Below, in pieces: positions 1 through 64,000 of a stretch of 64,000 nt of DNA. Source of the DNA: Megalobrama amblycephala (lineage: Eukaryota; Chordata; Actinopteri; Cypriniformes; Xenocyprididae); the NCBI RefSeq assembly GCF_018812025.1, contig NC_063045.1:16176046-16240045 (forward strand). The letters are read 5' to 3'. The notes under the pieces are model-generated. The model saw only the letters and a program-made list of their open reading frames with translations, made no database searches and was not told where the DNA came from. The translations under genes were made by a program, and so were the position numbers. Positions within the stretch are counted from its first letter, which is position 1; each line of letters starts with the position of its first letter.

Positions 1-966
1 TATTATTAAATTAATATTACAATTAATTTGCCCCACAACAATTTCATTAGTGCATCACAGCATAACCGACGCGCTGCGAGGATAATAAAAGATTAGCTCG
101 ATTAGCTTACTCCTCATTTAAAAAACAAATACAAATTTTGTCACTATGGGCCACAAGAGAAATATTAAGAAAATAAATTAGATTCATCTCTCATCATCTC
201 TAAGAGAATATGCAGCATCAGATGCCAAAAGCTCTGTCAGTTTCTACTTGCAGTTTCTGTAGTGAATAATTGACTGGCGTTTGAGATGGAAATGGAAATA
301 TTTGCAACACTGCAACGGGGCATGTTTCTTTATCACCAATTGCTCACAAAATAATGGACAATGATTCACATTTTGTGTGCGTCATTGATAATAAAATTAG
401 GCAAATTATTAAATAATTGTGTAAATAAACAAGTATGCAAATTAACAAGTAACAAGCAAACTTAAACTTGTTTGCTTAATTTCTGCAAATAATTTGCTGA
501 TGCAGGTACAAAAAGACTCTTGATTTTTTTTTCCCATACCCCTCCCAAATCGAGGACAAGCATAATATAAGAACCAAGCTGAAAGAATTAAAAATGTATA
601 ATATATGTATAATATATAAAAATGTATATATATATAAATAAAATAACATAATATAATAATATAAGAATCATAACATAACATAACATAACATAACATAACA
701 TAACATAACATAACATAACATAACATAACATAACATAACATAACATAACATAACATATAACATAACATAGTCTATGGTGCATGACGCCTCTGAGCGGACA
801 GGAGGAACAGAATGTTAATAGAGTAGCAGAAAAGACAGTGTAGATGAAGACAGAGAATAAGACACAATGAAATCGGACGGGTAAGGGCTAGGTGAGTTTC
901 TTGCAGATGTGAATATGTTCCGGCACATCTAGCCTCTGGAGAAGAGTGCGTTCTGTGCAGACTTAC
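1..966. other. tle5 intron 3 (partial), no exon seen
   Basis: This AT-rich stretch lies downstream of tle5 exon 3 on the minus strand and should be intron 3. The donor at its right edge is GTAAGT. I find no further coding exon here; the next exon should begin with the YYEMSYG segment of the TLE Q domain and must lie outside the window. A CATAA microsatellite is the only recognisable repeat. Confidence 0.6.
669..768. repeat. (CATAA)n microsatellite
   Basis: About twenty tandem copies of the pentamer CATAA run through this stretch. They produce spurious cysteine/leucine/tyrosine-rich frames on the minus strand. Confidence 0.95.
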
Positions 967-1030
967 CATGATATAATGACGTTGCATTTCTGACTTCTCA
1001 CTGGCCAGCTTGTCACATTCGAGCTTCAGA
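967..1030 (-). CDS. tle5 (AES) coding exon 3, partial gene
   Basis: This 64-bp exon reads LKLECDKLASEKSEMQRHY followed by IM. It continues the Q (tetramerisation) domain of Groucho/TLE proteins and is nearly identical to the human TLE5 segment. The acceptor is CTCTCCAG and the donor is GTAAGT. The first base completes a Ser codon split with exon 2, so the phase is consistent. TLE5 is a short nuclear protein that shares the N-terminal Q domain with full-length TLE co-repressors but lacks WD40 repeats. It can tetramerise with them and modulate repression in Wnt, Notch and NF-kB settings. All later exons lie beyond the left edge. Full-length tle1-4 genes share this exon, so the TLE5 call rests mainly on exons 1 and 2. 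Confidence 0.93.
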
Positions 1031-1065
1031 CTGGAGAGAGGAAAAAAAATTACCGGTCAATAAAG

Positions 1066-1099
<34 letters not shown>

Positions 1100-1849
1100 G
1101 GACACTAGACATATATTATGCAACAGTTCAGTTGAAGAGTTCAGACTGCTTCAGAGACATCAAGACATGGGCTTTTTCACATTCTTTTGGCATAGTCGGT
1201 AGATGGGGAGAGGAATTTGGTGCTAATAATAGTCCAAAAATGCTCTAAGGTAGCAATTTACTTTAGGAAAACCACACATGAAATGTCTCAATTATCTAAT
1301 AGATATCCTGAGATATCACAACTATTTCTGTGTCAACCAATCAGGAAACTAGCCGATCAGAAAAGCTCTCTGTCAATTTTGGACATGTTGCGAATGTGAT
1401 TTTAATAAAAAGCTACCCATTTTATGTACGTGTCTGTAGGGTTGCAAAATTTGAAAAAAAAAAAAAAAAAAAAATGTGATTATCAATTTCTCTATAAAAT
1501 GATGAGCTGCTTTATAGTAAAATAAAAAAGTGCCACATTTCACTATGAAACAAAGCATTTGTTTATTTCATTAAATTGCAGTCTTTGCGATGTGATAATT
1601 GCACAAGGCCATAATCGCAATTTTAGTTTTATTTCAATTACTCATGCAGTCCTAGAAATCTGTCAATAAGCGTGATAAATCAATTTTATTACAGCATGTG
1701 TGCAAATTTCCCAAAAAAGTAAAATGTAAAGTAATATAATGTAAAGTATCTCATATCATACAATCTAATTTTTTTTTTTTTTTTTTGTTATGTCTTGTGC
1801 GTAGGGTCCCAAATCAGCCACATATAAGAACTGCTAAATTGGGGGAAAA

Positions 1850-1881
<32 letters not shown>

Positions 1882-2031
1882 CAGAAAGACTCTCTGTCAG
1901 TCTATCATTTTGTATGTTCAGGTTTTTAGATTGATGATTTTGGATGGCAGAGTTTGAAAAGATGGCCTGTGGTTTATTTGAACAAAACCAAAATGGTGGA
2001 AGTTAGTAAAATGGCTGAAATCATTTAAATG

Positions 2032-3708
2032 TAGTGGTGCGCGATATGGCAAAAGTATATTCTGATTTTTTTTTTCAGCAAGATCACGATTCACGATTTT
2101 ATCACAATTCTTTTTCATATTGATTTTATTAAACAAATAATAGGATAAATACCATATGCAAATGAGATAAAGCTACAGTATTTAACAGTAGCATTCAAGA
2201 AAATGAATGTAAAAATGTGAAAACTACATCGACTTCAAAAATAATTAATTGATTCTTATTAATGTTACTGAAGTTAATCAGTGAAGAGCAGTAAGTGATT
2301 TTCTCTTTTCTCTGTTTTTTTTTTGGTTGTTTTTTCGATGATTAAAATTAATGACAAATCGCAGCAGGTACATTAGGCTGCTGTCACTTTAAGACCTCAA
2401 GCACAGATCTAATATGCAGACACATCAAATTTTCTTGTGCTCTCAGAAAAGTGTATGTCAGAACAGCTTTTGAATAAAATGTTTAACTGGCAAGGCTTTA
2501 AAGGTGCCCTAGAATTAAAACTTGAATTTATCTTGGCATAGTTAAATAACAAGAGTTCAGTACATGGAAATGACATACAGTGAGTCTCAAACTCCATTGT
2601 TTCCTCCTCCTTATATAAATCTCATTTGTTTAAAAGACCTCCGACGAACAGGCGAATCTCAACATAACACTGACTGTTACGTAACAGTCGGGATCATTAA
2701 TATGTACGCCCCCAATATTTGCATATGCCAGCTCATGTTCAAGCATTAGACAAGGGCAGGACGTCTGGATCTGTGCACAGCTGAATCATCAGACTAGGTA
2801 AGCAAGCAAGGACAATAGCGAAAAATGGCAGATGGAGCAATAATAACTGACATGATCCATGATTACATGATATTTTTAGTGATTTTGTAAATTGTCTTTC
2901 TAAATGTTTCGTTAGCATGTTGCTAATGTACTGTTAAATGTGGTTAAAGTTACCATAATTTCTTACTGTATTCACGGAGACAAGACTGTCATTATTTTCA
3001 TTTTTGAACACTTGCAGTCTGTATAATTCATAAACGCAACTTCATTCTTTATAAATCTCTCCAACAGTGTGTAATGTTAGCTTTAGCCACGGAGCACCAT
3101 CAAACTCATTCAGAATCAAATGTAAACATCCAAATAAATACCATACTTACGCGATTAGACATGGTGCATGACGAACACTTTGTAAAGATCCATTTTGAGG
3201 GTTATATTAGCTGTGTGAACTTTGTTTATGCACTGTTTAAGGCAAATGCGAGCTCCGTGGGCGGGGAGCGTGAGCATTTAAAGGGGCAGCAGCCTAAATC
3301 GGCTCATATTTAATGATGCCCCAAAATAGGCAGTTAAAAAAAATTTATATAAAAAAAAGATCTATGGGGTATTTTGAGCTGAAACTTCAGACACATTCAG
3401 GGGACACCTTAGACTTATATTACATCTTTTAAAAATACATTCTACAGCACCTTTAAAACGCATGCAAAAAATAAACTCATGATTGCCTGCAATATCATGT
3501 GAGTGTAACCCTACCGCTGTGTTGCTAAACATGTGATGTAAATGTAAGTGAATGTACGTTTGTTGGGACAGAGGCGCCAAAACTGCAACTGACAGAATGT
3601 GCACTATAGCACAATACTACAATATTTCTTCAAAAGCAGATCGTAGAGACATTTTAATTGTCCACGATCAAAAAAACAAAAAAAAAAAGTAAAAATCACA
3701 CACCCCTA
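2032..3708. mobile_element. hAT-like non-autonomous element, interrupted
   Basis: The ends read TAGTGGTGCGCGAT on the left and, reversed, TAGGGGTGTGTGAT on the right, a hAT-type terminal inverted repeat. AT-rich arms with repeated ATCACGAT-like words lie inside. The flanking 8-mers TTTAAATG and ACTTAATG agree at only five of eight positions, so the target duplication is weak. A separate TTAA-flanked element is inserted at 2502-3452. No transposase is seen. Confidence 0.55.
2502..3452. mobile_element. TTAA-flanked non-autonomous DNA transposon, copy 1
   Basis: The element begins AGGTGCCCTAGAAT and ends, reversed, AGGTGCTGTAGAAT. Both sides are bordered by TTAA, the expected target duplication of piggyBac- or Kolobok-type transposons. 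A second copy, similar over its whole length, lies at 58883-59854. No intact transposase is present. Superfamily assignment from termini alone is uncertain. Confidence 0.8.
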
Positions 3709-3716
3709 ACTTAATG

Positions 3717-6700
3717 TCAATTATTTATGTGTTAAATTGATTTATTGGATGCAAAATGTACATTTTGTTCAAAAAATACCTGATGCATTTTTATAACTGA
3801 TTTTCATATATTTTTTATATCTTTTAGTTGTTACACTACTGAGGAGAAAAATGGCAGGAACTGGTTTCATCACACCATGCAAACTGGAATCGAACCAGTA
3901 TTTCCCACAATCACCATGGCTCGATGTGTTGTCAGCATGTGCGCAAACCACAAGGCCATGATGAGACCCCTTTCAAGACACATTATTTAATTTATTCCCA
4001 AAGAAAACCAATTAAATAGTAATTCCATATGGAAAAAAGTGGGAATGGAAAAGTATCCGGCAAAAGCAAGCCAAGAGAAAGCATCCGATCTTGTATAAAC
4101 TGACAAAGTGACACGACATACTAAAGGTTTTTGTTTCGTTGGTGTATGACAAGCATTCTGTCTCCTCATACCTCTCCAGTCTGCTGCTTCCACTTATCCC
4201 AAAAAAGGGGGAAAAAAACTGGGCTGTTATGACTGTGTAACATATATTGGGGGTTGTCATGGTGACCATCCTCCCTGCTGCCAGGCTACCTGTGATTGGC
4301 CATGCCAGCCACTGATTGGCCGAGACCTCCTGAAGGTTCCAAAGATGCTCTCGGAGAAAAAAAAAAAGACGCCAAAAAACGACACATTGATGGAGTTTTA
4401 TTGCCGTTTCTTTCCGCCTCCAAATCGCTCCTGCTGTCATCCTTATTTTGATTTATGTATTCCCTGATCTATTTATGCATTTGTAGAAGGGAGCGACAGC
4501 TCGGCGAGGCTCTAGGGACCGCCTGCAGAACATTTCCTTTAAAAGGCTGAACGCAGCACCAAAAAAGCCCTTGTCTTTTGAATCTCAATTGAAGTCAATG
4601 GCGGCGAATCCATGCTCTGAATACACATACAAAAACGTAGGGCCTATTCTTCTGTGAACCAGGGTTAAATGAGGGTTTGCTCGTTGTCATGGGAATAGGG
4701 AGGGAAAGACATGTTGCCTTAAAGATGGGACAGTAGCCACATCTTTGTGTCTTTAAAGAGTCTTCTGTCTCCATTTACAGAAGTCAAAGCATCAGACTGA
4801 TCGGATCACAGTAGCCGCTCCGTGTTAATCGGCATGGGAATGAGGCACTAGGGGAAGCTTGTTAGAAGTGATAAAAAAAATGCGCCTGCTAATAGTGAAT
4901 TTAGTCACACCGCTTTGTAGAGGACCGCCTTAAAGAAACGGTTAAAAAAAAAGGTTGTTTCAAACCCGTAGGGCTTTCTTTCTGCTGTGGAACACAAAAT
5001 GAGAAATTTTGATAATGTTCTGGTAGTTCTTTTCTACTGTAATCTGATTCAAGAACAAACAACTCCTATGAACTGGTTCTTTTAAGGAACAGGTGATTCC
5101 TTCACAGAGTAAACTCACTGAATCAACTGAATTAACATCTGACTCATTCACACACACAAGTCATTACTTTTTGACTCCGTTGCTCTATTCTGCTATAGGT
5201 GTATTCAAGAACAATGACTCTTATTCTTTTAACAAATAGATTGACTTATAAGTTATGGGTTTGAATCAACTCACTGAATCAATCAGAGAAGTTATTGAAT
5301 AGGCCTTTATTAGACTTCTACATTCGAAAAGCAGAAGCTTCAAAGAGTAGGGTAAAATAATTTACACAGTCGCCTGTATCAATGGATTTTTATGATTTAT
5401 TGATGTACAGTTCAGCACAGAAACTTCATCTATGACCTTGTTTTTGGGTGATTGGATCACAAGTGGATGACTCTAAATACAGGTGTAAACGGGATCTAAA
5501 ACATATTGAGCTTTTCCACATTCAACCACTTCCAGAGGTAGTCGAAAACACATTCGACCAGATTGTTTCGTAGTGTGTAGACACTCATCTGATTGAATGT
5601 GTTCGAATAGCCACTAAAGACCACCTACTGAACATTATGGGAAGCGTGCAAGCCAAACGGGATTTAAACTTTGTTGGCTGTTGACCCAAGTTTGGTTTGA
5701 AGATGAGAAACATACTAAGCACAATGTTCTCTCACCATTCCTGATTTCTAACACGCACTCACAGCGTTCAGCATCATCTTGCGTCTGTCAGAGCAGAAAT
5801 TAAATGCGTGAGCTTATTTCATACATTAGATTGAAAGACTTGAAAAAAAACATACATTTACCCGCCAATAAACCTGAAAGAAATAAGGACAGAAGTGGTT
5901 GAAAGTACACAAATGAGGCAGATTTAAAAAACAGGTATGCGTTTCCCTCATCTACTTGTGATCCAGTTGACCAAAACACATCTTAAAACCAGGTGTAAAC
6001 AAGGCCTAAATACACCAACCTCAGTTTACAATCATTAATCTGGTACGATGAAACAAAAAACATGGTGTCTTGTGTAAGCTCTGTGTATGCAGACTCTAGA
6101 AACAGCGTAACAAGCTGTTCTTCTCTTTGAATAAAGTGTCATAAATGAGTGTCCTGTCCTTCTGAAATTCTCTTTTCACTTATTGTCTGTGAAGTGGAGC
6201 AGGATAACATCCCATCAGTCCTCATACTCTCATCCACAGACGATTGGTTTTGGGCTCGGGAAAAGACGCTTTTTCAGCTTGATAAATACAAGCAGCACGA
6301 CTCAACGGTTCATGTGCTTGTCGTCATCTATTTAGGACCCGAAATAGATAAATATTAAGTCTGCTTTTTAAAACAAAGAAAAGGAGGATGGTTAGTGTAT
6401 GCAACAACAGCGGGAAACTCCGTATATTCGTGCAGTGCTCATGTCAAAAGATTGAATCTGACCAGAAGCTTCTGACGTATAAATGCGCACATAAACCCGA
6501 TCACTTTGTTTAGCGTTCATGTAAAGACTACATTCAGATTCATCAATCGGAACGAATTCATTCAGATTGAAGGAAAAAGTGTCCATGAAAAAGTAGCTAC
6601 TGATTCCATGTTAAGTACTTATAATTAGATTATATTACATTTTAAAATACTTGTAAACAGACTACAGTTACTTTTTTTATTGATTACATGTTATTCTTAC

Positions 6701-7230
6701 AACAGTAGTAATTCATTGATTTTCCCTACTACTACTTTTTTATCTTTAAAATTTTCCTTTCTAAAAAAAAAAAAAAAAACGCCAACTGCTTTTATATATT
6801 CAGATGGTCTTCCAGGTTTGTGGAATTGCACACAGAGACCAGCCACTAGTCATGTGACTATCACTGAAAACAAAGACGCACATCATTTGACCACTGGATT
6901 TACAGAAATCACTTCACTTTTAAGAAATGTTTTCTTAACATTGCATATCTAATCAGCTCCTGAAAAAATAAAATAATAATTGTGTTTATCACTCAGTGAG
7001 TCATTTAAGCACGTATTTGGAAGACTTTTGTTTTTCAAACACATTAAAATGTACAAATTCACACGTCATTTCACATTTACATGCAATGCAAGAATTCCTT
7101 CCGTTTTTGTCAACTGAATCTCTTTGACCAAATATATTTACTTGAAGTTCCCCTTGAGATTTTACATTAATAAGTTGGGTCACTAATAAAATTAAGTTCA
7201 CGGTTCTCTGATGTTGGTTAATGGTCACAT
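3717..7230. other. tle5 intron 2, mixed repeat debris
   Basis: No exon is visible. The part at about 5470-6010 is a decayed relative of the GGCCCTGTTTCCACCTGG element found intact at 40273-41276; it shares the AGGTGTAAACGGG and ACCACCTACTGAAC-type words. Short A and T runs occur at 6763-6779. The minus-strand open frame of 142 codons at 4012-4440 has no recognisable domain and is judged chance. Confidence 0.5.
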
Positions 7231-7239
7231 GACATGCAT

Positions 7240-8180
7240 ACGGAAGAGGATTAGGGCCAAGCAATAATAAAAAAATAAAACCATCTCAAGATTAAAGTTG
7301 TTAAATTTCGAGAAAAAACTCGTTAAATTTCGAGAAAAAAGTCGAAATAAAATGTTGAGAATAAACTCGTTAAATTACGAGAAAAAAACTCGTTCAATTT
7401 CGAGAAAAAAGTCGAAATAAAATGTTGAGAATAAACTCGTTAAATTACGAGAAAAAAACTCGTTCAATTTCGAGAAGAAAGTCAAGATAAAATGTTGAGA
7501 ATAAAGTCATTAAATTACGAGAAAAAAACTCGTTCAATTTCGAGAAAAAAGTCGAGATAAAATGTTGAGAATCAACTTGTTAAATTACGAGAAAAAAGTT
7601 GTTAAATTACAAGAACAAATTCGTTAAATTATGAGAAAAAAGTCGTTACATTTTGAGAAAAAAGTCGAAAAAATGTTGAGAATAAACAAATTACGAGAAA
7701 AAACTCGTTAAATTTCAAGAAAAAAGTCGAGATAAAATGTTGAGAATAAAGTCATTAAATTATGAGAAAAAAGTCATTAGATTATAAGAACAAATTCGTT
7801 AAATTATGAGAAAAAAAGTAAAATTTCAAGAAAAAAAGTCGAGATAAAATTTTGAGAATAAAGTCATTAAATTACGAGAAAAAAGTCATTAAAATTATGA
7901 GAACAAATTCGTTAAATTATGAGAAAAAAAGTCGTAAAATTTCAAGAAAAAAAGTCGAGATAAAATGTTGAGAATAAAGTCATTAAATTACGAGAAAAAA
8001 GTCATTAAAATTATGAGAACAAATTCGTTAATTTTTTCTTAAAATTTAACGAGTTTTTTCTCGTAATTTAATGAGTTTATTCTCAACATTTTATTTCGAC
8101 TTTTTTCTCGAAATTTAACAACTTTAATCTCGAGATGGTTTTATTTTTTTTATTATTGCTTGGCCCTAATCCTCTTCCGT
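7240..8180. mobile_element. Foldback element with internal minisatellite
   Basis: The left arm begins ACGGAAGAGGATTAGGGCC and the right arm is its reverse complement, with about 85 bp of matching inverted repeat on each side. The flanking octamers are ACATGCAT and ACATGCAG, which agree at seven of eight bases and suggest an 8-bp target duplication. The interior consists of diverged tandem units built from AAATTACGAGAAAAAA, CTCGTTAAATT and AAATGTTGAGAATAAA. No coding capacity is seen. Confidence 0.8.
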
Positions 8181-9441
8181 ACATGCAGGTTAACAAATAC
8201 ATTTTTAAATCATATTTTGTAAGAGTTTATTTTGATTGTTTTTTTTTTAATGATTTTTATGATTTAATTACTTAATAGCTTTTCATAACATTCACAAAAC
8301 CCAGTCTGAGAAACCCTGACATAATGTAGTATTTAATGCACAATGTTGTTGATGACAAAGAACGGAAAATATTTCTTTCTCTTTGTATATCAATATGGTA
8401 CAAGACTATCATATTCAAATCAATGTGATGAACGAGATAGGTCAAAAGTAATCTAAAAGTAATCAAAAAGTAGTCTGATTATATTACCTTAAATGTGTAA
8501 TGTAATGGATTACCTAACTACACTGCCTCCAGGTTTGAGTGTAATGATTTTGGCTACATTATATTGTAGCCAAAAATTGGAGAATATTCATAATAATCAT
8601 GCTGCAACAATAAAAACAACAACATTTAAAAAAAAAAAATGAAATCAGTGTATTCCGATTATTCCTCTGACAGTAACTCGAGCAGTATGCAGCTCCTCAT
8701 TTATCTCATGACTATTGCAACACCGGCAGCACTGACAATTGCCTCGCTCAGATAATGCTGCACATTAAAATGGAAGATTATACAAATGGTAGGGTATCAT
8801 GGTAAGGCTAAATAAACCGTTTCAACTAAGTGTATTGTAATTGTCTTGCCAAAACTGGCGATCGTCCATTGACAATAATGAAGGCAGAAATCTGATTACG
8901 CTACTAAATCAGAGCCGGGTGTGACAACATGGAGAATGCGATAAAGGCCTGTTGACATCTGACTCACTAAATCACAAGTCATTATTTTTCAACTTTCCAT
9001 GTGCTGGTTGCTCTTTTCTACTATAGTCGGATTAAAGAACAAATGACTCCTATGAACGGTTCTTTTAATGAATAGAACAACTTTGGGTCTGAATCAATCA
9101 GGCGATCACCTCACAGAATGAACTCAATGAATCAATCAGAGCAGTTGACTACATCTGACTACTTTCTGACTCATCGACTGTAGTCTGATTCAACAACAAA
9201 TGACTCTTATAAACAAATTCTTTTAATGAATTGCACAAGATGACTTATGGGTCTGAATCTATCTGCTGATTCCTTCACAGAATGAACTCCCAGAATCAGT
9301 CAGAACAGTTACTGAATTAACATCTGATTCACTCACCGACTCACGAGTCATTGTATTTGCATTGTAATTGCATCGAAAGCTTCAAAAAGGACGCAAAAGC
9401 ACCTGTTTTATGATACTTTAAAGGTCCATACAGCTTGAACG

Positions 9442-9900
9442 TTAAAGGGTTAGTTCACTCAAAAATGAAAATTATGTCATTTATTACTCACCCTCACATC
9501 GTTCTACACCCGTAAGAGCTTCGTTCATCTTCAGAACACAAATGAAGATGTTTTCGATGAAATCCGATGGCTCAATGAGACCTCTATTGCCAGCAATGTC
9601 ACTGAACCTCTCAAAATCCAGATAGGTACTGAAGACATCTAAAGAAATCGTTCGTCACTAGATATTGCTGAAAAGTCCTTATTTTATTTTTTGGTGCACA
9701 AAAAGTATTCTCGTCGCTTTATAATATTAAGGTAGAACCACTGTACTCACATAAACTGTTTCAAATATATCATTAGTACCTGTCTGGGTCTTGAGAGGTT
9801 CAGTGACATTGCTGGCAATAGAGGCCTCACTGAGCCATCGGATTTCATCAAAAATATCTTAATTTGTGTTCCGATGACGAACGAAGGTCTTAAATTCAAT
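9442..9900. mobile_element. Foldback MITE with TTAAAGGG..AGTTCACTC end
   Basis: The left end TTAAAGGGTTAGTTCACTC is typical of an abundant cyprinid MITE. Arms at about 9500-9650 and 9755-9895 are inverted copies, both containing CTCTATTGCCAGCAATGTCA. The outer right terminus is eroded and is followed by an A run at 9941-9980. Confidence 0.7.
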
Positions 9901-9939
9901 AATAATTTTCTCAATTACTAAAAAAAAAATGAAATAAAG

Positions 9940-9983
<44 letters not shown>

Positions 9984-10191
9984 CAAAAGCACATAATAAA
10001 ATTACTAAAACTTAAAGCTGAAAACATAAAAATATAAGCTAATTCAAGGAATTAATAAAATAGTAATAAACTAACACTGCCACAGAAGAAAGAACATCAC
10101 ACAAGTTTGGAACGACACGCGAGTAAATGATGATTATTTTAATTTTTTAAGTGAGCCATTCCTTTAAGGTGTTGAAAATGTTGGTGGATAC

Positions 10192-10280
10192 CTGTGGTAT
10201 TGTGCTTGAAGGAACTGGAACTCGTCCTTGATGCGGTCGCACGAGTCTGACGTTGTGAACTTCAGCTGCTGCGATGAAGC
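10192..10280 (-). CDS. tle5 (AES) coding exon 2
   Basis: This 89-bp exon reads [20 protein letters not shown] and then FQFLQAQYH, ending in two bases of a split Ser codon that exon 3 completes. The [18 protein letters not shown] run is characteristic of TLE5; TLE1-4 have FKFTIPESLDRIKEEF at the same place, so the paralogue call is firm. The acceptor is TTTCGTTTCAG and the donor is GTATCC. The exon encodes the start of the Q domain. It is separated from exon 1 by a 14.7-kb intron and from exon 3 by a 9.2-kb intron. Confidence 0.96.
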
Positions 10281-12720
10281 CTGAAACGAAAGCAATTTAT
10301 GGCGGTCAATCACATTATTCAGAAAGCGTGAGTCGCAGCATCATCTGGGCATCCAGGGGATGGACCACCGCAGCGGTTTCAATGCCAAGAACAGAAAATT
10401 CCAGCCAAAACAGATGCAGCTTTCTAAACAGGAAATTTTGTAATCAAGAGTGAATTCAAGTGTACTGTATAAAATGCAGCAAATAAAATCTCACAGGGCT
10501 TACTGCAACATTCACAACTCATAATTTAGAAGGCGTCAGTCATGTCTGGAGCTCGACATCACCCAAAGGTTTTTGAATTACATGTATTCGGCTTGCAGGT
10601 GAGCTTATTTCCCTTGAGTGGGGGCCACACCTGCAGGGAAAATGCAGATGTTATTGGAACCGTTTTGCACTTTTCAGGGTAGATTTTTCCTAGACTTGGA
10701 GATATGTTGGCGGGTTTCCCAATAAGCAACTGCCATACTCGAATTTTGATGAATGCAGGCCTTCCAGCTTTCAATGTAATTCTAGCAATGCTGGAAAAAA
10801 AAAATAAAAACCCAAGATGATCTCTGCTGTTACCAATGTTTCAGATTCTGGCTACCGAAAATGAAGTCAATGAGTCAAATGAATTTGAATCTTTGGTGAA
10901 AGACTCACTTACTGAACCACAAATCATTACTATTAGAGTCAAAACAAAGCAAATTTTTGCAAAACTTGAATTAAAGATAAAATGTTCTGTGGTCTAGGTG
11001 TATTAAGTTTCATTAAGACATAGGTCAAATGGACCATTTAATTTACCAATAATTATTTTTTTTGATAACTTTTTGCCAACACCATCCCTAGCTGGTGTGT
11101 GCCTATTTGGTAAAGATAGGGCCAATGGCCTAAGAGTTAGAAAAAGTACGTTTTTCAGAAAATTCAAAATGGCCGAATTTTTTATAGATAAGATACACAG
11201 AGTTAGGTTTAGGGAAAAAAAGGGGTAAAAATTTCTAGCCCTTAGGTTTCACCTTATTATAGCGCCACCTAGTGTCGGACAGGTGTGTGTCTGTGTACCT
11301 GAGTAGCGGTGTAAGATTAGAACAATTCTGCCAATTCTGGGGTCTCTACGATTTACAGTCTCTGACACCCATATACTTTTAGGGCAGAAAAATGAAGAAG
11401 AAAATAAGTAAAAACACAATGGAGTTCCGGCACCTTACCCTAATAATAGTAATTATTATGTTTTCATGTTTGATCTTATACAAGTAAAAAGGTGCAAAGT
11501 TAACAAAAGAGAACCAAATTCAAACACTAGTCATCCATCAACATGCTGGACTTGGTTGTGTTTTATTCGGCACTCTGATCTCTTCTGAACAATCCAGAAG
11601 CTAATTCGTCATGTTATTTTCCAAATTGCCAACCCATTCTTGACTCCTTTCGAGTGTTTGGTTTTTTCCGTTTCAAAAATCCTATGCCACTCTGCGGGTG
11701 AGATCTCGGCGGATGAAATTCTCAAAACCCACGGTACTAGCAGACCAACCTTTAACACAAACTGTGTACTTAGCCCGAGCGCTCTGTGCTCCACTGCATA
11801 TGAAAGAGAGGCTTGTGTCAACAGCGAGCACTTAGTGCCCAAACAGTCAAACTTTTTCAGACGCCACTAACAGTAGTCCTCACATTTATGCATGACCGCG
11901 GGAGATACGGTTTCCTTGGGGAATGCTGGGGCTGATTGGGAAAGTTTTTGAGTCGATAGCCCCTGGAGGAGTGTTGGGGAGATCACGGGTGTTACGTATG
12001 CACAATACTCGCTTTCAACGGAGGCCACGCTGACCTGCTTGCCACACCATAACGTCATCTAGACGGTTTAAGCAGGCGCTGAACAGTTAGCTGTGTGCTA
12101 AGCAGAGAGAGGGCTTTAAAACGGTCATTAATACATTAATACAAGCATGCTGAAACAGAAAAAGTGCTTAAGAGTCCTAAAGAAATGAACAGCGAGCAGA
12201 ATTATGGTTCTTTTTTATAATGATTGTGAACTTTGCTACTTTGACATTTAAGTGACGTGTTTATTCAAAGCAAATTCAAGTACACTTACAAAGTCAATCC
12301 TTTTATAGAGTAACCTAGGGTTAAATGCCTGGCCCAAGTGTGCAATGGTGATTCACATTTACACATACTTAGTGTTTTTAAATATTACATTTTAAGTTAC
12401 TAAGTTTAATAAAACTCTTAAATGTAAGCTTCAGTAATTAAATAGCAAAATTAGTATTATGTTAAAAGTAACAATAGGATTATCATTAGCATTATTCAAG
12501 TAAAATTTCATTTTTTACATGTGAATTGAGCAAAAGAATCACAATTTATGATACCACTTGTCAGATTTTAGTGCTAATTTGAAATATGTTATTCAAACAA
12601 AACATTTCACACAGGAGATTCCTGTCTATTCCCATTAAAGTAGATATGATCTGTAGTTGTATAACTGGAAATGGGTTCTCGGAAATATTGCAAAAATAGC
12701 TACTGAGTGATCAGACTTTC
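10281..12720. other. tle5 intron 1, largely unique sequence
   Basis: No coding exon was found. The stretch at about 11520-12060 is low in simple repeats and fairly GC-balanced compared with its surroundings, with overlapping open frames on both strands. A conserved non-coding element is possible but not shown by one sequence. Confidence 0.4.
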
Positions 12721-12726
12721 TTTTAG

Positions 12727-12960
12727 GGTGCTTTCACACTAGCACTTTTGGTGCACACTCGAGTTCGATTGACATCAGAGTTTGGTTCGTTTGGATGATG
12801 TTGTGAAAGCTGTCTTTCGAACTCAGGTGCACACCCACGAACCGTATAAAACACTTAAAAATGGAGGTCTGGGGTACGGTTCATGTGAACTCCAGTACGG
12901 CTCGCTGCTGATGTGAATGCAGTCGTATTAAAAATTGTGGAAGTGAACCACTATTAATGA
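12727..12960. mobile_element. MITE fragment (AGGGTGCTTTCACACT end)
   Basis: The left end AGGGTGCTTTCACACTAG is a recognisable teleost MITE terminus. Words such as GAACTC, GGTGCACAC and GTACGGTTC occur in both orientations inside. I could not place the opposite end, so this is a partial copy. Confidence 0.45.
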
Positions 12961-14620
12961 CATATGCAAGCAGAGAGTTGTATATTTCATTTCTGCTCGC
13001 CTTCAGCGTTCTTTAGAGCATTTGCAGTACATTCGCAGCAGACAGACAAGTGTCGTCACGTACTGAAGCTTTGGAAACATTGAATTGATTTGGTTCGTGA
13101 ATCGCACCTTATGGGCTTCAAACCTTCAACCTTTTGGTTAGCAGGACAAAAACTACTAAGCAACACCAGCCTTAATGAAGTGATGGAAACCTTCAAGGTT
13201 GCAAAGCTTAGTCTAATGATTTTAAGCTTTAGAGCAAATCCCATATTCACTTAAAAAAAAGAAAACCACGCACAGACGCACTCATGCAGCACAAGAGCCA
13301 AAATATGGGACAATCCCTAATTTGACTCTGCCTCTGTGCGCTTCTCCTTTGAGATGCAATTAAACCATTAAAAGGCTTTATACGCTGGTGGGCAAATTGT
13401 GAGTCTTCTGTGGCTAAATGGGATTCATCATTCCCGTAATTTACAGTTGTGCCTCCCACCCCACCGTTTAACAGAAAAAGAAATGTTCTAGAAAATTCTT
13501 TCAACTCTAATGTTGGCAGTTTTTTTCCCCATCCCAAGGGATTACATACAAAGACCCAGATGTAGTTATCTGAAGAGGAGAAGAGAGTCTTTTTATACTT
13601 GAGTTACAGTGAATGTGGTTCAGTGAAATGCCAGCAAACCAAGAGGCACTAGGACCACTATAGCCCAATCCTCACCCATAGTCTTCCTCTATCTGATGCT
13701 ATGTTTGGAATAGCAAACTACTAATAGCATAGCACTATTTCTGCAGTACACAGTACGTGTACCACGCACAGTATACATATAAAACACTTAGTGGACTACT
13801 ACATTAGTCAAAATGTGAGGTATACAACATGCTGTGTGGAATACTGCATCCCACAATGCAATGCAATCAACTTGAACTTCCATTTCTTGATATTAATTAT
13901 TTGACCAAACAGGGTTAAAGACTCCAGACTAGTATAAGAGTCGTAGAGATGGAGGAAGGCCTTTAAATGAATGATTATTATAGTGATATTAGTGTATTTA
14001 TTGCACCAAAAAGTCAACTTACCAATGATTAAGCATGATTTGACCCATAAACATACACTAAATAGTAAGGCATTCACTTATTTATCACTTTTTATTGAAA
14101 ATTTGGTCTGATTCATGGAGGTACAGGTTTTAAATTCTTGCATATTATTTATTATTCATTTTTAAAAATCTTAATGTGACCATGGTAACCAGGGGTAAAA
14201 ACTATGCATAAATCCCAATTACCATAGTGGGATGTAAATATGATTTCTATAAAACAAACTATGGTATTTGTATTCCCAAGAAATAAATGTATACCTTGAA
14301 CACAAATGAAATCAAAAACACAAAAAGAACAAAAACTAAAACTAAAAGCAACAACAACAAAAAACAGTTTAAAAGGTTAGGGCTCTTAGATTTATGTACA
14401 GTTTGACTCGCTTAAGCATCGAGTCATTTGAGGTTCTGACAGGGGTTTGTATTGATTCTGGTTGTACTGGTTCCAGAGAAAATGACAGCACATAGGGCAA
14501 CAAAACATTTTGTGGCATCAACAGGAAAGAGTTCTAAAATGCAACTATGCAATGTAAAAACTTGACGATTTAACAAGAACAAACTTCTTACTTGGTAATT
14601 AAAACCTGTATCCACATTAG

Positions 14621-14882
14621 ACTTACACCGTGTCTACACTGAACACGAGCGGCGCAATGCGACGCGTCAAATGACAATAGAACCCATTACAATCAGTGAT
14701 ATTGTCTACACTGGATGCGGCGCGACTCAACAAATTCCCGACAGTAAACAGATTCCCCGTTCTATTTCTGACGTAGTCCAAGTGCTTTGCAACAGTCAGT
14801 TTGTTGTGTTCAGTGTTCAGCTTTTAGCTGTTGCGGTGCGGCGCGACACGACACCGGTCAGTCTGGTAGACATGGTGTAAAG
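14621..14882. mobile_element. Short MITE with ACTTACACC..GTGTCTACAC ends
   Basis: The ends ACTTACACCGTGTCTACAC and, reversed, ACTTTACACCATGTCTAC form an inverted repeat around a short GC-richer interior with GGCGCGAC words. The length is about 260 bp with no coding capacity. Confidence 0.7.
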
Positions 14883-15971
14883 TGTTTCTTCAAAGAGGCA
14901 GAAGCATCATAGGGGCTGGTGAACCGGAAGCCACACTGCAAAAATAATGGTGGTGGCTAATCATGTTTGGGGCAGGAAGTTGATTTTGATGATTATCTCT
15001 TCACCAATCCTCGGTCACTGCTAACCCTAAACCTCTTTCGCTTTTTATGAGAAATGGGGTTATCCCATTTCCCGCTCCAATCCGTCCTCATTGATTCGTT
15101 TGAAAGGGAATTATTCAACTTATCATCACTTCAGGCGCCACATGCTCCCAAACACAAGCTTCCTCTCATTGGAAAGGCCGACGGTGGCAGTCAAATTACA
15201 GACAAATAGCTGTCACACAGCATGAAGGATACACAACACAGTGGGTAGGGGGTAGTGAAAGAGAAGAGGATCGAGAGAGCGAGCGATGGGAATGTCTGTC
15301 AAAAAGAGAGCGCAAACAGCACAGCGGCTCACGACTGAAAATTAAAAGCAGGAGGGTCAAGGTGATTGTGAGATTACAGACAGAACAGTAGCGATCGTGA
15401 TTGATGCCATGTTGGTAAAGAGCTCGGCATGGGTCAGAGACTCCGGAAGACAGCCGATTACTCCTGACTCTGTAACAAATGGCACAGCCATGGGAGGCGA
15501 GCAACTGCCCACAAATAATGACCCCTTGGAAAGAACCCTGCAGACTTATGGACTTCATGTTTTGTAGTTAAACCAAATTAAGGCCAGATTGGGTTATTAA
15601 CATTCTACTGCAAGCCTATTTATTTTATCACGATTATTATTAGGGTATTTTGAATTTGCTTTTATTTTTAGTATTCATTTTAATGTCAGTTTAAGTTCTG
15701 GTCAGTTTGTGTGCTTTTTTTATACTTATATTTAGCTTTAGCTTCAATTTATTTCTATTTTAGATTTAGTGATATTAGTACTCCAAGTACTATTTTATTT
15801 CAGTTTGTTTTAATTATAACTTTTTATTTTTGTCTACTTTATTTCAGATTTTTAATCATTTTAGCTTTAGTTAACAATAATAACACTGATGCAAGGTAAT
15901 ACAACTTAGAATCCATTGACAGCATCTGTCCACATTCTGACAAATACCAGACACCGGAAAGTGCTTTTACC

Positions 15972-16680
15972 TTAAAGGCATAGTTCACCCAAAAATGAAA
16001 ATTTGATGTTTATCTGCTTACCCCCAGGGAATCCAAGATGTAGGTGACTTTGTTTCTTCAGTAGAACACAAAAGATGATTTTTAACTCCAACCGTTGCAG
16101 TCTGTCAGTTGTATAAAGGCAGGAACACACCAAGCAGACGCCAACGAACTAGTGACAACGAAAGCAGACTGCAGGGTTGGCTCACGTCGGTCCAAAGTTG
16201 CCCTGACACACCAAATCGATGCTCGACACCCAACGGCCAAGTAGCACGTCCATTCTGCGCGTTGAGCATGCACTCTGATGCCGGAAGTGATCGCTCGCAC
16301 TCACTGACATATGCGCGAGAGATCACTTACGGCATCAGAGCATGTTTTCAGACCTCACCAACCGGATGCTCAAAGCAGTTGGACTAGTGGTGTATTAGAG
16401 GTAAAAAATTATATAAATACTGTTCGGTTTCTCGCACAAACCGATCGTTTCGTGTCATGAGCCGCAGGGTTTAATTTGGATTTGTCTGTGCATGTTTTTT
16501 TTTAATCTTATAGATGGAGTTCCCATTGCCATGCATTATACGACTGACAGACTGCAACGGTTGGAGTTAAAAATCATCATTTGTGTTCTACTGAAGAAAC
16601 AAAGTCACCTACATCTTGGATGCCCTGGGGGTAAGCAGATAAACATCAAATTTTCATTTTTGGGTGAACTATCTTTTTAA
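15972..16680. mobile_element. Foldback MITE (TTAAAGGCATAGTTCACCC) with nested insert
   Basis: The left end TTAAAGGCATAGTTCACCC is matched by GGGTGAACTATCTTTTTAA on the right. The arms extend inward about 130 bp to the paired words ACTCCAACCGTTGCAGTCTG and its complement. A piece of a second MITE (GGAACACACCAAGC type, from about 16120) sits in the loop; its relative lies at 40711-41056. Confidence 0.85.
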
Positions 16681-17212
16681 TTCACGTATAATGGAACAAA
16701 ATATAAAATCTCATAGACTTCTATAAAAATACTTTTGAACATTTGAATCAGACATGACAGAAAAGATTCAGTAAGGGAGTCAGTTGTTAGAATGACTCAA
16801 ATAACATATGACTTTGAGACATGATTCGAAATTCATCAGAAAAGAACCGACTCATCATGAATTGGACGTTGCTCATCATGTTGTTCATTGTTGTGCGCAA
16901 CGAACATTCTGGTGCGGGAAACACCAAAAATTAAATCAACACTTCTCAAATTATTAAACCAATAAAATGAGGAAATAAAATATGGTTTTTCAACTTTTTT
17001 TGTCACTTTGCAACAAATTGTGTCACAATCTAAAGTCCTGCTACCACTGTAAGTGCATTACTGGTAATGTTCTTCATTTTTTTGAATGAGTCAAACTTAA
17101 TTCATTAGTACCACTGATATTATAATCAATTAAAACTAAAGCCATAAAATAATGCTTCATTATTTGAAATAAAATAAATGTTAACTGATGGTAGGTTTAC
17201 ATGACAACGATG

Positions 17213-18057
17213 TAGGGCTGGACAATTCATTGAAAAGTAATCGAAACCAGAATTCAGAACCTCTAACCGAAGCAATTTTCCCATGTCGGTTATTTTGGGT
17301 TTTTAACCCTGTTAATACTTCCCCCTTACAAAAATACTTGCGTGTGTAGCCACGTCCAGTCAGTGGCATAAAAGCAACACGGAGGTGAACGCCGGTTCAA
17401 CAAATAGTGATGCCGCATGAGCGGTGAGCCTTTACTAAACTTTATCAGTTGTATTTGTTTTAAGGTTTGCCAGTTTGGACATTCAAGCGATTTTAGACGA
17501 TTGGATGTATACTATTTCGAGCTACCGTGCTCGCGCAGCTGCAATGTGGCACGAACACTCATACAAACAGTAGCTGCGCAAAACGTGAAGATCGTGCGCA
17601 CAGAGAGGAAAGCAGAAACTAGTTGTCAGCGTTGTCCTGTGATTTATCACTAAAGTTGCTTAGAAACTCAAAAATTATGGCACATATTTTTCTACTTTTG
17701 AAGGAACTATTTACAACCCACAGCTTCACGACTAATTCACACACGCAATCACTCGTACTGGTACTGTACTAATATATCTTTATCTGATTTACAATGAGCA
17801 GAAATTTGTATGAAATGTTACGATCCAGATAACTGGATCAAAGTGAGCTGTTATGTCAGATCACTCTTTCAATAGGAAAAAATATCCCACCTTTAATAGT
17901 CAATCATATTTACAGTACAAACCTTGTCAGTGAACTATGAGGGCAAAAAAACAAAACAAAAAACAGGAAACAAAATAATCGTTCATTAATCGTAATCGAG
18001 GTAAAATGTTCAATTAATCGAGGTTTTGATTTTAGGCCTTAATCGTCCACAGCCCTA
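17213..18057. mobile_element. Non-autonomous hAT element (845 bp)
   Basis: The element starts TAGGGCTGGACAATTCATT and ends, reversed, TAGGGCTGTGGACGATTAA. The flanking octamers are CAACGATG and CAATGATG, a 7/8 match consistent with the 8-bp hAT target duplication. No transposase frame is seen. Confidence 0.85.
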
Positions 18058-18580
18058 CAATGATGTACTAAAGATGGAAAAGTTTTCCCTTGCATTTATG
18101 AAAATTTTAGCGTACAGACGACAACGTTGTCAAAATGATCTCCGTTCATATGGATCTGCAAGAACGACTATAAACACGGTATTATTCATGCCAGGCAAGT
18201 AGTTGGCGATGTCACTTTGAAAGAAATACTCCTCGCCAATAGACTGAACACATAATACGCATGCACATGATGTCACCGTTTTCACAAATTCATATTTTTG
18301 TAGTTTACACAGAGATAATTGTATTTCTTTCAAAATATTTCATTTGCAAAAAAAAAAAAAGTTTGCATTTTCAGGCCCCGAAAATGCTCGTGTGAATAAA
18401 CGGACAAAACGCAAAAAAAGTTTTCCATTTTTTTGTTGAAAACTGCGTCGTGCAAACGGCCCTGAAATAAAATAGGTTTACAGCTTTTTCGATTTTATTT
18501 TATTTCAGTTGCCAAGGATACATCTCATTTTAATTTCTTGATGTACTAAAATAACAAACTGAAAGAAAAACAATACAGTC

Positions 18581-19396
18581 TATAGACCCCTTAAAAGTTT
18601 GTAAACACTGCAATGTTTCCTGGTGGGCGGGGCTTAGCTGGAGGCAAAAAGAGACGCTGGACTCAATGTTGACAAGCGTAAGCTAGCATGTTTTAGGAGG
18701 GATTTATTAAACATAGATGCAGAAGAAGATTCAGAACTGTCCGAATATGTACAGTCACTGGCTCTGCGTGACCGTGACAGCTATTTTTGTAAATTAACTT
18801 AAGTTTTGGATATTTCCTAGACAACATATGAATTACTTCAGGGAATTTTGTCAAGGCTTATTGTCTAATGTAACCTAACGCTGAGATTATGATTATGGCT
18901 AGCAAAGTGGATTATTTTAAGAGACCATTCAAAGGATGGCACACACATCTATCGCTGTATGTTTGTTTAACATTTAAGCTAGCTAGTGCGCTGAAAGTTG
19001 GCGACTTTTCACCTATAAAACAGAAACTTGCTGATTTGTACTAGATAAAACCAACACACCATTACATATGCATCGATTATTTTACCTGATATGAAGTGTG
19101 CACTGCAAACACGAGTATTATTTATGATCGTCTCCGTCCAGTCTGTACGCCGTATTGCATATAACCACAATTATCTTTTTGATTTCTGTGAAGGAATGTC
19201 TGCCGGGATCTGGTAAACCTTCAGTTTTGAACCAAAAGTCCTGTTCCTTCTATTCTGGCAGCCAAAAACACAAGACGACAACATTTTAAAGTCAAAACCT
19301 CAAACTTTTAACGCGCCTGCTATGAGTTCTTATTTATGTTTTGCCTCCAGCTAGAGCGGTGACGTCACAGTGACGTAGGCGATTAAGGGGTCTATA
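18581..19396. mobile_element. Non-autonomous element with TATAGACCCCTTA ends
   Basis: The ends are TATAGACCCCTTAAAAG and its partner TAAGGGGTCTATA. A second inverted pair, GCTGGAGGCAAAA and TTTTGCCTCCAGCT, lies just inside. Length is 816 bp. The interior has no recognised coding region. Confidence 0.8.
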
Positions 19397-20937
19397 CAAA
19401 CATTAATAATATTAAAAATGACAAATGACCAAAACAACATTTCTAAAACTTTAAATGAAAATGTAAAATAAAAATAAAAACCAACTCAAAATATTAATAA
19501 AAATTATATTAGTGTCCCAATGATAGTAAAACACTGATCAGTACACAAAGACACAGTGAGCCTATGATAATTCTGCACTGCATGATCTACAAGAAGTGTA
19601 AGAAGAGAGCTGCTCGTGGTCTTTGGCTGTGGAGGCGGAAGCGCTTTAGGAAGGGTTCTTTAGCCCGGTGTGTCTGTCGACAGGCAGGTCTGTGCGAGGT
19701 GCTGCCACATTAAACAGTCCCCCACCAGGCTGCTTTGTTCCAGACCGCTGCTTTACTCTGGGGCGCAGCTTTCCCACAGCGCAAGTCCATCACTGCCAGA
19801 GAATACTGATGCAGCCCGTCTGTCTCGGTGCACACACACACACACACATCCAGAAACATGCGTGCAACATACAAAGCCTCTAAGCCACGAGCAACTGGCA
19901 AAAAACCTGCGCTAGTAAAAATAATCCTGCGACGCAATTATCCCAGCACGCGTCCTTCACACCAAAGGCCAAGAGGAACACAAACAGTTAGACAAGCTAA
20001 TTAAGCCATCCGTGCCTCGTCCTTTCACCACAGTACAGGCCGAGTCTATTCACAGCGGATGCAGTATTGTCACTGGCTCTTTTGAAAGGGCCTGAATTTC
20101 TCATTTAATGCTGAAAATCAGGGAAATAAAAGGAATCAGTGACACCTATGTGCACTCTTTTTCCTTGTCCTCTCCACATACACTTTTTCAGGTGTTCGAA
20201 GACCTATTTGCGATGCTAATGAGCAGATTTGCCATCAACGACCAAGACATCTGCTCGGGAGTGTGCGTGTTACAATTTCAACCTCCACAAATAAACACTG
20301 AATTTGTTGCTCCTTATTTACCTGCTATATGGGACTAGATTGATCAAAGATTATTAGTCATGCTTGCTAAGGCACGAATTACAACGGCTACATGTTTATT
20401 AATATTTTCTTTATTAAAAATCATATTTTATAGTAGAGAGCTGCACAATTTATCGTTAAAAGATCACAATCTCGATTCAATCACCCATGCAATCTCATTC
20501 CTAAATGACAACGATTCGCCTGTGTCTGTTTAAAAAAAGAAAAAAGAAAAAAAAAAATCACTGTTAAATATGTATTTGTCATTGAATCGTTCAAGATATT
20601 CGTTCAAAAATGCTGATTCATCCAGTAATGAAACAAGTGAAATGAATGATTCAATGACTCACTAAATATACATTTTTTTAAAATAATAAATTCAGATTAA
20701 AATTAAACATTTTAAGTTGACTGCTGCAATTCACATTTTTTCAGAACCTCTAGTAAATTTCATTCTAAAAAAATCATTCTCTATTTATCCAGAATCATGC
20801 AGCTCAATTTTGTTTTTATATATTAGCAGTGCTTGTTAAGGCAAGCATTATTATTACTAAACATTTCTAAACTTGTATTAAATTACTTTATATACTTATA
20901 CACACATATTATATTATATACATATATACATACATAT

Positions 20938-20941
<4 letters not shown>

Positions 20942-21006
<65 letters not shown>
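20942..21006. repeat. (CA)n microsatellite
   Basis: A pure CA/AC run of about 32 units, preceded by an imperfect ATACAT tract. Confidence 0.97.
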
Positions 21007-21012
<6 letters not shown>

Positions 21013-21095
21013 AACACTTATGATGTATATTATAATATAAAATACAAAGGTTTGTGCTATACATGAAACGTGAATAAAGTAGTATCGCCAACTAC

Positions 21096-22216
21096 TAGGG
21101 CTGCCCTCGACTAAAGATTTTTCTAGTCGTTCATTTAAGCTATTACTCGACTAATTGCACGTATATATTAATCAGCCATAAATCATAATAATGAGCCTTT
21201 AATTGCATATATAATAGGTACATAGCTTAATCAGCGCTCAAACGCACACTTAATGCTTGCCACAGCACACCGGCAAACGTAATGATTATGAGTGTGTCGT
21301 TAAAAAAAACAAAAACAAAAAACAGAAGGAGACTGTCTAAACATTTTAATAATTTATTGATAATGTTTTCAGTGTTTTCTGCTGCGGAGATTAAGTCCAC
21401 GTTGCCGACTCGTCATCTCCGCAGTAGTGGATGCGCCTATATGCAAGTTTCATATGGATTACATAAAATATTTATTTTTGATTTGAATAGGTCCATTTAA
21501 AAGTAGACATTTCAAGCTTTCTATAGATATAATTATCATGTATGTAAGGCAAGTATACACAGAGTTTCGGTTCATTTATGTGACATGGCTCAAGTTCACT
21601 CAGACGGCAGAAAAAGCATCCTGATTGTTTTCATTATTTTACAAAAGCACATTTTCTTGTTATTGTGAGTTTACAGAAATAAAAGTAGACCGTTTACAGT
21701 TTGCATTACTCTAATCTGTATGACCAAAAATGATGGAGTATTTTAAGTTAAATGCAAGTGATCGCACCGGCGCCTATATGTCATGCAGTAAGCGCGCTCC
21801 CCACACAAACACATGGAAACGCACCTAATAATAGCTCACATTTATCTAGGCTAACATTAGAGCGAGTGGACTTGTAAAGTTGCTACTACTCACGTTTCAA
21901 GTGATGTGCAGACCGATCGGCGTATGACATCAAAGTACCGCGAGAGCATTTGGAGAGCATACGACTCCTTATGTATTAGATCGCTCTCCCTGTATTTTGA
22001 TGTCATACGCTAATTTGGTCAGCGCAGCGCCACTGCATCTCGAACAAGCCTAATGTTTGGATTTCCTGGCGTTAACGATATGTCCGTCACAGCACGTGTG
22101 ATTTCACCACTTCCTGTGGAGTTTTTTTTTCTGCGACTAAATGACTAATAAAATTTTGGTCGACCAAGCCTTTTCTAGTCAACTAACAGTTAGTCGACTA
22201 TTAGGGGGCAGCCCTA
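21096..22216. mobile_element. Non-autonomous hAT element with perfect target duplication
   Basis: The 1121-bp element begins TAGGGCTGCCCTCGACTAAA and ends with the matching inverted sequence (..TAGTCGACTATTAGGGGGCAGCCCTA). It is flanked on both sides by the identical octamer CCAACTAC, the 8-bp target duplication expected of hAT transposons. No long transposase frame is visible. It sits in tle5 intron 1. Confidence 0.92.
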
Positions 22217-22224
22217 CCAACTAC

Positions 22225-23771
22225 CTCTCAATACAGATTGCAATACTTATGATACATGTATTTACGATATTACCGAGTGACATCTGAAACTGTAACTCTT
22301 GCAACATTCACTTAATTTTTGTCGAGCAGCACGTCTAAATGTTAATTTCAGAGTTTATTAATTTAGACAACCACCTTTTCCATTAATTGAACTGAGAAAT
22401 AACATGAATGAAAACAAAATGATAAAAATAATGCAACATTGTGAGGGAAAAGCCACAATATATTAACATATTTGAAGCACATTTTTTTCATAATTATTTC
22501 TTTTTTTGCTATTCATATTTGTTACTTCAATATTATTTTTATTTGCTTTTCCTTTTTATAACAGGACAGGAAATGGAAAAACAGACTAAACTGGCAAGTG
22601 ACATGAGCCAGAATTAAACTTTCACCACTATACAAGCAAATAAAACATTTTTAGCGTGGTAAGAAAAGTAGTTGCAGTACGCAATAAATTTTTCGTAACA
22701 TGCATAAGCATGCAGGGAATAAATGGCAAGTATGTGTGTGTGTGTGTCTAAGTTTATTTAATGAGCAAGATGTGGGACAACAGGGATTATCCATGGTGTT
22801 GAGGGATCTGGGGAGGGAAAGACGGAGGTCTGTCCTGCTCACTCAAGCAGACTTAATAAATCTGCCCCGCAAGCCCCACCCAAAGCATCAGGTTGGGGGG
22901 CAGCACAGAAACACACACACACACACACACTGGTGCATGTACGTTTCTGTGCCAACTCTCGCTTCTCTTTCAAGCCATTACTGCAACAATGGCTTTCAGA
23001 AATGACTCCTTGAAAAGCCACAATCAATGGCGCACTCCAATTCACAAATCCCCACCATTATGACATCACTTGTCTGGATCTCGATTCAATGAACAAAATG
23101 GAGGACAAAATGCTATTAAGTGTCATCAGACATACAAAAAATGAGATATGGTTCCAGGTACTTACTACAGTAATGTTCGTACAACGCTAACTAAATATTT
23201 TCTGTATTTTAAAGCACACACAGCGGGACGCATTTCCAATCTCTGGGGTTAAATCTGTAATCCCTGCTTTTAACTTGGTGTGTTGGGTCTTAATACTCCA
23301 ATTAAGAAACGTAAGGGTTTGAAAATTTCATCACAAGGACACAAACCTCATTAGATGACCTCGGAAAAAACGGTCGCGGTGGGCTTGCAAGATTAAAAGG
23401 GCTGCGTGTACGACTACACCGGGGTGAACAATTGAAGTCATGAACTGTTCAGGCTGGTCAGAGTAAACACCTTCTGTGTCAAGTCTGGTGAGAAGTCGTT
23501 GCTATGGAGTCACAGCGCCGTGGCAACAAAGTAGTGCCGACTACAACTGGGCCCACATTTTCACATGCTCCCTGTCGGCCCTTCATTATCAGGCTGTAAA
23601 GGAGCCCTACTATCTCATCTCAAACACCTGAAAAAATGGTATATATCAGCTGGATGACCTATTCATCCAACAATTAGCCCAATGCAAAGAGGTACTGATG
23701 TTAGTCTACGTGACATCAAAACTGATCCCATTTACTTTCTTAATGGGTCAATGTCATACAAGAGTATCCAC

Positions 23772-23814
<43 letters not shown>

Positions 23815-25025
23815 TAGTTTAAAACAAGTGCAAAGTTTGTGTATTCTTCATATGATTTTGAAAAACTTCTATTTTCAAGGATAATTTAATGACTAAAAAT
23901 GTCATGTGGTTTAACCATCAAGAAAAATGTCAGAACAGTTTATTTTTATTCTATTTTTCAAGGACAAAAGTTTGTACATTTTACAAATGTAAAAATTCAT
24001 AAAAATCCTTGTTTTTTGGGGAGTCGCACCACATGACATTTTACAAACTAAACTAACCTTGCCATTTAAAGGGGAAAACATGATTTGTATGTGATATTAC
24101 GTAAGATAAAAGACTTTCATTATGAAATCATCCTTATGACAGTGCTAAAACAAATAAATGAAAAATGAAACATGATCATCACAAAAGAGATGTATTCAAG
24201 TCATTGTATGTATAAAATGCATTTTGCAAATAGTCTAAACCCACTTTTAAATCACTTACCTGGGTTAGTTAGGCTGATTAGGAAGCGATTCGTTATGTGT
24301 AACTCAATCCATAAAGGAGTTCATAAGCAGTGTTAGAGACTCTACTTTGGCAAAAGATCAAGAGGTGGTGCGCAACACACACCTCGGATGTGCTGTAAGG
24401 AACACATCTTGCACAATGCAAATGCATGTCATTACAGATTACACCTTCGTTTTTTGCTGTTCTTACAAAAAAAAAAAAGTGTTCATCATAAAGGCCTGTG
24501 ATTGTAGTGTTAGTTAATACATGGATTTTGGCACTACTCCATTTCAGCTACTGGCAAAATGATGAGAGTTCATCAGAAAAGACTAATACAACCTGAGATG
24601 TCAACATAAACATTTGAAATCTCCTAATTTCAAGCGTTGTTGCAAAGTACAGACTAATAAACACATATAAAGGGTTACTAAAATAATACAACACATGTTT
24701 TGAGACTGAAGTTGCATATATTAATATACAATTCACCAACTGTTAAATGTCACAGGCACTCCAAGCGCACAACATCTACATTGTTCCCATTTGCAAACAG
24801 TTATGCACTGCCAGATCACGAATTAGTGGATTTTAAGGCAAAAATGTGTGGTTTGGAAATATAAAAGGTTATAAGACGATATTATAAAATGTACGTTAAA
24901 TATTTAATCTTTGCGATAAGTTTCAGCATACACGCACTTGCACGGATGCCCCTCTTGCCAATGCTAAGCTCAAGCCAGCTAACAACATCAACACAGCGCC
25001 AGCAAACGGCTCGATTTACACTCAC
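22225..25025. other. tle5 intron 1, promoter-proximal part
   Basis: No exon is seen apart from exon 1 at the right boundary. The stretch contains a 36-base A run at 23777-23812 and two short GT/CA tracts (22733-22747 and 22914-22930). Confidence 0.4.
23777..23812. repeat. Poly(A) tract (36 A)
   Basis: An uninterrupted run of 36 adenines on the plus strand. No adjacent 3'-end-like retroposon body was recognised. Confidence 0.95.
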
Positions 25026-25052
25026 CGAGTGCCTGGATTGTGGAAACATCAT
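25026..25052 (-). CDS. tle5 (AES) coding exon 1
   Basis: The exon encodes MMFPQSRHS, the conserved N terminus of TLE5, then a strong donor GTGAGTG. Two ATG codons in tandem (25052-25050 and 25049-25047) match the MMFPQ start of the human protein. Exon 1 ends on a codon boundary and exon 2 begins with a whole codon (GCT), so the join is in frame. The 5' UTR and promoter lie at higher coordinates. Confidence 0.93.
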
Positions 25053-25440
25053 GTCAGTTTTGGTCTTCGGGGTCTTGCCTTCTCCTCCTTAAAGAATAGG
25101 GAAGCAGTTTGCTCAGTAGACGTAAATATTTGTGTGTGTTTTCTTTGTTCCGTCGCTAGCTCCTGTGCCAGCTACAGGCAGCTCGCGCTGCTGCTATGGC
25201 AATAAAGCAGCCTGATGTGTGCCGCACTGAGCGCGCTCTTTAACACGCATTCGGCATGGAAAAATTATCTGTAGATGATTTGCTGGAATCTGCTGGATTG
25301 GTATGGTGTCTCTCCTTTCCCTTTCCACGTTGAGAATGAGCTCAGACAAGGGCTGGTGTCTCTCTCCTCCCTGGTTGGAGGAAATCGAGTGGCTGTGCAA
25401 GAGATGAAGTGGAGTTTGGGAGCTGATGGCTGCTGCTGTT
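25053..25440 (-). promoter_or_regulatory. Probable tle5 5' UTR and promoter region
   Basis: This GC-richer stretch immediately upstream of the tle5 start contains CGTCGCTAGC, GCTCGCGCTG and GAGCGCGCTC words, unlike the AT-rich DNA on either side. The transcription start cannot be fixed from sequence alone. A T run at 25440-25460 and transposon remnants bound it. Confidence 0.4.
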
Positions 25441-25629
25441 TTTTTTTTTTTTTTTTTTTTAATTTTGTAACAATATCAAAACGGAACCACCAAATAACAA
25501 CAATATCAAGTTATTATAAAAAATATTATAAAAATATTTATTTTATATAATATGTATTTTATATATAGGCTATATATATATACACACACATAGCCTATAT
25601 ATATATATATATATACACTGTTTGGATTA

Positions 25630-27391
25630 GGCAAATGCTTAAGAGTCTTTGACTGGATTATTATTGCTGTGATTATCATGTTTCTAACATGTTATATGTT
25701 TGGCAACAGTTCACCCTAATTGATTGAGTGTGTAGCTTTTCATTTCTTAAAAAAACATGTAGGAAGACACATCATGGCCATATTCCAGGGGCCTGTTTCA
25801 GAAAGGAGGTTAAGTGAAAACTCTGAGTATGTTAACCCTGAAATGAGGGAAACTCTGGGTTTTCCGTTTCATAATGGGAGGTATGTCAAACCCGAGAAAG
25901 CAGGTTAAGTCAAGCCTGTTTCTGAAAGAGAGTTGTTGAAACCATAGTTATATTAACGATGCTTTTGGGAAACGCACCCCTGGTTGGGAGCAGGTTTTCT
26001 TCGGTAAACCCAGAGTTTCCTTCGGTCTCCTCCCACTTTTTAAAGTGCTAGTGATGTTTAAATAGTTCACTCATTCATTCACACTGCAAAAATGCTTTTC
26101 GTAATGAGTTTTTTTTTTTTTTTTTTTTGTCCTATTTCAAGTACAAATATCTAAAATTTCTTAAATCAAGATGGATTTTGCATATACGAAAATGATAATT
26201 TGTCATATTTAGTCTTGTTTCCTGGGGGGGATCTAAATTAAGTGCATTTTACTTAAGAAAAATTATCAATATCTGCCAGTGTGGTAATAAAAATAATCTT
26301 AATTCAAACGGAAAACAAGATTATTCGGAGTGTCTATTACTAAGTGCAAATTTACAGTAGCTCCGCCCACCAATGTCAGACCAGATTAAAAGTGATGCAC
26401 GTTCTTGTGGCTGCAGTGATGTAGGCAGTAATGTGTTGGGTGCAGAGAATTAAGTCAATCGTGATGCGATTGACTGCTGGGTTCGAATTCGCCTTCTGCC
26501 GAGCTCGTTATTCTCACATATCACATCAGAAAGGCATTTATTTTCAATAAAAATGAAGAAAATGTTCTAAAAGTGGAAGCAAATTGCCTAACGAGTCTTT
26601 AATAATGATAAAATCATTTACACTCTTATTATTGCATCCTATTAAATCATTTTTTCTTCTTTTTTTGCATGTGGGATACCATGAAGATAAATATTAATTC
26701 AATATCTTACCATTCTACCAGTTTTCACCTTTGATATTATAACAGTGATAAGAATTAAACTTGTATTGACTCAGAAGTATGCGGACGTCCTTTTGTCACG
26801 TGCTGTTGCCATGGTGAATCGTAATATCGGAGCTCCATTGGTGATGGCTTTTCATAGTCATAGTGCACGTGCTTCACTCAGAGTCGATTGAACTAACTCA
26901 ATTCAACTGTTCTGAAACAGAAAACTCAGAGTTTCCCATTTTAGGGTAAGTCAACTCAGAGTTCAAGTTTTAACTCAGAGTTGGTTGAACCTCCTTATTG
27001 AAACGGGCCCCAGGATGACAATGTCAAGATTCATCAGGCTCAAATTGTACTCAATGAATGGTTCAGAGAGCATGAAGAATCATTTTCACACATAAATCCA
27101 AACATTAAATTCATTTAAAGTCTTTGGGATGTGCTGGAATAGACTTTACAGAGTGCTCGACTCTTGCATTGTCAATACAAGATCTTGACCAAAATTGATG
27201 CACCTTTTGACAGAAATAAATGTTGTGATGTTATTTCCATTAAGAGGTGCATCAGTTTTTGGTGCAAAAAATCTTGACATTGTCTTCCTACATGGCTGTT
27301 TTTAGAATTGAAAAGCTACAGACTCATATAACATGCTAGAAACAATAATTACTGCAATAATGATCAAGTCACAGACTCTTAAGCATTTGCC
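25630..27391. mobile_element. mariner/Tc1-type remnant split by another element
   Basis: The ends GGCAAATGCTTAAGAGTCT and its reversed partner form long inverted repeats of about 140 bp with TA on both outer sides. The interior keeps a plus-strand transposase fragment reading IMAIFQ, then after the inserted element [17 protein letters not shown], and later SLWDVLE; this resembles the DDE-domain and C-terminal part of mariner/Tc1 transposases. In-frame stops are present. Without the insert only about 540 bp remain, so it is an internally deleted, inactive copy. Confidence 0.75.
25789..27010. mobile_element. Element with GGGCC(T/C)GTTTCA ends inserted in mariner remnant
   Basis: The left end GGGCCTGTTTCAGAAAGGAGG is mirrored on the right as GGGCCCGTTTCAATAAGGAGG. 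The trinucleotide CAG flanks both sides and removing one copy restores the transposase frame FQ-DDN, so CAG is the likely target duplication. The interior contains a tRNA-like segment at about 26430-26510. No transposase is seen. Confidence 0.8.
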
Positions 27392-27734
27392 TATCTAAAT
27401 TTAAACAGCAACTTTTTTTTTTTTTTAGCCGGGCAGTCTGAGCGCGTATATACTGTATGAATATGCACCAGCAAACAGCTTGTGTAAATATATAAAATAA
27501 TTCTATGTGTTTTTTAGTTTTATTTGATATATGTTTTATTTACATAATTTATATAAAACCTTTTAATATGTGACAATATTAGAACCACCACATAGCTCAA
27601 ATATTTGTAGAGAAACATTTTTATATTTGAATTTTATCTACAATTATATAATATATAACAATATCTATATACATGTATATTATTTACATTTCATAATTTT
27701 TATTTACATAAAAATTGCAAATGTGTATGTGTAT

Positions 27735-28030
<296 letters not shown>

Positions 28031-28429
28031 CTCAATGTTATGATAAAAAAATTAATTTTTTTAAAATATTTACTTCAGTTTTCCTGTTCAAATAAAAACT
28101 CAAAATTAAATAAGCGCATGTAACAGACATCCAATAAATATGCTGAAATGAGACTTGATGACATCTCTGCAGCTGAAGTTATAATATAATATGCAATCTC
28201 TGCTGAACAGTGTATAAATCATTTTGTCATTCATTTAATTCTTCATGAGAATGGAGGGTAATACCAAGTTCAAATAGGGCATTTTAGTGGAAACTAAGAT
28301 TATCATTATAACTACAAGGACTCTTAATGTAGTTCGTGTTTTACCAGGAGGTCCATCTACCTTATTCATCTTTCATGTAATGAATGACAAACAAAAGCTC
28401 AATACAGACCCAGATGTATAGGAACAAAT

Positions 28430-28435
28430 TTTATT
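28430..28435 (-). terminator. Candidate gna11 polyadenylation signal
   Basis: AATAAA on the minus strand is followed within 30 bases by a GT/T-rich stretch (GGGTCTGT, then TTTTGTTTG), as expected for a cleavage site. A nearer AATAAA at 31228-31233 could give a shorter transcript. Confidence 0.45.
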
Positions 28436-28914
28436 CCAATTTAAAATGGATATTTTTATCTTTAAAGGAGAAGGCTATGAAAGTCATTTTCATGTATGAA
28501 TGAGGTTCAGGCAACAGTGGTTGAAATGAAACATACAAAAAGAGAAATATGTCTAAAATACTGTAAATGAACAATAATTAAGCCCCTTGTCAGCAGGGTT
28601 TTGCGTTAATACGGTTTCTCCTTTACCCGACCCTCTCCACCAAAAACAAACACATGCAATTAAAATGTCATTTCTTTTTAAAAACAGCAGTTTGTCATCT
28701 TTAATCTTAAATACAGAATAAAATTGTCTTTTTCCTGTTGCGCATTTTCCATAATCACATACTTAATGTTTTTTTGTTTTTAAAAACCGGACCATAAAAT
28801 ACACGAGAGTCCTTTTTAAATGATTTCCACAACATTGGCACTTGTAAAGAGTCTGGCTCTACAAATCAAAGGGATTGGCACACTCAATATAGTACATCAT
28901 TTACATTTGGTATG

Positions 28915-28954
<40 letters not shown>

Positions 28955-31900
28955 CCAACTGAACAAGAAATACATTACAAAGTAATACAATACTTTGATT
29001 TTATACACCACTACACAAAAGTTTATTTTTACCGGTTTTATCAAAAACAAATGTATTATATTAAAGTGTCCTACATAGAAGTGTTCAGGTAATGCATCGA
29101 CATCAGAAAAAAAATAAAAATAAAGTAAAGATAGCTTCATATTGTACGCATCCATCACGTCAGTGTGGACCTCAAGCAAAAGCGTCATTTCTATTCATTA
29201 GTGTCTGCATTTCTCAGAGTACCAGGAACAAGTTTGGAGGAACAGATACATCACATGAGTGGAGTTAGTTTCATTACTGCAGAGTTGGTTCAGTGCATTA
29301 ACCCAGGGAGGAAAAACAAATTTCATTGCAAATTGTTGAGAACGACCAAAAAACCCCTTACACACCAGTTGAATACCATATCAAGGCTATTTTTACCATC
29401 TGCACAACGTATGATGTTTTGGTACTTTTGTACTTAATGGGTACGAAATGACTGGCTGTAGTGTTTGAGTTGGATAAAGAAAGAAAGGTGTTTCTCAGAT
29501 TAGGCCTAGCCCTTTCAAATGAAAAGCTGTATGTACAAGCTTCAAACGTTCACGTTCAAAAATGCCGTCATAATTTGCAGGTCCACTATTTGTACAACGA
29601 AACCGTTTGAAATTGGCATATGACGACTGACAGTACCATCCCACCCAAGTAAACATACAGTTTAAAATGAATGAAGCAAGAAGCCCCGCCCAGAAGCATG
29701 AAGGTATGCAAATTCTGGATGTTTGGGGAGAGAGGGAAAAAAAAAAAAAAAAAACTTAACTGGCCTGGCACGGGAGAATTGTTTAGTTGAGCAAAAAAAA
29801 AAAAAAAAAAAAAAAGTTCTCGTAATTTGGCAAACAATTTGTAAAACGCACCAAAAGGTCCAAATGTATATGTAAAGAAGGCTTGTAGGATTAAATGCGA
29901 CAAAACAGCAAATATACAGCTGCGGTTGGGGGAAAATGCGTATAAACAACATCTTCAAAAGCCTTGTGCACTGACCAACGCTTCCAAACTATAGAACTCG
30001 TCACAAATAGAGAAACCTCCTAAAATACATTCAATTACAGGTTTAAAACAAAACAAAACAAAAAAAATTGCGCCAATAAGTGACAGTTGTGATTCAAATA
30101 TTTCACTAAATCATAACGTGAGATTTTGCTATTTTTGCAAATTCCAACGAATCAGGTTCTCTCAAGCTATTTTGTTTCAATAATACAAACAAAGCCAATA
30201 AGACTGTACGAGTGCTAATGTGCGATAAATTCATAGCCAATTGGCTGAAAAAGGTGTGCGATAAATGAGTAAACGGGACTCAAAAGCGATACCGTCATGG
30301 CCCCCAAAACCAAACATGGCAAATAGAATAGTGCGACACCACCGGCACCGAGTAAAACAGTTAATACTTCATCCATCAACTTACAGAATCAAAACAGCCC
30401 ATCCAAAGTCGCTTAACTTAGGCAAGAAATAGCATACTTTTTCCGCGTATCACAAGGGCCTCACAAAAGGTGCTCCCTGGATGCACTGCAAGTTGAACCT
30501 ACGGAAAATGGCAACTCCTGTGGCGTCACCCGTGCTGTCCCTGATTCAGATACCCACTTCGGCGTACCTATTGCTCTATAGTCTTCATAGAGTCGGTTCA
30601 TTCTCCGCCCACAATTAGCCCTTGTAATGAAAAGTATGAAAACTCACCTGAATTACATTGTAAAGATCCCAAAAAAGCCAGCTAGCTATGGAATCCAAAA
30701 AGCTAATCAAGTGAGAACTAAGATATGATACTACGAAACCAAGAGCAAACTCTTAAAAAAAACAAACAAACAAAAAAACAACGCAAGCAGAGACCAGTTA
30801 AGAATTCAACCACTGATAAAATTCTCATTTTCCTATTTGCATAAAGCGACGTTGATGAAATGGAAATTCAACTTCCCATTTTCAAGCATTTCAAATATTC
30901 GGGAAAAAAACAAAAAGAACAGAACTGTGACAATCAATTTACCAAATACCAAAAAGAAAAAAGATCACTTGCCAATGGATTTTTTACAGCAGTTGAGACT
31001 CAATCCCCGCTTTCGTTGTAGTGCGCTAATGCGGAAAAGTGAGTCCGATTACATATCTGGTCCATAAATTACATAAATAAAAAAAATAAAAAAAACTAAT
31101 CGATTTCACCCTATATAGCACTTTTGTGTTGTACTGCGTTGAGTGTTTACAAACATTTCAATCACTGGATATTCATATTTCAATGTTATACCGAGTAAAA
31201 ACGTATATGAATCAGCTGGGAAAGGCGTTTATTTGATTCCTTCAGTCAAACCATAAATTCAAAACTGATTTGTGTCGAAGCATGTAAACAAATCACAATC
31301 TTTAAGTAAATATCTTTGAATACTAGCTGGATCCATTTAATTATACTGATTAAACACCCAATACTGCCAACTATTGGACTGGAGGAAACAGTTTGGCGCC
31401 TAAATGATAAATTCAGCGGATACAGATGCGAACTGGGTATTTGTTGGAAAATTTCAGGACAGTTGAACACAATTCCATTGAAATCACACTTAAAATCTGC
31501 GGTGGCTCTAGTTACTCATTTTATCTTCCTCGTATTTCGGAAAAAGTCACATGGTCTTCTCTAAGTACTCAAGTAGTGATGGGAAATCTCTATACATCAC
31601 TCCTAAAATAGTATTAAATCAAATCATCCAATCACCTCCACCTCTAGCTAGTGTTATAGCACGTGATTGCACAACTAACACCTGGTTAATTCAGTGATGC
31701 GAGGTCAAGTCTTTCAAGAATGTCGCCCGCTCTTCATCACGGTCACGTGCGCCTCCATCGAGTGTTTCCGTTAAGTTCGTACCTCAGTTTCATTCAGGTA
31801 GAGCCCACCTACAGCCCATCTACAGAGCAAACGAATGCTCTTTGTCATTAGGCACCGGTTTAGCGGCCCAGCCCTCGTGTTTGAGGAAGAGTGGATGATA

Positions 31901-32093
31901 AAGCTATCAACTGGAGGGGGTCGACACTCAGGAAGAGAGGAAAAAAACAGGCAAAGAAAAGGACTACATGAAGATCCAGTGCCTAATGGGAGTGAAGGTG
32001 TGTCCGCGCGGTTCCCGTGCGTGTGTGTGTGAGGTGTGTGAGGTGTGTAGTGCTTTCGGCCGTATGTGGGCTGCAGGTGTCTCGCTCTCTTTT

Positions 32094-32131
<38 letters not shown>
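28436..32131 (-). other. Probable gna11 3' UTR
   Basis: About 3.7 kb follows the gna11 stop codon without another coding exon and with no intact transposon. This contrasts with the repeat-rich DNA to its left, and long 3' UTRs are usual in GNAQ/GNA11 genes. Several A/T homopolymer runs occur (28919-28948, 29739-29754, 29794-29814). The extent is inferred, not shown. Confidence 0.45.

Positions 32132-32133
<2 letters not shown>
32096..32133. repeat. (TC)19 microsatellite touching the gna11 stop codon
   Basis: Nineteen TC units on the plus strand, read as GA repeats in the transcript. The GA of the TGA stop codon at 32134-32132 is the first unit of the repeat. Confidence 0.97.
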
Positions 32134-32371
<238 letters not shown>

Positions 32372-32448
32372 TTATGGAAGTGAAAAAAAATGTATTTGGA
32401 AGTGGTTGCAGTTCACAAGTCTACCACATGGTGTCAGTGTAGGCTTCA

Positions 32449-32634
<186 letters not shown>

Positions 32635-33313
32635 TTAAAAAAAAAAATACCACAATGAAAGTGCAGCCTGGCTTTGACCACCAATTACCAATTAAATTCA
32701 TCAATGCATTTCCAAACATACTATATTGTACAAAATAATAATAATTATAATACTGAACTACTATTTCATGTTGTTCTCAAGATAATCCAGGGTCAAATGT
32801 GGGGTCAAATTTAAGAACAGATTGAAGAAATATTTATGTTGATGGTCAAGGGCCTTCCCATCATGTGGAATGATTTATTAGAATGTATTTAAAAGAAAAA
32901 GAAAAAAAAAGTAGTAACTAAAAATAATATTTTATTTTACATTTATAAATGTATATTATATTAAAATGTACATTTAATATTTTTATACATTACTAAATAA
33001 TATCTAATAATATATTAATACATTTAAAATCTAAACAAAACATTAAAATATCACTTTAATTTATATTAATTTGAATTTTTATACGTTATAAAATAACCAA
33101 TAATACTAATAATAAAAATAAATGTTAAAAACCTATAAATACAATGACAATTAAAAATAATAAAACACTTTAATATACGTATATTAATTCATACATTATA
33201 AAAAAAAATATATAAATTACTAAAAATAATAATGATAATAGATTAAAAACCTATAAATATAATAATAATAACTAAAATAAAATATACTCATTTACACTCA
33301 TAAATAAACATTA

Positions 33314-38607
<5,294 letters not shown>

Positions 38608-38736
38608 CTGAAAATGATGCTTTGCAAGTCGAAGGGATATTCAATAATCCCTGTGGTAGGGATGCGAACCCTAAGCACGTCTTGTTGAGTCGGCAGATAC
38701 GACGGCTCTGCGATACGGTCCAAATCACTTAGATAG
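38608..38736 (-). CDS. gna11 alternative exon 4b (GNAQ-like switch I)
   Basis: This 129-bp exon encodes residues 160-201: [18 protein letters not shown], then [17 protein letters not shown] and DLQSIIF. It has Arg183, Ile184 and the Mg-coordinating Thr186. The first base completes Tyr159 (TA+C) and the last two begin Arg202. The acceptor lies behind a long pyrimidine tract ending CTCTAG and the donor is GTAGAT. DLQSIIF and the YLPTQQ spacing resemble GNAQ. It is one of two intact exon 4 copies; the other lies 339 bp upstream. Both look functional and no disabling change is seen. Confidence 0.95.
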
Positions 38737-39075
38737 CTAGAGACAAGGAGAGACGGAGAGAGAGAAGGAAGAAAACAAAATAAAGCATGGCAGCAGATCC
38801 CTTTAAGAGCTTGAGAGCTTTGGAAAAGCAGTGAGAGAATGCCGCTCGGGATCCTGGGATGCGACGGCACAACCTTCTGCTTACTCCGGTGAAGATCTCT
38901 AGTGAGTTCCCCAAAACAAAACTCTTTAAGAGTAGCAAAGAAACAACAACAGCAAAGGCTGAGCCCCGGGTGGGTGTGAGAACGCGATCAGGGAAGGCAG
39001 CAGTGCAGTTGCAGCAGCAGGTTAAAGGTCAGGAGACAGCGGCGGCAGTGAGGGTGTGCCGTGGATTGGCGATAC

Positions 39076-39204
39076 CTGAAGATTATATTCTCCAGATCAA
39101 AGGGATACTCTATGATGCCTGTAGTGGGCACTCGGACCCTCAGTACATCTTGCTGGCTGGGCACGTATCCCGAAGTTGATATACGCTCTAAATCGCTAAG
39201 GTAA
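39076..39204 (-). CDS. gna11 alternative exon 4a (GNA11-like switch I)
   Basis: This exon has the same 129-bp length and the same phases as exon 4b. It encodes [18 protein letters not shown], then [17 protein letters not shown] and [14 protein letters not shown] matches human GNA11. It differs from exon 4b at ten of 42 whole codons, mainly in the helical-domain end (residues 165-175), at residue 184 (Val versus Ile) and near residue 198. The acceptor is TTCATCCCACAG and the donor is GTATCG. Arg183 and Thr186 are kept. The paired exons suggest mutually exclusive splicing, like the alternative exons known in GNAO1, although transcripts are needed to show use. Confidence 0.95.
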
Positions 39205-40272
39205 CTGTGGGATGAACCGGTAAGAAACACAGGCATGTACATGTGCATATACAGAACTACATATGTAAACCTACATGGAATTTACAAACTTTTCAAATAT
39301 TCCAGGCAGTTTTGGGAAAAACTCACCCTCATTCCAAACCGGTCTGATTTTCTTTCATAAAACAAAAGATTCAAGGATTTTTACGCTGCTCTTTTTTCCA
39401 TTCAAACTTGCCGCAACTCATTCGGTTATGAGCCACATAAGAGTCAACAGCACGCCAAACAGATTATGATATGAGTGCGAATGAGATTCAAGGGGATTTG
39501 CAAAGCTGTAGTTAGTTCGCTTTTTACGATTAAAATGGTTATAAATGTTGCATTTTCTTCTTGGTTCGTTTTTCGTTCACAAGCCAACATTTTTAACTGA
39601 CAATTTTTTTAATACAAGTCACATGTGAGTTAACCGTCCTCTTACTGGACAGAAGTGTGGCATTGACAACATTGCCACAGGCTTGCAGTTTTCTTTCTAG
39701 TAAATATATGATTTTGAGCTGGAATCACGCATAAAGATATTCACCAAACTTGAACTTTGGAGTGCAGCAAATTCACACGAGCAGATTCTTGTCCCCTGTA
39801 TTCGTATGCAAATTGACTGAAGCGAAAAGAATGAAAAAACGCAGTGTGACCGGACCTTATGATCCATGGGGGCGGGTGGGGGGGATCTTACATTTCAGTT
39901 TATTCTTTTCTCAAATATATCATATGAATGCTCACAGTCACATGGGCTACTTTTATGGCATATTCTTGGGGTTTGACTACCCTGTCTCACTATAAGCTTT
40001 CACTGTATTAAAAAAAAAAAGAGCAGCGTAAACATTCGTCAAAATGTTATTTTTGTATGTGTGTGTTTTACGGGGGGAAAAAAAATTTGGAACATGAAGG
40101 TAAAAATATTAATTTGAGAAGTTCCTGGGAAGAGTGTAGATTCCATGTGGGTGTAACAAACCAATTATGCAATTTTTGACCAAAACAAATTATATTACTG
40201 TATTAAATGGCCCGTTCACACCAAACCATGATAATTATAAATAAACAGTTTTAATGAACGGTCTCATTCTAT

Positions 40273-41276
40273 GGCCCTGTTTCCACCTGGTATTAAGATG
40301 AGTTTTTGGTCGACTGGATCACACGTGGACGACGGTAATACAGGTGTAAACGGGGTGACAACATTTTGAGCTTGTCCACTTTCGACCACTTCTAAAGGTA
40401 GTCAAAAACGCATTCGACCGGATTGCTTTCATAGTGTAGACGCTCAAGTGGTCGAATGTGTTTCAACAGCCACTAAAGACCGCCTACTCTCCGCCTACTG
40501 ACCTAATGCGTAAACATTGAAAGCGCACGCTAGCCAGACGGGATTTAAACTTTGTCAGCTGAAGACCCAAGTTTGATTTGAAGTCGAAAAATGTACCAAG
40601 CACAATGTTCTCTCACCATTCCTGATTTCTTCACAGCGTTCAACGTGTTCTTCCGTCATCTCCAGGCGCGATCATATGTAAATTGTGAGAGCTTATTTTG
40701 TCTATTAAGCAAGGAACACACTAAGCCGACGCAAGTGACGACGAAAGCAGACTGCAGGGTTGGCTCATGCCAAACCGACGCTCGACACTCGACGGCCAAG
40801 TAGCACGTCCATTCTGCGCCCGTGTAAGAAAAAAATGCCTTTCCATACCAGCAGGTGGCAGTAGCTGAACAGCCAATCAGAACGATCAGATGGCCGACTG
40901 ACCGTCGAGCTCAGATGATTCAACATGTCGAATTGGCTGAAAAAAAGCAGACGAGGACCAACTTCAGACAGAACACGCTGAGAAAACTTAACCAGCCGAC
41001 AAACAAAAACTGCCCGATGAAAACTGGCGACCGTCCGCTTGGTGTGTTCCGGGCTTTAGATCGAAAGATCTAAAAGTGCCTATACATTTACCCGCCCATA
41101 GTCCTTCCACTTGGGGAAAAAAAAAAAAAAAGAAAAAAAAAAATCAGGACAGAAGTGGTTTAATATGGACAAAAGAGACGTATTAAAATACCAGGTGGAA
41201 ACGGGTATGTGACTCCCTCGTCCACTTGTGATCAGATAGACCAAAATGCATTTTAATACCAGATGGAAACAGGGCC
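40273..41276. mobile_element. MITE with GGCCCTGTTTCCACCTGG ends
   Basis: The left end GGCCCTGTTTCCACCTGGTA is matched by the right end, reversed, GGCCCTGTTTCCATCTGGTA. It lies in gna11 intron 3. A second MITE is nested at 40711-41056, and a decayed relative lies at about 5470-6010. Confidence 0.85.
40711..41056. mobile_element. Nested MITE (GGAACACACCAAGC type)
   Basis: The left end AAGGAACACACTAAGCCGACG pairs with the reversed right end CGGAACACACCAAGCGGACG. It interrupts the surrounding element. Its interior shares GCAGACTGCAGGGTTGGCTC and AAGTAGCACGTCCATTCTGC with the segment near 16160-16260. Confidence 0.8.
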
Positions 41277-41695
41277 TATGAGAATAGAGAAGTCCGCACC
41301 ACAACTATAATAAAAAACGAATCCCTTTTAGGAATCCCTTTTACAATGATGTTTTCAAGCTGATGAACGATAAAACATTGACAGCCAATCAGAATCCACA
41401 TCAATTTAAAGAGCTCGACCATTTAAAGTGGCAGGCAACATAACTGCAGTGCACGCTTATAATAAACTGAACATAATCGCTTGTTGATTTGGACTCTAAT
41501 ATAGTTATTGGTATAGTTCTTGGTGTGAATGGGCCTTAATACTGCATTTATACATATATGACTTCATATATGACTCATTACATGTCAGAAAACAAATATG
41601 CTTCTGACTGACCTCAAGTAAAAAGAGCATTTACAAACTCATTTAGAGCAATGAAGTTAAAAGAGCTAATGGCTAATGACAGCACACACACTTAC

Positions 41696-41850
41696 TATTT
41701 AGTGGAGTCAGAGAGCTGGTACTCTCGCCTGCGGTCGTAGGCTTCCTGGATGCCTGGATCCGTCCAGAGCATCTTTATTGCATTGATAAAGGGCTGGTCG
41801 AAGGAGCATACCTTCTCCACGTCGACCTCTCGCACCAGCAGAGCATTGGA
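41696..41850 (-). CDS. gna11 exon 3
   Basis: This 155-bp exon encodes [20 protein letters not shown], then [20 protein letters not shown] and [11 protein letters not shown], ending in TA of Tyr159. It is part of the alpha-helical domain. The acceptor is TTATCCACAG and the donor is GTAAGT. Because the exon ends in TA, the base supplied by the next exon decides between Tyr and a stop. Confidence 0.96.
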
Positions 41851-42214
41851 CTGTGGATAACGACACAGTACACAGTTAACAGCCCAGTTTATGACTCAAT
41901 GGCTGTGTAATACTAATGACTTCCAGAGAGATTTAGAACCAACTAGGTCACAAGTTGTTGAGTTAAAGTTTAAGGATCTTCTTTAGGAAATATTAACTGA
42001 TTCTTTAAAACCAAAACATGAGAATAATTAACCCATAATCCTGCTCAGAAGAAAGACAGATGACCATGGTGTGACAGCAATAAAATTTACAAGTGAGGCT
42101 TGTAGTGCTTTTTATAGCCACGTTTATGGCCTATCTGGGTTTGATTTGCATCTCGACGTGCACTCTGGGCATCAAAGAGATGATTACAGCGCAGTGACGG
42201 CCAGGGATTGTCAC

Positions 42215-42399
42215 CTTGTTCTCTTCATATTTGAATGGGATCTTGAGGTGCTCGGTGGCACGGATCATGGCCTGCATGGAGGTGAAGATGTTCTGGTAGA
42301 CGAGTTTGGTGAAGCCGCGCTTGTCCTCGTCGGTGTAGCCTGTCCCGTGAATGATGCGCATCTGTTTGATGAACGTACTCTTGCCGCTCTCTCCTGTGC
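42215..42399 (-). CDS. gna11 exon 2 (P-loop)
   Basis: This 185-bp exon encodes the G1/P-loop GTGESGKST (residues 46-54), then [20 protein letters not shown] and [19 protein letters not shown] to KYEENK. The acceptor is CTCTTCAG and the donor is GTGACA. The first two bases complete the Gly46 codon. P-loop and downstream contact residues are intact, so nucleotide binding is expected. Confidence 0.97.
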
Positions 42400-42620
42400 C
42401 TGAAGAGAGAGAAAGAAAAAAATAAAATAAAATTGTGGAATAGGGTTAGATAATATATTGGCTTCAGTATGATACCAGCCTCTAGTATCTCAGTAAATCA
42501 ATACTTTCGAGCAACAATTTAAATAAATAAATAAATAAATAAAAAAGTATAAAAGACAGCACCCCAAACAAACTACAATAATAATATATTTACTATTACT
42601 GCTACATTAATTTATTATTA

Positions 42621-43096
42621 GGCTGTGTCCACCAAAGCATTTTTATCCATTTAAAAGGCCAGTGCTAAGGCCAGTCTGAAAACACCTTGCTGTGAGTGCT
42701 TGAGAGTGTTTTTTCAGCTATATGTGCTATGATACGGAATATCCACGAAACTGTTACTAGTACCTAATTTTGCAAATATTTTGTTTCTGAATATAAAAAT
42801 CTCGACACAATGTAACATACTTGCTCTGGCACTAGTTTTGAATAAAGAGATGTGCTTCTTGTTGCTGATTGTTAACGTTGCGATGGTTGGTCGGGGTGGT
42901 ATTTGTCCCGCCCTTCCTCCACTGTGATTGGACAGCTGGGTAAAAAGTGATAGTAACGTGTGCCGCGTTTTACCCAAAAATGAACACTGTTCAACTCTTG
43001 GCAAATGGTAAAAAATGCTGAACGCTCAGCGTGAAAGAGACAATGTTTAAAAAAAAAAAAAAAAACTCAGGAAATTATGCCTTGGTGGACACGGCC
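42621..43096. mobile_element. MITE with GGC(T/C)GTGTCCACCAA ends and TTA duplication
   Basis: The left end GGCTGTGTCCACCAAAGCA and the reversed right end GGCCGTGTCCACCAAGGCA form an inverted repeat of about 20 bp. TTA flanks each side, fitting the 3-bp TWA target duplication of PIF/Harbinger elements. Length is 476 bp. It lies in gna11 intron 1, 222 bp from exon 2. Confidence 0.85.
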
Positions 43097-43293
43097 TTAT
43101 AGGCAGAACTAAGAACACTAGACACTTATTATACTACAAAGCATTTAATAAGGCATATTGGCAAATATTGATTTGTTAGGTGTAGAAATTTCTTACAAAA
43201 CAATTAATTACACGTACACTTAATAACAGCCTTCCAAAGGTATAAAGGACAGTACCACAAACAAATAATCTACAATACATATTACAACAGTAC

Positions 43294-43296
<3 letters not shown>

Positions 43297-43334
<38 letters not shown>
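43297..43334. repeat. (TTA)n microsatellite
   Basis: About twelve ATT/TTA units in gna11 intron 1. Confidence 0.9.
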
Positions 43335-43336
<2 letters not shown>

Positions 43337-44096
43337 ATACATTTGATTTTAATATATAGTAATTTGTTAAACTGAACTAAGATCACTAGACAATTATTGG
43401 CATCAGAAATCATTTAATAAGCAATGTTGACATATTGACCAATTGTTTTCGTACACATTTTCTACACTTTTCTACACTACACTTTAATTTTTTTTTTTTT
43501 TTTTACATAAATAAGCAAACCTTCACACTAGGGATGTGACTGTGAGAAAATTCTCCTACCGGTTATTCGGCATGTGACAACACTGGTAATACTGGTGTTT
43601 TTTTTTTTTTTTTTTTTTTAAATCGCTTATGAATGCCGGTGTGGCCGTGTGCATTTTACTTTCAAATTAGCGGCAATTGCTTGAATGGTGGGTTATTGCT
43701 CTTACTGAAAAACACAACAAGTACAACAACAAACATGCTTATATTAAACATTGAATGTTTATTAACAAAACAAATAAGAATACACCATGCAAGGCCTAAT
43801 ATAAAATAACAAATAGGCTAACTTACACAACGTTTATATAAAAAAAAAAAAATTAAATAAAATAAAACCATGGAAACTGTGGAACCAAATAAGGAACAGA
43901 ATGTTTAAGTTCTTTAGTCAAGAGCAGTGAGCAATTCTAGTGCAAGTGATGAAACCAGTGCTGTGACTGAACACCGGTAACACTAACTATTGACAAGCCT
44001 ACTTCACACATTTAATAAACTTAAAATTATAAAAGACAAAAAAACAAACAAAAAAAAAACGTATACATTGGATTTCAATTTTGGTCATGTGTTAAT

Positions 44097-44539
44097 GTGT
44101 CTTCATCTTTGTCAGTATGGGCCCTGGCAAACTCTAGGCGGGCTTTTTTGTGCCTGGGCTTTAGGAGAGGCTTTTTTTGTGGACGGCACCAATGCATACC
44201 ATTCCTCTGCAGTGTACACAGTATTGTGTCACGGGAAATAGTCACCCCAGTTTGGCTTTCTACTTCTTTAGAGAACTGCAGTGAACTTGCATGCCGATTT
44301 TCTTCAACCCTTCTCATCAGAGGACGCTCCCGTCGAGGTGTTAACTTTCGTGGACAACCTGGACGTCTCTGTGAGATTGTTGCAGTTCCATCTTTTTAAA
44401 ATTTTTGTACCACTTTTGCTACAGTATTCTGACTGAGAAGTAAAGCTTTGCTGATCTTCTTGTAGCCTTCACCTTTCTGGTGTAAAGAAATTATTTTCTT
44501 TCTCAGGTCTTGTGACATTTCTCTTCCATGTGGTGCCAT
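44097..44539 (-). pseudogene. Degenerate Tc1-like transposase (N-terminal part)
   Basis: The minus strand reads [20 protein letters not shown] at the start, then an HTH region, then MRRVEENRHASSLQFSKEVE and an HKKARLEFARAH segment. These are typical of Tc1-family transposases. A TAA stop interrupts the frame after VVQKF, and the catalytic DDE half is missing beyond about 44100. The 5' inverted-repeat end CAGTGCTCAGTGTAAATGAG reaches 44914 and is followed by TA, so the element is 3'-truncated. It cannot be autonomous. Confidence 0.85.
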
Positions 44540-44919
44540 TGCTGACAGCATGAAATGGGAAGGGGTTTTAACACCCTTTTATAGTCAACTGTAAACTGGA
44601 CACCTGTGTAATGAATAATTAGACTCACCTGTGGTTGAATTCTTGTTAAATTAGACATTTGTAGTCTACAATTTAGCTTTGCTCCATAGACTTTCAGTGG
44701 GGTGTACTCATTTTTGCATCACCCTAATTTGAGTAAAACTGAAAAATGTGTAATCTAAGTTCTATTATTAACCTTACTTTCATGGTCTAAGTTAAACAGA
44801 TGTTATATAAAACTTAGTCTTGTCAACATTTTTGAAATTGCTTTAGTGTTCATTGAGATATCGTTTAAAATATTACTTTTCAAAGGGGGGGGTACTCATT
44901 TACACTGAGCACTGTATAT

Positions 44920-45933
44920 TAGGGCTGGTTGACAATTTTCACGATTCAATTCGATTTCTATTCACATGCTTTTGATTCGATTGCGATTCGATTACGATTT
45001 CAATTCGATTATTTTGAATCAGTTACAGTATATGCCAAATTTTCTATAGGAAAAAAACTACACATGGGAGTCAGTTGGTACTACTATAATAATATTGAAG
45101 GTCAAAATGAACTTATTTATATAGAAACACTTAAATTACACTTAATGATTTTTTTTTATAATAAATTAAGTTTAGACTTACATAATCATATTTCTACTCC
45201 AATTCTTTTTTCTTTTTAAACAAACATTTAAATCGCGGCTGTCATAACTAATTTATTCAAACATGAATTAAATATTGAAGAACATTAAAAATTATAATGA
45301 ATATGTAACGTGCATAGCTATATTTATCAGAATGTTGCTTTCTAGAGATCATTTTTCTAGCTGACTAATGAGTTTATGGTCACTGAATGTTTTTCTAAGG
45401 TAAACGTGACGTTACGTGACATTGTTTACAAGCTGTTTTATTTTACTGATGTCTTTCCGAGGTTGAAACACTGATTGAGCTATTACACGAGGCATGATAC
45501 GGATTTCGGTAAGTTGTACTGTATCTTTTAACATACCTTCAGATGTTTAGTCATGTTTATTTCGTGCTGTAACTGGTAATAAAGTGGAGGAGAGGATGTT
45601 CACATGCGCTCGTGCTGCCGCTTCTCTTTAACTGAGGCGCTACAGCGATCTGTCACACATTGAAGATCGCCAAAATGGTATTTATTTTCGGAATCTCATA
45701 ATAAGATGGACGTCATTTGAAATCTGAGACTTTGCTTCATATCAAAAGTAACAAAGCACAAAGATTCTTGCAATTTATTGGATGGGAGGAGCTACATGTT
45801 CTGTTCATTCATCAACTGAAAACAGACTAGACTAATCGATTCTTGGGATTTAAGAATCGATATTGGTTTGTAAAAACGAGAATCGATTAAAAATCGAGAA
45901 ATTTTTAATTTTTTTTTTTTAAACACAGCCCTA
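44920..45933. mobile_element. Non-autonomous hAT element with perfect target duplication
   Basis: The 1014-bp element begins TAGGGCTGGTTGACAATTTT and ends CAGCCCTA. The identical octamer CTGTATAT flanks both sides. The left copy overlaps the end of the Tc1 remnant, so this element inserted after Tc1. The interior is rich in GATTCGATT words without a transposase frame. Confidence 0.9.
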
Positions 45934-46839
45934 CTGTATATTAGCCCTTATTGGTCTTCTGTACACTTTTTCTACACTTAACGTCATACTGCCTGAACTG
46001 CCAAATCACTATTGTACAGGAGAAACAAGTAATTTGGGTTGAGTTGGTATATGACACTCCTATATTAGAAGTAAATAAATAAATAAATAAATAAATAAAT
46101 AGTATGTGGGGGGTATTTTGCCACAAAATCAACTCTGAGGAGGAGATAAAAACTTTCATTCGTTCAAGTTCAGGATCTAATCTTGCGATTAACAATATTA
46201 ACATCATGTAGAGTAAATAAATACAGCAGCACTTTAAAACAGAAATCCTATAAAAAGAAATATCGCCCCGTGAATTTCTTTGGTCCTGATGACTCAAGCC
46301 AGTAAAAATGTTTAAGCCATCCCCAAAGTTCAACAATATGACTTCCCTGGAAACTTGGGAGGTCTTGGACCAGCAGGGGGAAAAACAAGTCAAGTAACTG
46401 TTCCAGTTTTCGAAATGTATTACGTTCTTGACAATACAGTGTCAACAGTTGGGAAAGTCATGCTTCGATTGGTATGATAACCAGTTCCACAAGTTTTATC
46501 TTGGTATACATACGATTGACATCCTTGACAACTGCCATTTCTTTAAATAAACAAAAGAGGCCAAATTGAAAACCATGAGTGTAGGTCTATTAATCTTGAA
46601 TGGCTACATAAAAACCCACTTCTCAGGTAAGGAAACAAGCGATTTTTTTGCAAGGAGAAGTTGCATGTGATGTCATTTTTCAACTTTAAATGTGCATTGC
46701 AGCGGAATCAGACTTTGTGAATTTGTAATTAAATTCACCACAGTGTTCTGGGATTCAAATTGCACAAGTCACAAACACAAGCTTTTTAAAATTACATTAG
46801 TCTCAACCAGGCTTTAGAAATCTTTTCTAGAAGCCAAGG

Positions 46840-47110
46840 CCGAATGGTTCGTTTACACGCTCAAGATATGCTAAACCCGTAATGGGTGATGCAGGTTCGA
46901 TTTCCCATCAATTTCCTGTCTCATCTCTCCCTGAGCCGTTTCATGGGTAGTTTTAACTCCAACAGCTGGACTGTCAAGCTCCGGCCTCCCTGCTGACTAT
47001 CTGCTCCCTGTCTTCATCTCCGTCTGTCTCTCTTTGTAATGCCAGTGGTTTGCTGACAGGGGAAACCCAATAAACAGCTTGGTTGCATAACCGTTGCACT
47101 CCTGGCTCCC
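46840..47110 (+). repeat. Possible tRNA-derived SINE fragment
   Basis: AAGGCCGAATGGTTCG followed about 60 bases later by GCAGGTTCGATTTCCC resembles the A- and B-box spacing of a type II tRNA promoter, then a pyrimidine-rich tail. No 3' tail repeat or target duplication was identified, so the call is tentative. Confidence 0.35.
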
Positions 47111-48396
47111 TCAGCTTGCCAAATAGCTGCACCTCCCTGCAGCTTTACAACAGTTGCTCCATAGAAATAGCACCACAACTGTTTGAACATTACTGGAGCA
47201 CCTTGATATCAGGTTTTCCTCCATATTAGGTCATTTTGTGGGAAACAAACACACAAAAGTTTGGTTGAATGACAATACAAAGACCATAAAAAGAAACTGG
47301 AGACCTGGGGCCTGTACCATGATGGTAGATGAACAAACTCAGGGTTATAGGATTAGTTTTGAGTTGACAAAACCAAACCCTCATCTGGCTTTGTTGTACC
47401 ATGATGCTGATCATCAACTTTCTCTGTCAACTCAGGCTTTGATCCTGAGTTTGTGGAGCGTGTGCCTGAATCCATGACATCAGTGGCAAACAGCCAATCA
47501 CATGCCTCGCAACAGAGAGAAACTCTGATTCACTTCTCGCGAGAGAGCCAGCGTGATTCAAAACTCTTTTGCTGAAGGTTAAGAGATTGAAGAAAATGAA
47601 GAATATAAACTCATTTACACTAAAGAAAATAAAAGAAATGATGTTGCTCTATCAGTGCAAGTGAAACTTGTGAAGTTAGTTTATTTAGTTGATAATATAT
47701 AGCGATAGAGACTCAAACATGTAAGGTCACATGTAGTCATGCTTAAAGTTTATTTACACCTTATTTATATTACATATGAGCTATATATTAATATTCATTG
47801 AAACTAAATAATAACTGTTAAACTAAAATCGCTTGTGTAATGGATTAATAATAATATATATCATTGATATTATTTTAAATCATACATAAATCATACATAT
47901 AAGTAGTCATTAAACCAGACAATTTCATCGTTAAATATTTGTTTTTATTTTGACCTTTAATTTGGGAAACTGGGGGAGTGACTTTGTGTTGGGTGTGTCA
48001 GTGTCAGTTTGCTCACATCTGATTGGTCCAATTTCTGTTTGATCTCTAACCCAGAACATAACCTGCCCTGGAGCAAGAGCCGTGGAGTGTGACTATGGTG
48101 ATGAAACCGCTACAGCCACCTTCAGTACCTAAAACCATGGCACAAAAATCTGAACTTACCTGGCTAGCCAGCTAATCCAGCTTCAGACCTGGTAGTGAAA
48201 CTAATGAATGTGCAAAACAAATAGTGGGTTGAATTATACCAAGTAAAGAAATAATAGACAGGTATTGATCATCGCAAATTGCTGTTTGCGACCAAATCTT
48301 ATTTCCGTAATTGGATGCATATAAACAAAACACGATTGGGGGAAGGGGGTACATTTACATCCTACATTTTATCCTTTGGGAATTGATTGGATGGTG

Positions 48397-48431
<35 letters not shown>

Positions 48432-48539
48432 TATATATTGTTATATACCAAAATGGAGCCTGACTGATTGAGAATTTTAACAAAACAATGGCTAAAAAGC
48501 TGTTTATTGGTTAAACAGGCAATTATTCAAACGTTTAGC

Positions 48540-48720
48540 CATGTGATCATGGTTTCCATAAAAATGTTAAGCAGTACAACTGTTTTCAACATTGATAAGG
48601 AATGTTTCTTGAGCATCAAATCAGCTTTCTGAAGCATCATGTGACACTGAAGATCACTTTTTTTTTTTTTTTTACTATATTTTTGATAAAATAAATCCAA
48701 CTTTTAAACAGTACACATTT
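48540..48720. repeat. Fragment of a dispersed cyprinid repeat
   Basis: The words AATGTTTCTTGAGCATCAAATC and CATCATGTGACACTGAAGA match the core of a repeat I recognise as common in cyprinid introns and 3' ends. It is a fragment, with a T run at 48658-48673. Confidence 0.5.
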
Positions 48721-49458
48721 ACAAAACAATGTAATCTTTTATGCTTTATTAATTAGTTCCAAAGCAGAAAAATAGGTGGCAAAAAGTATGACATTGATAA
48801 AACATTATGGGGAAAAAAAGAAAAAAAGAATTGTGTATGAAACAAACAACGTATTAATGTGAATGGTGTGAATTTTGATTTCATGAAAGCAAAATTTCCC
48901 AACTACTACACATGCACTCCTACATATGACAGGTCAAACCTCAAGGCGGTGAGGCCCAGTGTCTCTTTATTGGGGAAGGACATAGCGATCAACAACAGTG
49001 AGACTGGATCCATCCTATATTCAAGTCTGTGAGCTCACAGTGCAGCAAAGCAAGTTGCCATGGCAACATTTTTAAAGCGTTTAACACACAGCAATGATTC
49101 AAAGAGGAGCCATACATTAGCAAGCCCTGCTCTTCTTTCACCAAATATGTCAATCCTCAAACGGAAAACAAACAAAATGGCAAGCAGGATTTAGCAAATT
49201 TGTAACAATCTGTAAAAGATCATTTCTACATTTCAGCCATTTCATGATGCTGCTTGCTATAGTAACAATATAACATATAAAGCTGATAAAATGGCTTTGA
49301 AAGCACAGCAAAGCATGTTTTGTATTATAAAACACTACTTGGACAAAAGGAAATGAGGTGATGTTCCTATGCTCAACTCACTGACAAATATCAGTTATAT
49401 TGATCAGTTCAATTGAAACAAGATTAAAAATAACCAAAAATGTAAAAATAATACAAAT

Positions 49459-50046
49459 TAGGGTTGTCAAAAGTAACGATTTCGGTACCAAGTCGGTACT
49501 GAAATTTAAAAACAATATGATATAAGCATTTTCCCCTAGCAGTTTGAGCACTGTTGAGCGGATTCTTAAACACTTCAGATTGGCAACTGTTCACGTGCTC
49601 AACAGATATGTCTGCGATTGGCTACAATGATCAATGCTTCAAAAACGTCACACATTAGGGATCTGCTGATAGACGCCCGCTTTCAAACGCTCCCGTGTAT
49701 CTGTGCAACCGCTCATCAAAGATGTCCATTTAGAGCATGTTTTCGAAGCGTCGAACTAGGGGAAAATGCTGGTGTCTAACTTAAATGCCTCCGATTGACT
49801 ATTGTGTTCATGCGCTCAACAGATAGGTCTGCGATTGGCTACAACGATCAAAACTTCAAAGACACGTAAATAGAAACCTTTGACTGTCTTCACAGAGCAC
49901 TTACATACACATGGGAGTGACTGAAAGCAGCCGCCGAATATACCCGGTACTTGATAGCAACAGTACTGCGGAAATACTGGTGTCGTCACATTTTCAAATT
50001 TCAGTACCAACTTGGTACCAAAGTACTGGCACTTTTGACAACCCTA
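49459..50046. mobile_element. hAT-like element with TAGGGTTGTCAAAAGT ends
   Basis: The left end TAGGGTTGTCAAAAGTAACG pairs with the reversed right end TAGGGTTGTCAAAAGTGCCA. Inverted arms share GGTACCAAGT(C/T)GGTACTGAAAT, CAACAGAT and TCTGCGATTGGCTACAA. No clear target duplication was found. It belongs to the same family as the element at 60538-61742. Confidence 0.75.
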
Positions 50047-50759
50047 GGTGCAACTTAGCAAATTTTGATGAAAGTCAACAATGTTTTTACTTAAGAATGA
50101 CGTACACCTATGAGTAGTGCACAATAAGACCAGGAACATGTATTTTGATTTCAACTTTTAATTTTGTATTGTCAAATATATTGGCATTATATTGGCAAAA
50201 CTCATTAGATAACAACAGCCAACATTATCAGCAAGTGGTCTGAGGCAGCAGCTTTATGGCAGCAATTTAACTGAGGCACATTTTGTAAGAAATTAAAATA
50301 TTTTTCCATTTCAGCCTCTATTCTATAACTTACAGAGCTATCTGATTACACTCCAAAATTTATATCAGTTCAATCAAAAGTTCCAGCTCTACATAACCGG
50401 TTTCCCCTGCTAGTGTAAAATGGCGGATACCCACGGAAAATCAGCTCACATCAGCTAATACACCCATGTCGAGAAACAAGTGTGTGTGGGTGCTTGCCAA
50501 ACACACATACTGGAGAACTGGAAGCAAGGGTAAGACAAAGCTTCCCTATCAACAGATGTAACATTTGAATCTTACAGTGAAACCAGACTCTGCAAATGTT
50601 TCTATAGTATATTTATTACAGAAAGTCACGCTCACAGTTCAACAAAAGAAAAAGGAAATGCCTACAGTCCTGAACTTTCAATAAAATAAATAGATAATTA
50701 AATTAATTAAAGACAATAATAAATAAAAACTATTTTTGAATTAAAAAAAAAAAAAAAAA

Positions 50760-50763
<4 letters not shown>

Positions 50764-50804
<41 letters not shown>
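50764..50804. repeat. (TA)n microsatellite
   Basis: About twenty TA units directly after an A run in gna11 intron 1. Confidence 0.95.
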
Positions 50805-50807
<3 letters not shown>

Positions 50808-50968
50808 AAACAAAAATACAATTATAAAAAAGCAAATGTTAAAAAAAGAAAAAGCAAAGCACTGAGGTTTTTAAAAGAAAACTAGCTAAATTCTACTTAA
50901 ATTTCACAAAATTAATTAAATTAAAAAAATACAATTAAATAGCAATAAAAAAAAAAATAAATAAAAAA

Positions 50969-50971
<3 letters not shown>

Positions 50972-51058
<87 letters not shown>
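50972..51058. repeat. (TA)n microsatellite
   Basis: About 43 TA units, the longer of two nearby TA tracts in gna11 intron 1. Confidence 0.95.
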
Positions 51059-51064
<6 letters not shown>

Positions 51065-51664
51065 AAGTAAAACAATACATAAAATAAAAAAACAACAACA
51101 ACAACAACAAAAGCACTGTGGTGACTTTAAAAGAAAACCAGCTAATTCTACTATGCCGGTCCGTCCTATTTCACAAGATTGAACCCGATACCGAAGCGTT
51201 GTTGAACAAACACAAACACATTCTACAGTCCCTGCAACTCCAGCTCACTGGTTTGAACATGGAAATCATGAGGTGTGTATTAGCGGGGTATTTGCATGGT
51301 TTTAAACTTGCATGCAAATACTGAATCCTTATCGTTATGTGGTTGCAAATGCTAACCCGGCGTTTCATAAACACCACCACCACAGTGGTCAGATTGCTTC
51401 GCTTGAGTGAGGAGCAGAGTTTAAAACAAATCAGTTTTTTTCGAGAGCAATTCATCGCGAGTGGGTTGAGTAATACTTAAAATTCGGATTCCAAGCGGTT
51501 TGTAGCCTATAGAGAAACTGAACGACACAAAGGCAACATGGACTTTAATAGCAATAAAGTGAAACGAAAACAGGCCATATGTTGGTTGCATGAGAACAAT
51601 GTCAGCTTTGTGCTAGGTGTGTCCAAAAAAAACAAACATTCTGTACAATCTTTATTCTGAGTCA

Positions 51665-52027
51665 TCAAGCTCCTCCGCAACACTCAGGTGTTATAGACTC
51701 TATACTGCGGCGCGCTTTCGACACTGCTAGGTAAATATTGGCTAGAACCGACCGTGTGGCGTAACAAGAAACCTGGAAGTCCGGGTTGTCATTCAGATGT
51801 GCCCGCAGCAGAAACAAGTTGCTAAGTAGCACGTTTTCGTGAATAAGGTATTCGAGTGAGTGACGGATGAGATCCTTTTCCTTGCTTTCTTTCTCTCTGG
51901 ATCTCTGCATCCGGATCATGTGACACAGCAACAGCGTGCATTCATGTGTGCAGCAGAAGTGTGGGCTGAAAATGAAGAGTGGCTGCCCTCGGCTCAAGTC
52001 CCTCCAGCAGAGAACGCCAACACACAC
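51665..52027 (-). CDS. Unrecognised 120-codon open frame in gna11 intron 1
   Basis: I do not recognise this frame. From an internal methionine (about codon 37) it is polar and amphipathic: MIRMQRSREKESKEKDLIRH, then SLEYLIHENVLLSNLFLLRA, ending SIESITPECCGGA with two adjacent TGA stops. An AATAAA lies only a few bases after the stops. Its composition looks more protein-like than the other chance frames and the local DNA is GC-richer. It could be a nested gene, an old retrocopy fragment, or chance. No splice sites or promoter are apparent. It has the same orientation as gna11. Confidence 0.2.
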   Translation of the reverse strand: MCVGVLCWRDLSRGQPLFIFSPHFCCTHECTLLLCHMIRMQRSREKESKEKDLIRHSLEYLIHENVLLSNLFLLRAHLNDNPDFQVSCYATRSVLANIYLAVSKARRSIESITPECCGGA

Positions 52028-52199
52028 AGGCTTCTCTCTACCTCAATCAGCCTGTATCTTCAGTTCCTGCAGCAGAGAACAAAACGCAGCTCATACGCAC
52101 TGGGCTGCAACAACTAACCTGTCAAAACCATACAAATCGATGAATGAAAATAGCTGACGACCAATGCTAAAACTGATTAACTGGGTCTTACATTTTGGA

Positions 52200-52870
52200 A
52201 CGTTTATATCTAGGGATGCACAACATTACTGGTATTATATCAATAACTTAGTCAATGTTAAAGATTTTTTATTTAATTTATCAGTAGATATTGGATATTA
52301 TAAACATTTCAAAAAATGTTACACTTAATCTATCACTCAATTAAACTTAATCTTTAGCAAATTTCAAAATGAATATCCATTTTCATACTGTACATTACAA
52401 TGTTGCGATGCCAAAATTCATTTCTAGCAATAAAAAAAAAGAAAAAAAAAATGTATATCGTCAAAACATTAATATAATTACCAGCCAAAATTTCAATATT
52501 TTCATCCTTATCGATACCTTATTTTATTTACATCATTTTTGCAAACCATGAATAGTGTACCTTGATTTAATTTTATTAAAAAAGGTGCTAAAAAAAAGCA
52601 AATATTAAAATTGTTTAGTTGGGTCTGTGCATGAACGATATATCAGTAGTACCATACAACTTAGCGCACATTACGGAAACTTTTATTTTTTTATTAAATC
52701 GCTAGATATTGGATATTTAATAATACGTGCACATTTCAGATATTTTTACATTTTGATTAGCTTAATATCCATTTTTCATACTGTATATTATAATGCTGTG
52801 ATGCCAAAATTAACTAGTAGCATTTAAAATAAAGAACTGGAATATCACCTAAAACTAAAATTTCAGTATC
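52200..52870. repeat. AT-rich hAT-like debris
   Basis: The sequence begins TAGGGATGCACAACATTACT, a hAT-type terminus, and contains two related arms (near 52310-52400 and 52740-52810) with CATACTGTA(C/T)ATTA(C/T)AATG. No matching right end was found. Confidence 0.35.
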
Positions 52871-53377
52871 AGTTCATCCGATGTCAATGTAAAAAGAAAG
52901 TTAAAGTCAGAAACTGAAGTATCGACAGATCTGTTCTTCCGTATTATGACATATAACCAAGCATAACAGGTTATCGAAAAAAAAATATATATATATTAGA
53001 AATGGGCTCTACTCAATGGCTGTTGATTGGATGAGGCAGATCTGAATGAGAGCTTGCAGTCAATTGTAAGAAAGGGGAGGAGTTTGAGCAGGCAAAATGA
53101 TTGGAGAAGCCCTGCATACATCACCAGAGAGAAGTCTGTTTCACCAGAAGATCGAGTTATGACATTCTGATTAAAAATTACATAGTAAAAAAAAGGTTTG
53201 GATATATTGGCCGCAATTAGATTAATACCAAGCATTTACAAAATAGTTTGGGTGAATTTTCATTTCTTGACTGCTTTAAATGTCAAACAATTGTCAAAGC
53301 TACTAAACAAAACAAACGAATCATCAAAATAAAGTTAATGAAAAAACGAAGTATTTTACCACAAAATGAGCAAGGAG

Positions 53378-54227
53378 GAGAAAACATTGACAACTTTAAA
53401 GGGACATTTTACCAAAACAAATTACAAAAGTAATCTCACGAATTGGTTGCTAGTACAATAAAAAGTGTAATCAGAAAAAAAATGGTTCAAATAGAGGGCG
53501 TTTATCTTTTGTATTCCAACTAGTGTTTGAACAAACATCAGATCTCACATGAACGTTGAGTATCACATGCAGCAAACTCTTCTGACACATTGCTTTGGAA
53601 GGAAACGACATCATGATAGGAAAGGTTGTCACGCTAACAAGTTAATCAAATATTCAGAGCGACAGCAAAGGCTTCAAATAAGTCATATCAGGCCTTTTTA
53701 ACTACACTTTAAGAATCCGGTTTAACCAGACATCCCAAACTGACGTTTTTCTTGGAAAGAACTGGGGGGAGGAAATCAGTGTTTGAGAACTTCTGTGGAA
53801 CAACACAAAGAAAACAAATGATATTAGAAACCTCAAAAAGGACTTGACGACTTGTTTACTAGAATAAACACTGAGCATATTAGCAAAAACTAAAATGTGT
53901 TGATCTGTGAGAACATGGTTTTTCAAACCCCCCAAAACCCTGAGAGATGACAACTTCCTGTCAGCTTTCAGACGGAGCAGTGGAGAGTCTACCGAGCTAG
54001 AAGCGGAAGGTTAACAGTGTTTGTTGGTCACGCAAGGCTCTCTTCCTCCACCGAGGCGTATCTTATTGCTGTCTTTCCTCTGAGAGTCTGGGCACAAAGG
54101 CTGGTTGTGTTGCACGCGGCAGAGCCCGAGCTTTCTAAGGACATGCGTTTTATGAAGCACTTTTATGGGTCAGCCCACACTACACAACAAGGCCCCGTGA
54201 CCGTGTCTGTTCATCTACGCAATTTGA
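53378..54227. repeat. Segment duplicated at 60741-61576 (copy in gna11 intron 1)
   Basis: This 850-bp segment is almost identical in the same orientation to 60741-61576. Here it is embedded in ordinary intron sequence without transposon ends. The other copy lies inside a hAT-like element and lacks 16 bp. A minus-strand frame of 83 codons (53702-53953) is open in both copies, with a single synonymous difference. I do not recognise its product. Confidence 0.9.
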
Positions 54228-55751
<1,524 letters not shown>

Positions 55752-56439
55752 CTACGGTCCGCTTCCCTTTGCAACCGTGTCGAAAGAGGAACAGGATGGA
55801 TTTGGGGGAATGTTGTTTAAAAATGCAGCATGCAATCCTGGATGCCTTATGATGGTACACGTAAATCGATGAAGCAAAATAGAGCACCACAACCTCAGCC
55901 TGCTCATACAAACGGGTCTATCAAACAAGGCCAAAGACTGGATGAGGTTGGAGGCCAGATGTGAATCTAAAGATCTCCCCACTATCAGACCAACCCAAGC
56001 CCCGTTTTTAATAATCTGTGATGACTACCAACTAGAGTCCCGGAGGGACAAACTAGCCTGCCACGACATCCGTGCTGTCCTTTGCTGTCTCGCTAAGCTA
56101 ACCGCCCCAGTGCCCAGAATCACCGCAACACTGTCCATCAGCTATCCGGATCTCTAGCTAACACACGGCGGCGACAGGTGGCAGAAGACAGCCATATGCG
56201 CTTTTAAAGACGCCGTGTGCACATACAACACCGACTACAGTCCAAACATTTGATTTTGAGCATACAAAACCCGATAAGTTAATTAGCTAAGCGCACTAAC
56301 TAGCTTAATTGGGTGGGCTAACCTGCTAGCTAGCCGGAATCTTTATTTACACTCCACGCGCTGATTTCACCGCTCATTTCTTTGCATCCGATTGGGGTTA
56401 ATGAATATTTAAAGACGAGAAATGGACGAAAAAATGACA

Positions 56440-56660
56440 CAGGTGTGGGCTCCTAAAAAAATCGACGGAGTGAAAAAATTTCCAGATGATCGCACCGTCC
56501 AGTCCGGTGTGAGTCGCAGACAAACCTGGAGCTGCGACAGCTGGAAAATGGAGCGTGAGTGACAGGGCGCGGAGCCAATCAGAGGTAGAAACGCGAGAGG
56601 GGGCGGGGCCTGGAATAAGGCAAGGTTGGTGGAGGAACGACTGTGGAGCTCGTGGGGCGT
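56440..56660 (-). promoter_or_regulatory. Probable gna11 promoter
   Basis: A GC-rich patch upstream of gna11 exon 1 holds an inverted CCAAT box (CCAAT on the plus strand at 56575-56579) and a GC box (GGGGCGGGGCC near 56600-56610), 0.85-0.9 kb from the start codon. No TATA box is evident. The transcription start cannot be fixed, and the interval 55710-56440 would be 5' UTR or part of the promoter. Confidence 0.5.
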
Positions 56661-56699
56661 GTCTCGCCACAAACCCTGCTATTCGACTGAATGGACAAC

Positions 56700-57993
56700 G
56701 CCCATTCCTAGTCAAACATATCTGGTGAAGTCCTATCCTCTGTGTATTTTAATAAAACACCTCTAATATTTCATTTAACATATATATATAAGCATATATA
56801 CAAATGCGTATTACTCAAAACACTCATAGACTATACACGTGGTGCTTCCGTTTGTTGACGTGACTTGAGATACGTTGTTATCGTCAAACTATGAGAGACT
56901 TAACGTGCAGATTTGCAGTTGATTCCAAGCTCTTTATCGACACCATGTGGAAAGTGCATGAAGAAAAAGAGTCAGAAATTATATAATAGGGGCATATTGA
57001 TAAAATTGCCCATTATGTGGCATTTTTAATTAAACACTTAAGAAATGTAGGCCTATCACTTTAATGAACAGGGTCCAGACAGTTTGTTCTCACTTAGTTA
57101 TATGTATATAACTATTAAAATATTTATTATAGTTAGAAAAAGCTGCTACTGATCCAGCTGCATGTAGCCTACTATATCAATACTTGACTATCTATTCTGT
57201 TGTTGGTAACGAATGTATTTATCAAATATTTGCTTTTAATTAAATTGTTACTAGTAAAATTAATTAGACTAGTTGTCACACATTTTACTCCAGAGAACAG
57301 GGAAAGTGAACACAATTTTGACGACCTTTTGTGACAACATGCCCCAACAGCTGTGAAATAGCGACCACTTGTGATCGGATCACCGAAAACGCAGGAAATA
57401 GGGCCAATGGGAACCTGCCACAACACAACTTATAATAGACTTTCTGCTACATTTATACAGTAGTACAATAAAACGAACATAAATATTTAACACAGTAAAC
57501 CATTGTTTGGTCAACACAAAACGTAATTAATAATAGACTGTGAAAAAACAAATGTGACAAACCAGTTCCCTGTGTGACAACTATAGCCCCATTCTCCCCT
57601 AGCAAGTAAACATAAAATAAACACAGTGGAAATAGCTACTTTTTGTTAAAAAGACGTGTAATTCACTTTAAATAGTTACTAAACTGGGAGGGATAATGTC
57701 CACTGACTCGCCATTGGTTACTCTTCTGCTCTGCAACATACTTGGCATATATTATATGCATTAAAGGCAGACTTTCGGGAAGTACAACTGTCATCTGTGG
57801 TGAACGAACGTGCAAGTTCATTTAAGGTGCCACAACAACTGTTTGTTTCAAGGAAGATGGATTTTGTTTCCCATTTACGCCGTCGGTTTTATGAATGAAG
57901 GTGAGTGATTATCTGTGTTTTCTCCGTTTTAATTGTTGTTTAATACGGTGATGTATGTCTGACTTTTCTATGATAGCTTCATCTCACGGGGAA
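56700..57993. other. Intergenic, between gna11 and the gna15-like gene
   Basis: AT-rich sequence without an intact transposon. A TATA-like stretch (about 57746-57757) and a strong donor-like GTGAGTG at 57901 near the right end allow a speculative upstream exon ending at 57900. Confidence 0.35.
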
Positions 57994-57997
57994 TTAA

Positions 57998-58733
57998 AGG
58001 TGCAATATGTAAGATTTTTGCAGTAAAGTATCCAAAAACCACTAGGCCAGTGTTATATATTTTGTTCACTTGAGTACTTACAATATTCCAAATGTTATAT
58101 TCCAAATATTTGTAAATCGTGAGAAAATTGCAATTTTAACCAAGGACACGGGACATGTGAGGAGTCGCCTGTCAGTTGCACCATTTTATTTTGTAGAAAC
58201 CATGGAAACACCGTAGACAAGGGAACAACTGTTTGGTTACGTTTATAGACAGAAAACTAATTGTTGTTATATAGCTCAACACGTTTAGTCTTATTGTTTA
58301 AATCTAATTTTCTTGATTTTTTGCGAGTACCATGCTTTACCATGCCTCAGAGAAAAACACTATTTTGTCAAGTAGCTAACATAGCATAATCAGATGCAGC
58401 TTTATTTTTAGTAACAGTAATACAGCATTTCCAGTGATCCAGCATTGGAAGAGTAACGTTATAACATCATTTTCAACACTCTCAAATGTATCTAATACGA
58501 TAAACGTTACCTCATACTCATGACCGGAAAAGCAGAAGCGGCGCCGGCGACTGTGGCATAATAAAAGTTCCGCTGCTCGCGGCGTGTGTTGCGCAATCAC
58601 TCCAGCGGCGATGTGAGGTGAAGACCACGTGGCCCAAGATTCTGCACTCAAACTTGGCGTCATCAAGCTATGCCTTTGTTTTGAATAGGCCTCTAGCGAC
58701 CTCTAGCGGACAGAAATCTTACATATTGCACCT
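57998..58733. mobile_element. TTAA-flanked MITE with AGGTGCAATATGTAAGATTT ends
   Basis: The left end AGGTGCAATATGTAAGATTT pairs with the reversed right end AGGTGCAATATGTAAGATTT. TTAA flanks both sides. Length is 736 bp. It shares the first six terminal bases and the TTAA target with the elements at 2502-3452 and 58883-59854. Confidence 0.88.
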
Positions 58734-58882
58734 TTAATACAAAACGATCCATTTCGCTCTACAAATGCAAATTCCTACAGACAGACCTCAAAGAACGATA
58801 CTCATGTTTTTTTTTTCTTTTAGCCATGTTTACCCATGTAGATTTCATCTGCTCTACGTTATAAAACCTGGTAAAACCTTAA

Positions 58883-59854
58883 AGGTGCCATCGAATGGAA
58901 AATTGAATTTACCTTGGCATAGTTGAATAACAAGAGTTCAGTACATGGAAATGACATACAGTGAGTCTCAAACTCCATTGTTTCCTCCTTCTTATATAAA
59001 TCTCATTTGTTTAAAAGACCTCCGAATAACAGGCGAATCTCAACATAACACCGACCGTTACGTAACAGTCAGGATCATTAATATGTACGCCCCCAATATT
59101 TGCATATGCCAGCCCATGTTCAAGGCATCAGACAAGCCAGTATTAACGTCTGGATCTGTGAACAGCTGAATCATCAGACTAGGTAAGCAAGCAAGAACAA
59201 TAGCGAAAAATGGCAGATGGAGCAATAATAACTGACATGATCCATGATAACATGATATTTTTAGTGATATTTGTAAATTGTCTTTCTAAATGTTTCGTTA
59301 GCATGTTGCTAATGTATTGTTAAATGTGGTTAAAGTTACCATTGTTTCTTACTGTATTCACAGAGACAAGAGCCGTCGCTATTTTCATTTTTAAACACTT
59401 GCAGTCTGTATAATGCATAAACACATCTTCATTCTTTATAAATCTCTCCAACAGTGTGTAATGTTAGCTTTAGCCTGTTAGCCACGGAGCACTATCAAAT
59501 TCATTCAGATTCAAATGTAAACATCCAAATAAATACTATACTCACATGATCTGATGTATGCATGCAGCATGCATGACGAACATCTTGTAAAGATCCATTG
59601 CGAGGGTTATATTAGCTGTGTGAACTTTGTTTATGCTGTTTAAGGCAAGCGCAAGCTCCGGGGGTGGGGAGCGTGAGGAATTAAAGGGGCCGCAGCCTGA
59701 ATCGGTGCATTTCTAATTATGCCCCAAAATAGGCAGTTAAAAAAAATTATTTAAAAAAAATCTATGGGGTATTTTGAGTTGAAACTTCACAGACACATTC
59801 AGGGGACACCTTAGATTTATATTACATCATGTAAAAAAACTTTTGATGGCACCT
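58883..59854. mobile_element. TTAA-flanked non-autonomous DNA transposon, copy 2
   Basis: The ends are AGGTGCCATCGAATGG and, reversed, AGGTGCCATCAAAAG, flanked by TTAA. It is similar over its whole length to 2502-3452, including shared blocks such as GAGTCTCAAACTCCATTGTT and ATGGCAGATGGAGCAATAAT. It lies only 145 bp from the preceding TTAA element. Confidence 0.88.
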
Positions 59855-60161
59855 TTAAGAAGATTCTCTCAAAATCTAAAACGTGAAAAAGTGAAATTGC
59901 TAATATTAATTCCAAGAAAACAAAACAAATTGTTACCTTTTTACTTTGTATTGTAGAGGTTTCATTTATTCACCAACCATGATCGCAAACAATATGGTCA
60001 AGCATTGTTTGGATTTATTACAGTTTGTCACAGAGAAGGTTCTCTCGCAGATTTAGTAGCAGAAACCCGCAGACACGGCCTCAAGGAACACAAATCATCA
60101 GCGCTTTTTTATTCAGTTTGAGAAGATTAAGTAAAACACTGGGCAGAAAATGTATCCTTTT

Positions 60162-60529
60162 AAAGGCCCACTGAAGTGCCTTGAAACGCGCAGCATTATT
60201 CAATGTGTTGACGTCATTTCCACTGAAACAGGAAGACAGGGCGGGACATATCAAACAGCTCCTCTCCTTTTTAAAAATTGCCCAATAGCGTTTAGTTTAT
60301 ATGACATCTTGTCCAGAGCCGTTGAGCTCGGTAAAGCCGCAGTTTCTTCCTAATCTCTAACCATTTCTCCTCCTAATTTCCTCCGTATCGCTTTAAAATA
60401 TAGCATTCTGTGCAGAATTAAAATGGGTCCGATACACTTTTTGGTATGCGACTCACTCATATAATCCACTCTGTGCTATCATGTCTCTGGACCGAAGCAG
60501 ACTGTGTGCACGCTGCAGCAGTTCATTAA
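60162..60529. mobile_element. Left part of another TTAA/TTTAAAGGCCC-type element
   Basis: TTTTAAAGGCCCACTGAAGTGCC resembles the left end of a known fish MITE. The hAT-like element at 60538 interrupts or follows it, and a matching right end was not found. Confidence 0.35.
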
Positions 60530-60537
60530 CGTGAAAC

Positions 60538-61742
60538 TAGAGCTGTCAAAAGTGCCGACTTTGGTACCTAGTCGATACTGAAATTTTAAAAATGTGACTC
60601 TTTGAGTGCTGTTGAGCAGATTCGTAAACACCTCTGATTGGCTACTGTGTTCACGGATCAATGATCAATGCTGTAAAAACGCGCTTACACGTGGGAGCAT
60701 TTGAAAGCAGGCGTCTATCGCGGACCAGTCCTTTCAAAAAGAGAAAACACTGACAACTTTAAAGGGACATTTTACCAAAACAAATTACAAAAGTAATCTC
60801 ACGAATTGGTTGCTAATACAATAAAAAAGTGTAATCAGAAAAAAAACTGGTTCAAATAGAGGGCGTTTATCTTTTGTATTCCAACTAGTGTTTGAACAAA
60901 CATCAGATCTCACATGAACGTTGAGTATCACATGCAGCAAACTCTTCTGACACATTGCTTTGGAAGGAAATAACATCAAGATAGGAAAGGTTGTCACGCT
61001 AACAAGTTAATCAAATATTCAGAGTGACGGCAAAGGCTTCAAATAAGTCATATCAGGCCTTTTTAACTACACTTTAAGAATCCGGTTTAACCAGACATCC
61101 CAAACTGACGTTTTTCTTGGAAAGAACTGGGGGGAGGAAATCAGTGTTTGAGAACTTCTGTGGAACAACACAAAGAAAACAAATGATATTAGAAACCTCA
61201 AAAAGGACTTGACTACTTGTTTACTAGAATAAACACTGAGCATATTAGCAAAAACTAAAATGTGTTGATCTGTGAGAACATGGTTTTTCAAACCCCCCAA
61301 AACCCTGAGAGATGACAACTTCCTGTCAGCTTTCAGACGGAGCAGTGGAGAGTCTACCGAGCTAGAAGCGGAAGGTTAACAGTGTTTGTTGGTCACGAAA
61401 GGCTCTCTTCCTCCACCGAGGCGTATCTTATTGCCGTCTTTCCTCTGAGAGTCTTGTGTTGTATGCGGCAGGGCCCAAGCTTTCTAAGGACATGCGTTTT
61501 ATGAAGCACTTTTATTGGTCAGCCCACACTACACAACAAGGCCCCGTGACCGTGTCTGTTCATCTAAGCAATTTGATCATTGCGTTGATCACTGTAGCCA
61601 ATCACAGACATATCTGATGAGCGCGTCAACACAATAACCAATCAGAGGTGTCTACGAAACCACTCAACAGTGCTCAAAGCATCACATTTTTAAAAAAATT
61701 CAGTACCGATAGGTACTAAAGTCGGTACTTTTGACAACTCTT
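60538..61742. mobile_element. hAT-like element carrying a captured 836-bp segment
   Basis: The ends TAGAGCTGTCAAAAGTGCCG and, reversed, AAGAGTTGTCAAAAGTACCG continue as inverted arms of about 170-200 bp with shared CACCTCTGATTGG and TTGAGCA words. The flanking octamers CGTGAAAC and CGTGAAAT match at seven of eight bases. Between the arms, 60741-61576 is a near-identical copy of 53378-54227 from gna11 intron 1. A related element without this cargo is at 49459-50046. Confidence 0.85.
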
Positions 61743-62530
61743 CGTGAAATCACACTTCATTTGGCCCAATGGAAAGCATATTTACAGTGTCTGAATCATT
61801 CCCTATCCCCTATATACTGCACTATGTGCCATTCACAATGTAGATTCTAGAAAGCATTTGATTGGTCAGAAAATCTGATGAGAAGCTGAAGTGCAGCATG
61901 ATGTCAGCATATTGGCAAAAGTGAGAGACTGCAAGTTTTAAATGCTTATACCTTCTAAATGCAAATTTTGTACATAGCTTATAAATAACAGTAAGACTAA
62001 CATATTCATACTAAAAGCCAAAAAACTTTTTTGATCTCATCGAGAAAAGCCCCGTTTGGGGGATTTATCTTCGTGACATCTGGCAACCAGCAAAGATAGT
62101 GGAGGCTTGTTACCAATGCAAGATAATGGAAATGAAAAAAAGATTTTTTTTTTCAGGACAAATAATCAGTGTGGCAAATATTGCAAGGATTATTTAAATC
62201 AATCGATAGAAACCAAAATCGCTATCACAATTAAAACGCGAATAATCGTGCAGCTCTAGCAAACAGAATGTCTAATTATCAATCATTTAAACAAGTAATT
62301 AATATAATTTCCACACAAAAAAAGTCCAGATAGTATTATTTTCTTTTCAACAACGAAAAAGTTTCAGATGAAGCCAATGATTTGCATGTCACCTCACAAC
62401 ACTTAGACTAAATGCTGGTGTGGATAAGCCTAGGAGTGGAGCGGGTCTACATTTGAACTCCTGCTCAAAGTGTTTTGTAATCACTTGGCTCAAACTGCTT
62501 TGCATGGTTCTACGTCAGAACGCCAGCTCA

Positions 62531-62665
62531 GTATTGGCCGACGCTGTTCACATGAGCAGCACAATGCATGCATGTGATGCTGATGCAGGAGCCGGCCAAT
62601 AGGGACTTTAAGCAGCAGCTGCTGATACAATGGCAACGGCATTCTGTTGCGCATGCGCAAATTTA
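62531..62665 (+). promoter_or_regulatory. Probable promoter of the gna15-like gene
   Basis: This GC-richer patch contains an inverted CCAAT (ATTGG at 62533-62537), a CCAAT box at 62596-62600 and the 14-bp palindrome TTGCGCATGCGCAA at 62647-62660, an ideal NRF1 site. The first coding exon begins about 110 bp further on. Transcription probably starts just downstream of the NRF1 palindrome. Confidence 0.5.
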
Positions 62666-62777
62666 ACTGCTACTTCTTGATGTTCTACTGTAATCTACTG
62701 TGAATTTAATACAATACTATGCTTAAAAAATGCTTAATATTATTGTTTTTTGTAGTTATTGTATATCTGCAGGAGAA

Positions 62778-62901
62778 ATGGGGGATTATTACTACTGTGG
62801 TTGTAGCAAAATGGACAGCATAGCCAAAAATAAGGAAATCGACTGCATCCTTGCTGAGCAGAGGAAAAGAGAAAATAAACAACCTCTATTGCTTTTATTA
62901 G
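62778..62901 (+). CDS. GNA15-like G-alpha, first coding exon (partial gene)
   Basis: The exon encodes MGDYYYCGCSKMDSIAKNKE, then IDCILAEQRKRENKQPLLLL and L, ending in the first base of a split Gly codon before the donor GTGAGAT. The pattern of an acidic/basic helix (NKEIDCILAEQRKRE) running into LLLLL-G with the intron in that Gly codon is exactly the exon 1 end of Gq-class alpha subunits. It is closest to GNA15 (EINRILLEQKKQ). Cysteines 7 and 9 could be palmitoylated. The ATG has G at -3 and +4. An in-frame ATG at 62730 and a possible acceptor CTGCAG before 62773 leave the true N terminus open. Remaining exons lie beyond the right edge. Confidence 0.8.
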
Positions 62902-63382
62902 GTGAGATGATTCTATCAGTCCTTCATCAACTTCCACATGATCTCATTCATTTTAAGTCATTATGTGTGTTTATTTTTACTTTTTCACAAAAATATAGAT
63001 TCCTCCCATTAAGGAAAACTGAGAAATATTATTTTGTCTTTTCTGGTCTCATCTTTAAAAGTGAAGGTAAACTTAGGGCATTAGATATTTGCCATTTTGT
63101 GTTTGTTACTTCATATTTTGGGATACATTTATGACATGTGATCATCTAAGAGCTGATTAGACCTGTGACTCTAAAATCTAAATTTGCTTTTCTCATCCCA
63201 AAGTAGAATTAGAGTATGTTCAGACTGTAGGCAGATCAGTTTTTTTTTCCTCAAATCAGATTTTTCTTTTCAGGCAGACTGTCCGCACTATTAATTGCAA
63301 GTAATCAAATAAGATTTGTGTGTCCAGACATTACCAACCTAACTGCATGGGTTGCTTTAGTAACAACTTATACGTACTTGTA

Positions 63383-63722
63383 CACAGCAAAATCCCCAGA
63401 GTTAAATCAACTCTGCTCAGAATACACATGGTCCCTCTCTAAATAGTGTTAAAGTAACACTGAAGCAGAGTTAAAGTTAATGAGATAAGCAATTAATAAG
63501 GCTGTGACTTAAGTCACTTGTAGTTCTTGTGTTTTTTCTTATTTCTTCAGTGATTCTGCTTGTTAACAGCAGGTGTTCATCACTAATGCACAATCATTAC
63601 TTAATTAATTGCTTAATTATCTCATTAAATTTAACTCTGCTTCAGTGTTACTTTAACACTATTCAGAGAGGGACCACATGTACTCTGAGCAGGGTTGATT
63701 TAACTCTGGGGATTTTGCTGTG
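63383..63722. mobile_element. Foldback MITE with CACAGCAAAATCCCCAGAG ends
   Basis: The arms CACAGCAAAATCCCCAGAGT and its complement continue for about 130 bp on each side, sharing CAGTGTTACTTTAACACTAT. TA flanks both ends, fitting Tc1/mariner-type insertion. It would lie in intron 1 of the gna15-like gene. Confidence 0.88.
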
Positions 63723-63739
63723 TATGTGACGAGGCTTTC

Positions 63740-64000
63740 AAAACATATGCTAGAAAAATGGAGGTGCACCATCTTGTTCTCCAAATAAGTGCTTAAGTGC
63801 ACTGTGAGTTGCGGTTGCAGAACTCCTCTGTCGCACAGGAAAATGCCAAAATCTTTGGACGTACTATTTGAACACCGTCAGTTTTGATGTTATTGTTAGG
63901 TGTTGCATTAAGAGTGACGCAAAAGACAGTTTGAAATCCGATTTGCGCAGCCAGAGCATCCAGACTGAGAGGCATCTGTAAAATTGCTGTCCAGACTTTC
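63740..64000. other. Right edge, intron of the gna15-like gene
   Basis: No P-loop exon (GESGKS) is found before the window ends. The sequence around 63195-63330 and 63900-64000 shares GACTGT/TCCAGAC-type words and may be the two ends of a further repeat broken by the foldback MITE. Confidence 0.35.

Follow-up and report, generated by a model that had tools for sequence, protein, structure and literature searches.

The window, by which we mean the whole 64,000-nucleotide stretch analysed here (C2:16176046-16240045 of a 1.11-Gb genome), holds a G protein alpha subunit gene with two homologous exons side by side at the exon 4 position. This raises the question of whether one gene makes two proteins, and how old such an arrangement is. 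From comparison of the two exons with each other and with their relatives, we think it quite probable that this is a cyprinoid gna11a with an ancient alternative exon 4 pair, 4a and 4b, which would make two Galpha11 proteins by a choice of 4a or 4b. The spliceosome would join exon 3 to one of the two and continue with exon 5. The two resulting Galpha11 proteins, each of 359 aa, would have their GTPase residues in common and differ at ten positions. Each exon would be used, in a mutually exclusive and regulated manner, and the two proteins may differ in effector, RGS or inhibitor contacts. If true, a single gene supplies two forms of a central signalling switch, which amounts to a natural experiment on switch I and offers a possible reason why GNAQ and GNA11 differ there.

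The gna11a gene and its two copies of exon 4

A complete gna11 coding sequence lies on the minus strand of the window, running from 55709 to 32132 over seven exon positions (Table 1). An earlier note on this DNA had called the gene gna11, and two results bear this out: the spliced 359-aa product matched, along all 359/359 residues, G(q)/G(11) alpha chains whose structures have been solved, and a gene tree built without exon 4 (35 chosen rows) placed the window gene with zebrafish gna11a, carp (Carassius) and Culter (99/93). In the same tree the teleost gna11 rows cluster at 99/98, apart from gnaq. The protein containing 4b is 100% identical over 359 residues to the G-alpha part of Culter alburnus model P0010, a 359-aa part that scores 454.7 bits against the Pfam G-alpha family; the fish is therefore probably Culter or one of its near cyprinoid relatives. 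P0010 also carries a TLE_N domain, and looks like gna11a fused to the next gene by annotation. A TLE-type exon, LKLECDKLASEKSEMQRHYIM, is found downstream of gna11a at window positions 967-1029 (-) and equals residues 360-380 of P0010. Within intron 3 (window 40273-41276) we also noticed 34-nt inverted repeats, 88% complementary and about 1 kb apart, which resemble the ends of a DNA transposon.

Table 1. Coding exons of gna11a and the intron between the paired exons, in window coordinates
Feature	Position	Strand	Length and remarks
Exon 1, coding part from ATG	55574..55709	-	136 nt, then GTAAGT
Exon 2	42215..42399	-	185 nt
Exon 3	41696..41850	-	155 nt, terminates ...AAA TA
Exon 4a, earlier of the pair in the transcript	39076..39204	-	129 nt, 42-residue peptide
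4a/4b intron	38737..39075	-	339 nt, GT-AG, pyrimidine-rich stretch preceding 4b
Exon 4b, later of the pair in the transcript	38608..38736	-	129 nt, 42-residue peptide
Exon 5	33353..33482	-	130 nt, begins G ATG
Exon 6	32472..32625	-	154 nt
Exon 7, coding part up to TGA stop	32132..32322	-	191 nt

The same note had described two intact exons of equal length and phase with good splice sites, which proved correct to the base, spacing included; our recount likewise gave ten of 42 codons different, with Arg183 and Thr186 retained in both. The borders are CCCACAG/TTACCT...TTCAG/GTATCG for 4a and GTCTCTAG/CTATCT...TTCAG/GTAGAT for 4b. As would be expected of mutually exclusive exons, 4a and 4b are tandem and homologous, agree in length and phase, and have intact splice sites with AG/GT flanks. 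Each is open from exon 3 into exon 5. The note's proposal of two possible Gq/11 proteins from a single gene is supported.

A single exon 4 was seen in the other Gq-class genes of the genome: gna11b (C17, LQSIIF), gnaq (C4, LHSVIF), two gna14-like genes (C12, LENVIF; C4, LQTVIF) and the gna15-like genes adjoining the window; these locus names are ones we infer and assign here. The gnaq exon shares 89/129 nt with 4b and 90/129 with 4a. A tblastn search of introns 3-4 of gna11b and gnaq in the same genome for a relic of 4a returned the known exon 4 of each, the rest being at chance level. To the right of the window, on the plus strand of C2:16240046-16287000, lie three gna15-like exon sets plus an extra last exon in tandem, head-to-head with gna11a; the portions of Lokits et al. 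2018 (PMC5896119) used here give the GNA11-GNA15 arrangement as head to tail in every species of that study.

Splicing of the pair

Splicing of exon 3 straight to exon 5 joins TA to G and creates a TAG stop; since further exons follow, a transcript skipping both copies would probably be a decay substrate. When both exons are included the frame stays open and 43 residues are added, giving 402 aa. Because double inclusion is in frame, reading-frame policing cannot enforce exclusivity, which must stem from splicing. The 339-nt spacing and the GT-AG sites would speak against branch-point crowding and U2/U12 incompatibility. The remaining option would be regulated competition between 4a and 4b.

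The pyrimidine tract is longer at 4b (20/22, with a run of 12) than at 4a (16/22, with a run of 6), and neither donor has a G at +5. Of four genes with a single exon 4 used for comparison, three (gna11b and the two gna14-like genes) also lack that G and gnaq has it, while the single exon 4 of gna11b has a tract of the 4b kind with no competing exon. As tract and donors recur at single exon 4s of the same genome, they are not specific to the pair. When examined for RNA pairing, the 597-nt pair region folded no better than its shuffles (z 0.25). A hairpin spanning the 4a donor (z -1.6; 19/200 shuffles equally good) was dropped, as its pairing letters recur, when read by eye and unfolded, in a gna14-like gene at its one exon 4. 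The 339-nt intron contains TCTCT six times against 2.3 expected and YGCY 15 times against 10.5, with 7/300 shuffles reaching each count; given that nine motifs were tested in three regions and that the gna11b tract is alike without a competing exon, we do not take this excess for a regulatory mark. Altogether, folding of the 597 nt and comparison of tracts and donors with those of single exon 4s revealed no device specific to exclusivity.

An unlikely alternative is that the exons are not exclusive and that a substantial part of the normal product holds both (402 aa, with switch I duplicated). The double form is in frame, and 402-aa models containing both exons are common among the matches listed, in many fish (for example P0004, from a cluster of 34), implying that exclusivity may be imperfect. 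Double-exon gene models can, however, be prediction artefacts, and the 43-aa insertion in Anopheles Galphaq was judged by its finders, in the part of the source used here, to come from a premature transcript and to be likely to upset the catalytic pocket; Lygus transcriptomes lacked it (PMC4553527). AlphaFold prediction from the same 35 sequences gave a mean pLDDT of 54.4 for the double-inclusion protein P0004 and a similarly low 53.6 for the single-form control P0038, which makes the prediction uninformative. The three protein searches behind these gene models supplied 194 distinct proteins, the best 120 of 7983, 7984 and 1833 matches. Models with 4a alone (such as Oryzias P0087 and Neogobius P0115) and with 4b alone (Culter P0010) also occur among the matches listed. 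Several apparent tandem forms were rejected: mole-rat P0163 has two near-identical copies and was taken as a model artefact, as were the mammal models P0001-P0003, in which GNAQ is joined to GNA14; in the 402-aa Triplophysa tibetana P0152 the two exon 4s are gnaq- and gna14-like, probably from two neighbouring genes merged by annotation.

Exon types and the age of the duplication

The earlier note's statement that no such pair was known in vertebrate GNA11 or GNAQ was mistaken: the gna11 exon 4 pair itself is already published. Lokits et al. 2018 (BMC Evol Biol 18:51, PMC5896119), in the portions on which we draw, describe exons 4.1 and 4.2 for coelacanth and gar in both GNAQ and GNA11, and for teleosts in GNA11, zebrafish GNA11a included. 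In zebrafish and cod GNA11a has the two variants and GNA11b a single one; 4.1 and 4.2 are proposed to be used alternatively, and the duplication is dated before 2R and after the split from invertebrate deuterostomes (PMC5896119). The window gene, from another cyprinoid species, likewise has a second, homologous exon 4 that agrees with the first in length and phase, with one exon of each type; gene and exon are those of zebrafish GNA11a, and gna11b is again single-variant. The opposite copies in tetrapod GNAQ and GNA11 and the pairs in shark and ray GNAQ, to which we turn below, are not mentioned in those portions of the text, and we claim no priority for them. A literature search, with most subscription papers outside its scope, found no functional study of the fish exon 4 pair.

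Among the matches listed, tandem exon 4 forms occur on the vertebrate side in teleosts, gar, coelacanth, sharks and rays, and on the arthropod side in insects and crustaceans. An exon tree was built from 83 rows chosen from the 194 proteins and this genome (42 columns). It contains a branch (96/97) of 31 rows made up of 21 vertebrate second exons, seven single exons of tetrapod and teleost GNAQ, two single-exon rows from cartilaginous fish, and the gna11b exon of the genome studied here. Window 4b falls inside this group and window 4a with other teleost first exons, in agreement with the labels GNA11-like for 4a and GNAQ-like for 4b that the sequence had first suggested. The two cartilaginous-fish rows are labelled GNA11, but the exon-4-free tree leaves their gene ambiguous, and P0046 has a G(q) name. 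First exons form no single clade (6% of 200 bootstrap trees); together with the exons of tetrapod GNA11, GNA14, lamprey, hagfish, rotifer and arthropods they lie outside the 4b/GNAQ group, a pattern that an older 4a type would predict. One gna14-like exon 4 of this genome (C4:52427774-52427902; L010 7275-7403, -) has a 4b-like ending, LQTVIF, yet it too lies outside that group.

Exon type cross-cuts gene. Shark and ray GNAQ models also have the exon 4 pair, and the exon-4-free tree places these pairs beside GNAQ at 83/76, a value under the starred level; pairs of the zebrafish type belong to GNA11. This agrees with a duplication preceding the GNAQ/GNA11 split, as published, and our own trees concur in shape, although the AU test does not reject a single clade of all GNA11 exon 4s (p 0.244). 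The small number of columns in the exon tree (42) and the near-equal likeness of gnaq exon 4 to 4b and to 4a count against it too. The GNAQ-like character of 4b does not imply that it was acquired from GNAQ, as the exon type is probably older than the split. Likewise the 96/97 branch suggests, with the same non-significant AU test, that tetrapod GNAQ and GNA11 probably kept opposite copies, 4b and 4a respectively. We would give an even chance to a broader reading, in which mammalian GNAQ (DLQSVIF) and GNA11 (DLENIIF) differ in switch I as a relic of former alternative splicing: an ancestral Gq gene would have alternated between the two exons, with 4a becoming fixed in tetrapod GNA11 and 4b in GNAQ after the vertebrate genome duplications, and many fish would still choose within one gene.

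It is improbable, in our view, that the pair is older still, already present in an ancestor shared by vertebrates and arthropods and lost many times since. Insects and crustaceans do have a tandem pair in the same place and in frame, in the matches listed and in the parts of two sources used here (PMC4553527, PMC5765363), and a clade of the arthropod second exon with vertebrate 4b was not rejected (p 0.45). Holding the two arthropod exons together as their own clade, however, gave a likelihood 5.0 above that of the free tree (p 0.644), which favours independent duplication; in the gene models among the matches listed, rotifer, lamprey and hagfish show just one exon 4, of the 4a-like kind, and the published dating mentioned above (PMC5896119) also counts against so early an origin.

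The insect genes are nevertheless a close parallel in form to the alternative pair that we propose. As far as the consulted parts of the sources go, insect Galphaq has alternative exons 4A/4B in Drosophila, D/D' in Anopheles and B/B' in Lygus (PMC4553527; exon 4A also PMC5765363); the isoforms are tissue-biased, and one Lygus form, confined to the head, is similar to the isoform of fly phototransduction (PMC4553527, PMC5765363). As in window gna11a, a tandem homologous exon occupies the same place in a Gq gene and double inclusion would add 43 residues; unlike the fish pair, insect Galphaq has alternative later exons too, and its duplication is probably independent, although not significantly so. 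GNAO1 is also a Galpha gene with locally duplicated exons, its exons 7-8 being mutually exclusive last-exon pairs kept over vertebrates (PMC5896119, as far as used here), but there the unit is a two-exon pair at the receptor-coupling C terminus and not switch I. SNAP25, which encodes an unrelated protein, is a further vertebrate gene in which an exon was duplicated in tandem long ago: its exons 5a and 5b are described, in the portion of the source seen, as giving two mutually exclusive splice variants (PMC2581893). In this genome, a Galpha gene at C19:14436440-14445634 has two last-exon pairs in succession, which are probably the exon 7-8 pairs known from gnao1.

Protein differences and constraint on both copies

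The two window exons differ at residues 165, 168-171, 173, 175, 184, 197 and 198. Seven of these positions are in 165-175, residue 184 sits beside Arg183 in switch I, and 197-198 follow shortly past switch I. We surveyed markers of exon type in 21 sampled vertebrate pairs, the window pair included. Residue 184 is V in 21/21 4a rows and, in 4b rows, I (17/21) or V (4/21); residue 197 is E in 20/21 4a rows and Q in 18/21 4b rows; residue 198 is N in 20/21 4a rows and S (17/21) or T (4/21) in 4b rows; and residue 169 is A, S, T or L in 4a rows and D or E in 20/21 4b rows. The part of PMC6463727 used here describes Val184 as touching the Gq inhibitors YM-254890 and FR900359 directly and reports a mild effect of single substitutions; any effect of V184I, which is not among the substitutions covered there, may therefore be small. 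If the proposed choice is true, it swaps residue 184 in fish GNA11, and splicing might tune inhibitor or effector behaviour.

Could one of the two exons be unused and decaying, so that the gene has a single working product? We consider this very unlikely. Across 14 sampled teleost GNA11-type rows 4a is more variable than 4b (mean pairwise residue identity 0.83 vs 0.93), and in this genome one copy has vanished from gna11b, and one from gnaq, without a recognisable trace. Nevertheless, both frames and all splice sites of the pair are intact, 25/42 positions of 4a are invariant across the 14 rows, and dN is far below a saturated dS between the window exons (YN00 dN 0.19, dS 1.88; NG86 dN 0.15, dS not computable). 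Residues 184, 197 and 198 are kept in these rows according to exon type. The gna11a exon 4 pair is intact and under purifying selection.

At the nucleotide level 86/129 positions of 4a and 4b are identical; the differences fall at 30/42 third, 8 first and 4 second codon positions, and 9/12 fourfold sites differ. With third positions near saturation, the two exons must be an old pair under constraint and cannot be a product of the assembly. An alignment of the two exons with 40-nt flanks spans 134 nt and no more, likeness stopping at most 3 nt from the exon borders, which argues against a recent segmental copy or an assembly duplicate. A recent local duplication or assembly artefact is thus refuted by the divergence of the two copies and, with zero likeness beyond the exons and the same pair in other fish, can be given practically no credence. 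Searched against the whole genome, the 4a peptide found 23 matches, and the window pair is the only one whose members lie less than 1 kb from each other.
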